Assembly (NCBI GenBank): GCA_963924555.1
Contig: OZ004585.1
Location: 2,927,488 to 2,991,487, forward strand
Direction of reading: 5' to 3'
Length of the DNA: 64,000 bases
Source of the DNA: Crambe crambe
Lineage: Eukaryota > Porifera > Demospongiae > Poecilosclerida > Crambeidae
Part shown: one piece after another, positions 1 through 64,000 of the stretch
How positions within the stretch are numbered: position 1 is the first letter of the stretch
How the letters are laid out: each line of letters starts with the position of its first letter
The notes under the pieces: model-generated
What the model was told of the DNA's origin: nothing
Seen by the model: only the letters and a program-made list of their open reading frames with translations
Databases searched by the model: none
Made by a program: the position numbers and the translations under genes

Positions 1-3000
1 CTATTATATTCAACAATTGTGCAGGTGTTATTCCAGCACCAGCTGTGAGGTATGTTACCAATTATCTTAATGATACAAAAACAGCATTCATTTTCAATCA
101 CTGCTACAATTTGACACTAAATAACTTGATACCGCATCAGAAATGGAATACCAGTGAGTTCAGCATAATAGGAGTAAATCTTTGTGGTCATAGCAGTGTC
201 AATATCAACATAGCTTCTATCATCATCCCCTATATGAAAACACTCTTTTATTACTCTGACAGTCTTATGACTGTTCCAAGCTTGAAATGTAATCTGCACA
301 TTGTAAACAACTCTACTCTCGAAATGCCACCCATTGCTGAATCTTGCAATGTAAGAGACCTCATTAAGCATCCAATGTGGTTTACTCTATTACTATCACA
401 GAAAAAATTCGAAGTAAAGGTCAACATGAATATGAAACCAACAGGTTCTTTGCCCACTTGGACAGGCCCAAAACTAGTCATCAGTATCATGTTTATTAAT
501 AGCACAACTGATTCCCAAGTTGTATTCCAAGGAGTTCCGTATGAGTTTTGCTCAAATGGAAGCAGTTCATTTCAAGACCCAAAACATTATTTCATCCCTT
601 TGCCACTGTGTGTCAAGCATTATTCTGCTCCTCTCTTTAATAAGACAGTCACTGGAGAGAGAAAATCGCTCATTATTAAGAACACTGCATTTGCACTGTA
701 TACCCACAGTGTCCCAGTAAAATTCACTGACTCTTATATAAATACTCTTCTGCACATTTGGTCGAATTCCAGGATACCACATCAAATGACTCTGGAAAAT
801 ACATCTTGGTGCTTGAAGTATTTTGGGTTATATCCAAGTTACTCTAATAGGGCGGGCTCATATGGCATGATTTATGGAAACAGATTTGATATTGATATGG
901 TTGATACCTACATGCACTATAGTGATCCATCACCAATATTGTCTCAACCAGTTATGGGGTTTAAAAATACAGATATTACCTTTTCTGGACACAATTACTT
1001 TTCAGTTTATCATGGAACGATAATGTGGGTTAAAAGAAGTAATTTTACCATTTCTGGGAACCTGACAGTGCGTGGTGCTGGTGCACATGGCTTCTATCGA
1101 GACGGTGCAATAAAGCTTATAAAATCTTCTAATTTAATTTTGAAGGAACCTCTGGAGGCTAGATTCTATGACAATAGGGCCGATAAAGGAAGCGCTCTAT
1201 TTTTATCAAAAGATAGTGGAATGTATATACAGCCTAATAGGCTTTACTCACCGAAGAATATCACTGAAATAGAGATTGCACTCTACTTCAGAAACAACAC
1301 CAATCATTTCAATACACCCAACTCTTTTTTTATTCACCTTGAATCATTAACTGAGTCCACAAAATTCCTGTTTTACAACACTCACCAGGCATACAGCACA
1401 GTATTTGATATAATATTGAAAGAAATGGATGAATTTGATAAATTCACATCCCTTCCTTATGGAATATGCTGGCAGTTACATGGAATGAAATGGAATTGCA
1501 CATACAGCAATTATTATAACTCTCCTCCTTCTCTGGCAGAGCTTTATACCTATCCAGGGGAAAATGCCATTTCTATATCACATTCATATGACGATGATTT
1601 TGCTATAACGCAAGTAAGTTGCTCAGAGATTAGACCAGGTGCAAGAAAATTACTAAGAGATTTAAACTATTTATTACGTAAAAATGAGAATAACTCCACT
1701 GTATCAGCAATGTTTAATAACCAGGAAGAAGAAGAGATTTGCATTATCATAGATTGTAAGAGACATAAGAAATATAAGTCTAAAGATTACATATTATACC
1801 TGAGATTTTATGTACATGTCAATGGATACTGTCCTCTGGGCTTTCACATTTCTGAAGAAGGGGATCATTGTAACTGCACACTTGCCCTCCGTGACTATGG
1901 TTACAAGTGCAATATTGATACCAGAGCCATTGCAAGTCCTCTGAATTTCTGGACTGGTAATTCAAGTAATGAAACTATCTTGTTTGCCAAAAATTGTCCA
2001 CCTAACCACTGCAACCCAAATTTTCAGGATTTCATACCGGATGACTCCATTACTGATCTATCATGTCTCAACAGTCGCACTGGAGTCTTATGTGGTCAAT
2101 GCAAGGAGAATTACAGTGCAGTGTTTGGATCTGTGGCATGTTATGATAAATGTACTGATCTCTATCTCCTCACTCTCCCAATGTATATTCTAGCTGGACT
2201 CATCCTAGTGGTGCTTTTCTTTGCATTGGAACTTACTGTAGCCACAGGCACCATCAATGGAGTCATATTCTATGCCAACATACTAGGGCTAACAATAGAC
2301 AAGCTAACAGAAGACTATCATGGACCGTATGCAATGTTCTTACACATTGTAATCTCTCTACTGAACCTTAACCTTGGCTTTCCACTCTGTTTTTACGAAG
2401 AAATGACTCCTACAGCTAAAAGGGGATTCCAGTTCATATTTCCTGTGTATATTTGGAGCATTGTCATTGGAATGATCATTATATCAAAATTTTCTATCAG
2501 AATTTCGAACCTTGTATCAAAGTCCTCAGTGCAAGTTCTTTCCACATTGCTCTATCTTTCATATTCTAACCTCCTACGTACAGTGATTGATATCGTCAGC
2601 TACACCACACTATACTCCACAACAGATCATTCTAACATTGTCCACAAGAAAACAGTGTGGTTTTATAATGGTGAAGATTATGGCCATGGCATACATGGTT
2701 TCTATCTAGCTCTTGCTACGATATTCACAGCACTATTTCTCCTTCCTTACACTATTCTTGTCACATTCTCTTACTGCTTTATGAGGTTCAAACTAATCAA
2801 CAAATTCTTCAAGCCCTTCATCGATGCTTATGGTGGTCCATTCAAGGTTAAGTTGAGGTTCTGGTTTGGACTCCGCCTCTGGATCACCCTCCTCCTGTTC
2901 ACAGTTGATGGCATTCTGCAAGGAAAAAGCCCTAAAATCATGTTAACTGTTCAGCGAATGATTATCTTGACGTTCATTCTTGTACAGGCTCTCTGTTGTC

Positions 3001-3314
3001 CATTCCAAAACTGTTTGATTGGATTGGTAGACTTATTTTTCATGGTAGACTATTTGCTGATAATCGAATGTTATTTCATCTTTGGACCCACTTCAATTGC
3101 AGCTTACATTTTAGTGAGTCTAGCACTCTTTGTGCTACTTCTGATAGTGCTGTTTCATTGTTGCCGCAACTATCTAAAGACTCCAAAACTAATCTCAAAT
3201 ATCAGGGAGATGTATGTGAACAGACACGAAAGAGATGAAGAAGAGGAAGCTGATGAAGAAGCTGACATGGAGCTGTTTTTACTAGCTGAAGATCGTGAAA
3301 TTGATACATATTAA
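1..3314 (+). CDS. Beta-helix, multi-pass membrane receptor-like protein (5' part outside window)
   Basis: The frame is open from base 3 and ends at TAA 3312-3314, giving about 1103 residues with no intron. The first in-window residues match residue 119 onward of the complete paralogue at 36379-40083, so roughly the first 118 residues, including the signal peptide, lie upstream of base 1. Order seen: Asn-rich N-glycosylation-heavy ectodomain; short beta-helix-like repeats around SGNLTVRG; Cys-rich juxtamembrane block with the motif RTGVLCGQCKENYS; about nine to ten hydrophobic segments starting at LYLLTLPMYILAGLILVVL; acidic cytoplasmic tail rich in E and D. Family members are long single-exon genes; I infer a cell-surface receptor or channel-like role, with ligand unknown. 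A GTG at 45 is not a real start because the frame continues upstream. Confidence 0.85.
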   Translation, partial: IIFNNCAGVIPAPAVRYVTNYLNDTKTAFIFNHCYNLTLNNLIPHQKWNTSEFSIIGVNLCGHSSVNINIASIIIPYMKTLFYYSDSLMTVPSLKCNLHIVNNSTLEMPPIAESCNVRDLIKHPMWFTLLLSQKKFEVKVNMNMKPTGSLPTWTGPKLVISIMFINSTTDSQVVFQGVPYEFCSNGSSSFQDPKHYFIPLPLCVKHYSAPLFNKTVTGERKSLIIKNTAFALYTHSVPVKFTDSYINTLLHIWSNSRIPHQMTLENTSWCLKYFGLYPSYSNRAGSYGMIYGNRFDIDMVDTYMHYSDPSPILSQPVMGFKNTDITFSGHNYFSVYHGTIMWVKRSNFTISGNLTVRGAGAHGFYRDGAIKLIKSSNLILKEPLEARFYDNRADKGSALFLSKDSGMYIQPNRLYSPKNITEIEIALYFRNNTNHFNTPNSFFIHLESLTESTKFLFYNTHQAYSTVFDIILKEMDEFDKFTSLPYGICWQLHGMKWNCTYSNYYNSPPSLAELYTYPGENAISISHSYDDDFAITQVSCSEIRPGARKLLRDLNYLLRKNENNSTVSAMFNNQEEEEICIIIDCKRHKKYKSKDYILYLRFYVHVNGYCPLGFHISEEGDHCNCTLALRDYGYKCNIDTRAIASPLNFWTGNSSNETILFAKNCPPNHCNPNFQDFIPDDSITDLSCLNSRTGVLCGQCKENYSAVFGSVACYDKCTDLYLLTLPMYILAGLILVVLFFALELTVATGTINGVIFYANILGLTIDKLTEDYHGPYAMFLHIVISLLNLNLGFPLCFYEEMTPTAKRGFQFIFPVYIWSIVIGMIIISKFSIRISNLVSKSSVQVLSTLLYLSYSNLLRTVIDIVSYTTLYSTTDHSNIVHKKTVWFYNGEDYGHGIHGFYLALATIFTALFLLPYTILVTFSYCFMRFKLINKFFKPFIDAYGGPFKVKLRFWFGLRLWITLLLFTVDGILQGKSPKIMLTVQRMIILTFILVQALCCPFQNCLIGLVDLFFMVDYLLIIECYFIFGPTSIAAYILVSLALFVLLLIVLFHCCRNYLKTPKLISNIREMYVNRHERDEEEEADEEADMELFLLAEDREIDTY

Positions 3315-4260
3315 TAATTAACTTTTAAGAAGCACACACACATAAACCTGTAAGAGTTATAGCCACTGAGCTAGCTATGTAATTGGTTAATGTCACATAT
3401 AATTATCATTTCCTTTTAGTTGTGCTAGCATAATTATGCTGATTCTTATCATAATAGCTAACCTGTTTATAGTATCATTTTGTAGCTAGTATTTTGTCTC
3501 TTTTAACTCAGTTGTTGTTATGATCATCACACAAGGATGAGAATCAACCAAAATTTGAGATCATGAAATTTTATAGAGATGATAAAAACAATTTCTTAAC
3601 TTCTTTCTCTTCTTACAGTGCATTGAGAGTTTACAGCCATTGAACTAAAATACAATATGAAAAACAATAACAGGTAAGGGGTTTAAGATGTCTACAGGAT
3701 ATTCCTAATCAGCTATCAAATTTGCTGACCCATTCTTCATAAAGTCCAGAATCTATGTTGTGGTGGAGAACTGGAGATGGTAGGGGATTTATTTGTGAAA
3801 TTTGTGGTGTATACATTATAGTGGAACAGATGGTGCTATAAAGAATGCATCAACCTCCATGGAAGTCCCCTGAGCTGCCTACTTATTACAGCCATACAGT
3901 CAACCTTAAGTGAACACCCATGTGACACTCTGCATGGACCACATACTGAGAGCTATAATAGTATACTGTACTTATTGTAGCTATTATAATGTGCAATGGA
4001 ACTTTTCAATGCTGGATCATGTCTCTCAGCTAGTACCTATAAATGAGAGTTGGGGCCTCAACTAAGTGACTAGCTATAGCCAAGTGTAGTGTGATGACAA
4101 TTGCAATAGCATTGTCTGGTCTCACACTGTAAATATGCTTTTAGTGTGTATTGGCATGCAGTACACACTTTCATTTTTACAGTGTGCACTATATCCTGGT
4201 AATGGACAATAAGAAATTTTGCAGACACTGGTCACACAATTGGGGCACTACGTATAAAGG
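3315..4260. repeat. Duplicated 3' flank of the receptor gene plus repeat-family sequence
   Basis: The first ~560 bases are collinear with 40084-40625, so the duplication unit includes the gene and its 3' flank. The part at 3730-3880 also occurs inverted at 35280-35400. Bases 3990-4140 resemble 33100-33320. Compared with its twin, this copy lacks a GCTA next to the stop codon and carries one at 3484-3490. No coding sequence is seen. Confidence 0.7.
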
Positions 4261-5040
4261 AGGAGACATGCAGGTGCAAAATTAAAAAAGAGCATTGTGG
4301 TGCATGAATATTGCACACGATCAAGTTCTTAATTGTACACCATTTGAGGTCAAATAGGCACAATAATCAACTTTATGAATGACTCTCTTCCTCCTTCATG
4401 ATCCATATATCTTCCAAGCTTCATGTTTATTGCTGATCGGATAGTTGCCACAACTTTTTTTCCACTCAGAACCTCCATTACGAAAGTAGCTAGTCCTTCA
4501 GACATTTCTCCTTCTTACAGATATCGGGTTCCATATCTCAGGTTCCATGTGCTGAATTCCAACCCCTCCGTGATGGCATCACTGACTCTCAAGATACTGC
4601 AAAGGCCCTTCAAGTTTCCTATATTATGTTCTGTCACCATTTTGAAGGGGTGATTCTGGACATGATAACGAAGACTCCAAATCATAGCCTTGATCTAAAA
4701 GAAAAGGGAGAGGAAAGAATCAAGAGTGAACTGAGAATTAGCTATCAGCATGATCGAAACTAGTTGAATGAAAAGGATGCCTTGCTTGTTCACATTAACT
4801 ATATAGAGCATATTATAGCTATTTGTTCTTTCTGTAGAATGGAAATAGCATGCTCTCAGGGAGAAATTCATAGCCTAATTATCGTCCCAAAATTCTGATA
4901 TAAGTTGTCTGTGCATACACTCAGGTGACATGCTCATAATTTCAGTTGCATATAAAAGTGTGGTGCGCTCTTTTTTCCAGTCCCTCCGTAGACAGTGTCA
5001 GTCAGTGGTAGTGCAAGTGATGCTGATTCTGGGAGGGTTA
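4261..5040. other. Non-coding stretch with one gene-family relic
   Basis: No convincing exon is seen. Bases 4960-5035 resemble 52060-52140 in the ZU5/Death region (shared stretch from TCCAGTCC through GTAGACAGTGTCAG and TGATTCTGGGAGGG), so this is probably a stray fragment of that gene family. Confidence 0.35.
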
Positions 5041-5042
5041 CA

Positions 5043-5212
5043 CAGGGGCAGAAACATCACATCACAACGAAAGTGGGGGGGGGGGGGGGGGGGGGGGCTG
5101 GTAATAATACATGTAGCTATATTATTCAATTATCAACTGTCAAAAAGTGGGGGAGCTAGAGCCCCCCCCCCTGCCCCCCAGTATCTCTGCCACTGGGGTA
5201 GTCGGGTATCCT
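5043..5212. mobile_element. Short hAT-like MITE with a long G tract
   Basis: The ends read CAGGGGCAGAAA and, inverted, CAGTGGCAGAGATAC, with a run of about 20 G inside and a C-rich block near the other end. Related copies are at 58734-59033. hAT elements commonly start CAGNGG, so the assignment follows from termini only; no clear 8-bp target duplication is visible here. Confidence 0.5.
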
Positions 5213-6239
5213 TCAGGATTGGCACTGGAAGGTCAATCTCTACCTTTGAAATATGTTTAAAAGTACATTTCATTAGCTATAGTTTAGGACTAAACTATAA
5301 CACCATGCAACAAATAAGTGTGACTAAACTCCAATGGCTGCTGCAGCAAGGATTTCTGTGTCAGGCTTATGGGTAATGATGATCTAATTAGCCTTTTTCT
5401 TCCTGAGTTTTATACCCTATAGCTATATATAGCTAGCTACTTTTAGCTAAAAATGTTCTGCGCAACATTTAGCTATAATCCAGTTTAAATGTTATAGCTA
5501 GCTATGGACACACTCAAAATATTATTCCTACTTGGTGCTCAACTTATGCTTGATGTTTGACTTCAATAGTTGGTGCACATGTATTTGGATGTGATTGTGC
5601 AATGTCTGAGGAAGCAATTGCATTACGCTCTGTGATATACAGTATTTGAACCTTGCAAAATTTACTTGCAAAGTTTGTTCAAAATCCTGGAATGAGAGTT
5701 GAGTTAGCTAGTAAATTGAACATTCCTTCTTATCATCCCGCTGTGAGTAGCTATCTAAAGCTCCTCACCATGCATAATTGCTACTTGTCACTTTAGACCT
5801 GGCTGAATATACATGTAGGGGAAGTGAGTTTATGGTTATGCATCATCAGGTCACAGAATTCATTGCCTGAGCATATCATCTGTTGGATAGAGTGTAATTT
5901 TAATTTTAGCTATTACAGCTATTTCATGTTGTCTTTGTTCGACTTCTTCGAGCAGAATTTTATTTAAAGAATGGAGTATTAGCTAGAGGGAAGTCAACAG
6001 TTATGTTACATTCAATACCACCAATTCAAAGTTGATATGCACATTTCAAAATAAAAGGAAAAATGTCCCTACATATCTAGCTAGCTAGCTATCAAGTTTT
6101 TAAAAACCTTGTATACATAGAAGACATGAAAAAGCTAACCTTCTTCTTCTTCTTTTGGAATGCTATTGCTATGACCAGTATAATTATGTAGCTAATTACT
6201 TTATGCCATGCAAAAAGAGGAGGCAGCCCTTACTATCAT
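5213..6239. other. Intergenic, nothing recognised
   Basis: AT-rich sequence with many TAGCTA motifs and no supported exon, RNA gene or transposon ends. Confidence 0.4.
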
Positions 6240-6335
6240 GCCCTCCCTCCCTCCCTCCCTCCCTCCCTCCCTCCCTCCCTCCCTACCTCCCTCCCTCCCT
6301 CTCTCCCTCTCTCTCTCTCTCTCTCCCCCATGCAT
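6240..6335. repeat. CCCT/CTCC microsatellite
   Basis: A tetranucleotide CTCC array runs about 60 bases and degrades into CT dinucleotides. It produces a spurious Pro/Ser reading frame. Confidence 0.95.
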
Positions 6336-6616
6336 CTCCCTCACCTCCCTCTCTCCTCCTTGAAAGCCCTGACATCACATTCTATTGATATGATACCTCG
6401 AAGCTAAAGTGATCCGTGAATTGTACATTTCATATAATATTTCCGCATTAGCTACCAACCAGGTAGCTATAGCCATTTCCTCAACAATGATTGATCATAC
6501 ACAACACCTGCATGTTCTATTGCCAGTTAGTTACATGGTCCCCTGAATTAACTATACCTACAGCTAAGGCAACAAACAGTTAACATATAGCTAATCACAC
6601 CTTAAAAAAATTATAG

Positions 6617-9600
6617 TCATGTGCAAGGTTCTTCCATCAATGATTCCCTTAGGTTAAGAACTGATTTCGTCACATGTCTTGCATCTGAAGAAGGAATGAG
6701 TGGAGCTCTTTCAGCATCAGTCATGTTTCTCGATCTCTTCCTGATATCCAAAAAATAGGTTAATTTTGAAGCAAATTTAAGCCACACTGTTGATTTGGCA
6801 ATGTAGAAGAGGTGGAAATGATAATAGATGATCCCCAACATGATGGTAAATACCATTCCAACAAGTGAATAAACCAGTCCTAAAGAGTTGACTTGGTTTG
6901 ATGTTGCAGCTGAGAGAATAATCAGGTTCAAGTAGACCAAAGCTTCTATAGCATTCACATAAAAACTCTTATAGATTTTGACAGAGAGCCAAGCGATAAC
7001 TATTACAGCAGTAAATATTGTAACAATAGCTAGAAGGCTATAGTCAGTACCTCCAATTGAATCAAACGAGAAGATGATGTAGAGAGCACAGCGAACCAAC
7101 AGAAGGAAACCAGTCCAGTAATGTGTGTGTTTCTCATAAGGAGCATAGTAAGAGTCTAGTGGTGGCTTCATCCTAATCATGATCCAATGGACACATCTAT
7201 TCTCTGAGAAATAGTAGAGCTTGTAGCCCACCAGAAGAAGGATGGTATAAGGAAGGAAGAAGAAAGCAACAAATATGGAGCTGACTACTGCTAGTATCAG
7301 GTGCTTGGACTTCAAGTAAGGTATATTGGCATCTTTGAGCCACACAGTGACTTTTTCATTGTCTGGGTACTCTAATTCTACTGAAGAGAAAATTTGGATT
7401 AGACTCTTCAATATTTTAGTGTAGGACATGAGTAAGAGAGTAGCCAGGACAGCTATAGGGTTGGACCCTATTAATTTAGTCATAACAGTGGAGTATCTAC
7501 TTGTGATGATAATCAAGCTTAGCAAGATCCAGATGTAGATGGGAAAGAGAAATTGGAGCCAAGTATGTGCATATGCATCCATTCCATGGTAGAAACAGGT
7601 TGGTATGCCAAGGTCAAGATTCATCCAGGCAATGAACACTGTTAAGACATTGATGTCTGGCTTGAGAAAAAAGGTGGTTTTGTTGGCCTGCACAATGTTA
7701 GCATAGAGTATGATGCTGTTTATCATTCCAGTGGCCACTGTCAGTCTGAGGATGGAGAGAAAGGTAACTAGAATAATTCCTGCAGCAGCAAAAGCAACAA
7801 GAAGAAGTATGTACTCATTAGAACACTTTTGGCACCTAGAATTACCAAGCATGAGGCTGTGATTGGTAGCACAAGCTCCACAAAGCTTTCCACTGTGATT
7901 GAAGTCGCACTGAACATCTGGTTGTCTCAAAGTGATATTAACATCTACAGTCTTGCAGTAGTCAATAGGGCATGACCTATACAAAATCAAGCCTTGATAA
8001 CTGTCATTACTCAAGTACACAGCATCCACCCAGAAATTGGGGCTGTTTTTTCTTGTTATGTAGTTTTCTTTATCATACACAGTACATTCTGCATTATACT
8101 TTTGCAGTCGTTCTTCACAAATGCAATGATCAAGTGATTTAATGAAGCCATCTGGACAGGGTAAAAAAATTACTTCAAGAATCGCTACAGCCAGTCCCCA
8201 ATTTTGACAACTTTCGTTTGGATAAAGATGTAGCGTCTCCTTTTCTTCAGTAGAATACATGTTATAGGATAAATTGGTGCACTTTGCTGTAAGATTTCTT
8301 GTATTCTGGTTCAGTCCTAATCTTGCTGTTTTTCTTACTTTAGCTGTTAATACTGGTGCAGTGATAATGTTTCCTTGTGATAATGCCAAAAGAGACACAT
8401 TAAATCTGCTGCCTCTGATGGTGGATAGATTTCTACTTCCTAAACAGTCATATTCAAGATCATTATCACAAAAGCATAATGTAAATGCTTCAGATGATAT
8501 TGCATTAGTTCCTTTGGTGCCATTTGGTTCAATGTGGAGGATGTGATGGTCCATGATTATATTATACAGTAAGTCATACTGAACTGTTTTTTCTTGAGTA
8601 TCAATAACATGACACTTGTCCATCAGACCTCCATAGATGAACTGTCCATCAATACCAGCTGAATCGTTGTATGAGTGTATTTCATAAAGAGTGGATTCAT
8701 TGCTTGAATTGAATTTGAAATTCTCCAATTCAAGAAAACAATCTGGAAGTGAAAATAAAACTGCACCTTTTTGGTATTTTATACTTGTAAAGTTGCACTG
8801 ATAGTAATTAATGTTGTCCATATGAAATATAGCACCTCCATAAAACTTAGCACTGTTGTATAATGTAATAATTGATGAATGTTGCTTCATAATTACATTT
8901 GAATCTCTCAAATACATGGCTCCTCCCATCTCTCCCCAATTGGACTCAAAGGTGATGTTGTCACAAATGGTGATGCGGCTTCTTCCCGTTAAAGAAATTG
9001 CTCCACCATAACATGAAGTGCAGTTGTTATTCTTGAAGAGGATGGATCCATTCAAGAGTAATTCTGTATGTACTGTTCCTAGAATGGCTCCACCACCTTC
9101 TGTTGTAGCATTGTTATTAACAAAGATGGTGACTCCAGAGAATATGAAATGTACTCTGACTAATCCAGCAACAGCTCCACCTTCAATAATAGCATAGTTT
9201 TCTTCAAAGAGTGTATTACCAGCAAAGGATACTAATGATGCTTCTGCTGTTATTGCTCCACCTACGGATCCATTATTTTTATTCATTGTTGTATTTCCAA
9301 TAAAGCTAACAATGCTTCTATAAATAAATATGGCAGTCCCTGAATTGCCCGTAACAGCGACATCATAGTATGTTACTTTAGACAAGTTAATAACTACAGC
9401 TCCACCAGTATGTGAAGCTGAGTTGCTGATAAAGTTTGCTGAAAATTCAGTACATTTGCACTGTTCAAAGTAAATGCCACCAGCTTCTGCTGCAGAATTG
9501 TTACTAAACGTATTATTTTTATTGAACAGTTTTGATTGATATGCAAAAATGGCACCACCAATGTGCTCTGCACTATTTCCAATAAAGAGATTTCCATTTA

Positions 9601-10159
9601 AAGTGATGTAACTATCATCTGTTATAAACATAGCTCCACCATCATATGCAGTGTTTCCAGTAAAGTTGCAATTTTCAATAGTGGCATTGGAGTGATTCAA
9701 ATATACTGCTCTCATTAGGCATTCTTGATCTTTATCATTTTGAAAGTTCACATCAAAAAACAAAACTTTACTGCCATTAGTAACATTCAGAGCTGATGAG
9801 TCTTTCTGTCCACAAGTAAATGCTAACGTCATACCTTGAAATGTTAAGTCAGTAACATTTTCACAGTGTATGGCCACATTAATCTTGCACAGTGCAGAAT
9901 CAGCACTTCTTCCTTTGAGAATAATACTAGACACATTTCTAAGGAGGATAGTAGTGCAAGTACTATGCACTCCATCTAAGAATAGAAAAGTAGATCCAGT
10001 GATGAAGTATTGACTTTGCTCTGCAGCGTACTTGTTTAGAGTCAGACATGGTAAACTGTTACAGCTTGCAGATAAGTTATCTGGCTTCACATAATAAATA
10101 TCTTCTAAAGAAGCATTCAGCAGTAGTGTCAGAAATGTCAGAAGTTTTAAAGCAAACAT
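6617..10159 (-). CDS. Beta-helix (POMP-like repeat) multi-pass membrane protein
   Basis: A single-exon gene of 1180 residues. The frame extends upstream to a TTG at 10186, but the first ATG, at 10159, begins MFALKLLTFLTLLL, a clear signal peptide, so I chose it. Residues of roughly 120-480 carry many short repeats of the type CNFTGNTAYDGGAMFI and NSAEHIGGAIF (F.xN.A..GGAI), typical of right-handed parallel beta-helix or Chlamydia-POMP-like repeats. A Cys-rich module follows with GKLCGACATNHS, then about nine hydrophobic segments with the motif DLGIPTCFYHGM and LQFLFPIYIW, shared with the two paralogues at 1-3314 and 36379-40083. The cytoplasmic tail is short and basic, then APLIPSS. Likely a plasma-membrane receptor; function unknown. 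It is diverged from the other two and on the opposite strand. Confidence 0.88.
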   Translation of the reverse strand: MFALKLLTFLTLLLNASLEDIYYVKPDNLSASCNSLPCLTLNKYAAEQSQYFITGSTFLFLDGVHSTCTTILLRNVSSIILKGRSADSALCKINVAIHCENVTDLTFQGMTLAFTCGQKDSSALNVTNGSKVLFFDVNFQNDKDQECLMRAVYLNHSNATIENCNFTGNTAYDGGAMFITDDSYITLNGNLFIGNSAEHIGGAIFAYQSKLFNKNNTFSNNSAAEAGGIYFEQCKCTEFSANFISNSASHTGGAVVINLSKVTYYDVAVTGNSGTAIFIYRSIVSFIGNTTMNKNNGSVGGAITAEASLVSFAGNTLFEENYAIIEGGAVAGLVRVHFIFSGVTIFVNNNATTEGGGAILGTVHTELLLNGSILFKNNNCTSCYGGAISLTGRSRITICDNITFESNWGEMGGAMYLRDSNVIMKQHSSIITLYNSAKFYGGAIFHMDNINYYQCNFTSIKYQKGAVLFSLPDCFLELENFKFNSSNESTLYEIHSYNDSAGIDGQFIYGGLMDKCHVIDTQEKTVQYDLLYNIIMDHHILHIEPNGTKGTNAISSEAFTLCFCDNDLEYDCLGSRNLSTIRGSRFNVSLLALSQGNIITAPVLTAKVRKTARLGLNQNTRNLTAKCTNLSYNMYSTEEKETLHLYPNESCQNWGLAVAILEVIFLPCPDGFIKSLDHCICEERLQKYNAECTVYDKENYITRKNSPNFWVDAVYLSNDSYQGLILYRSCPIDYCKTVDVNITLRQPDVQCDFNHSGKLCGACATNHSLMLGNSRCQKCSNEYILLLVAFAAAGIILVTFLSILRLTVATGMINSIILYANIVQANKTTFFLKPDINVLTVFIAWMNLDLGIPTCFYHGMDAYAHTWLQFLFPIYIWILLSLIIITSRYSTVMTKLIGSNPIAVLATLLLMSYTKILKSLIQIFSSVELEYPDNEKVTVWLKDANIPYLKSKHLILAVVSSIFVAFFFLPYTILLLVGYKLYYFSENRCVHWIMIRMKPPLDSYYAPYEKHTHYWTGFLLLVRCALYIIFSFDSIGGTDYSLLAIVTIFTAVIVIAWLSVKIYKSFYVNAIEALVYLNLIILSAATSNQVNSLGLVYSLVGMVFTIMLGIIYYHFHLFYIAKSTVWLKFASKLTYFLDIRKRSRNMTDAERAPLIPSSDARHVTKSVLNLRESLMEEPCT

Positions 10160-10213
10160 GACAGCAGATTTTTGTGGTGGCTCCAACCTCTAACCATTGA
10201 CCAAAGAGCAAAT

Positions 10214-10232
10214 GATTTTATAGTTTATAAAA
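10214..10232 (-). promoter_or_regulatory. Candidate TATA box of the 6617-10159 gene
   Basis: On the minus strand the sequence reads TATAAACTATAAAA about 60 bases before the chosen ATG. This is suitable for a single-exon gene with a short 5' UTR. Position and sequence only. Confidence 0.35.
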
Positions 10233-11586
10233 AGCAGCTATTTTTATCAATAGTAAGTTTTGTATAGAGTAATGGCAATGCAAAATAATGCAAAAGTTAG
10301 ACAATAATAAAGGTGGGGCATTGTATAACTATAGGGCATGCAGGTATTCTTGCTCTGTGCTCTTCTGCAGTTCTACTATATTGGCATTCTCAAAAGCATT
10401 GACAGCATATTACCATTAATAGTTGTAGGCTTGACAGCATAGAGGTATAACTACCTGTCCATTTTATTGTAGTGGGGATATCTTGTAATTGTTACCCATT
10501 GAAGTGGCATAAACATTATTGCATGTCCAATACCTGAAACTCCAAACTGTTTACTACTGGGGAGAAGAATTGAAACCATGACTAAATTAGCTATTATCAA
10601 AACTCACTTTTAAGTTGTACGTATGAAATCATTATCTTGTACAATCTTTTAGGCAATTATTATAGGTGGTGGAACAAGTCAGGCCGGTCAGGCCCAGGTG
10701 CCTGACCAATATTTTGGGAAAATAGGTTAATTATTATATTCAGTGGCTATCAATCAATAACCAAAGAAAGAGTTCTAGCAAATTGTAGTGAATAGTGGTC
10801 TGGGGGATTACAGTGATGGTAACAAGTTCATAGTCATTATCAGGAACTCTGGCTGGTTAATTAGCCATAATGATGCAAGCTCAAGTGTTAATACAGAGAT
10901 AAAGAAAGAGCTATTCAGGGTTCTATATCTACTGGGTGAAAGCTTTCCCCCTCCCAAATATTCCACCAAGAAATCTTCTCGAACTAGATGATCAATAAAC
11001 TTTGCACATAGCTAGCTGGCTAATGCTTCCAATTTACACCACACCTGTTTTTCTTGAAGTTAAAGTTGTTCAGATGTAGAATCTGATGATTTACTTGTCA
11101 GAGTGGGTGTAGCTCCCTTACACTCACCTTTGTCTCATTCACTTACACATGCACACCAGTTGAATACACATTGAAATGAAATATACAAACATGCAGTGAT
11201 GATCACAAATTCACTCTCGCCATGTTATTTTAATTAGCTATGTAGTAGGAAATTGTATAGCTATATATAGTCCTCTCAGGTAGCTAGATGAATAAATAAG
11301 TTTAGCTGCATGTTATAGCTAATACTCTTGATATGATCATCCAATCCATAGTAACATGATTGAAAGCAACAGCATTAAATAGATATGGATATTATTCAGT
11401 TGGAGGAAACTATGCATCTGATAGCACCTGAGCCATTATATATAGTGAATGAGTACACTATTCCACTTTCAAATCAAGCAGAAGTAATTAAGATATGGAT
11501 GCTTTATTCTCTTGAATGGTGTCATGGGATTTCTGGTTATCATCATAATTAATTTGAGCAACTGCATCTTCTAGATTGCATTGGGA
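10233..11586. other. Intergenic, nothing recognised
   Basis: AT-rich, with several TAGCTA clusters. No exon with acceptable splice sites or known domain was found on either strand. Confidence 0.4.
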
Positions 11587-12490
11587 CCAATTCTTTTCTT
11601 TCAAACTTTCAAACCCTTACAGATTTTGTTGATTTCCCTAGCTAGACTTCCATGGTGAGAGCTTGCAGAGTTGATAGCTGATGGAATAAAACCCACTCCA
11701 TTACCAAGCAATACATCTGTTGGAGTAAGAGTGGGATTGGTTTGAATTGCATACTGCATCCTTTTTTTTTTTTTTCCATACAAGACTACAAATTTTAAAG
11801 CTAGCTACCATGCTATGTAAATTAGCTAGCAGTCAGCTTCTTTTGGTTTCTTACGATTCCACCAATCCCTCATCTGTGGTCATTTTCATGATAAAGGTAA
11901 GGAAACTCTACAGGACAAGTGGAATAAGATCTTTGAAGTTTAGAGTGTGGGTGGCTTTTATAATTTTTTTTTCTCTGACATAAACTCAATCAGACTCAGG
12001 AACCAAGACGACATGGTCCAGATCTGTAAACCTTTGCTTCTCCAATTTCAACCTGTTTTTGTTTAAGGAACAATATGTCCTTTACTTCAAGTTGTACTTC
12101 ACAATACCTGAAAATGGCATTGGCACATAATTGCTCCATACTATGACCTTTATGATTGCTATCATGCTTTTGAGTCCATGTTGCAGATGATCCTCTTATC
12201 CATCCAGCAATTATTACTACACCTTTGATAACAATTTGCAATGGCTTACCTCTTTATTTATGATATAAGAGGAGCATTTTTTTATATTATAAACATCACA
12301 GCTAGCAAATGGTATCAATCATGGGATCACATGCAGGCTTCTTCAAGAGCTCAAGCAGTAGTTTTCATCTACAGTAACCTGCTAGCTAGCTAGATGGGCC
12401 TCAACGAATTGCCAAGAAGCATCTTGCCCTGTCAGAGAGTATTTTAATACATGCATTGGCATGGTTGACATTACATTTTTGGTACAAGAT
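11587..12490. repeat. Dispersed ~0.9-kb repeat, copy 1
   Basis: Collinear with 56757-57915 and 62902-63545. Shared landmarks include TTCAAACCCTTACAG near the start, TCTTCCATGGTGA, the polypyrimidine stretch before TACAAGAC, GCAGTCAGCTTCTTTTGGTTT, and GAGTGTGGGTGG. The three copies differ repeatedly by GCTA units inserted at TA. No coding capacity is conserved; probably a non-autonomous mobile element. Confidence 0.65.
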
Positions 12491-12961
12491 TGTTGCACAT
12501 CTACGTATCTCTCTTAATTCTCCCTAATTCTTGAGCCCATGATATTAGTGTACTTACTGAAATATTATTAGCTACCTGGATCTACTTGCACTTCCTATTA
12601 TGGTCTATTGACAGATACTCGTGGATTCTGAGTATAGTTTTCCAATGTCTCACAACCAAAGGCCCTGTAGCAAAAACATACCAATTTTTACAGTGAACAT
12701 AAAAGAAGAAGCAAGAGCAAGAAAGGAAGAAAGCATTAGAAGCATCAGTGCAAGAAGGGAAAATTTTTTGTTTGCTAGCTATACACACTATTATGGGTGT
12801 ACGTACCTTTTGTTTCTTTGGTGTCCATCTTCCTCACCATTCATTTCCCACCAGAGGCATTTGCTATTTCTTCCAGAATTTTCTTTTTCTCTGATGTGAT
12901 TTAACCATGAGTCATAATTTCATGTCATTTTTATAACTTAATAGCTAAAATCCTTTTTTAG

Positions 12962-15103
12962 AGTGAAGAGGAAGGTTGAAGAATATGAATATGATGAAGC
13001 CATGGAGCCCTCCTATAGAAAGAGCCTCTTCAAGATGTTTAATAGGACTCTTGATTAAAGGTTCTTCCCCATGGTCATAGCTAGTGGATGCCGTGAACTA
13101 CAAGGTTAGATGGAGAATGTATTGTAATAAGAGCCTCCATTCCCATTTTAACTCTGTACTTGGCATTGCAGGTATGCCACTTCGATCGGTTTTGGAGTAA
13201 TGCTAAGATGAAAGGTTTTGATGTCAGTTAGTTGCTGTGCATTACTACCTGCATGGTTTTAAGTAGCTTATCAATAACGAGAAGTCGTTTTCATTTTAGT
13301 TTATTCTTCATACCAAATAACTAAAACAATTTGTGAACATTGTGGAGGTGGCTCTCATTGTGTGATTATCATTCTCTCTAGGTGTAGCTATATCATTGAC
13401 CTGATGGAAGATATCGATTTATGTGTTGAACGAAATATCCATGAAAGAAAAAGGGATGAAATAGAAAAAGTAAGGCTAAAAGGACCACCAGCTAGTCTTA
13501 TCACATAGAGCCTTATAAGGGAAGGGGAGGATATACCCACTGATTCCTGAGATACAAAACCTCCATATCATAAGATTATCTTTTCTGCAGCCCTCCCAGC
13601 CCTGGAAACAATGTTCACACTATAGTGACAGAGTATGGTGTTGACTAATGTGTCTATCTGTTACTTGTTTTTTCCTTTGAATTTTTCTGTCTTTTTCCTG
13701 CATGTTTAATTTTTGTATAAATAAGGAAGTTTGTATGAGTAAAGTACATTTTGGCTAAAGGATACCAGTTGTTAATGTCACATTATGCAGCTTGCTTATC
13801 AGTGGGAGAAGATACCTCCGCCTCGATGTCACCCCTCTCTTCTCTGATTCTAATTTTTATTTGTTTGTTATTTGTTCGTTTGTTGCTGTTGTTTCTTGTA
13901 GTATAGCTATGTGGTATATACACAAACTATTTCTTTGGTAGCTCCTGAAGTAGTGAAATATTATGGTCAGAAGCATGTGCAGAGTGGATTAGATGAAAAG
14001 CTCCTTTCATTCCTACTTACCTTATGGGAAATACAACCACAGCTTTGATCTAAAGAGGGTTATTAATCCAATGGACCTTATACAGCAACATTAATGGTAG
14101 ATTGAGATGGAATGTGCAGTATCAGATGTTGAAGAAAAAACTGAAGAATCAAATGATGAAGAACCACAGGTTCAAAAAAATAGCCAGCCATGCAAGTGTT
14201 TGTGCATGCTTTAACATGATCTTGGCTGTGTAGTGATCATTATAAGGATAAACTGTATACATGAACTAGTACTGCAGGCATAGGAATCTTTTGTGGGAGA
14301 AAGGATATATTTAGGTCAGATAGCTAGCTACATAAATCCTAAAAGTTTGTATGGCTAACAACCATTATGTGTAGGGACATGTGCATCTGTATAAATTACA
14401 AACTAGAGGCAAACACAGCTGCATGAATGTATTATACTATGACTGTATAACTATGATACTGTACGAATGACTTCTCTGCTGATGTCTGTCAGACTGCAAT
14501 AGTGAAGAGTCAGTGGGAAGATGCCTCCGAAGACAAGTTAGGTGTATTCCTATCACCCTATTTCAGTTTTATGTCAATCCTTCCATTTCTTGTGCTTCCT
14601 TAATGAAATATTATAGTTGTTGTTTACTAGAATTTTTGTGGGCGGGGCGTGGGAAATAAAAATTATATTATCATAATATGCAGGGCCAATAAACCTACTC
14701 CCAATAGTGTTCTATCACTGTAAGGACCCCAAAATAAACAGAATATGCATAGTTGCCTCATTATGATAGCTAATATTAATGCAAGCATCCAATTGGAGAA
14801 AGTGCAGCAAGCTAGGGAGTCGACTCTTACAATTGTAATAATAGTTGTTCTAACATTGCAGCTTCTTTTGTGACAACCTTGAGGCATGTATGCAAGCTCA
14901 CCCCACAATGTTTGCATTTCTATAATAACATTTTAACTTATTGACTGTGACAGGTGAGGTGGGCTGACTTGGAAGCTGCTAAGGAGGAGGAGAAGATGAA
15001 AGAAATGGGGTTTGTAATAGGACGAGGGTGGAGTAAAGTCACTGAGGAAGCACGTAGCATTCTTCTGGGAGAATCAAACAGTTCACAAACTGAGCAACTC
15101 TGA
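12962..15103 (+). pseudogene. YLPM1-like pseudogene, 3' portion
   Basis: Exons match the C-terminal part of YLP-motif-containing protein 1, a nuclear P-loop protein: 12962-13104 (VKRKVEEYEYDEAMEPSYR), 13172-13222 (VCHFDRFWSNAKMKGF), 13382-13469 (LCVERNIHERKRDEIEK), 13791-~13850, 14101-14169, 14493-14541 and 14954-15103 (VRWADLEAAKEEEKMKEMGF, then TGA). Intron positions are kept, so this is not a processed copy. It is broken by an in-frame TAA after TLD, by GCTA insertions in exons one and three, by an 11-base loss in the 13791 exon, and by at least one exon missing before the last. The P-loop exons are absent. Bases 12900-14690 are an inverted duplicate of 41350-43230. Confidence 0.8.
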
Positions 15104-15240
15104 AGGAATAATCTGTAAAAAAAATTCTTTTTAAATTTTATAAAGATTTTATACAAGCACATGAGTATACTCTCATTGCTCTTGCTTGTTGCTATGAGAC
15201 GTGTGAGAACTCATCAGTCAGTTACATAAAACCACACGCA

Positions 15241-15342
15241 GGAAGTTGAAGATGCTTGCAGTACAAAGGGACCAGATGGAGACCATCCAGGCCCAGCTGA
15301 GCAGCTGTCTGGACTTTGTGAGAGAGCAGACAGTCAGGGAGT
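15241..15342 (+). pseudogene. TRIM-type coiled-coil fragment
   Basis: The plus strand reads KLKMLAVQRDQMETIQAQL followed by SSCLDFVREQT, then TAG. This resembles the B-box-distal coiled coil of sponge TRIM/E3 ligase genes, where an arginine/aspartate-rich QRDQ motif precedes LSSCL. No RING or B-box is nearby, so it is a short relic. Recognition is from memory of the pattern only. Confidence 0.4.
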
Positions 15343-15586
15343 AGGGTCGAGGTGAGAAAGGAAGCTGTGGGCATAGGGTCGGAGAAAATCAAGTGGAAAG
15401 AACTATTTCCTGTATTTAGTAGGGTAGACCAGGGGTGACAAGCTGTTAATTAAAGAAAACACTCAGAGGTTACACCTCTCCATATATTATGTTAACTCCA
15501 CCCTTAGTTGATTATACATTATACATCATTTCCAAAATATAAAAACATGATTTTTTAAAAAAAATATTATTTGCTAGCTAACACTG

Positions 15587-16206
15587 TTATTTAACAATTT
15601 TATCAACACCATCTTTTTGATAAATAATGATATACTTCGGAATAATTGCATCAGGATTAGAAAGTACAATTTCTTCATAGTTCAGACTTCCTCCAGCAAC
15701 ACCATGTATAGAGTGGTAACCATCTGGTGGGCCATTCAGACTCTGGTCATTCTTTGCCAATTTGTATTTGTTCCCTGGACTTACATCACATAGCAGAAGT
15801 GCTCTATAGTTGTAGGCACCCTGAGTATAGTCGTGGCACTTGGAAGATTTTGGTGCTAGATAAAATCCAGGACCAAACCTTTGGAAACTCAGGATATTAT
15901 GACTTATTTTGTGCCTTTTGAACCCAGATTCTGATATGCCACAAATACCACAATCAGAGGAACAGCAAAGATCTTTAGTTACTGTGATATTGCATAAAAG
16001 TTTAGTTCCATGGTAGTGTTGTTCCGTTTCTCGGTAGAGCCTCGGCAAAGAATCATTATATACCCTCCATTTCATTTTTAAGAGATCATTTTCAATAATA
16101 AAAACAGCCTTCACATCTGGTAATGCTCCCTTTGCTTTGGCCCAATCATTTTTGAACTTAGTTGAAACTTGTGTATATTCCTGCCGTGTTGCCAGCCTGA
16201 TAATAT
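15587..16206 (-). CDS. Last exon: PARP catalytic domain
   Basis: It starts after acceptor TTGCAG with two bases completing a codon and ends at TAA 15587-15589. It encodes YHGTKLL, a Cys cluster CCSSDCGICGI that may bind metal, FGPGFYLAPKSSKCHDY, and YEEIVLSNPDA, where the second E aligns with the catalytic Glu of tankyrase and PARP1. This PARP subtype (HGT, Cys cluster, SSKCHDY) is common in fungi and sponges. H-Y-E is the signature of transferases able to make chains, although activity is inferred. The domain call alone is much firmer than the linkage to the upstream exons. Confidence 0.9.
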
Positions 16207-19200
16207 CTGCAAGTCAATGATGTTGGTCATGCCGTGACAGTGGTACAGTATAATAATAATAGTAATTGAATTTACCATCATCCTGGTTAGGAGAATAAAG
16301 AGAAAGAGAATGAATAGGTATCACTGGGTCATTGTTTGCTCCAACTATATTATAGAATAAAAATAAACATACCAAGCATATAATACAAGTGAGTTTGTCT
16401 AAAAAAAAAGTTGTTATTTTGACCAGAGCCTTATTTTTCAACCACCCAGCAAAATAAATAAGTGGGCTGGCTTGCAAAACTAATAGCATAAGCCTTTCCT
16501 GTATCCTGTGGGAAAGACGACAAAAAATCTGACATCTTCCTTCAATCTTGATAATCCAACTTCGCAGCAAACTAGTGTGCTCCATAGTGTCTCCAACTCT
16601 TTTGAGGATTGATAAGTACAAAAGATCGAATTTGGAGCGGTGGTTCGAGAGATATGGTTGTCTAGTGATAATAACAATAGTGAAAAAGAAGATAAAAATA
16701 TATAATATACTTGCTTGAAACGGTAAGCTGAAACTTGGTCTGCACATTGTAGTAGGCTCTAGTAGGCTGGATAATCATTTACAGTAGCTTTTGTTAGGTC
16801 TAAGTGGGGGAACTAGAATTTCACTTTTGTATTAGTCTATATGCGGCATGCCACGTCATCCCTACATAGAGAGCTCTCTCTGATACTATAGCTCATAGCT
16901 ATAGTACTAGCTATAGTTATAGCTAGTAGTATAGTGGCATGCATGTGGAATGTGTGCTATTGAAGTGTGCTATTTCAGTCTATGTGTGCAATTACAGATT
17001 AATAGTGTCGTACCTGGGTACAAGGCTGAGAAATAGCCATTTCCAGTCTCAGGGAAGAATTTTGAACTAGAAGTTAGTTTCTTGCTTCCTGCTTTGAAGT
17101 GCAAATTAAAGCCAAATGGTACCAGAGGTAGCATTAGTTTATCGAAACAAACCCTCGCGTTTCAGCCATGTAGCTAAAGCAGTGGATATAAATTGGTTTG
17201 ATATGAGGCCACACCAGCCCAGCTAGATTTTAGGGCCATCAGCATGGTCGAGTTATTCTGCACAGTCAGCAGTACTGGCTGGCCAGATCGTCATGCATGT
17301 AATGACATCATTATGAATAATAAAGCATGCAATGTTAATGAGAAGATAGAAGATCATGGCTTTGAAAAGGGTTATCTCTTGGAGAGTGCTGAGTTGTTGG
17401 GCTACAGCAGTAGAGGGTGGGGCAATTCTGTCATTTTTGTTTTTCTGACTAGGGCAACTGGATTTTTTTACAGTCCCACCCTTGTACAGTAATTGCCCCA
17501 CCTTACATTAGACTGCTTTTGTGGAGGGGATGATACTTTGTACCATTACCACAGAGCCACACCCCATTACAAGATATGATGTGTTACGTACATCCGTCCA
17601 GAAAAAATCTGGATACCCAGAACATGTGAGTTTGACCAGACTCTTATCTATGCTATTGGAGAACTATTCTTCTTTCATCTGTCCCTGTATGCATAGAAGA
17701 ATGAACTCTATACATAAGAGAGGGAAAAAAGAGGAAGGAACAAGTAAGGGGAAAACATTTCTGTGAAATGAAAATAATGTAGGGATGATTATTGCTCTAA
17801 AAAGTAAGGAAATAAGGGATGAAGGATGGGAATGGGATCAATCTTTGTTCTGCATATCCAGCCAACAATCCCTATACATAATTATACACACTATCATCTG
17901 AAGCTACCCGACATATGTGTAGGGATTGTTGTCTGGATATACAGAACAAAGATTGATCTCATTTCCATCCCCTTCATCCTTCATCCCTACCCTTGTTTCC
18001 TTACTTTTTTGAGCAATGATCATCCCTACACTTTTTTTCCATTTCACTGAAATATTTTTTTCCTTTACAACAACCAACTATAAGTACTAGCTTCAAAACC
18101 TACTAGCTAGCTATGTCATGGCCTTATTCCCCAGAAATAATCATCATTCTTTAAAGGGCTAAGTTTCCTAATTCCACTCTAGTTTATAATTCCACTCCTA
18201 CCTACTACACATGCACAGACTAACACTATTTCTGAAGATGATAGGCAAGCTCAATTGATTTCTATAGTATTTTCTCCAAGTAAATTGTCTAGCCTGTTTC
18301 TCATGCAATATACTCAAAAGCATTTACTTAATACTTATTGCACACTCCTCTGTGGAATATCATGATTGGTAAATGAAGCTCCCCCTCCCAATCATGCAAA
18401 ATAAGATTTAAGATTTAATGTACTTAGCAACTTACATTGATTTCTTTCTACAGCTTTTGAACAGCATTTTGGTCATAGAGGTGCTAAGCTTATCTAAGTG
18501 GATTGGGTTATCTAAGTGGATTGGCACTTGGCTTATCCATGTTAGTGCTTGTGGTAAATATATTACAGCAGACTGAGCTTCCTACATCATTATCTATTAT
18601 CTTGTAGTTTATGCTGCCTAAGGAGTTCGAAGCACAAATGAGTTGGTACTAAATAACTTTACTTGCTCTACAAGGATATAAAGAATCGTGCACTTCGAGA
18701 CCGGAGTATGTTGCTTTGTTTGCCAATTGAATATGTTACACAACATACCCTAGTGATAATTGGCAAGCGAGCGAGCCTCATGCAAAATGACATAAGTCAC
18801 ATTCAAAACAGGAATTCAATTCATGCGAACATGAGAAGCACTTTGATAATCCTAGCAGCCTACCAGGCCTACAGATAAGCTAATCCACTGCTATAGAATT
18901 CAGCCTATCATCTCAGTAAAACATTACTAGGCTAGGGCTAGGGCTAGGGCTAGGGCTAGACTGCACATGCGTAGACAAGGCATTGAATAATGCCATTGAA
19001 TATTCAACCGTTATTCAATGGTAACCAACCAATCAGATTGGAATCCATGTATATAATAATAATAATAATATACCTGCTTGGTTGCTAGTCCCTGGATGCC
19101 TTTTGGGACAGTTCACATCACGGCAGCTCTTGCCACTACTCCATGCTTCACATAGACTTGTGGAATAGAGGAGAGTTGATTGATGACGATATGGACACTG

Positions 19201-22200
19201 CAGTTGATGTGTTATGTAATGATAGCATATATGATGTTAATTGGCTACATCATAACTACATGTTGCTCATGCTCAACTAACTGTCCATGCAAGGCTTTAA
19301 GCAGGAGAAATAACAGTCTGGCTCAACTTGCCAAGATATTATAATGAAATACTTAAAGTCTGATTCATACATGAAGTCCTTTTGGCAAAATTAATATGAA
19401 TATCATCACTTTGGCTTCACCTAGTTACTGACCCATTCATGAACAGCATAAAGTTAAATTGGTGCCTATAATTATATCGGCCTTACACTAGATCCATTTG
19501 TGCACATCCTGTTAACATAATGAATGCAATCAGTATAGGGCCTCAGATCATCATTAGTGGTCGGAACGTAACCAATCTTTCCATCATATTTCCCAGAGTG
19601 TCCCCTTCTTCGTTGTTCAGCTGGTCCCCTGGCCATTATTCTTTGACCATAAATCAAACTTCCATGCCTCATTCTAGCAGCATGCTCTGCAGTCCTTTCA
19701 TCTCCAAAGATAACAAATCCACAGTGCCTATACAATAATAATATAATAGTAAAATAATAATAATAATATCCTAAAGTCTATTAAACTCACTTTGACTTCT
19801 TAGTTTCTTTATCACGAAATATCATAACATGTAAGATTTTTCCGAACTGCGAAAAATTTTCAGTAAGATCCTTTTCTCGCACTATTCCTTTCAGACCTCC
19901 CACCCACACAGTGGGGTAACCCATTGCAGTCGGTACATTAACTGGGTCCTACAGTACATAAAATAATAGTAACTCACTTGACTCTAGGTTTCTTCATCAT
20001 GAATAGCTAATTATAACCTGTACGATCTTTCGGCCATACTGTGAGCATTGAATTAAGTCATCCACACCTTTAATCTGAATTATACTTTCAATAAAATCAT
20101 TCACATTGATGATGATCATTGAAAAATTTGTATAAAAAAAGAATATTGACTAGTGGAATGTTATACAATTCTTATCATGGTGCTGAATTAAGTCAGCCTT
20201 TGTTCTAATTTATCAGGTGACTTTAAAATGCTGCATCACTTGTGGTATTTAGGTCTAACTTTTGTTGTGGAAGCTAAAACAGGAGTGTCAGCTTACCACC
20301 CTGTTGAATTCTACAGAGGAAACAGGATTTTAAAAGATTATGATTGCAATGTCTGCACTAGGTTTTTTTGAGTAAAACATCTTTCATAGCAAATAAAGGA
20401 CCCACTAAACTGCTGAACTAAATACCTGCAGATATAAAGTGTAACTGCACAATGAAATGTAGTGACCACTTGAATGTATTTTAACTTGCGTATGTACATG
20501 CAATACAGGTGATGAATGGTAAGGGGTGCATATTGGATGATAAGGAGTGTAAGGTTGTAGTACTATTGATATACGAATCCACTTCAGTCCACAAAATATT
20601 CAACTAATTGCTGTTCAGAGTGTGTTAGAACATTGAAGATTCTTCGGAACTGTAAATGGATTTACACTGTTATTTGCTCCTTACCTTGGACTTGTCGGAG
20701 ATGTCAGTCCCATGTCCTAAAGTCATGCTTCCACCGTACCTTGAATAAGTGGCCACACTTGCTTCAGTCACATCACTGAATGCTGAGTCATCATCATTAT
20801 CACCACCCTTCACTTGAAGGGCAGCCATTGGTTCCTCCAGAGAGAGGGTAGGGGAGGGAGGATCTGGGCAGGGAGAGAGAAATTATTTCCTGGACTGTCA
20901 TTGTTCATACATACTTGTGTCTGAACTGTCACTGTTTTCACCTTTTTCAGTAATTTCAACAATAAGATCTGCAGCATCAAATTAATAAATACTTTATTAT
21001 TAGCTAAATGCATGCACTTAGTGTACAAATAGTTTTGCAATGGTATTTAAATGTTCTAAAAATCACAGGCACATAACATTACTGATCATGATTCCTATAG
21101 CATACCTGATTCACTGTTCTTTGCTGCCTCTTCAGCTATTTTTTCCGATAGAGATACAAGATTCAATGTTTGTTCTCCATAGATGATGCTGAGGACTCCC
21201 ATGTTTCTCAGAGCTTGCTGCTCTTCCTTGGTTAGCTTCTGGATCATCTCATCTGCATTGGGCAAGGCTCTGAAGGTCAGTTGGATACAGCCAGGATCTG
21301 TTTTCAGCAATCTCAAGTGATAGGAACCTATTGCTGAGTTGAGATTGAAGCAAAGCTCTTCCAATTCTTTCAATGTCATTGTTTCAAAGTTGCACTCCTC
21401 TATTTTGAACACAAGGGTCTTCCCGTTTTCCTCCTTATCACCAAACACATTGCTAGGACACTCACAGACTCTGCGTCTTGCATATTTTTGGAAATCAGTT
21501 ATATAAGCTTTCAATCGCAAATTGATGTCATGTTTTTCTCCAAAGAGGCAACCAATGAGTAACTCAATCAAAGCATAGTCAAAGAATGACCAATATTTCC
21601 TTCCTTCATTGAAAACTTTATCAATCGAATCACATTCCTTGAATACTTCATGGAATCTAGGATCTTCTCGGGAAAAAATTTGAATTACTTTTTCTGCAGT
21701 AATTCCCAACTCTTTTAATGCCTCTTGTAGACGAAACTCAAGAGTTATAAACCCATGCTTGATTTTGGTGGTATCTTTCATCAAATAATGAATGAGGTTT
21801 GTTCGCACGTGTTTGGCCATGTCCTTAGAGAGAAATGGAAAGAGAGCCTCAACACCTGCAGAAAGATGATTTCATTTCTTATAGACACTTTAGCTATAAA
21901 TGCTATCAAACATTCTTTGCTTCACATTTTCGGTTCCATAGTAATGATGTTATGTATCTACATGTAGTTATTGATTCCTATCTCAACCTAAGACAAAATT
22001 CACATGTATATCAGTGGCATAGGAACCATGGGGGCTCTGGGCCTGTTGCATATAACCCACCATGCCCTGATATGCAACAGGATGGCCTGTTGCATAACCA
22101 GACTATGCCTACTTGCCCTGTACATTGTAAAGAGGATGCCAGTGAATCATTTGAGAGGTGATATTGATGGTTAGGGTGAATGGCAGAAATTGAATGGCAA

Positions 22201-23143
22201 TTAATCTGTAGGAAAAATTTAAACATCATAAGCTACCTTGTGTGAGATTAGTTAAATATTTTCACCATTTTAGCATTTTAATATTTTAACATTTAACATT
22301 TAAATCCTGTTATCCAGCACTGCAGGATAGCTGACTGGTTACAGTTACCATAAGCATAGCAAATAACAGGACAGCTGACCTGGGTAGTAGCTAGCTAGCT
22401 CTCATGGCTATAGTTGAAAACAAGACATCCAGTTACACAACAGACAAATTCAGCATCAGGGTGGGAACATATTCAATAGTCATGAAGATTATCACATAAA
22501 ACACATTCGTAATTGAACATGGCTCTATAATGCTGTAGCTAATACAAATAATGTAGGTCTACACTATTAAACTAGCTAACATTAGTCAGCCACAATGATC
22601 GATCATTACCTGATTGTTGAGAAGCCTGAATATATTTTGCTTCAACAGCCTTTGCAAGAGCAGGGAGGTGTACTGGAGGTGCATTTAGTGCAGAGAAAAT
22701 ATTCTTCCATGTTGGTTCTGAACCTTGACCTGCCAGCCAATCCATCAGCATCTGACTGAAGCACTCTGCTGGATCGTCCCTGAACTTTGTTCTTATTGCT
22801 TCAAGAGAGGAAGGACGCAGTCCCAACTCCACCCCCAAATGGAACCATTTTACTTGAGCATCCCAAATACAACTCCTCACTTCTTTCAGGTCATCTGTCA
22901 CCAACACAGCTAAATGACATGATACAATGATTCTGGCTAGCTGAATTCACAAGGTGACTAAACCTGTTCTGCTAACTGGGCATCAAGAGCCAATTTCCAG
23001 CAGTAGCTACCTATAATTATATGCTGAGTACATTAACTCCTACATATTTATTTATTTATTGTCATTATCAATTTTTAATATAAAGAGCTACTATGAGTGG
23101 GATATGAGTAATGGCAAAACTTACTCTCTGGGCCAGGATCCAT
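15587..23143 (-). CDS. Death-RRM-CCCH(x2)-PARP fusion protein, nine exons
   Basis: Exons: 23125-23143, 22610-22909, 21106-21855, 20915-20968, 20685-20863, 19791-19948, 19487-19727, 19074-19197 and 15587-16206. All junctions are GT/AG and all phases agree; the total is 2445 bases, 814 residues plus TAA. Domains: Death (~14-98, core WFHLGVELGL); middle region (~107-356) resembling one found in sponge Death proteins; acidic linker; RRM (~446-525, RNP2 VWVGGL, RNP1 KHCGFVIF); CCCH fingers C554-x7-C-x5-C-x3-H and C583-x8-C-x4-C-x3-H601; PARP catalytic domain with HGT (H674), GFY (Y724) and E787, the H-Y-E triad. The first finger is split by an intron and is restored exactly by splicing. Predicted role: RNA-guided ADP-ribosylation tied to death-fold signalling. 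Least certain are the 2.9-kb last intron and the assumption of one transcript. Confidence 0.75.
16480..16560 (-). pseudogene. RecQ-like helicase fragment (motif I region)
   Basis: The minus strand reads GLSRLKED, then FFVVFPTGYRKGLCY and a stop. This matches the Q-motif to Walker A stretch of sponge RecQ-like helicases (usual PTGYGKSLCY), with the lysine motif altered and an internal deletion. It lies inside the last intron of the PARP gene, presumably inserted with a mobile element. Confidence 0.5.
17759..18054. mobile_element. Foldback MITE
   Basis: Two long inverted arms (about 115 bases each) flank a short centre. Each contains GTAGGGATGAT, ATTGCTC, AAAGTAAGGAAA and ATCAATCTTTGTTCTG. It lies in the last PARP intron. 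The GTAGGGAT motif near the ends is shared with the foldbacks at 26279, 27586 and 30866. Confidence 0.7.
18928..18959. repeat. (GGGCTA)n short tandem repeat
   Basis: Four to five units of CTAGGG. It is close to, but not, the animal telomere repeat TTAGGG. Confidence 0.85.
19074..19948 (-). CDS. Exons 6-8: RRM and two CCCH zinc fingers
   Basis: Exon 6 (19791-19948) and exon 7 (19487-19727) make one complete RRM across an intron inside the RNP1 lysine codon. Exon 7 could read on to TAA at 19472. However, a strong donor AGT|GTAAGG at 19487 joins it to 19197, where the first codons are CPYRH. This completes CIHYVNRMC-x5-C-x3-H. A second finger CEAWSSGKSCRDVNCPKRH follows. The intron retention form would give a protein ending after half a finger. 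Confidence 0.8.
19978..20095 (-). pseudogene. Decayed duplicate of the RRM exon
   Basis: It lies in the intron between exons 5 and 6 of the PARP gene. The minus strand reads IIQIKGVDDLIQCSQYGRK then IVQVII, parallel to exon 6 (VWVGGL...FSQFGKILHVMIF), and ends at a matching donor AA|GTGAGT. A GCTA insertion at 20004-20008 breaks the frame; without it the frame runs on into IHDEET, followed by an in-frame TAG. The gene thus once had, or tried, a second RRM half. Confidence 0.55.
20685..23143 (-). CDS. Exons 1-5: Death domain, sponge middle region, linker
   Basis: Exon 1 encodes only MDPGPE plus one base. Exon 2 carries the Death domain (tryptophans in WFHLG, DWLAG and PTWKN). Exon 3, 750 bases, encodes a conserved sponge-type region containing FFDYALIELLI and LNSAIGSYHLRLLK. 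Exon 4 (54 bases) and exon 5 encode a Ser/Asp-rich linker. Without exons 6-9 this would look like an ordinary sponge Death-domain protein, so an automatic predictor might stop here. Confidence 0.82.
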
Positions 23144-23552
23144 CTTGAATTCTTGATGTTACCACAGAGTTTCTGGAGGGAGAGGAGAACTATGTACAGC
23201 TATCTGTGCAAAGGATAGGTTGACCAGATGAGCTTGAGAGTGGAAGGTGTTTGGAGTGGGGTAAGAAAGACCACTGATCAAGTGTCTGGGTGGGGCTCTT
23301 ATTAATCACACTCTACGTATTTAATATACCTGTCAGCTTGACTTATTAATGATAGGTGGTACGAGCCCCGCCCCTAAACGGATTCGGGAGCTTAGGTAGT
23401 AGTGTACGTACACGGTAGACAGTACACCTCAAAGAATGATAGCTATGGACCTTATCTAAAATTTTGGGTGTGGCTGGCCGGCTGGCCGGGTAAACAATCT
23501 CATGCGCATGCGCAGTTAATAGCAAAGATTGTCAAAGCATAGATTGTATAGA
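23144..23552. promoter_or_regulatory. Presumed promoter region of the PARP fusion gene
   Basis: Just upstream of exon 1. It holds GC-richer patches such as GAGCCCCGCCCC (23357-23368), a GGCTGGCCGG repeat and TGCGCATGCGCA, an NRF1-like palindrome near 23503-23514. Motif reading only; no TATA box is evident. Confidence 0.3.
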
Positions 23553-23806
23553 CTATTGGCGTTTTTGCAACAATCACCGCGAGAGCGCCACGCGCATGCT
23601 CACAAATTGTCTTGGTTCCCCCCGGCCCGACAGTGCTTATTATGATGAGTACTAGTGCCAGAGTAACTCTTCAAGTACTTCCTACTCCAGGCCAAGTTCA
23701 AGTAAGCATAGATAGCTAGCTAAAGACAGCTGTCGGTGTCAGGGGCCGGGGGTAACCATGACAATTTGTGACATGCGCGTGGCGCTCTCGCTGCAAAACC
23801 CAATAC
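23553..23806. repeat. Imperfect ~80-base palindrome
   Basis: Arms 23553-23636 and 23729-23806 share GCGAGAGCGCCACGCGCATG, ACAAATTGTC and the GGCCGGGGG block. The loop holds a candidate first exon. It probably is a MITE or a fixed bidirectional promoter element. Confidence 0.6.
23645..23701 (+). CDS. Candidate first coding exon, unknown gene
   Basis: ATG followed by STSARVTLQVLPTPGQVQ and a consensus donor GTAAGC. An acceptor TTTCAG at 23940 could continue it briefly. It is divergent from the PARP gene. No family was recognised; weak evidence. Confidence 0.25.
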
Positions 23807-24638
23807 GTAACCGGATTGGAAACGCAATATAAACTGCCCGGCCACTCCTTATTGCGCATGCCCGCATTAATTAATACAACATGAAAAAGATCAAATTTGG
23901 GTATTAAGTGTGCAGCCATTGATCCTGGTGATTTCTTTCAGGTTCTTCTTCACCTCTGCACCTTCTTGTTCTCTGCCCGAACTATGAGTGAAGATTTTGA
24001 AGCCTCCCTATCTGTTGATCATCCCTGAGGACTATAATATTAAAAATTAATGTACTCTAATCATTGAGCTTTTTCTCGGCAAGGGAATGCACACAATTGG
24101 AAAGCATAGGTGGAGGGCATGAAGGAATAACTACTTGTTATGAATATAAATTGGGGTCACTAGAAACAACTTCACTTTTTCAAAAAAAGGTACGCAAAGA
24201 CACACCCACCAAATGTGAACTATTGGCTGAAACTCTTGAATACATGTAAAGTTCACTACAATTTAGGTATGAGGGCATGAAGTAGAGTGTATACTAAACT
24301 CTGAAACTGTAAGCTGCAAATTTATCCTTTCATGTAAGGAGATACAGGTACACAAAGCCAAAACAGGATAAAACAGACTGGTATGGGTGTCCTAGCAGCC
24401 AAAAATTCGCTTTTTTCACGAGTAAGGTGGTGAAGTTACTAGCTATACTATGGACTTACTTCTGAACTTCGAGAGGTCGATTCCTCATGTTAGGCCACGT
24501 TAGGCTTTTTCAGCTCTTCCACGCACCGCAACACGGATTGTACCACGCATGTTGTATTGTTGCTATGGGGCGTTTCCAATCCCGGTTACGTAGTCTATAC
24601 AACATAACATGGTCAAAGCATAGATTACGTAGTCTATC
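23807..24638. other. Intergenic, nothing firm
   Basis: It contains GGATTGGAAACGC at 23814 and its inverse at 24569, a motif also found in the element at 61671-62765. No exon is supported. Confidence 0.35.
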
Positions 24639-25633
24639 AGAGAGTGCGGTAGCACTCTCTAAGTAGGGATGGCAGGTCAAAGTCCATAGGACAGTATAAA
24701 CTAAAAACTCTTCTTTCTCTTCTACCCTTACTCTACAGGTTCTCAGAAGGCTACAGTGAATTATTATATCTACAAAGAAGAGAGGAGAATGTTCAAAAGC
24801 CAAAAATTCATTCGCCAACATAAGAAAAAAACGAGTTCTAAAATTGACTTTTCGTTCTTTTTCTTTATCAGAGAGTGCGGTAGCACTCTCTAAGTAGGGA
24901 AGAGTGCGGTAGCACTCTCTAAGTAGGGATGGCAGGTCAAAGTCCATAGGACAGTATAAACTAAAAACTCTTCTTTCTCTTCTACCCTTACTCTACAGGT
25001 TCTCAGAAGGCTACAGTGAATTATTATATCTACAAAGAAGAGAGGAGAATGTTCAAAAGCCAAAAATTCATTCGCCAACATAAGAAAAAAACGAGTTCTA
25101 AAATTGACTTTTCGTTCTTTTTCTTTATAATAATCAGAGAGTGCGGTAGCACTCTCTAAGTAGGGATGGCAGGTCAAAGTCCATAGGACAGTATAAACTA
25201 AAAACTCTTCTTTCTCTTCTACCCTTACTCTACAGGTTCTCAGAAGGCTACAGTGAATTATTATATCTACAAAGAAGAGAGGAGAATGTTCAAAAGCCAA
25301 AAATTCATTCGCCAACATAAGAAAAAAACGAGTTCTAAAATTGACTTTTCGTTCTTTTTCTTTATAATAATAATCAGAGAGTGCGTTAGCACTCTCTAAG
25401 TAGGGATGGCGGGTCAAAGGTCATAAGACAGTATAAACTAAAAACTCTTCTTTCTCTTCTACCCTTGCTCTACAGGTTCTCAGAAGTCTAGAGTGAATTA
25501 TTACATCTACAAAGAAGAGAGGAGAATATTCCAAAATCAAAAATTCATTCGCTAACATAAGAAAAAAACGATGTCTAAAATTGACTTTTGTTCTTTTTCT
25601 TTATAATAATAATAATAATAATAATAATAATCA
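24639..25633. repeat. Four-copy tandem repeat, ~231-240-base units
   Basis: Units begin at 24639, 24870 (a broken start, repeated at 24901), 25136 and 25376. Each starts with the hairpin AGAGAGTGCGGTAGCACTCTCT-like block and ends in a TAA-repeat tail that grows to about ten TAA units before 25633. Identity between the first three is near perfect; the last is diverged. Spacing differs by multiples of three because of the TAA tail, so a minus-strand frame stays open through the array. I regard it as non-coding. Confidence 0.85.
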
Positions 25634-26536
25634 GATCGACGTACCGGCTTACTGGCTATAGTCATCAAAATTCTGCTTTGGCCATCTGTTAGAGCGGCAC
25701 CTAGAGGCTGATCTTTTGCTATTAGTTTTGACTAAGGCTCTACTTCACTATTCCAGCACTCGGAACACTAGCTAATCTTTCGACGCCATTTTGAAGCGCA
25801 CGTTGGTAGGGGCGGGGCTTATGGGCGGAGCCACGTAAGCTTAGCTAGGTCTTCGTTTAGCTAGCTATTATTCTTATCTGATGATGTTCCAGTCACTCCT
25901 TGCTGAATTGCAGTACAGATGCTCATCTTATAGTAGTATTATAGCCAGTACTTGGCTGTAGTGTAGTCAGCTCACTTCACCATGCCATGCACATGTCATT
26001 AAGCTACATTGCTGTTGCTGTAAAGTTTTATATTAAATAATAGACAAAACTTAAATAGCTAAACAAATTCTTCAACCAGAGACTGTGTATGTACCTACAA
26101 AAGAAAAAGATAAGTTTTATGTAGAGCTGGCTTTGTATAGTACTGTACTGTAGACTCGTGTCAAATTAATAATCACTGCATGCATACTCTCAGTTGAAGC
26201 GACAGTCAATACTGCCACTCAATTCTTTACATACACAACTTACATTCAACTTCAAGCACTAAGAAAAAAGGATAGAAACAAGTGAATGCAAAAAATTTCT
26301 TCTAAATAAAAAGGTTAAGTAGGGATAGCTTAAAATCTAGCTGGGCTATATAATGTACTGCAGCCTCATATGAAAACAATCCCTACTTTTACAACTGCCA
26401 TAGCTAGCTATAGGTAGTGGATGTAAATGTAGGGATTGTTTTCATATGACGCTGCAGTACATTATATAGCCCAGCTAGATTTTAAGCTATCCCTACTTAA
26501 CCTTTTTATTTAGAAGAAATTTTTTGCATTCACTTG
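25634..26536. mobile_element. Composite repeat, copy A
   Basis: It starts GATCGACGTACCG, passes through GGGGCGGGGCTTATGGGCGG, and ends in a foldback at 26279-26536. The foldback's arms read CAAGTGAATGCAAAAAATTT outward and contain AAGTAGGGATAGC. Shorter than copies B and C. Confidence 0.75.
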
Positions 26537-26566
26537 TAATAATAAGGATAATAATAATAATAATAA

Positions 26567-28034
26567 GATCGACGTACCGACTTACTGGCTATAGTCATCA
26601 AAATTCTGCTTTGGCCATCTGTTAGAGCGGCACCTAGAGGCTGATCTTTTGCTATTAGTTTTGACTAAGGCTCTACTTCACTATTCGATAGCACTCGGAA
26701 CACAGCTGCTAATCTTTCTACGCCATTTTGAAGGGGGCGGGGCTTATGGGCGGAGCCACGTAAGCTTAAGTTTAGCTATAGCCAAGGTCTTCATTCATTA
26801 TCTGATGATGTTCCAGTCACTCCTTGCTGAATTACAGTACAGATGCTCATCCTATAGTAGCATTATAGCCAGTACTTGGCTGTAGTGTAGTCAGCTCACT
26901 TCACCATGCCGTGTACATGTCATTTACATTGCTGTTGCTGTAAAGTTTTATATCAACAAAACTTAAATAGCTAAACAAATTCTTCAACCAGAGACACTGT
27001 ATGTACCTACAAAAGAGGTTTATGTAGAGCTGGCTTTGTATAGTACTGTACTGTAGCCTCCCTCATTCAACTTCAAGCACTAAGAAAAAGGATAGAAACA
27101 AGTGAGCGTAAAAAATTTCTTCAAATAAAAAGGTTAAGTAGGGATAGCCTAAAATCTAGCTGGGCTATCTATAATGTGCTGCAGCCTCGTATGAAAAAAA
27201 TCTTCGCGATATTACCTCATAAAAGGGGTGGGGCAATTAATAGCAGTTCTCCTCATATAACACCTGCACAGGATGTGGCCATTTGATGGCATCCACTATT
27301 ATGATCACTACACCAAATGCATAAACTCCCCATACTCCTCCCTCAAGCAAGACATACGTACCATCTCAATAATTATTTCAGTGATCACATATGTAACAAT
27401 TAGCTAATGCTGTTCACTTTTTAAAATGTTCACTCCTTTCAGTACTCCATTACACTGCAGATGATCATCCTTCAAACTCTCCTCCCCGAACAGAATGAAA
27501 TACTGATCATTAAATAAATTTAGTTCAATCAAGGAAGCCTTTAGTGTCTATCAATTTTCATAATCACAAAGAAAAAGAATGCAAACAAGTGAATGCAAAA
27601 AATTTCTTCGAAATAAAAATGTGAAGTAGGGATGCTATTATAACTGCAGCTTCATTATGAAAAACAAGTACTGCAGCATCGAAGCAGTATGGCCCAAAAA
27701 ATCTAGCTGGAATATGTATTATAACTGCATGCAAGAGAGTGAACTTAGTGAAGTGACCCTTACCTATCATCAAGTGCAAGATACTATTCCTACTTCACTC
27801 CCATGATCAAGGGCCAAGGGAGTGAAGTAGGAATAGTATCTCGTACTTGATGATGGGTAAGGGTCACTTCACTAAGTTCACTCTCTTGCATGCAGTTATA
27901 ATACATATTCCAGCTAGATTTTTTGGGCCATACTGCTTCGATGCTGCAGTACTTGTTTTTCATAATGAAGCTGCAGTTATAATAGCATCCCTACTTCACA
28001 TTTTTATTTCGAAGAAATTTTTTGCATTCACTTG
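26567..28034. mobile_element. Composite repeat, copy B
   Basis: Same start as copy A. It ends with a larger foldback, 27586-28034, whose arms of about 210 bases are nearly perfect inverted repeats. Terminal motif CAAGTGAATGCAAAAAATTTC matches copy A, although the inner arm sequence is different. Almost identical to copy C, so the duplication is recent. No coding capacity. Confidence 0.8.
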
Positions 28035-28050
28035 TAATAATAATAATAAT

Positions 28051-28465
28051 GTATAAGGCCATACCAATACGATTTTATGTTGCTCGGGCCCTACCGACCC
28101 ACTAAAATCAAGATTGCATTTAATAATGATACTCTAGATAAAGCACACCTAATTTCTGCATTGTTAGCGAGGCCTGAAAGTACTATGATGATTAGCTACT
28201 GTGGAAAATTTCAAATTGCTTTTACTACCTCACAATAGGTCAGTACTTTTGGCCAAACTTTAGATATCATTGCATGCCAAGGATAGAATAATGAAGAAAA
28301 GTGCATTTATGACAGTATTTATTCCCTCCATCACATTCTGTCCATCAGTCTTGACATGTCTAAACTTTCCTAGTTATTATCATTATCATTTTCAAACCGA
28401 CCTACCTACCCATCAGTCAGCATATTTTCGCCCGAGCAACATAAAATCTAATTGGTATGGCCTAA
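28051..28465. mobile_element. MITE with ~36-base terminal inverted repeats
   Basis: The ends read TAAGGCCATACCAATACGAT with TTTATGTTGCTCGGG, inverted at 28428-28465 with a few mismatches. About 415 bases, no coding, sitting exactly between copies B and C. Confidence 0.7.
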
Positions 28466-31306
28466 GATCGACGTACCGACTTACTGGCTATAGTCATCAA
28501 AATTCTGCTTTGGCCATCTGTTAGAGCGGCACCTAGAGGCTGATCTTTTGCTATTAGTTTTGACTAAGGCTCTACTTCACTATTCGATAGCACTCGGAAC
28601 ACAGCTGCTAATCTTTCTACGCCATTTTGAAGGGGGCGGGGCTTATGGGCGGAGCCACGTAAGCTTAAATAATAGTTAGACAACGAGACCAAGGGATCTA
28701 CGGTCTATTTAGAAACCTGAGAGCCCTGGGCTGTAGCGTCCCGAGCGCAGCGAGGGCGCTACTAAGGGCCCGAAGGTTTCTAAACAGACTGTAGATCCCG
28801 TTGGTCGAGGTGTCTAACTTATTTAGACTATAGCCAATCACTGGAGTTGTTTAACTTACTTCAACACGCACTTGGAAACAATAACCATGGTTTTTAAATG
28901 CAACAAACATGAATCAGAGCGCACCTAGAAACAATAACCGTGGCCACCGCGATGCGCGCATATGCGTTGCTAGAATTGGACCAATTGGAATGACCATCTT
29001 TACCAGGTTTACCTAGGGCAAGTGAATTCTAAGTGCTATAAGGCGTGATTCTAAGTGCCATAAGGCGTGATTCTAAGTGAATAGAATTCACCAAATGGAC
29101 CAATGAGATTCCTTGATTGTGACTAGCTATAGTCTAAATAATAGTTAGACACCGAGACCAAGGTATCTACGGTCTATTTAGAAACCTGAGAGCCCTGGGC
29201 TGTAGCGTCCCGAGCGCAGCGAGGGCGCTACTAAGGGCCCGAAGGTTTCTAAACAGACCGTAGATCCCGTTGGTCGAGGTGTCTAACTTATTTAGACTAT
29301 AGCCAATCACTGGAGTTGTTTAACTTACCTCAACACGCACTTGGAAACAATAACCATGGTTTTTAAATGCAACAAACATGAATCAGAGCGCACCTAGAAA
29401 CAATAACTGTGGCCACCGCGATGCGTTGCTAGAATTGGACCAATTGGAATGACCATCTTTACCGGATTTACCTAGGGCAAGTGAATTCTAAGTGCTATAA
29501 GGCGTGATTCTAAGTGCCATAAGGCGTGATTCTAAGTGAATAGAATTCACCAAATGGACCAATGAGATTCCTTGATTGTGACTAGCTATAGTCTAAATAA
29601 TAGTTAGACAACGAGACCAAGGGATCTACGGTCTATTTAGAAACCTGAGAGCCCTGGGCTGTAGCGTCCCGAGCGCAGCGAGGGCGCTACTAAGGGCCCG
29701 AAGGTTTCTAAACAGACCGTAGATCCCGTTGGTCGAGGTGTCTAACTTATTTAGACTATAGCCAATCACTGGAGTTGTTTAACTTACTTCAACACGCACT
29801 TGGAAACAATAACCATGGTTTTTAAATGCAACAAACATGAATCAGAGCGCACCTAGAAACAATAACCGTGGCCACCGCGATGCGTTGCTAGAATTGGACC
29901 AATTGGAATGACCATCTTTACCGGGTTTACCTAGGGCAAGTGAATTCTAAGTGCTATAAGGCGTGATTCTAAGTGCCATAAGGCGTGATTCTAAGTGAAT
30001 AGAATTCACCAAATGGACCAATGAGATTCCTTGATTGTGACTAGCTATAGTCTAAGTTTAGCTATAGCCAAGGTCTTCATTCATTATCTGATGATGTTCC
30101 AGTCACTCCTTGCTGAATTACAGTACAGATGCTCATCCTATAGTAGCATTATAGCCAGTACTTGGCTGTAGTGTAGTCAGCTCACTTCACCATGCCGTGT
30201 ACATGTCATTTACATTGCTGTTGCTGTAAAGTTTTATATCAACAAAACTTAAATAGCTAAACAAATTCTTCAACCAGAGACACTGTATGTACCTACAAAA
30301 GAGGTTTATGTAGAGCTGGCTTTGTATAGTACTGTACTGTAGCCTCCCTCATTCAACTTCAAGCACTAAGAAAAAGGATAGAAACAAGTGAGCGTAAAAA
30401 ATAAAAAGGTTAAGTAGGGATAGCCTAAAATCTAGCTGGGCTATCTATAATGTGCTGCAGCCTCGTATGAAAAAAATCTTCGCGATATTACCTCATAAAA
30501 GGGGTGGGGCAATTAATAGCAGTTCTCCTCATATAACACCTGCACAGGATGTGGCCATTTGATGGCATCCACTATTATGATCACTACACCAAATGCATAA
30601 ACTCCCCATACTCCTCCCTCAAGCAAGACATACGTACCATCTCAATAATTATTTCAGTGATCACATATGTAACAATTAGCTAATGAATGCTGTTCACTTT
30701 TTAAAATGTTCACTCCTTTCAGTACTCCATTACACTGCAGATGATCATCCTTCAAACTCTCCTCCCTGAACAGAATGAAATACTGATCATTAAATAAATT
30801 TAGTTCAATCAAGGAAGCCTTTAGTGTCTATCAATTTTCATAATCACAAAGAAAAAGAATGCAAACAAGTGAATGCAAAAAATTTCTTCGAAATAAAAAT
30901 GTGAAGTAGGGATGCTATTATAACTGCAGCTTCATTATGAAAACCAAGTACTGCAGCATCGAAGCAGTATGGCCCAAAAATCGAGCTGGAATATGTATTA
31001 TAACTGCATGCAAGAGAGTGAACTTAGTGAAGTGACCCTTACCCATCATCAAGTACGAGATACTATTCCTACTTCACTCCCTTGGCCCTTGGGAGTGAAG
31101 TAGGAATAGTATCTCGTACTTGATGATGGGTAAGGGTCACTTCACTAAGTTCACTCTCTTGCATGCAGTTATAATACATATTCCAGCTAGATTTTTGGGC
31201 CATACTGCTTCAATGCTGCAGTACTTGGTTTTCATAATGAAGCTGCAGTTATAATAGCATCCCTACTTCACATTTTTATTTCGAAGAAATTTTTTGCATT
31301 CACTTG
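28466..31306. mobile_element. Composite repeat, copy C, interrupted by a nested array
   Basis: Bases 28466-28668 and 30053-31306 together match copy B along its whole length, including the terminal foldback (30866-31306). The intervening 1384 bases are a later insertion. Confidence 0.8.
28669..30052. repeat. Nested three-unit array of a palindromic element
   Basis: Units 28669-29134, 29138-29593 and 29597-30052 are separated by TAA, and the whole insert is flanked by TAA (28666-28668 and 30053-30055). Copy B shows the empty site. Each unit carries a large inverted repeat (GATCTACGGTCTATTTAGAAACC and its complement) around a GC-rich core GTCCCGAGCGCAGCGAGGGC, plus two AAGGCGTGATTCTAAGTG repeats. 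A 3-bp TAA duplication recalls PIF/Harbinger elements, though no transposase is present. Confidence 0.8.
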
Positions 31307-34300
31307 TACAATTACAATCTATGGTCAAAGTCACCCCCCAGAAAATGACTCCCCCAGTGATTCCTGCCTAAGGCATAAATGACTCCCCCCTGGTAAAAAT
31401 GACTCCCCACCCACCTGTACCTTAGAAATACAAACTCTGGAACACAGAAACATGAAAAATGCAAAAGTTCTACTCTTTAAGCCTGTGGCACTGTAGTCAG
31501 AAATGACCAGAGAGTCAGTCACTCAGAGTCACTCAGGTGAGTGACTCTGTTCCCTGTTGTTCCCTGAGTTGTCTACTAATTACTAATTATGGGCATACAT
31601 GCTTGTGAGTGCACTCTTGCAAGGCTACTTTAAAGCATATCTGTTCTTTATGAAGAGCCAGCTGATCAGTGGCACAGCAGCTGTAATTCCACTGCACATA
31701 AATTAACTCAATGAAAGCAGATGATTACAGTAACTAGAGCTATTAGTTCACAGTATGTGGCCCAGGGTGTGTCACATTCACAGGTTACCACAGATGTTCA
31801 CTTTCACTGTATTCAGGTATGTGAAGTCATAGAGATGAAATTAAAGGGTCACCCTTTAATGAATGTCCTCGAGCTCTCCTTGTTGCTGGCTCTAGCTAGT
31901 CAAGCTAGTAGCTAGAGATTCCTACTAGTCTCATTTAGGTAGTGACTTTTTTTATGACAAGTCACAAGTCTATTGTGCTCTTCCTTGGAGTAGCTACTTA
32001 TTCTTGTAGTGGAATCTCTGATGCAATGCTAAGTCTCCCTACAAGCTTTCTCACTAACTATCTACATATACGACACTGCAACTTGATGTGCAATCAATTT
32101 AGATTCCCCTTTTATTGCTTATCACAATATCCATATACACTGTAGCTAGACATGCTGATGATTTTAGATGGCATGTGAGACAATGAAAAAGTAGTTAGCT
32201 ACAGGATCACTCAGTATAATAATCATCGTGTATGTCTGTATTGAAGCTCTTTTACACTGACATGAATTAAAGCAGCTTGATGGGAGGCAGTGATGTAGGG
32301 ATGATTATTGAAGGCAGATGTTTGTTCACAGAAACTGCTACAGGTAAAAGTACAGACTAACCCTACATAGCCTTAAGATACTTCCAGGTCTTCATAGCAT
32401 ATGGTACACTCTCTCTACCACTTTCATGCTATCTGCATGTGACACAAGATGTCTGTCTACAGGACACACCTGGAACCAAAGAACCATGTTTCTGAAAGTA
32501 AACAAATTTTTGCTGACCAAATTAAGATTCCCCATACATGGACTGTCATTTGGAAAATACTCCACTCGGGAAGTTATGATGGAGAACTGGAGATGGTCAA
32601 ATTTGTGGTGTACGGACTTTTGCAGGCCCTAGGGGATTCTTTGGTCAGTAAATTTTGTTTAGCTAATTCTACATTTGCTATTTCATTGCTGCAGCAATTA
32701 GCATGGTAGTATGACATCTTATGATGTGCAGTTGCTGTGTCATTCAAGGTTAATTATTTCATCATTAATTTTTCTGATTTCTAAGCATGAACAGTCAGTG
32801 CATTGGAACAAATTTTAGCTGGAAGTCTCACTTTAATAGTGAGTTTTATCATGCATGATGAAGTGATAAAGGTAGCAAATTGGATTGCACATCAAGTTAC
32901 AATTACCACACATTCTCATGCTGGGCCCTAGCTAGCTATGTATGCAACTAGTTAGCAAGAAAGCCCGTAGGGAGACACATTATCTTCATCTCTATGACTT
33001 CATATACCTGAATGCAGTGAAAGTGAACACCCTGCATGCACATGCATACTGTACGTGAACTATATAATAGTTACTGCATTATTGTAGCTAGATATGTGTG
33101 CAGTGGAACTTTTCAATGCTGAATCATGTCCCTCATTACCTAAATGAGAGTTGGGGCTTAAATACGTAGTTATAGCCAGGTAGATAACAATTTGAGTCAC
33201 GAAGTCATGAGAAATTGATTAAAAATTTTCAAGTCATTATGGTACTGTGCTCTTCCTTGGTTACAGCTAGCATGGTAGAATCTTTGGCAATAGCATAGTC
33301 TGGTCTCACATGCTAAGTGTTACCCTTTAATGCACGTCCTGGAGCTCCCCTGGTAATTGTGCCACTAATCAGCTGGTTCCTGCATGTTACTCATAAAGAA
33401 CAGAGGTTTATCCAATAGGTAGTGGAAAACAGGGCTTCAGAGGATACGCTCACAAACATGTATGGCCATCATTGAGGTGACTATTAATCATCTTCATACA
33501 TGTAGCATAATTATGGTACACCATCTGTACCACTATAATATGTATGCCACAAATGTGAACTTGAATTCCCTATCATCTCCCACAACTTCCCAATTTAATT
33601 AATATTAATATTTGAGTATTCCAGTCTTCAGCCCATGCATGGGTCAATGTACACCCTGGAGCTCCCTTGGTTGCTGTGCCACTGATCAGCTGGATGTTAT
33701 AAAGAACACCACCTGTACCACTATAATGTGTACACCACAAATTTTCCAGATTACAGCCCATGTGCAGGGAATCTTTGGTCAACAAAAATTTGTTTACTAA
33801 CTTGCTATTTCATTACTGAAACACGGTAACCTCATCTTCCATGAGTGTCCTGTAGACATCTTATGATGTGCCAATAAGTTGCTTCATATCACTTAATCAT
33901 AAGGACACCATACCATACCTTAATATCCCAATGTAGCATAATAGTACACCATCTGTGTGTACACCACAATTAGCTATATCTCCCACAACTTCCCAATTTA
34001 ATGATTCCAGACTGCATGGGTCAGCAAAATTTGTTTACATTGCTTTATAGCTAACTGCTTCCAGGAATGTCCTGTGTACTTCTAATAAATTAATTGTCTT
34101 CATAATAATTATGAGACTACAGATGCCATGCAGAGATTAAAGGAGGCTATTTGGCCAGGCCCTATAAGCCACTACTATTATACATACTTTCATTCCACCA
34201 TCCTGACCTTTTGGTCTAAAAAACCAAAAAACCAAAGCAACAACAACAACAACAACAAACATTATACTTTCTCACTGCTTCCAGGGATCTTGTAGTTGTT

Positions 34301-34740
34301 GACTGCATATCACTTGCACAAAAGAAAGGTGTCCAAGGCTGGGTAAATTACCAGGGACAGAAGAAAAACTCTCCTGCACGCTGGCCCATCCCTTGCTTCA
34401 TAATTAGCTATGCAATCATTAAATTTTTATTGTGTCCTCCAAAAAGTGTCCGTATGAGAAGTTCCACTGCATGTGGTAAAACTCTGTCCATAGTTGTATG
34501 GAAATCTCAGCTGATTGCCCCACTGCACACGTGCTGCAAGGGGTTAAGCAAGTTATTGGGATTCACTACATATATATATTATTATGTCTGTGGCAGAAAA
34601 TTTGAAAACTTGTAATAACATATTGCTAGCATACCACATTTTCTTGAAGATGCTCTCTTGGTGGCTTGAATGCATGTTTTTATTGCTGGCTCTGCCTCCA
34701 AGGCTATCAGTTAATTCGATCCTGCTGGATGTATATAGAA
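31307..34740. other. Repeat-derived, no genes seen
   Basis: Pieces of one repeat family recur here in both orientations: GTATGTGAAGTCATAGAGATG (31817, inverted at 32988), TTCACTTTCACTG, GCCAGCTGATCAGTGGC and GGTGTACACCACAAATTT-like blocks. Related pieces flank both receptor paralogues at 3730-4140 and 40500-41180. An ATGACTCCCCC motif repeats at 31344-31410. Confidence 0.5.
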
Positions 34741-34964
34741 TACCACATGTTCACTTTCACTGCATTCAGGTATGTGAAGTCATAGAGATGAATATAAAGG
34801 GTGACCCTTTACCCTTAAATGAATGTCCTGGAGCTCTCCTTGTTGCTGCGCCACTGATCAGCTGGCTCTTGCATTTTATTTTACTACTCATAAAGAAAAG
34901 ATATCCCCTATAAGTGGCCTTGCAAGAGTGCACTCACAAGCATATCGATAGGCAACTCAGGTAG

Positions 34965-35282
34965 ATGGAGTGGTCCCCATGGATTCAGTGGTTCCTCTCT
35001 CTGTGGTAGATGAAGTGGTCCCTGTGGATTCAGTAGTTCCTCTCTCTGTGGTAGTGGAGTGGATTCCACTCCATCTACCGCAGAGGGAGGAACTACTGAA
35101 TCCATGGGGATCACTCCATCTACCACGGAGGGAGGAACCACTGAATCCATGGGGACCACTCTATCTACCACAGAGGGAGGAACCACTGAATCCACAGGGA
35201 CCACTCAAACTACCACAGAGAGGGGAACTACTGTCTCTGTGAATTCAGTGGTTTCTCTCTGTGTGGTAGATGGAGTGGAGGT
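34965..35282. repeat. Internally inverted minisatellite
   Basis: Units of about 45 bases (ACCACTGAATCCATGGGGAC type) run in one direction up to about 35060 and in the opposite direction after it, meeting at GTGGAGTGGATTCCACTCCAT. Twin loci at 3868 and 40603 have only a single short remnant (CCTCCATGGAAGTCC). Both strands give spurious Thr/Ser/Pro frames. Confidence 0.8.
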
Positions 35283-36342
35283 TGATGCATTCTTTATAGC
35301 ATATGGTACACCATCTGTTCCACTATAATGTATACACCACGAATTTCTACCATCTCCAGTTCTCCACCACAACTTTAATTAATATTAAGGATTACAGACT
35401 TTGACCCATGCATGAAGAATCTTAGGTCACATCCTGTAGACATCTTAATTGTCTTCATATCAACTTATAATTGGAATAATTATGAGACTACAGATGCTGT
35501 GCAAAGAATAGAGGACTTTAGCAAGGCCAATTAATGGGCCAGGCATAAGCCACTATAATATTATAATGTCATAGCTATTCTCATTCCACTATCCTATGAC
35601 CTTTTGGTCAGAGAAAAAGGTTAGACAATTATATTACATTGAAAATAATTATTGTAGCCAGTTATTTACAATAATAGTGAACATTAATGTTAAATGTACT
35701 AATTTTTTACATGAAAAATATTAAGGAATTAGGGTATTAGCTACTAATTAAAACAACAGGCCAGCTCTATAGCTATTATGTTTCACACTAGCTACTAGCT
35801 GAATGACCAGGAGGAGACTTTCGTTCTGTCATGATGTGAACTTGCCCAGTCCAGCTAGCTACTGCATGTAAATACCGATAAATACGTAACACCATGTTAT
35901 AGGATGCTTTATTATGTGATATAGCTATAGCTAGGAAGTCTATTGTAGCTTTATTTCTTATCAAATGGATTCTCAATGAAGACTTGTTCCTCTTCAACAT
36001 CAAGGGACCACTATACAAGATTAGTGTGGAAGTAGTGATGTTGGAACTGATAGCATGTGACTATGGACTATTTGTCCTTATAAATTCTGACTCAGATATA
36101 AAATTAACACACTTTCACCTGTTCATACGTATGGGTATGTGTTATACGTAAATGCAATATGATCCTGCAGTAGCTAAGAAGATAGCTAATGGAGGTTATA
36201 GACACAATGGTGGCAATATCCATTTGATGTAGACTACGTAGTTTGATTTAATAGAGTTGTCCAGGAAGAGGGTTTAAACAATAGAGAAGGTTATAACCAC
36301 ATACCATTTATAGTAGCTATCCACATCCTGATCTAATATGGC
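35283..36342. other. Upstream region of the intact receptor gene
   Basis: Bases 35283-35400 are repeat-family sequence inverted relative to 3730-3880; the rest shows no gene. Confidence 0.4.
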
Positions 36343-36349
36343 TATAAAT
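36343..36349 (+). promoter_or_regulatory. Candidate TATA box
   Basis: TATAAAT lies 36 bases before the ATG at 36379, implying a very short 5' UTR beginning near 36372. Confidence 0.45.
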
Positions 36350-36378
36350 TAAGCTATAGCTAGCAGTCTACATTAGTC

Positions 36379-39300
36379 ATGGGTAGGTTATGCTGCAACA
36401 GTTCCCTGCCTTATTTGGCTGTTCTGTTTCTGACTGTACTAACAAATAGCTGTTCAGCTGAAAGTGTGTCCATTAATGATGGTGAGAGTCTGATGAAGTG
36501 TCTGTGTTCTCCTAGTAGAACTATCCCTCCTAATACCAACCTTGAGCTTAACAAACCCTTGTTTACAATCAATGGAAAGCACTTATTTTGTTTGATCGAG
36601 AATACCACTAATATCACTATTGCTCCTTCACAAGAGCTACTCAAGAACGGACATGATCATATTCAAGTTGAATGTCTTCAAGGATCTGGGGGATTTGCGT
36701 TTGTCAATGTCTCCAATCTCACCATCAGTTCTATTATATTCAACAATTGTGCAGGTGTTATTCCAGCACCAGCTGTGAGGTATGTTAACAATACTGACAA
36801 TGTCATACAGTATCCTGATAATACAGAAGCAGCATTCCTTTTCAACCATTGCTACAATTTGACACTAGACAACTTGATACCACATCAGAGATTGAATACC
36901 AGAGTGTTTAGCATAATAGGAGTGAATCTTTGTAGTTATAGCAGTGTTCATATCAACATAGCTTCTATCGTCGTGCCCCATATGAAAACTTTCTTTTACT
37001 ACACTGACAGTCTTATGACCACTTCAAGCTTGAAATGTAATCTGTACATTGTAAACAACTCTTCACTCAAAATGCCACCCATTGCTGATTATTGTGATCA
37101 CACTTTTATTTCCACGATATCAGAGATCACTGCATGGTTCACTCTATTACTATCACAGCAAAAATTCAAAGTGAATATCAGCATGTATATGAAACCAACT
37201 GGTTCTTCACCGATTTTGACAGACCATAAACTAGACATTACTATTGTCTTTATTAACAGCATAACCTATTCCCAAGTTATGTTCCAAGGAATCCCGTACG
37301 AGTATTGCTCAAATGGAAGCACCTTATTTCCAGACCCCAAACATTATTTCATTCCTTTAACACTGTGCGTCGTGCATCATTCACATCCTTTCTTCAATAA
37401 GACGGTCACTGGAGAGAGAAGGTCACTCATGATTAAGAACACTGCATTTGTACTGCATCCCCACAGTGTCCCAGTAACATCGACTAGCCTAAATGTACAT
37501 GCTGTACACATTTGGTCAGATTCCTGGATACCTCATCTAGTTACACTGGAAAATACAACTTGGTGTTTGAAGTATCTTGGGTTCAATTCAGGGCACTCGA
37601 ATAGAGTGGGCCCATCATATACTATGATGACTGGTGAAACATCTGCTAATTCATTTTTACATATTGATATTGTCAATGCCTACATGCACTACAGTAATCC
37701 ATTACACTGGACTGAACCAGCTATGTTGTTACGTAGTAACACACATGTTAGCTTGAATGGACAGAATTACTTTTCAGTGAATCGTGGAATAATAATGTGG
37801 CTTGAGGGCAGTAATTTGACCATTTCTGGGAACCTGACTGCATGTGGTGCTGATGGCAATAATGTATATCAAGGAGGTGCTATTGTTATTAGAGATTCAT
37901 CTAACATATTTTTGAAGGAACCTCTGGAGGCTAGATTCTATGACAATAGGGCCTATACAGGAAGTGCTATATATGTGAAAGAAGATAGTAGAATGTATAT
38001 ACAGCCTAATAGACTTTACTCACTGAAGAATATCACCAAAATAGAGATCACACTCTACTTCAGAAACAACACCAATTACTTTGATACACCCAACTCTTTA
38101 TATGTACCTGAATCATTAGCCCTGCTCTTAGAGTCTCCGAAATTCTTGACACCTGCTTGGGATAGTAAGAACAATCAATATACGTACAGCACAGTGTTTG
38201 ATGTAATATTGAAAGGAATGGATGAATTTGAAAAATTCACGTCCCTCCCTAATGGAATATGCTGGCAGTTGCATGGAAAGAAATGGAACTGCACATACAT
38301 TGATAGTTACATAAATAGTTTTACTCATTTTGCAAGCCTTTATACCTATCCAGGGGAAAATGCCATTTCTATATCACGTTCATATGATGCTGTTATTGCT
38401 ATAGCGCAAGAGAGTTGCTCAAAGATTTACTCATCAGGTGTCAAAGTATCGTTAACAAATATAATACGTGAACATGAGAATAACTTCACCGTATCAGCAA
38501 TGTTTCAAAACCAGGAAGATGAAGAGATTTGCGTTGGCCTAAGTTGGAGAAAATATTATTCTGGAGACCACTTATTTTTTTGCATACACATCAATGCATA
38601 TTGTCCTCTGGGGTTTCACATTTCTGAAAAAGGGTATTGTATCTGCACATCTGTACTACATACCTATGGATACAAGTGCGATATTGATGCTGGAATCATT
38701 ACAAGTCTTCCGAATTTCTGGACTGGTAATTCAAGTAACAAAACTATCTTGTTCACTAGAAATTGTCCTCCAAACCACTGTGACCCAAATTTTCACAGTT
38801 TCATACTGAATGATTCCATTTCACACCTATCCTGTCTCAATAATCGCACTGGAATCTTATGTGGTCAATGCAAGGAGAATTACAGTGCAGTGTTTGGATC
38901 TGAGGCATGTTTTGATAACTGCACTGATCTCTATCTCCTCACTCTCCCAATGTATGCCCTAGCCGGACTCATTCTAGTGGTGCTTCTCTTTACATTGCGA
39001 CTCACTGTAGCCACAGGCACCATCAATGGAGTCATATTCTATGCCAGCGTACTGGGGCTATCAATGGATAAGCTAACAGAAGACTACCATGGACCATATG
39101 CAACATTCTTACACATAGTAGTCTCTCTACTCAACCTTAACCTTGGCTTTCCACTCTGTTTTTATAGGGAAATGACTCCTACAGCTAAAATAGGATTCCA
39201 GTTCATATTTCCTGTATACCTGTGGAGCATTATCATTGGAATGATCATTATATCAAAATTTTCCATCAGAATCTCGAACCTTATATCAAAGTCCTCAGTG

Positions 39301-40083
39301 CAAGTTCTTTCCACATTGCTCTATCTTTCTTATTCTAAACTCCTACGTACAGTGATCGATATCATCAGCTACACCACACTATACTCCACAGATCATTCTA
39401 ACATTGTTAACCAGACGACAGTATGGTTTTATAACGGTGAAGATTATGGTCATGGTATACAGGGTTTCTATCTAGCTCTTGCTACGATATTCACAGCATT
39501 ATTTCTGCTTCCTTTCACTATTCTTGTCACATTCTCTTACTACTGCTTCATGAGGCTTGAAATAATCAATAAATTCTTCAAGCCTTTCATTGATGCTTAT
39601 GGTGGTCCTTTCAAGGATAAATGGAGGTTCTGGTTTGGACTCCGCCTCTGGATTACCCTCCTCCTGTTCACAATCAATGGCAGTCTGCAAGGAAAAAGCC
39701 CTAAAACCATGTTAATAATTCATCACACGATTATTATAACGTTCATTCTTGTACAGGCTCTCTGTTGTCCACTCAAAAGCCGTTTGATTGGATTGGTAGA
39801 CTTATTTTTCATGGTGGACTATTTGCTGGTAATAGAATGTTATTTCATCTTTGGACCCACTTCAATTGCAGCTTATATTTTAGTGAGTCTAGCACTCTTT
39901 GTGCTACTTCTGATAGTGCTGTTTCATTTTTGCCACAACTATCTAAAGACTCCGAAACTAATCTCAAATATCAGGGAGATGTATGCGAACAGACACGAAA
40001 GAGATGAAGAAGAGGAAGCCGATGAAGAAGCTGACATGGAGCTGTTTTTACTAGCTGAAGATCGTGAAATTGATACATATTAG
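36379..40083 (+). CDS. Beta-helix, multi-pass membrane receptor-like protein (complete)
   Basis: A single exon of 1234 residues from ATG to TAG. A signal peptide (LPYLAVLFLTVLTNSCSA) is followed by an ectodomain of about 700 residues with many N-x-S/T sites and weak beta-helix repeats (LTISGNLTACGA, then GGAIVIRDSSNI). A Cys-rich block follows (CPLGFHISEKGYCIC; TGILCGQCKENYSAVFGS), then about nine to ten membrane spans and an EEEEADEEADMELF tail. The paralogue at 1-3314 is clearly homologous over its whole length and its tail is almost identical, so the duplication is fairly recent. The membrane core (LNLNLGFPLCFY, FQFIFPVYLW) is shared with 6617-10159, which defines one family. The stop codon TAG arises from a GCTA insertion relative to TAA in the paralogue. 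Role inferred: surface receptor. Confidence 0.9.
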   Translation: MGRLCCNSSLPYLAVLFLTVLTNSCSAESVSINDGESLMKCLCSPSRTIPPNTNLELNKPLFTINGKHLFCLIENTTNITIAPSQELLKNGHDHIQVECLQGSGGFAFVNVSNLTISSIIFNNCAGVIPAPAVRYVNNTDNVIQYPDNTEAAFLFNHCYNLTLDNLIPHQRLNTRVFSIIGVNLCSYSSVHINIASIVVPHMKTFFYYTDSLMTTSSLKCNLYIVNNSSLKMPPIADYCDHTFISTISEITAWFTLLLSQQKFKVNISMYMKPTGSSPILTDHKLDITIVFINSITYSQVMFQGIPYEYCSNGSTLFPDPKHYFIPLTLCVVHHSHPFFNKTVTGERRSLMIKNTAFVLHPHSVPVTSTSLNVHAVHIWSDSWIPHLVTLENTTWCLKYLGFNSGHSNRVGPSYTMMTGETSANSFLHIDIVNAYMHYSNPLHWTEPAMLLRSNTHVSLNGQNYFSVNRGIIMWLEGSNLTISGNLTACGADGNNVYQGGAIVIRDSSNIFLKEPLEARFYDNRAYTGSAIYVKEDSRMYIQPNRLYSLKNITKIEITLYFRNNTNYFDTPNSLYVPESLALLLESPKFLTPAWDSKNNQYTYSTVFDVILKGMDEFEKFTSLPNGICWQLHGKKWNCTYIDSYINSFTHFASLYTYPGENAISISRSYDAVIAIAQESCSKIYSSGVKVSLTNIIREHENNFTVSAMFQNQEDEEICVGLSWRKYYSGDHLFFCIHINAYCPLGFHISEKGYCICTSVLHTYGYKCDIDAGIITSLPNFWTGNSSNKTILFTRNCPPNHCDPNFHSFILNDSISHLSCLNNRTGILCGQCKENYSAVFGSEACFDNCTDLYLLTLPMYALAGLILVVLLFTLRLTVATGTINGVIFYASVLGLSMDKLTEDYHGPYATFLHIVVSLLNLNLGFPLCFYREMTPTAKIGFQFIFPVYLWSIIIGMIIISKFSIRISNLISKSSVQVLSTLLYLSYSKLLRTVIDIISYTTLYSTDHSNIVNQTTVWFYNGEDYGHGIQGFYLALATIFTALFLLPFTILVTFSYYCFMRLEIINKFFKPFIDAYGGPFKDKWRFWFGLRLWITLLLFTINGSLQGKSPKTMLIIHHTIIITFILVQALCCPLKSRLIGLVDLFFMVDYLLVIECYFIFGPTSIAAYILVSLALFVLLLIVLFHFCHNYLKTPKLISNIREMYANRHERDEEEEADEEADMELFLLAEDREIDTY

Positions 40084-41180
40084 CTAATAATAAACTTTTA
40101 AGAAGCACACATGCAAAAACCTGTAAGAGTTATAGCTACTGAGCTAGCTACGTAATTGGTTAGTGTCACATAATTATTACTGAATCGATTCTCTTTTAGT
40201 TGTGCTAGCATATGCTGATTCTTATCTGTTCATATATAGTATCATCTTGTAGTATTTTGTCTCTTTTAACTCAGTTTTTGTTATGATCCACACAAGGATG
40301 AGAATCAACCAAAATTTGAGATCATGAAATTTTATAGAGATGATAAAACTAAACTTCTTTCTCTTCTTACAGTCCATTGAGAGTTTACAGCCATTGAACT
40401 AAAATACAATATGAAAAACAATAACAGGTAAGGGGTTTAAGATGTCTACAGGATATTCCTAATCAGCTATCAAATTTGCTGACCCATTCTTCATAAAGTC
40501 TGGAATCCATGTTGTGGTGGAGAACTGGAGATGGTAGGGCAAATTTGTGGTGTATACATTATAGTGGAACAGATGGTGCTATAAAGAATGCATCAACCTC
40601 CATGGAAGTCCTCTGAGTTGCCTACTAATTACGGGCATACATGCTTGTGAGTGCATTCTTGCAAGGCCACTTATAGGGCATATATGTTCTTTATGAAGAG
40701 CCAGCTGATCACAGCTACAAGGAGAGCTCAAAGACATTCATTAAAGGGTCACCCTTTAATCTCATCTCTATGACTTCACATACTTATCAGGGATGGAGCC
40801 TTCGAAATTGAAGTGATCAGGTAGACTGGTAGTTGTGACTACACAGCATGTGAAGCACACCATCTAGAGGGGTCTGGGGGCATGCATGCCCCCCAGAAAA
40901 TTTTTGATTTTAGAGCCTCTTAGATCGAATCTGGGGGAGATTTTTCAGCATTTGCTGTGTAGAAGGTCAAAGTTCATGACTAAAAGTGGTCAGGTAAATA
41001 CCCCCAAACCCGACCTAAGACTCCACCCCCTGTAAATACAGCGAAAGTGAACATCTGTGAATGTGACACACCCTGGGCCACATACTGTGAACTAATCTAT
41101 CTAGTTACTGTAGTCATCTGAGTTAATTTGATATGTGCAGTGGAATTACACCTGCTGGCTCTAGCTAGTCAAGTTAGTAG
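40084..41180. repeat. Duplicated 3' flank and repeat-family sequence
   Basis: 40084-40625 is collinear with 3315-3880. 40630-40795 is the inverse of 34741-34960, and 41040-41100 the inverse of 31740-31800. No gene. Confidence 0.65.
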
Positions 41181-41496
41181 GTGCACATGTAAGGACAGGA
41201 CAGAAGCAGAGAATAACTAATATGTACATGCTTATCAAAATAATGTACGATTGTTATATTATATAACTTACTTGCAGTAACTATACTTTATACTTTAAGT
41301 ATAGCTAGCCTAGCTATACGAGCCCATCTTTATTTTCAAAATTTTTTGTGGAAATTGAAATATAATTTTTATTTTCCACACCCCACCCACAAAAATTCTG
41401 GCTATGTAAGTTAAGTAATATTTAAAACAGTGCATTAAGGAAGCACAAGAAATGGAAGGATTGACATAATACTGAAATAGGGTAATAGGAGCACAC

Positions 41497-44494
41497 CTAA
41501 CTTGTCTTCAGAGGCATCTTCCCACCGACTCTTCACTATTGCAGTCTGACAGGCGTCAGCAGAGAAGTCATTCGTACAGTATCATAGTTATACAGTCATA
41601 GTATGATACATTCATGCAGCTGTGTTTCAACTACAGGCCTCTAGTTTGTAATTTATACAGATGCACATGTCCCTACACGTATTACAAACTTTTAGGATTT
41701 ATGTAGCTAGCTATCTGACCTAAAATATATCCTTTCCCCACAAAAGATTCCTATGCCTGCAGTACTAGTTCATGCTAAGATCATGTTGAAGCATACATAA
41801 GTACATGTGCTTTTTTGGACCAAAACAAACCTGTGGTTCATCGTTTGATTGTTCAATTTTTTCTTCGACATCTGATACTGCACATTCCATCTCAATCTAC
41901 CATCAATACAGTCATATTGGAATTTTCTCAATGGACCTCATGCAATTAATGTTGCATTAATAGCCCTCTTTAAATAAGCTTGTGGTTGTATTTCCCATAA
42001 GGTAGGTAGAGCTTTTCATCTATTGTATAATCCACTCTGCACATGCTTCTGACCGTTACTTCAGGCTCTACCAAAGAAATAGTTTGTGTATATACCACAT
42101 AGCTATATTACAAGAAATTAACAATAAACAAACAAACAAACAAACAAACAAAAAAAAACCTCAGCAATATTTGAATCAGAGAAGAGAGGGGTGACATTGA
42201 GGCAGAGGAAATGGATAGGTGTCTTCTCCCACTGATGAGCAAGCTGCATAATGTGATATTAACAACTGCTATATCCTTTAGCCAAAATGTACTTTATTCA
42301 TACAAAAATCACACATGCAGGAAAAAACAGGCACAAGGAGAAATTCATTAGTCAACACTCTGTCACTATAGTGTGAACATTGTTTCCAGGGCTGGGAGAC
42401 AGGCAGAAAAGATAATCTTATGATAGTAGAGCCTTGGTATATACCCTCCCCTTATAAGGCTCTATGCAATAAGACTCCAACTCCAAGCTGGTGGTTCTTT
42501 TAGCCTTACTTTTTCTATTTCATCTCTTTTTCTTTCATGGATATTTCGTTCAACACATAAATCAATGTCTTCCATCAGGTCTAGAGAGAATGAAATCACA
42601 CAGTGAGAGACACCTCCACAAATGTTCACAAGTTATTTGGTATGAATAAGTTCTGTACAGTTGATTTAGTAAAACTTGCATGACTTTTGTAGCCAGTAGT
42701 TAACCAAACTCTGACTACATCATCAATGAAATCTGGTAACCTGTGATAACATTGCAAAAATCTGTTGCTAAATCAACTGTATTGATAAGCTACAGGAGAT
42801 GCTCTTCAGTAAACAATACAATAGTATAGAGTATTGGGTCTCATAAGTCCATATAAGGAAGACAGTGATTGATCACTCTGCAGTAAAATCTTAATATGCA
42901 TAGGAACTAACTGACCTCAAAACCTTTCATCTTAGCATTCAAAATGGCATACCTGCAATACCAAGTACAGAGTTAAAACTTTCAAAGGGGGTGGGCATGG
43001 GAATGGAGGCTCTTATTACAATACATTCTCCATCTAACCTTGTGGTTCACGGCATCCACTATGACCATGAGGAAGAACCCTTCATTAAGAGTCTTATTAA
43101 ACATCTTGAAGAGGCTTTCTATAGGAGGGCTCCATGGCTTCATCATATTCATACTCTTCAGCCTTCCTCTTCACTCTAAACAGGATTTTAATAAGCTATA
43201 AAAACGACATGAAATTATGACTCATGGTTAAGTCATAGTCCTATAGTATGTGGCCGGTTAAAAATTTCTTGGACAAAAATTAATAATGTGGAGCAAGAAG
43301 TTTACCCAAGGTCATCACAGAAATAAACTGCAATGTTAGAACATAGGACTGGTATGGTTCATCCCAATTATACATCCCATGTACTATGTTGTACACATAC
43401 GTACATACCTCCTTCCAGTATCTGGATCTTTCTCGACTTTCTCCACCTCGTTGATAAAGTATGCATCCAGAGACAATATCCTGGGGGGTTGACCACCATT
43501 GGCCACTTCCTTATCCTGTGTAAAGGTCACACAAAAAGGGATAATGAAGCAAGTAAATACCATGTATCCTCTCGTTGGATGGAATCTATAATAGGCACTG
43601 AGAGCTATATATACGTATAACCTTATACTACACATACAACCCATTATCTTAGAGATGTAAACAAACCACTACAATTGTAAATGAGCAAACTTAACAGGCC
43701 CTTCTCTCAGATTCTAAATTCCACTATGTTACACATTACATGTACCTTGATAAGTTTTGCAATGTGGCTCTTCCCAGAGCCAGATAAACCACGCAGAATG
43801 ATCACAATCTGTAAGATATGCAGGATATAGCATAAAACATCAGTTGGGTTGGCTCTGCTATATATAGGTTTAATTATGTATAACAAATTGCGAGTTTATC
43901 TGATGTTTGATGGCATAACACTGAATTTGTACTGATTGCTATAAGAAACATTCATTAGGAAATAATCCAGCCATTAAGAACACGGTTAGGAACAATTTAA
44001 TGAAATTGAGAATGGTCGATTAATCAAAAGTGGAATACCCTGGGACTGATAATGTAGTTATGAGGAAGGAGCTTTCTCTATTACTAGACAGACAGTTGCA
44101 TGAGTTCCTTAATATTAGAGGTAGTTATATTTCTGTATTTCCCTATTTAATTAGTATATACGTACATGACTTGGTCTCTCTTTTCTGCCAGGCAGTTCCA
44201 GAATCTTGTCAATAGACACAGTCTTTGCTTCAACCACTGGCCCAAGAGGTCCCATATTATTCCCACCCACAAATTCTGGTACTGGCACTTGAGGGGACAT
44301 ATATTGATAATTTTCTGGATCACGATAATGTTGATCTGGCAGCCTGTGATAGCTTTCGACTGGCCCCTGGAAGAGTGGGCATGGCCTGGGTGGTGTCCGG
44401 TAGCTTTGATGATGGAAATTGCCATGGTCAAAATCATGAGGTGGGGGTCGATCCCAATAGTCAGACGGTAGCGGTCTTTCAGGACCTGGTGGTT
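41497..44494 (-). pseudogene. YLPM1-like gene copy, broken, lacking both ends
   Basis: Exons in order: 44166-44494 (Pro/Tyr-rich, ends VSIDKILELPGRKERPSH), 43746-43808 (IVIILRGLSGSGKSHIAKL, a Walker A P-loop), 43409-43515 (ILSLDAYFINEVEKVEKDP), 43039-43175, 42916-42952, 42510-42580, 42160-42243, 41831-41896 and 41497-41545. This is the order of the YLPM1 nucleotide-kinase-like region. Against the plus-strand copy, exon 43039-43175 has lost two bases (AGAG to AG near 43114), 42916-42952 has lost 14, and 42510-42580 has lost its first bases. The final exon (VRWADLE) is missing. The 5' three exons are still open and could be expressed as a truncated product, so it may be a recent pseudogene. YLPM1 itself is a nuclear RNA- and PP1-associated protein. 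Confidence 0.75.
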
Positions 44495-45032
44495 CTAAAA
44501 GATGAAATTTGAATACAGTGGAACAACTCTCGATACAGTACAAAAAACCTCCCTAATAGGGACATTTTTAAAGGAACCAAACTGCAGTTAAACTGATCAG
44601 AGTGGTACTTGAATACCACATTAATATTCTTGTGTCTATTAAAATATATTATTTTAACCACATGAAAGAAAAATGGACCCCAACAGAGTGGGTGTTGCAC
44701 CTCTCTAACACCCTTTGGGGAGAACCCTGCTAATACAAATTGAGTGGAAATCTCTCTATACCTGATCCCAAAGAGGTTCCTCATGATCAGCTGGAATAAC
44801 CATATTATTATTATTATCAAAAAAATCCAATACCCAATAGGGTCAAATAATTTTATCTAAGTTTGTATGAACTCCACTTATTAGACCATTGATGGCGTTG
44901 AGTACAATCTGTGCAGTGCATTCATGTGGGCTGCTGTTGCATGAATATTGCAGGCGAGGCTATAATGATGATTGTTGAAGCTGCCTAGCTATATGACTGT
45001 AGCTATATGCAACTGTGACTTTATTTTTATCA

Positions 45033-45251
45033 TCATAAATCATACACAGCCAGGCAATAGTAGCTAGCAACTTTCTTATTTGGCTTGCATATCATTTTGT
45101 TTCTCAAGTGTACACCACATTCAGTGTTGGTGTGGTACCACGTGGGACAGGTCATCTCTTTAACCTCCGATTCTTCCTGATATTGGATATCTCCTGAGGC
45201 CTCGCTACAAGGAATTAGTAGCAACAACACAAAAAAGAGTCTACAATCCAT
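45033..45251 (-). CDS. Small secreted Cys-containing ORF or first exon
   Basis: 72 residues from ATG. The signal peptide MDCRLFFVLLLLIPCSEASG is followed by an acidic stretch and CPTWYHTNTECG, NKMIC and YYCLAVYDL. The CPTW...C.G...C...C pattern resembles the N-terminus of other sponge beta-helix receptors. A donor-like GT follows inside VYD. It may be the first exon of a lost or distant receptor gene, or a free peptide. Confidence 0.4.
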   Translation of the reverse strand: MDCRLFFVLLLLIPCSEASGDIQYQEESEVKEMTCPTWYHTNTECGVHLRNKMICKPNKKVASYYCLAVYDL

Positions 45252-45259
45252 GTTTGCAA

Positions 45260-46687
45260 CTAGCTAACTAGCTTGCTATGGCTATTGCCAGACTAGTGTG
45301 TGCTGTTCTTCTACACTGCTAGCTATAAACATGTGTGCTATTTTAGATATACTCAAATGAATTAACAATAACAGTTTACTGCTACATATGCTCAGAATAT
45401 GTACGTACACTCTATCAAGGCCATACTTGTAGGGAAAAAATTATATGGAGAGGCCAAAGGTTGTGGTGCAGCTATAGCTAGACTCTGAGCAGCTGCACAA
45501 CTATCAGGACATGTGACTCATGCATCTGTATACACCTTCCTATGGTCCTGCCTATAGTGTGCACTTAAAAGACCATACAGTGTAGCTACATAATAATATT
45601 GCCACTAAAATCAAGGATCTAAAGTAAAATCAAGGGTATAAATGTCAATGGATGCACTCTTAATTTCTCAAAGCCTTCAATGCTGAGCATTTATCTATCA
45701 TGAATGTTCTGATATTTAGGCCACTATGTATGTCCATGCATGTACCTGATCATGAAGGATACACTGCTGGATCTTCCTTTACAACTGCTCTCTGGATGAA
45801 ACCTTTGTTAGGTCAAAGGAGGGGCTTGAGAGATGGGGATATGTAGCTGAAGGTATGGAATAGAAATGAATCTAATGATGGTGTGTGCTGGTAATTGAGG
45901 GTTATGCAGAAGTACGCAGTTATTATAATATATATCCCACCTAATACATTTACTCCCATAGAGAAAAGTGCTCTTACTGTCATAAATTCCCTCCCTTAGG
46001 GTAAAATGCGTTATGACTCATAACGCACTGTTCCCCAGGCTATGAATAACAATATTTTTAGGTTTTCTGAAGCTGACTGTTGGAAAAAGATGATAATGAA
46101 GATAATCTATGAGATAATGATCAGATAACATTGTCATTAACTAGCTATTACTAAAGAGTTATTTCTGTCTCTGTATTATGTTGGTAGTTCATAGCTGACT
46201 GTTGGAAGAAGATGATTATGAAGTTAATGATTAGTCTATAATATTGTCATTAACTATTACTAAGGAATCTATTTCTGTCTCTGGGTAGTTTATAGCTGAT
46301 TGTTGGAAAATGAAGAAGTCATCTGGTGCTGCATGGGTCATCATAGCTTTTTTTTTTTTTTTTGCAATTTTCCACAAGAAGAAATTATTTCTAAGGCCCA
46401 TTGATATTTTTTTTTGGCGTCATACCTTCCGCTAGCTTAGCAAACACAAAACGTGGGTGGAGGAACTCGTTAATAGCTGGGTGTGGTGGGCATGGGAGGA
46501 GCCTCGTAGTTCGTAGTCTTGCTTGAGAGCAGGAGGCTCTGTACTGTAGAGTTGGCGTCTGAACAACGGCATATCACAGGACAGGGACAAGCCATGGCAG
46601 GAGTTTCGTTTTGTTTCGTAACTAAGGGGTAGCTACGCTCTAGCTACAGACCGACCAATGAAATCGTGCGCCCTGGGGATATATAAC
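45260..46687. other. Intergenic, nothing recognised
   Basis: Short local duplications around ATAGCTGACTGTTGGAA (46191, and 46288 in part) with GATAATGA repeats; no exon. Confidence 0.35.
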
Positions 46688-46802
46688 AGTTAGAACACGG
46701 TAGTCCTGGTGATTATGGCCAAATAAACAACCTTATCCTCGGGCTGCGCCCTCGGATTCGGTTGTTTATTGGCCATAATCACCAGACTACCGTGTTCTAA
46801 CT
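46688..46802. repeat. Perfect-arm palindrome with a CG-rich core
   Basis: Arms AGTTAGAACACGGTAGTC and GGTGATTATGGCCAATAAAC-type flank a core CTCGGGCTGCGCCCTCGG. The design (AT arms, CG core) is like the units at 28669-30052. Likely a small foldback element. Confidence 0.7.
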
Positions 46803-47867
46803 ATTACATAAATAATTATAAGCTAGCAATTGAAATAGCTAAATTAACATGAAAACTGTAAACAAGCCAATTTACAGTAGCAACATAGCTGATAGATTAC
46901 TAGATTACTGTGGTGATTGAAAGTATAGAATTTCTACACCATCTCAGATAGGCATGAGGCTAAAATGCTCTTTTTTGTCTATTATTCTATTCTGCAGTAC
47001 TCCTCTATAGCCTATATACGTAATTATTCTCAGTTACAAAATGTCATGAAAGAATACTTTTGAATTTGTGTGTACACTGTAAAAATGAACCGTGTTTACT
47101 ACACACCTTTTTGTCCCAATGCAGAAAACAAAACAGTGTGTGCAGGCTTTTGAAATAAAAATAAAAACTCACTCAGAATGCACATACCAGTATCAATTTT
47201 GGTGCACTTACAATCAGGGGAGGAACGAGGTTATAGCTAACAATGACGCAGCCTATTATTCTGTTTATTTAGCCTATGGAGCTGTTTATTTAGCCTATTA
47301 TGCTGCTTTCCTAGGGAATCCTCTGACATTATACTACCCCCACCTCCCTGTCTAACTCAACCACTAAATTCTTGAAGAAAGAAGTGAACTTCAATTTCAC
47401 TTCATCATCAAATTTGGTACCATTCTATAAAATGGAAAACATTTTTTTTTTTGAATATCAGGTATCATTTTGTACCTCGTCCAGTAACTTTCCAGTGACT
47501 TTTAGTTCCCATTGAGGTATAGCTGAATCCTATAGAATATACATGGATATTGCATACTAACATGGATTAGGTTACTTTGTCAGGTTCTGAGGTGAAGAAT
47601 CTGTGAGGAGGCGAAGTTTTCTATCGGATGACCCCCATCTCTCTCCCTAAAACATCTTTAGCATGCATTATATACATAAGATCCCACACTTCAGTCATGC
47701 GATCTATAATGGTTTAAGGTTACTAGTAGTTAATAATCATTGAGTTATGGAGAGCAAGAAATGAATGCATTTAATGGCTAGCTATAATTATTTGACCTAC
47801 ACCTTGAGACTGTCACTATGCATGTACGACTGTGATAATTATAATAGTGATCAAAAGTGTTATTAAT

Positions 47868-48150
47868 AGGGTTTCATCTAGGAATTTCACCTTGTGGGGG
47901 AAGCTCACGGAACATGCGGTGACGGGGAGGGAGATGTATCCCCTCCTGCATAGAGCATGAAGCCAAAAATGCTTATACATCCTAGAAATTTTGCTTGGAT
48001 CCTAAAAATATACTACTTAGAAGTATTTTTTGAACTTCTTTTGGCAATATCTTGTTGGGGGGGGGGGGGGAAGCTGGGTCAGTTTGGGGGGGAAGTTGAG
48101 CTGTTTGGAGGGGAAGCTTCCCCTGCACCCCCCTCCTTAGATGAAACCCT
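47868..48150. mobile_element. Short MITE with G-rich interior
   Basis: Ends AGGGTTTCATCTA and TAGATGAAACCCT are exact inverted repeats 283 bases apart, with a long G run inside. No coding. Confidence 0.55.
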
Positions 48151-49435
48151 GATCAGCTATTAGTTATTAGTGAGAGGATGAAAGGTAGAAGGGGGGAAGA
48201 AAGAAGACCTAGGAAACTCTCCAGTCCATAGTATCCTCAATACAGTGGAACCTCCCTACCAACATTGAAAATCACTAGCTATACTCCTTGTTCTAGAAGT
48301 AAAGCTCCTGACATTCAGGAGGTCAAAAAACTTGGCAGTCTCAATTGCCTCCTTCCCCTCCAGTGAGGTGTCAAGGGATCAAGTCTTCAAGACAAACTTG
48401 TTACTCTAATAGCTTTAGCTATGTGAGCACAACTATCGTGGTGCTGCCCCCCTCCCCCCCTGAATCAGTCACAGGATTGACTGAGTCAATCATGTTTCAT
48501 GATTAATCATAGTAGCTGCACTCTGTGACCACTGACTAGGTATGTACAAAAGCTAACATAGCTATATATTAGCCATGGGTAGGGGGGTGACACTGTCATT
48601 GGAAATATTTTTTGCAGGAGTTATGAGGATTATTTTCTTCTATTTATAGCTATCAATTCAAGTCTTGATTTGAAAAATTTGCAATTTGCAAGCAAATCAA
48701 TGTATGTTTCCCATGCATTGACACTTGCTTCCCAGTTATTCAGATACTTCTTACAGTCACTACATACTATCCTGTAGTTTAAGTGCATCACTTACATGTA
48801 CACTTTCACTTAATACCTATAATAGACATATACACTATACACTTGTACACCACTACTGAAGCTTTGTATTTGCTCTTGGTGTTCAAAGTTTTATCGTAGA
48901 CTGTCTTTGAAACAATCATTAATAATTATAATCCTGCTTTTGCTGTTTATGATCTCTCTGCACTTTCTCAGACGATTGTTAATTTGTCTACTGTCTCTGT
49001 ATTATTTTCCTTCTTCAGTGTATAGTTATAGCTAGCTCAATGTAATTATTTTTTGAGAATCTGAATGGATTTTTGGGCAGAGATCAGGAGTCATGACCCT
49101 TTCACTTCTACAGTCACTGCTGCAATTAATGCAACAAACTCACATAGCACAAAACACATTTAGCTATGAGTATAAAAATGAGCAACATCCTTTGCGATAG
49201 GTATTTTTTGTTCTTGCAGGTTGATGAGAACCTTCAGGAGGAGAGGAACTGGAATTGGTATTAAGTGAAGGATCTACATGCAAGAACAGGTCAATGAAGT
49301 GAAAATATCTTCATTGTGGAATGAAGACAATGGTTGAACAGTTCACAGAGTGGCAGAAATGTACATAGAATAGAGGGAGCCTAGGGGAGAAATGTTTGAT
49401 TCATTACTTGTAATTACGAGGGGGCCAGGTTCTTG
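48151..49435. other. Mostly featureless, upstream of linker exons
   Basis: No supported exon; AT-rich with TAGCTA motifs. Confidence 0.3.
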
Positions 49436-49439
49436 TGAA

Positions 49440-52400
49440 GGACACAGATACTCACTTGCTGGTTGAGGTGGTCCACTTGTGCACCTTTCTCCTAGCCCTT
49501 CAGTGCAGGCAGACTGCAATAAAGGACATGGGTAGACTTGGTAGCTACTCCACGTTTAACTATTACCAACACAATATATATACACAAACCTTTGGTTCTT
49601 GCAGTTGGCCTTGGTTTATTGATGCTGCTTTTTCTGAGGAGGAATGAAATAATAATAAGACAGTCCCAGGGAGAGATATACCTTCATTAATTTTCTCCAA
49701 AATTATATCAAACTTCTATCAAGTGTTCTATAATGCATGGTTGGACTATCTGTGAAATAAACCAACAACCAGCATTTAGATCTATGTAGCATTGGTGGGT
49801 TAATAAACTCTTGCTAATACATAACAATATTCACCAGAAGAAGGAGAAGGAGGGTTGGAAGAGGCTGAAAGAAGGGAAGGTTCAGTAGGAGCAGCTAAAA
49901 ATGATCACATGACGAACAATATAATTATGTACACTGAAGGAAGGAATTATGCTCCACTATAGGAATGCACTGTATTGGTGGCTCTGCTGAGAGGCTGAAT
50001 TAATGTTTATAGCTTTAGTGTACATGTATTATGAGAATAGGAGGGAAAATTCTTGAATTAATTTATCTGTAGACAGTGGGTGAGTGACATAGTGACCCTA
50101 TGATATGAGGGGGTTTCATGTGTTGGACACTCACTTGCTGGTTGATATCCACTTGTATGTCTTTTTTCTAACCCTTCAGAGTTATTCAACTACAACAAAG
50201 GATTATTATAGTCATCTACCTATGTATTACATACCCAAACCTTTGAGTGTGTTGGTTTGCTTGTTGATGTTACTCTTTCTGAGTAAGAGAGAAAAAAACA
50301 GTAAATTACATCTTATGCACACACAGGGTGGCTCATCCAAGAATGTTATAGGGTATACTGCATACTTCTTTACTATATCTTGCACTCTATACCTCTTTAC
50401 TATTATTATTATAAGCTAATTGTTACCAGGTGGGGAAGTAGCTGAATCTGATTGGTCATCTTGTGCTATAGTTGGGGCTGAGATCTCCATATCTGTATCT
50501 TCAATCTGATTTGAAACTATAGCATGAATAATAATGACAGAAAAGTTTGTTGTTGTTTTTTGTTGAATGCCACTATATGCTTACTCAGTATATCATGTGA
50601 TGCAGGGAAGGTGTCTCTTAAAGTACTCTGTTTAGCAGCTAGAGCTTCTTTCAGTGGATTTACCAACATAATACTATCAGAGTCTTTTAGAATGTTGCAT
50701 AAGCCATCCCAAGTCAGTGGGTAGCAGTTGTGCTTAGGAAGCGCATTACAATTATCCATCCACTTCCCAAAGACCTCACGCAGGCAATCAATCATTTTAC
50801 GTCCCATTCCTGCAGCAGCTATATTGCTAATCTCAGCATTACTTAGACCAATCACTCCAGCAACTTCCTTCCATTTTGATGACATCTCTTCATAAATTTT
50901 CAGCTTTGCTTCTTCACCATTTGGGTTGATCCATTTTATGAGTTGGAGGTGGTAAGCCATGATAACTGGGAGCTTAACTGATACTGCAAGGGGTGGAGCA
51001 ATCATAGTTATTGGAACAGGCAGTTACAGGAGGAAGGATATACTCTTCTTCTTATCAGGGACTTCTATTTTATTGTTTAGAGATATAGCTATAGACTAAA
51101 GACTTGGCCACCTACACTAGCAGCACTACCTTGGCCACTAGCTGATGGAGTTCGTTTGTGTCCATTTTGTGGCAGCAGTGTGTTGTCAACACCTTGGTCT
51201 CCTGCTCCATCTAAGTAGCAGAAACTCACTGAATTCTATGTAACATAACACTATAGCCAGGGTTTGTTGTTGTTTTTTTTGGGGGGGGGGGGTAAAACAC
51301 TCCAACTTCTCCCCCCCTCCCCCCAAGCCAGAGGGGGAAACCTTCCAATTAAATATAATAGCTACATGCTTCTTTGAGGGCCTCAATACTGATGCATATA
51401 GCCTGATCTAAGGAATCTTCTGCTTTTGTGGTTACAGGGCTAGGGAGAACCAAAAAGGGCGCAGTTAGGCCAAAGTGGGTGTGTCCGGGGGAAATTTTTA
51501 CCATATGTACCTGCAAGCATGGAAACCCTGCTAGCTATAATATTGCAGTGCAGACAGATAAAAACAGTAATAATGATGTACGTATCTTTACAAGTGTGAG
51601 TGATCCGGGGCATTTTACTCACTTGCAGGTTGATCATGAGGTCCTGCACTTGTGTGGTACCTCTTTCCTATATGCAGCCCTTCAGAGCTGGTAGACTGCA
51701 ATAGCTAATTAGACGCTTAAATAATAGTCTACACTTAATTAACATGTAATATTTAAACCTTTGAGTATGTTGGTTCTTGCAGTTGGTCTGTTGATGCTAC
51801 TCGTTCTGAGGAGGAATGAATATAATATGTGACAGCCCCAGACCCTGAGAAATCCACTTTTAATTCTCTGAAATTGTCCTAAAACTTCATGATTACCACA
51901 TAATGGGAAATTTCATGTTTACATTACTCGATTTCTCTACATGTCACATCAACATTCATATAACACATTTGGAGTATGATGTGTATTAAGGAAAGGTAGC
52001 TAGTAGCTATGTACTTTACACGTACTTGTGATCGCAGAAATTAAAAAAGTGCAATTTTTTTCCAGTCCATTTGTAGACAGTGTCAGGGATGCAGATCTAG
52101 TGGTGGTGGTAATTTTGATTCTGGGAGGGTAGTCAGGCACCTCTGAAAGATCTTTAGATTTAAAATAGGTCAATGGAGAGTCAATTTCATCTTTTATAAT
52201 CTGAATCAGAAATGAAGTATATTTATAATGAGATGTATTTACAAAGTTATAATTACTTTTGACTTATCCATTATGCACTTGGTTGCATCCTGGGGTTCAA
52301 GAGCAACTACATCACTTGTAATAGCCAATGCATTATAGACAGTACGGCCTTCAGCTTTCTTTGATATTTCGGAGTATTCTTCACAGATTATCTCATCACA

Positions 52401-54377
52401 AAACTATAAGTGACCCATGCATGATGTAACATGTTTTGATGCCTTGGCATGTAGTTATAAATACATTACCATTATGGGGTGACATTGTCATTGTAGCTAC
52501 TGAAGGAAATTTTTTTGCACTAGCTAGCTACAGGTGTTATACGCAGTGAAGACTGAAGATCTAAAATTTATTATTCTTCTATTATAATTCTATCAATGAG
52601 TCTGTCAATAACTTTCTATGCTGCTAATAGCTAGCTATTAAAGTCAAAGCTAGCTATTAAAATCATTCATAGCTCTGCTCTTGCTACTTATGGCTTGATT
52701 GGCTTTTAGCTACTTTCTCAAATGGCCCTACTTTGAATACAGCTTCTGTTTAATGTATTCTTGTAGGCTCTCTTGCTGCTTCTTCAGAAGCTTTGTACCC
52801 TCTGCTCTCGCTGTTCGAAGCTTTCTTGTAGATAATTAACAATAAATAATAATAATAATAACAAGCTTGCATCCACAAATCATCTGCACTCTGATCAACA
52901 AATAACCCATGGACAAGAAGACACAGAGAACTGATAACTTCACTGTAAAAAGAAATGTGTAAAAACAACCCATTTTTAGTTGTAATTGTAACTCAGATAA
53001 CCTAAAAACGGGTTATTTTTACACATTTCTTTTTACAGTGTTCATCTATTTACATACAGTACAGTACTCTGTACATGGCCTACTTAGTGAAGGTACAAGA
53101 GGTACCACTTCACCTCCTTCCATTCTCATCTCTTTCATAAAATCATAAATCATAAAGTTAGTACTCTCTGCTCTCGCTCTTTATGTCTTTCATGTTAGTT
53201 TTCTTGCTCCTGTGCTTTCTCAGACGATTATTACTGTCTCTGTGCTCGCTGCTCTTGACACTCTAGTTAGCCAGTCCATATCATATATATTAAAGGTCAT
53301 GCACATGTGTAGATATGGATGTACGTATATAGTCGCTTCCAGCACTGTGTGCCTTGGGCCCTTGGCACTTCAATGCCAAGGCAAATATTCACTGAATAAT
53401 TAAGTGGGAGATGTTACAACTACCTACCTGTGTATATAATATCTGCATAGGACACATACAAAATACAGCAGAGGCTTCAGCTGTAGCACTCAATGATCGA
53501 TAGAGTCTTGCAGAATACAGATTCCCTACACAGAGTATAATTATTAATTTTAGAGAAAACAATCATTGCTATAATAACCTTTATTTTTTCTTTTCTTACA
53601 AGGCCTCAAAAAACTGAAATGTGTAAGTGCTACTTCACCAAATTGACTCCCTTCATTAAATTTCCCTCCAGCTCCCTCTATCTCTCTGAAGACATAAATT
53701 GGATCAGAACCCCTGTACTCTGGATCAGAACTAGCTCTCAGGAACACCATAGTTTTGCAGTCTTCTTCGGTCTGAAGTTTAGCAGAGTGTTGTATTCTCA
53801 CCGTGAAGGGTTTCTTCAATACAATCTGCTTGCTTGTCTCAATGAGATAGGCTGGACTAGCTGGCTCCATATCTTCAGGTATTTCAAAGGATCCACTAAA
53901 GCAAGGCTGAATCAACAGGTCCACTGATTCATCAGGTGAGATAGAGCCTTCAGGAATGTTGATACTTATTCCAACATCACATTCATGGTCAATCTTCTTT
54001 CCCACACTTGAGATTTTCTCAAGAATTCTTTGATCTTTGACGAAGACTGCTCCAGGAATTCTTTCATTTTTGTACAGAACTAAACATGCAAGTTGTCGAT
54101 TGGTCAGATCAGCAGTTATCACAATTACTTATAGAATTGTACAGCAAGGATGAACTGAGCAACTGTTCCATCTATTATGGCCCACTGCTCATTAGCTAAG
54201 TACTTACTTCTCTGAGACTGTGATTCATGCTTTACATCATCTGTTAGTGGCTACATGCAGCAAAAAAAGCATTTGAAATACGCCCTTCTTCCCAACTGAA
54301 CTTCATAAACTACTACAAACACACCTTTTCTGGTGGTAAAGAGAAATTTCCTTTCTTTGTGGCTTCCAAAGTAATAT
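49440..54377 (-). CDS. ZU5 and Death domain gene region, multi-exon
   Basis: Supported exons: 54325-54377 (ITLEATKKGNFSLPPEK), 54208-54250, 53600-54127 (ZU5), 52257-52403 (FCDEIICEEYSEISKKAEGR), 51759-51805, 51623-51687, 50585-50983 (Death), and 50426-50510 (EDTDMEISAPTIAQ). The first three join in phase. Further small exons near 50245-50290, 50140-50190, 49855-49900, 49585-49640 and 49450-49510 repeat two linker modules (ASTDQLQEPTYSK-like and SEGL..R.TSG..QPA-like). ZU5-Death proteins such as UNC5 or PIDD are signalling adaptors; many exist in sponges. The ZU5 exon may instead end at TAA 53550, which would split this into two genes. Exon chain between 53600 and 50993 is not proven. Confidence 0.55.
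50585..50983 (-). CDS. Death-domain exon
   Basis: It runs between acceptor CTTGCAG and donor CTGA|GTAAGC. Residues KWKEVAGVIGLSNAEISNI, CLREVFGKWMDNC and YPLTWDGLCNIL form the helix pattern of a Death domain with the conserved tryptophans. Flanked on both sides by linker exons of the repeated type. Confidence 0.75.
53600..54127 (-). CDS. ZU5 domain exon
   Basis: It encodes VITADLTNRQLACLVLYKNE followed by a ZU5 fold: DVGISINIPEGSISPDESV, PAYLIETSKQIVLKKP, CKTMVFLRASSDPEYRGSDP and GEVALTHFSFL. This is the usual Amphimedon arrangement, in which ZU5 follows a short conserved segment. The donor CCTT|GTAAGA at 53600 is strong. Read-through instead gives a stop at 53550. Confidence 0.8.
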
Positions 54378-55048
54378 CTGTCAGATATCCAAACTTGTAA
54401 GAGTATAATTATGTGACTCGTTCTGGAAAAACCCGGCAGTTAGCCAGATTGATAATTTTCACATAGGAGTAGCTAGCTAGTTTCATTTTTTAACTGTACA
54501 AGTTTCATCTTCTTCAGATTTGATCTCCTTCAGATCCTCGAACTAAACAAACAGCTGCTGCGAGTCATGCCAATAGGCTGTCCACCTAGCTTATATGCTT
54601 GGAAATACAAAGTAACTAAGCTATCTACACTACCTTCGGTACTTATTATTCTCCTCTTGTTTATCCTTCTCTGGGCTTCAGTTGGCATTCTGTAGTGCCA
54701 GGAGGCAAGAAACCAGACTCTAGTTTGAAACCCCGCCCACTCACTTTTGCGGGCATGAACTAAACGGCTATTTCCCAAGAAATTAAAATGGACACAACCT
54801 TAGGAGTTGAATCAAAGAGCTATAGAGCTATAGATAATGAATATCAACATAGCAAAAAATTTCAGGTTTTCCCCAGATAGGGTCACATAAGCTACCACAA
54901 GTCACTACAAGTAGTATACTAGTAACAAGATTATTATACCACCAGTGTGGCCACATGCACATATATGGACTTCAGTGCCAAAGATTAGAGGACAGCATAA
55001 TAACTGCCAGCTATACATGCAGGCTCTACTGGAGTAGCATACCCTAGG

Positions 55049-55620
55049 TTAGTCTGGCGTAGCCACACCCCCAAGCGCGAAGCACGAGGTGGTCTGGAAA
55101 CATTCAATACACCGAGTTGTCAGAAGTAGCAGAAAATCTGCTACTCATGAATATTATTACCTAACCACAGTGTGAACCACAGTGTACACCACAGGCATGC
55201 ACAGCAGTAAGCCAACTAGACGGCTGCTATAGACGGCTGCTATGGAGAAACTATCGAGTGCACTGCAGCAAATGAAGCTGCCCTGAAGTTGGGCTATCCA
55301 TCACTAAGGCCTGAATAGTTGGAAGTGGTGATCCAATTTTATCTGGCAGGGATGTTTTTGCTGTGCTCCCAACTAGATTTGGGAAGAGCTTGTGTTTTGC
55401 CTTTAGCTTTAGATAAACTTACTTCTTTTCTATATCTGAACCAACCGTACACTGCAGCTGCATATAACCACGTGTTGTTTTTATTACTTACCGCAATTAC
55501 GCAGCATGACGACAAGCTGACCATAATGGAAATTCCAATCTGACAACTCGCAGTATTGTATGTTACCAGACTCTCCCCTCGCGCTTCGCGCTCGGGGTGT
55601 GGCTGGCTACGCCAGACTAA
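55049..55620. mobile_element. MITE carrying a captured RecQ-like fragment
   Basis: Ends TTAGTCTGGCGTAGCCACAC and its inverse (with small gaps) are flanked by identical CCCTAGG on both sides (55042-55048 and 55621-55627), a likely 7-bp target duplication. The second CG-rich part of the TIR is CGCGAAGC/GCTTCGCG. Confidence 0.7.
55265..55410 (+). pseudogene. RecQ-like helicase fragment inside the MITE
   Basis: The sequence reads AANEAALKLGYPSLRPE, stop, LEVVIQF, frameshift, LSGRDVFAVLPTRFGKSLCF: the Q-motif and Walker A of sponge RecQ-like helicases. One TAG and one frameshift separate the pieces. It may be host-gene capture or the remnant of the element's own helicase. Confidence 0.65.
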
Positions 55621-55941
55621 CCCTAGGTCCTATATAGCTCTCTCTAGCTAGCATTGGTAGGTTGATACACTCTTGCTAATACTTACCAAAAGGAGAAGAA
55701 GGAGGACTGAAGGAGGCTGAAAGAAGGGAAGGAGGCCAGGAATAGATTAAAAAAAAAAAACAGGATAGGAGGCACTAGCTTCTAACATATACCACATTTA
55801 ACTCATGGGAAGCACACACCTGCCCCACTTCTTAGACGATGACAGAGAAAGAGCCTTATTTTAGAACTACAGCTAGCTAGCACCTTCCCTTCAGAACTTA
55901 TGCTCATCTCATACCCACTGCTGAAGATGCACTATTATTAT

Positions 55942-56648
55942 TCACTCTGGGCTCTTATAGAACTGTTTGACATGTGTTGTTATTAATGGTTGCATATCTC
56001 TATACTTACAATCAAGTTCCCTGAGGGCTAATTGGCTCTTTTTCAATAATCCTTCCTCTATTTGAAGAATGTTTTGTTCGTATTGATTGATCAATATTTC
56101 CGCCTCCTGAACCTGCTCCTGCAGGTTTTGTTTCCTCTTTGAAGACAGGAATGGCTGAGCCAGCTCCTCTTTGAAGACAGCTATATTCTGCGCAGAACAC
56201 ACACACAAAAAAATATGGACTGGGCCACATGCCCCACCCTCATGATACCACTGCACTCACCAGATTATTGAGCTCTATTATCTTCTGCCAGTATGCCTTT
56301 GTCTGTGAGGAGAAAAATTGAGTTTGACAACCATACTAACAGCACAACAATAACAGTAACAAGTCAACAACAACAAAAAAAAACACTACATGCACAGCAT
56401 AATAATGAGCTACGACTTCTTAAGATTATGGGCCACAAGTCATACACCACCCATGAAACATTGGGACACCTATACTGCTGGTAGTGACTGTCTAGAGGGT
56501 CTTTTTGATACTGGACCAGCGCAAAACAACAACAATAACAACAACAAAAACAACAACAAAAACAGCAGCCATAACAACTCACATCTAATAGGGTCTTTAT
56601 TTCCTCCTGGAGTTCGGAAACAAACTGAGTCACATCATGATCAGCCAT
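55942..56648 (-). CDS. Small coiled-coil protein, three exons
   Basis: Exons 56583-56648 (MADHDVTQFVSELQEEIKTL), 56261-56302 (TKAYWQKIIELNNL) and 55942-56187 join in phase with GT/AG ends for 117 residues, ending at a stop after VKQFYKSPE. The long third exon has heptad-like Q/E/L spacing (KQNLQEQVQEAEILINQYEQ). A donor at 56009 (GATT|GTAAGT) offers an alternative with further exons. Size and coiled coil suit a kinetochore, Mediator or trafficking subunit, but no family was recognised. Confidence 0.55.
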
Positions 56649-56756
56649 GTTTGGATAGCAATGGACTAGCCTAGCTATACATCGGACAAACTGAACAGCG
56701 TGGTAATGAGGGTCAAAGGTCATACGTAACGAGGCAAAAAATTGTGGGTATTCATG

Positions 56757-57915
56757 GACTTGTCCCGCCAATTCAAACATTCAAACCCTTTACAGATTTT
56801 CTTCGTTGATTTCACTAGCCAGTCTTCCATGGTGAAAGTTTGCAGACTCGATAACTGGCGATACAAGAGTGGGATTGTCTTTTTTTTCCGTACAAGACTG
56901 CAATGAGTGCATATGTAAATTAGCTAGCAGTCAGCTTCTTTTGGTTTATGATCCATTGCCTGTGGTCATTTTCATAGTCAAAAGATAAACAAACTCTACT
57001 GGAAACCCATAGGGCAGATAGGGCTATAGCTACCACTGTGCTGAAGAAGTAGGCTAAGCCCTACCATTGAGTGGCCCTAAAATCTAGCTGGATCGACTGC
57101 AGCATCATATCAAACTGCTGTAACTGTCTCAATTCAGGGGGAGTGGATAATCAGCTCTCTGTTAATGCATTTAACTAGTTAAGAATTGAGAAAGTTTATA
57201 ATACAGCAGTTAAAGCAAATGGCCAAGGTGAATGCAAATAGAGCATTTTTGACTGCAGCATCCAAGCCCGCTCACCAATCAAGCTCTAGCCCCACCAATC
57301 AAAAACATCTTTCTCCACCTATGAAGTGGAATCAAGTTTGGAGTGTGGGTGACTAGCTAGTTTCTTTTTTCTCTGATTGGAACTAATACATAATCACAAT
57401 GATGACATGATATGGTGCAGATCAGTAACCTTTGCTTCTCCAATTTCAACCTGTCTTTGTTTTATATATGGTGCAGATCAGTAACCTTTGCTTCTCCAAT
57501 TTCAACCTTAGGAACAATGGACTAGCTACATCCTTTACTTCAAGTTGTACTAAAAGGCATTCTCCATTGCTCCATAACTAGCTAGATATATATATACTAT
57601 GACCTTTGTGATTACCATATTTTTTTATTGTGCTTTTGAGTCCATGTCGCAGATAATCCTCTTATCTATTATTACTGCACCTTTGATACCAATTTGTATC
57701 ATCTAAAATGTCTAGTTATGCAAGAGGAACATTTTTTTTTCATTACAACAAATGGTATGTATTAATCATAGGATCACAGGCTTCTTCAAGAGCTCATGCA
57801 AGCAATCTACAGTAACCTGCTGGGCCTCAACAAATCACCAAAAATCATTTGCCCTGTAAGAGAGTATTTTTAATCCATGCATTGGCATGTTAATTGATAT
57901 AAGATTGTCCAACCT
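56757..57915. repeat. Dispersed ~0.9-kb repeat, copy 2
   Basis: Collinear with 11587-12490, including GCAGATCAGTAACCTTTGCTT, which is locally duplicated (57415 and 57472). GCTA insertions here relative to the other copies are at 57352 and 57522. Confidence 0.65.
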
Positions 57916-58119
57916 ATGAAGTTTGATTTCAGTATAAAATTTTACCATGGATTTCAGCCATTTTATATAAAATGTGTATAGTAAGTTTATCTAAATTTCA
58001 GTATTTTTGAAATTCTTCAGTATATTTTTGGTCAAATTTCAGTAAAAATACTGATGAATCAGTATAGTTGGAGGCTCTGATTGTTGCTGTTGATGCACAT
58101 ATAGCTATATCTCTTCTCC

Positions 58120-58200
58120 CCGATAGTGTACTTTCTGGCACACCATTGTAAATTACATGTCTGATATTACCTATCCCCATTCCAAATGCTTTAGTATAGT
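58120..58200 (-). pseudogene. RecQ-like helicase fragment (motif VI side)
   Basis: The minus strand reads TKAFGMGIGNIRHVIYNGV then PES, matching the RecQ motif (AFGMGID.PNIR.VIH.GVPES) with a short deletion. The frame does not continue into the arginine-finger motif. A relic. Confidence 0.55.
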
Positions 58201-58215
58201 AACCATAATATTTAC

Positions 58216-58733
58216 TTCTCCTGTCTTCCATTTAATGTATGATTGCTTGCATTTCTCCATAATAACCTACAGCTTCAATTCCAAGATCTAACAATGCATA
58301 TAGCTAATGGGACCGATGTAGGGCTGTAGCCAGGATTTTTGAAAAGGGGTGCACTTGTTCATGGCCATGCCCACTTTTTCCTAACCACACCCTAAACTAC
58401 GCCCACCGATGTTTTGATATGGAAATTATGAAGATCATGAGTAGTAATGAGGATGGCATGGCACCACTTCTTCTTCACAATCCACTAGCTAACTCACCCA
58501 CCCCTGGCTACATGCCTGAGTATAAACTGTGTCACACTTACTTAGTGGTGATATGGTAAATCAGTAGCTACAATAATATGTGATACTGGGAACTGTATTA
58601 AGAGCACATTCCATTAAAATTATAATGACCTTGAGCATGCTCACCTACAATTGTAGCTATTTGCTTTTCCCTTCATGCTAGTAAAGTGGTCAAGACTACC
58701 CCTCGGATGGTAGAAAGTAGAACGTTGTCTTGT
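58216..58733. other. Intergenic
   Basis: Contains an ACGCCCAC/CCACACCC-like degenerate repeat around 58350-58410 and nothing coding. Confidence 0.3.
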
Positions 58734-59033
58734 ATATTTGGTGGCAGAGATATTGGAGATATTGGGGGGCAGGGGGGCTCTCCCCCCCCCCCCCCCCCCC
58801 CCACTTTTGGACAGTTGATAACTGAGTATTATTAGTACATTGTGGTATGTGCCATCAGCCCCTCCCCCCAAGTAGTCTCTATAATAAAAGGATAAATAAA
58901 AGGATAAATAAAAGGACCAATGCAGTGGCAGAGATACTGCCCCGCATTTTTGACAGTTGATAATTAATACATTGTGGTATGTGCCACCAGCCCCCCCCAC
59001 TTTTGTTGTGGTATTTCTGCCCCTGCAATGCAT
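58734..59033. mobile_element. Two adjacent copies of the G-tract MITE
   Basis: 58917-59033 is a full short copy (CAGTGGCAGAGATACTG to CAGGGGCAGAAATACCAC inverted), flanked by CAATG on both sides. 58734-58860 is a second copy with a long C run. Same family as 5043-5212. GGATAAATAAAA is triplicated between them. Confidence 0.6.
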
Positions 59034-59583
59034 TAGACATTAAGTGGTCTAGCTAAAGTGTTTGTTATCTGCATGCTAAGTGCTCACCATGCATGAAACC
59101 CTCAGGAGAGTGTGTATAGTGCCTAGGCTATAGCTACGTAGTTGATGTATGGGTTTTGTCTGGCCCTTGATGTTTCTGGTCTCATGAGAAACTAATGGAA
59201 GCAACTGAACATGAATAGTGTTAAGGTCTTGCATTAACGTGATAGCTAGATGAATTGCTAATGTTCATTAAACTTTCCAGGAATCATTGAGTATATGCTA
59301 GATTGGCCCTGAGTCAAAGGGGAGAGGGGGGGGCGGGGGCTCAAACCCGCTGAGCCGCCTGCTGGCTACAGGCCTGCAATGTCAGCTATAAAATCGGTAG
59401 TTGGCTCTAAGTTATTGATAGAGAGTGTGGTTAAATTTTAATTGCGCACGCGCAGTACAGAACTGCACTGATATTGTTCATAGATATAACAGTCTAATCG
59501 CCAGTGGACGTAATTAATTACCACGTATTAGCGATGACGTCATAAATTGTAGTCGAAAAACAGAAATTGTGCGGGTGTTTTGT

Positions 59584-59655
59584 ATGGACTGTAACTGCCT
59601 CTTAGAAGCCGAAGAAGCAATATGGAGAGCACTTTCTGCTAAAGATGAAACCCAG
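59584..59655 (+). CDS. Candidate first coding exon, unknown gene
   Basis: ATG then DCNCLLEAEEAIWRALSAKD, ending ETQ before a consensus donor GTAAGT, 24 codons in phase 0. The region just upstream has ACGCGCACGCGC-like promoter texture. No further exon was found. Confidence 0.35.
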
Positions 59656-59884
59656 GTAAGTATTACTGCACAGTAAACATTGTTGCAAGCTATAAACAGG
59701 CAGAAAATTCAGCTATATGTTGCCTCTGTTGCTTGGCTAGTTTCATCACGTCATAGTGTTTCTTGCTAGAATTTTCGTTCCTAGCAGTGGACACTTCAGA
59801 TTCTAGCTGGATCCTGTGTAGCATTGCTTGTATAATATACAGTAGCAATTTTGTGGATGTAAGTATTGCAAAATGCAAATGTCA

Positions 59885-60420
59885 CACCCATTCATCCTGT
59901 CTTTCATTTAGTTCATGTTCTTCATCACTCTCTATATTATCTCCTATCAATTCTTCGTTCTGTTTCTGAAGTCCATCAATGTTTACAGCTCCATCACTGC
60001 TTCAGGATGATTGAGACTGTTGTCATAGCTATTTAAACAGTTGACACACTTGCATCCTGGTCCACATTTGTATGCTTGTCAATTTTCAGCCACACCCATT
60101 GAAACAAAATCCTGAACTCTTGCCATGTTTTCAGGAACGTCTAAGACACTTTGGACTTTTCCATCCAACCATTTCCAGCTATATAGGTAAATGTATGTGT
60201 GTCAGTGAGCTAGAAATCGAATCTTAATTACATTTCTCAAACAGCTAACTTACCTGGAAGATCAATGTCGTTGGAAGTTGCATGATGCCACATCTCTAAT
60301 ACCACAGGGAGCGATTCCAGTGGAGCTTTAGAGCTTCGGTAGAGGGCATGGTCATGTCTGCTCACTCCCACACTGTTCTCCTGATGATAGTGCAAGTCAT
60401 GGAGAGACTCTGATTTCATT
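59885..60420 (-). pseudogene. Fragment with CXC-type Cys motif and acidic tail
   Basis: Minus-strand pieces: 60240-60420 (LYRSSKAPLESLPVVLEMWH, donor GTAAGT), about 60020-60180 (VLDVPENMARVQDFVSMGV, stop, KCGPGCKCVNCLN) and 59885-60008 (QNEELIGDNIESDEEHELN, then TGA). KCGPGCKCVNCLN recalls Cys-rich motifs of tesmin-like or transposon proteins in sponges. Stops interrupt the middle piece. Confidence 0.35.
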
Positions 60421-61670
60421 GAATAAAAGAGGGTGATTGGTGAAGATTGGATAAATATACTCTAAAATATCCACAGCCAACAAGTCGGAGGGAAGGGGAG
60501 GCAGGATCTGCTGTCACTTGTCCTAGTGAACCACACAGTGTTTCATTATTGATGAAGGAGAAAAATAATAGAATGTAGAGAGAAAACTGGTATTCCCGAT
60601 CCCATGAAAAAGGAGTACAGACATTAAGTGTGGTAGTAGCTCTTCTGTGATAGTGTTCAAAGAGAGATAAGGGCATTCTGATTCAGGAACCTATAGCATC
60701 TTTAGGATGAAAATCTTACTCCCAGGAAACATAATAGTATCAAACGTATGTGATACACATCTGTACCTATCAAGAGAGAATATCAACCTTATCTGGGGTT
60801 GGCCTGGGGTATTAAAAGATTGGTGGTGCTGTATGTCAGTTTTTTACAGTTCTGAATACAATAAATTGTTTCTGTTCGTAGCTACCTGCTTGGTTGGGCA
60901 GCCATCAAGGATGGAAATTTTTAATGTTAGCTAAGGGTTTTCCTTTTGATTTGCTTCATGGAAGCCTGGCAGAGGTATCCGTGTCTGAAAGTGTCCCATG
61001 ATGATTAATAGTCAATCAATATTTTTAAGTGTGTATCTGAATGATCACTGCTTACAGAGTGACATGGTCCATGGGCAAGGGTTGTCATTGCTATAGTGTG
61101 TGTATAGCTATAGTAAAAGATTTGGATGGACTACTGCTAGCTAATAGCTAATACCAACACACCATTCTTATTCAGTAGGCCATTATATTCAATGAACAGT
61201 ATAGCTTCAAGCTATGAGTAGCATTCAAAGGCTCTATAAAGCAAAGGCTGTATTACAGACATGCACTAATGGACAGTTAATTTTATTACGCATAACATGC
61301 CACTTATAATAGGAGGAGCTCTACATACCTTCGAAGTAGTGGCAGGAAGTGTGAAATACAAATGTCACAGCCCACAACACGATTGATTATCACAATATCA
61401 AAGACCACAAAAATGTAGCAGCTGCTTCGCGCGTGCAGCTGCATTTGGTATTAAAATTATAGTGGAGTTAGTACCGTGCAAGGTGCAGCTACAGGCAGCT
61501 TTATGCCTTCTGTAAAGGGAAAATCTCGGCACTACAACTAAAAGAAGTGAATTTGACCACAAATACTCTCTCCGGATACTTCCGTAAACTGGTGAGTGAT
61601 AAAAGTGCGTGTCTGTGCAATTAAAGTTGTATTAGCCCTATGGGCCTCGCCAACGCTGGCGATTAGACTG

Positions 61671-62765
61671 ATAAGAGGTTTACGGGATTGGAAACGGATC
61701 ACGTGCTCTCGTTAGCAACTAACAACCGAGGCGCGTTGACAGCTGAATGACATAGCACTTTTGTCAAAGTTGCTGTTCTGACAAGATCCGTGAGGTAAGA
61801 CTTATGCCAATGATACTATAATACACTAGGGCATAGATTTACTGTATGAAATAAATTTCAGCTCAGATTTTCAAGTTTATTCCTACAAATACTACTGTAG
61901 TGGTTAATGGGACTGTAATCCCTCTCACGCTTGATGGAATCAATTGCTGTTGCCCATTTTCTGATCAAAAGGCATGTAAACTTTAGCTACATGGAATAGT
62001 AATGTTGGTTTTTGTATTAGCTGACATATATTGTCTCTAGCATTTGCAAGTGGTGTTAAAACTGTAATCCCTCTCCCAAGAAATAGATTAACAATATTGA
62101 AACTGTATTAGTTATTTCAGGGAAAGGATAGAACAGTAAATGGAATTGGTGCATTCGTTTTCTATACAATAGTCATCCTATGGAGATGGCAAGCTTACTA
62201 TATTTCCCCCCTAATATCCATAGGGTCCACAGGACAGCTGACTGAGCCGAATTCTTGTGGTGGATGGTGTCAAAATCCAACAGCCAAAAGCTGGAAGTAT
62301 TGCAATAATGTTGATGAGGGAGAACTGAGCAGAAACTGGCGGATAACTTTGGGGCAAAATTATCTAGCTATAATAATAACGAATTTATGTCTAATTTTAA
62401 TACCAAAAGTCATTCTGGCCTTTCTTTCAAATCAATCACATAAAATTAATGTATAATGAGCAATGATAGGTACTCATAGTTATAATTACAAGGAAAAAAG
62501 TTATGAATAATTAATAACTTCCTTCCTCAGACTCTCCAACTTCAACTCTCTGACTCTTCACTTCTTCAATACCTTCCCCTTAGCTTACTTGTACTATTCT
62601 ATGAGCTGTAGGAGCAGAATATCACTTTAACTGCCTTGAAAGGAGTGAATATTGATCTCTTTTCACAACGATTAATATAATTAATGCTGCATGCGCGTGC
62701 GCATCTGTCAACGCGCCACGGTTGTGCAGTTCATTGGGCGTTTCCAATCCCGTAAAACCTCTTAT
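61671..62765. mobile_element. Element with ~65-base inverted ends
   Basis: 61671-61742 (ATAAGAGGTTTACGGGATTGGAAACG, then ACAACCG.GGCGCGTTGACAG) is matched inverted at 62706-62765. The interior has no recognisable transposase. Confidence 0.6.
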
Positions 62766-62901
62766 ATCTATGTATTGTTCAACGGAGTCTCCAGCTTCTG
62801 CCCAATACCGGATGGCATAAATTGTGGGATACTGCTCAAGACTTTGGTATTCATAGTGCTACTGTACAGTATCTATGGTGCAGCTCTATTACATGTCCCA
62901 T

Positions 62902-63545
62902 CAATTCTTTTCTTTCAAACATTCAAAACCTTTATACAGATTTTTCTTTGTTGCTAGTCTTCCATGGTCACATGAGCTTGCAAGAGTTGATAGCTGATGG
63001 AATAAAACCCACCACTGAGTGATACATCTGTTGGTAGGATTGGCTTGAATTGTTTTTTGTTGTTAGTTTGTTTATTTTTGTTTTTGTTTTCTGTATAAGA
63101 CAATTTTTTTAAAGCTACCATGCAATGAGTGCATTAGTCTCACGATTCAGGCTGGCTCGCAAGACTATGAGTGCATATGGTATATAAATTACACAGCTAG
63201 CAGTCAGCTTCTTTTGGTTTGCAATCCACTACCTGTGAGGTAGCTAAACAAACTCTACAGGACAAGTGGAATCAGATCCTTGAAGCCTAGAGTGTGGGTG
63301 GCTAGTTTCTGATTGGAGCTATACATCACAAACAGATCAGACTCCGGAACCAAGATGACATGGACAGTATAATGCATGGCTACAGTATTATTTACATCCT
63401 TTAGCTACTTTAAGTTGTGCTTCACAACACCCAAAAAATATGGCATTGGCACATAAACATTCTCCATAGCTCCATAGCTAGCTACTATGACCATTGTGAT
63501 TGCTATATGAAAATTGAGTCCATGTTGTAGATGAATTAATTAGCT
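62902..63545. repeat. Dispersed ~0.9-kb repeat, copy 3
   Basis: Collinear with copies 1 and 2 but shorter in the middle. It keeps GAGTGTGGGTGGCTAGTTTC and the GCTCCATAGCTAGCTACTATGACC form with two extra GCTA units. Confidence 0.65.
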
Positions 63546-63724
63546 ACAGCATGCATATTCACATTCATATGATTTGCTTGATTCTTTACCACATTCCGAT
63601 AATGGTTGTTTACTACAATGTTTGGGCTATCGTCAGTTCTGTGGGGAGGAGAATGTCGTGGGATTTTGCTTTACACACGTGAGACTGCGAACTATACAGA
63701 GGGGCGTTACCACTTGATCAGAAA

Positions 63725-64000
63725 ATGTCTCGATCATCCAAGACGGTGGCTGCTGCTTCAGTTAGAAGCAGCACTAAACCCAGCCTCGCTTCCAGCGAGC
63801 TGAGCAAACACCTATCAGCTGGTGTTCAGTCTAAACGCGAGTCGAAACGTACTGGGCCTGGGGTAAAAGCACACATCGTCCAGATGAAACGCAAGCTGAA
63901 AAAGCTTCCAGATTATAAGAATACTCCTGAGGAGGAGCTTCTTAAAGATACCGAAATGTTTATAACAGTTGATGGGTTGAAGCAAATATTTAGTCACCTC
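63725..64000 (+). CDS. 5' end of an unidentified gene (runs off window)
   Basis: ATG at 63725 with 92 codons open to the window end. The N-terminus is Ser/Lys/Arg-rich (MSRSSKTVAAASVRSS), then basic KAHIVQMKRKLKKLPDYKNT and the more regular EEELLKDTEMFITVDGLKQI. Codon use is balanced and GC-richer than the surroundings, which supports coding. No domain was recognised; it could be a host gene or a transposon-borne gag-like protein. Confidence 0.6.
   Translation, partial: MSRSSKTVAAASVRSSTKPSLASSELSKHLSAGVQSKRESKRTGPGVKAHIVQMKRKLKKLPDYKNTPEEELLKDTEMFITVDGLKQIFSHL

Follow-up and report, generated by a model that had tools for sequence, protein, structure and literature searches.

On balance, the locus described here appears to encode one chimeric intracellular sensor, in which a Death domain, a DED-like domain, a TRADD-N-like domain and an acidic linker would be followed by an RRM, two CCCH fingers and a PARP domain. 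It lies on the minus strand of the window, the whole 64,000-nucleotide stretch of Crambe crambe contig OZ004585.1 that was analysed, and, as judged from its sequence, it is a new domain combination within a known architecture class. An earlier note had proposed a Death-RRM-CCCH-PARP chain; this stands as the best reading, with its catalytic triad intact, but what the note said of novelty, of kinship and of the junction it doubted has to be changed.

Rebuilding the splice model reproduced the proposed gene: nine minus-strand exons, each bounded by GT/AG, can be joined into 814 codons that no stop interrupts. The features, all on the minus strand, are as follows.

23125..23143, minus strand: exon 1, encoding MDPGPE
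22610..22909, minus strand: exon 2, Death domain (acceptor conserved; Death Pfam score below cut-off)
21106..21855, minus strand: exon 3, DED-like helical domain and TRADD-N-like domain (AlphaFold2, genome matches)
21467..21769, minus strand: DED-like helical part, exon-3 residues 29-129
21170..21424, minus strand: TRADD-N-like alpha+beta domain, exon-3 residues 144-228
21292-21287, minus strand: Gly-Cys motif in the beta2-beta3 turn of the TRADD-N-like domain
20915..20968, minus strand: exon 4, acidic linker (ENSDSSD motif also in the C10 and C12 copies read)
20685..20863, minus strand: exon 5, linker, ending at the donor AAG/GTAAGG (slash, exon end)
19949..20684, minus strand: intron 5, 736 nt, joining zone of the two units
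19791..19948, minus strand: exon 6, first half of the RRM; holds the ATG (19924) at which the C5 gene starts
19487..19727, minus strand: exon 7, second half of the RRM and first part of CCCH finger 1 (RRM_1, C5 copy)
19074..19197, minus strand: exon 8, end of CCCH finger 1 and CCCH motif 2 (zf-CCCH_3)
16276..16344, minus strand: candidate extra 69-nt in-frame exon between CCCH and PARP (C5 comparison)
15587..16206, minus strand: exon 9, PARP catalytic domain (H 16012-16010, Y 15862-15860, E 15673-15671)

Exon 1 has counterparts with an MNPxP start in three other copies (L044, L052 and L053), and homology to L044 spans 23103-23170, around the exon. The exon 2 acceptor AG (22909) is kept in all six matched copies, the window counted, of seven tried (L053 gave no match). 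An acceptor 15 nt downstream of 22909, which would yield an 809-codon model, is missing in L046 and L051 and was rejected. If used, the candidate 69-nt exon would raise the total to 837 codons. It is flanked by AG and GT in both the window and the C5 copy and is identical between them at 66 of 69 positions, the three differences being synonymous in frame; it stays a candidate because the flanking intron is just as similar (60 of 61 aligned positions). An earlier reading had missed this candidate, the exon-3 domains and CCCH motif 2.

The RRM-CCCH-PARP half and its second copy

Exons 6-9 (RRM, two CCCH fingers and PARP) are very likely one gene, a reading that follows from a second, intact copy on contig C5, whose exons have matching borders and make up a complete 372-aa gene, and from a dN/dS of 0.33 between the two copies over these exons (Fisher p 1e-4). 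Such a pairwise ratio cannot by itself show constraint on the window copy. The dS between the copies is 0.105, and none of the 13 PARP differences falls at a listed invariant or near-invariant column. The C5 gene starts at the ATG retained in window exon 6. BLAST homology begins at 19930, a gapped alignment reaches approximately to the exon 6 acceptor, and no match to the head (exons 1-5) adjoins the C5 copy.

The four profiles by which the earlier note proposed to check the protein gave a divided result. RRM_1 (53.7 bits, residues 443-512), PARP (PF00644, 45.1 bits) and zf-CCCH_3 (32.5 bits against a cut-off of 31, residues 547-598) exceed their Pfam cut-offs, whereas Death falls below its own. 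The second CCCH motif, in exon 8, was seen by eye and lies within the zf-CCCH_3 match. The H-Y-E triad is intact, as had been claimed: in a 35-sequence alignment (A2) H65 and Y115 are invariant and E178 is conserved in at least 90%, and the triad Y and E line up with those of tankyrase.

Doubt had been cast on the exon 8-exon 9 junction, but it was not borne out, as the junction is well supported by the C5 copy. A separate gene for the PARP exon was considered and discarded: an in-frame stop lies three codons 5′ of exon 9 in both copies, and the C5 exon contains no Met. An RRM-CCCH plus PARP chain occurred in none of 122 retrieved proteins, 120 of them from one search; many of these look like single-exon frames.

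The head and its genomic family

Exons 1-5 are a separate module (Death, DED-like, TRADD-N-like, linker) with dozens of genomic copies. Exon 3 alone has at least 150 matches within its own genome; all such paralog counts are of exon matches, not genes, and are lower bounds. The window's claimed Death domain scores under the PF00531 cut-off of 22.6 bits (18.0 for the whole protein, 20.0 for the N-terminal piece), but four of five paralogous Death exons exceed it.

The AlphaFold2 model of exon 3 has a pLDDT of 88.4, and its second domain has the four-stranded, RRM-like alpha+beta fold of TRADD-N. In the cited sections of PMC8195603, TRADD-N domains are marked by a small residue followed by Ser, at times Cys, in the beta2-beta3 turn; here that turn, between strands 179-186 and 190-197, holds Gly188-Cys189, a pair conserved in at least 90% of 27 sequences. 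We call the domain TRADD-N-like because exon 3 scores 16.0 bits against TRADD-N (PF13820), under the curated cut-off of 22.5, a cut-off that is a convention and not among the defining TRADD-N traits in those sections. At E≤0.1, three of 27 family members match PF13820 (best E 0.0037) and two match TRADD-like_N, PF20694 (best E 2.4e-5). Searched as a profile against PDB, the exon-3 family gave eight sequences, all at E 0.24 or worse, and Foldseek with either structure model gave nothing at E≤0.001. Exon 3 dN/dS against six paralogs is 0.24-0.55. Protein searches found one related head, P0001, a NACHT-LRR protein that shares 48% identity with exon 3 over 246 residues.

Different C-terminal domains stand behind the repeated head. 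The TRADD-N exon of the C13 copy continues stop-free into a GTPase-like domain (MMR_HSR1, 22.5 bits; cut-off 21.9) within one 623-aa frame, and heads of this family can therefore be fused to other domains. P0001 joins the head to NACHT-LRR. In every other copy, splicing of head to partner is a prediction. Among the copies read, those of C10 and C12 have the linker ahead of an ankyrin exon with a phase 0 acceptor, the phase also of window exon 6. Two further partners lie on the same strand downstream of the head: in C6, sacsin (SACS, 74.2 bits), and in C9, an M1-aminopeptidase-like gene, the first exon of which scores 16.4 bits, below the Pfam cut-off. In L045, three frames downstream of the head contained no Pfam family.

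The junction between exons 5 and 6

The joint that needs proof is exon 5-exon 6, a predicted splice, rather than exon 8-exon 9, because C5 holds a full-length copy of the second half without the Death part. We lean towards one fused protein over two adjacent genes. Of 38 genomic copies, the window counted, 37 keep the exon-5 donor GTAAG unchanged, although the search pattern included the donor and allowed at most three mismatches, so that strongly altered donors would escape. The donor's third base, which translation would make a free codon position, is the same in all 38. Against fusion stands that splicing alone would link the two halves and that exon 6 has a single in-phase acceptor, whose AG belongs to an in-frame TAG. 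In its favour, exon 6 is in phase, dN/dS is below 1 in both halves, the C13 head is fused, and oyster proteins in the cited sections of PMC8195603 offer a precedent. Pfam profiles run on three minus-strand frames of the 9.9 kb downstream yielded nothing at E≤0.001, which leaves no rival partner of known type in view there; the three minus-strand frames of the 9.9 kb upstream of the gene likewise contained no Pfam family.

The strongest alternative, a serious contender that we consider less probable than fusion, is that two same-strand neighbours are present: a Death-DED-TRADD-N gene ending after exon 5 or in intron 5, and an RRM-CCCH-PARP gene starting from the ATG at 19924. The completeness of the C5 gene, with no head beside it, speaks for this, as do the conserved ATG, upstream of which TATAAATA stands in C5, and the separate relatives of the two halves, which differ as sets with the break in intron 5. 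A search of the window for that C5 upstream region, however, gave no match beyond chance (its score was equalled or beaten by 203 of 300 shuffles), and the near-universal donor also tells against this reading. If exon 5 is left unspliced, a stop follows four codons past its end. Of the 12 copies read, 8 have a stop at this codon (TAA in the window; TGA in six C10 copies and in C12), so a head that simply ends after exon 5 is possible; but six of the eight belong to one C10 array, and the stop is absent from the other four copies (two in C6, two in C9). The sub-cut-off Death and TRADD-N scores also count against fusion, as do the lack of an RRM-CCCH-PARP chain among the 122 retrieved proteins and a decayed RRM exon in intron 5. 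Where it begins, that intron is similar to the one in ankyrin-type copies, with scores equalled or beaten by 0 (L019), 2 (L052) and 25 (L051) of 200 shuffles. Positions 20090-19949 are a decayed copy of exon 6 and intron 6 (score 63; shuffle maximum 48, with 0 of 500 reaching 63), and the region has therefore been rearranged.

A third reading, which overlaps both the fused and the two-gene readings and which we regard as unlikely, treats the fusion as a recent accident, little expressed or decaying, with no selected fusion function. The decayed RRM exon, the low dS to C5 and the many near-identical genomic copies of the head would fit such an event, but no exon contains a frameshift or stop, and the dN/dS values below 1 extend to both halves.

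Descent, proposed function and known relatives

The RRM-CCCH part resembles a MARF1-like gene on C17 in sequence and in apparent intron positions. That gene also has an RRM and then two CCCH motifs, with two exon breaks apparently placed as in window exons 6-8 and an exon similar to window exon 8, but it continues into NYN and RRM_MARF1 domains where the window has PARP. The best PARP profile E-values are 9.9e-14 for tankyrase, 4e-13 for PARP4, 1.9e-8 for PARP12 and 2.9e-8 for ZC3HAV1. A WWE domain between CCCH and PARP is a defining feature of PARP7, PARP12 and PARP13 in the cited part of PMC4245714; none was found at E≤1 when 14 Pfam families were tested on the window protein. The kinship claimed in the earlier note therefore falls: although CCCH fingers adjoin the PARP domain, a true ZC3HAV1/PARP12/TIPARP-family protein that gained a Death domain is very improbable, because WWE is absent, the RRM-CCCH exons look MARF1-like and the PARP profile prefers tankyrase and PARP4 to PARP12 and ZC3HAV1.

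Under the favoured reading of one fused protein, the chimera would probably have arisen in three steps, all at the DNA level. MARF1-like RRM-CCCH exons and a PARP exon would have come together in one gene; this gene would then have been copied, probably from C5 to C8; and the C8 copy would have been placed behind a Death-TRADD-N head, with the breakpoint within an intron. In the resulting protein, the RRM and CCCH fingers may bind RNA and so gather several chains, the Death and DED-like domains may associate through homotypic contacts and draw in partners, and the TRADD-N-like domain may act as a switch between head and tail, while the PARP domain would pass ADP-ribose to bound or recruited targets. 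RNA is a putative trigger, and signalling and ADP-ribosyl transfer are predicted activities.

Retroposition has been proposed as the route for part of the TRADD-N class (PMC8195603, section 11). We offer tentatively, as a possibility we would not put above the two-gene reading, that the locus is a working RNA-triggered death-fold ADP-ribosyltransferase, seen soon after its birth, and that sponge Death-TRADD-N heads may, beyond retroposition, gain outputs at the DNA level when whole intron-containing genes come to stand behind them through breakpoints in introns. Candidate source genes are still present in the same genome.

The main value of the locus is that the assembly steps of a chimera remain visible, which bears on how invertebrate immune proteins acquire new output domains. 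One genome holds the head family, a source-type RRM-CCCH gene, a PARP exon family, and unfused and fused copies; because the introns are preserved and the two units meet within a single 736-nt intron, a DNA-level route is directly testable. If fused, the locus would add to the oyster proteins a second instance in which a death-fold head carries an RNA-binding PARP, which hints that such heads may favour ADP-ribosylation near RNA as an output.

The earlier note knew of no protein combining all four domains. No paper that joins PARP, RRM, CCCH and TRADD-N was found among open-licence PubMed Central texts, though one may be in print elsewhere, and the same texts yielded none that brings together sponge, PARP, RRM, zinc finger and lineage-specific expansion. 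An RRM-CCCH-PARP tail behind this head appears to be new, but the novelty was overstated, because the head belongs to a published class with variable C-termini that has an oyster precedent. In the cited sections of PMC8195603, Kaur et al. (2021) describe Death/DED-TRADD-N heads with variable C-termini in the NCOA6 clade, and count 357 TRADD-N proteins for Amphimedon, a sponge. The locus shares the order of this class, at least one death-fold domain, then TRADD-N, then a variable C-terminus, and ankyrin, among its commonest partners, also stands behind the head in C10 and C12. The Amphimedon partners given in section 10 are ankyrin, SH3-LRR, kinase, MATH, SH2, PDZ, caspase, PNPase and HD, a list that does not contain RRM-CCCH-PARP. 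The same section describes Crassostrea virginica DED-TRADD-N-KH/RRM-macro-ART (PARP14-like) proteins, which likewise combine a death-fold and TRADD-N head, RNA-binding domains and a terminal PARP; these carry macro and KH domains, whereas the sponge chain has two CCCH fingers and no macro domain, and they come from another phylum. With PARP7, PARP12, PARP13 and PARP10/PARP14 the locus shares an RNA-binding domain ahead of PARP. It differs from them in that the 14 Pfam families tested revealed neither WWE nor macro nor UIM, in a PARP domain that lies nearer tankyrase and PARP4 by profile, and in an RRM and CCCH fingers that appear to come from another source.

The RRM-CCCH-PARP gene and its second copy

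The earlier note had joined nine exons into 814 codons. On contig C8 (G000:C8:2927488-2991487, in a genome of 143 Mb), all nine were found with GT/AG ends and no internal stops, and the count of 814 codons holds with exon 2 starting at 22909. The AG acceptor used there is present in 6/6 matched copies, the window counted (7 copies tried). An alternative exon-2 acceptor, missing from two copies, was rejected.

A second copy of exons 6-9 lies on contig C5, with order, strand and exon borders identical to those in the window, and it encodes a complete protein of 372 residues. Comparing the two gives a dS of 0.105 and a dN/dS of 0.33 (Fisher p 1e-4); the C-terminal half very likely forms a single gene. 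In both copies a stop is found three codons upstream of the PARP exon, and the C5 version of this exon contains no Met; the PARP exon therefore depends on the exons upstream. These observations and the C5 exon borders largely dismiss the doubt previously raised about the exon 8-9 junction. One further stretch may be an additional exon:

16344-16276, minus strand: candidate further exon, 69 nt, in frame, with which the model would become 837 codons

It is retained in the C5 copy with 3 changes, all synonymous, and the adjoining intron is as similar between window and C5 as the stretch itself. Other PARP-exon genes are clustered around the unfused C5 copy (G000:C5 3763000-3801000), and another PARP frame ends ~95 bases upstream of its ATG.

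The H-Y-E triad ascribed to the PARP exon was confirmed in an alignment of its family (A2), in which all 35 sequences have H65 and Y115 and at least 90% have E178; the Y and E were also aligned to tankyrase. Just past the catalytic His, C71, C80, C85 and C88 (A2 numbering; exon 9, 16206-15587) are invariant in all 35, a sequence pattern that suggests a family-specific zinc site. The exon has 12 genomic matches, itself included, among 42 PARP-domain matches genome-wide. Among the named proteins related to the PARP part are ones from Ephydatia, Geodia and Amphimedon, and relatives of the exon in other sponges carry different N-termini, including SH3-SH2 and cysteine-rich ones. The RRM and CCCH exons are similar to a gene on C17 (E 6.1e-6 and 2.5e-4) in which Pfam identifies NYN and RRM_MARF1 domains; in both, the exon breaks apparently fall at the same two places.

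The dispersed head

The N-terminal half is a head dispersed through its own genome, with at least 150 matches to exon 3 and 38 occurrences of the linker end plus splice donor (GTAAG intact in 37). What follows varies: a phase-0 acceptor and then ankyrin repeats in the copies read from C10 and C12; sacsin, downstream on the same strand, on C6; and, in one uninterrupted 623-aa frame with the TRADD-N exon on C13 (L053 3714-5582), a GTPase-like domain (MMR_HSR1 over cut-off, AIG1 under). Downstream of the C9 head, on the same strand, is an M1-aminopeptidase-like gene, with motifs of that family and weak Pfam support. In the C9 copies (L046 7145-7564, L054 4267-4686) the linker frame passes the donor to this gene's apparent start, an ATG 9 bases inside the presumed intron. 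A domain related to exon 3 also precedes the NACHT-LRR of protein P0001.

Exon 1 of other heads (L052 1-200, L053 6653-6856) encodes ETRDIKMNPGPK, which resembles a 2A translational recoding motif; the window form is altered (FKMDPGPE). Upstream of the gene, a tandem repeat of ~240-base units was seen by eye at 24634-25500.

Both the C5 copy and those head copies that were read retain their introns, which points to copying at the DNA level.

The exon 5-6 junction

Homology between the window and head copies extends past exon 5 into intron 5, part of which is akin to the intron found in ankyrin-type copies (in three comparisons, 0, 2 and 25 out of 200 shuffles were equally high). BLAST homology with C5 begins at 19930, and a gapped alignment extends it to about the exon-6 acceptor. 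Intron 5 also contains:

20090-19949, minus strand: decayed exon 6-intron 6 copy, directly upstream of exon 6 (0/500 shuffles equally high)

The start ATG of the C5 gene is retained within window exon 6; the C5 upstream sequence with TATAAATA was looked for in the window and not found.

Two separate genes are a possible but less probable reading. Unspliced exon 5 would meet a stop four codons past its end, and this counts against fusion; a stop occupies that codon position in 8/12 copies read (six of the eight belong to one C10 array) and is absent in 4/12. Conversely, none of the 38 copies varies at the third donor base, which under translation would be a free codon position, and this favors fusion. 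On balance, the predicted exon 5-6 splice is likely. Of the proposed Death-RRM-CCCH-PARP protein, then, the exons are real, RRM-CCCH-PARP is very likely one gene, the N-terminal half is a probable death-fold head, and a single fused product is, judging from sequence, more probable than not.

Comparison with known systems

PARP7/12/13 are given as CCCH-WWE-PARP in PMC4245714, and the portions consulted of PMC12909245 and PMC4981915 have no bearing on this architecture. PARP, RRM, CCCH and TRADD-N together in one paper were not found in the literature searched (open-licence PubMed Central texts). The sections used of Kaur et al. 2021 (PMC8195603) describe 357 NCOA6-clade TRADD-N proteins in Amphimedon, most architectures pairing a death-fold head with a variable C-terminus, as well as some 10 oyster proteins in which DED-TRADD-N is combined with KH, RRM, macro and PARP domains. 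For fusions of this type, section 11 puts forward retroposition, from the DEDD2 clade, as at least a partial origin. The novelty claimed earlier thus stands for the domain combination and not for the kind of protein, as far as those sections describe the class. The window gene is a novel domain combination inside a described class, and its interest is an assembly history that is still visible.
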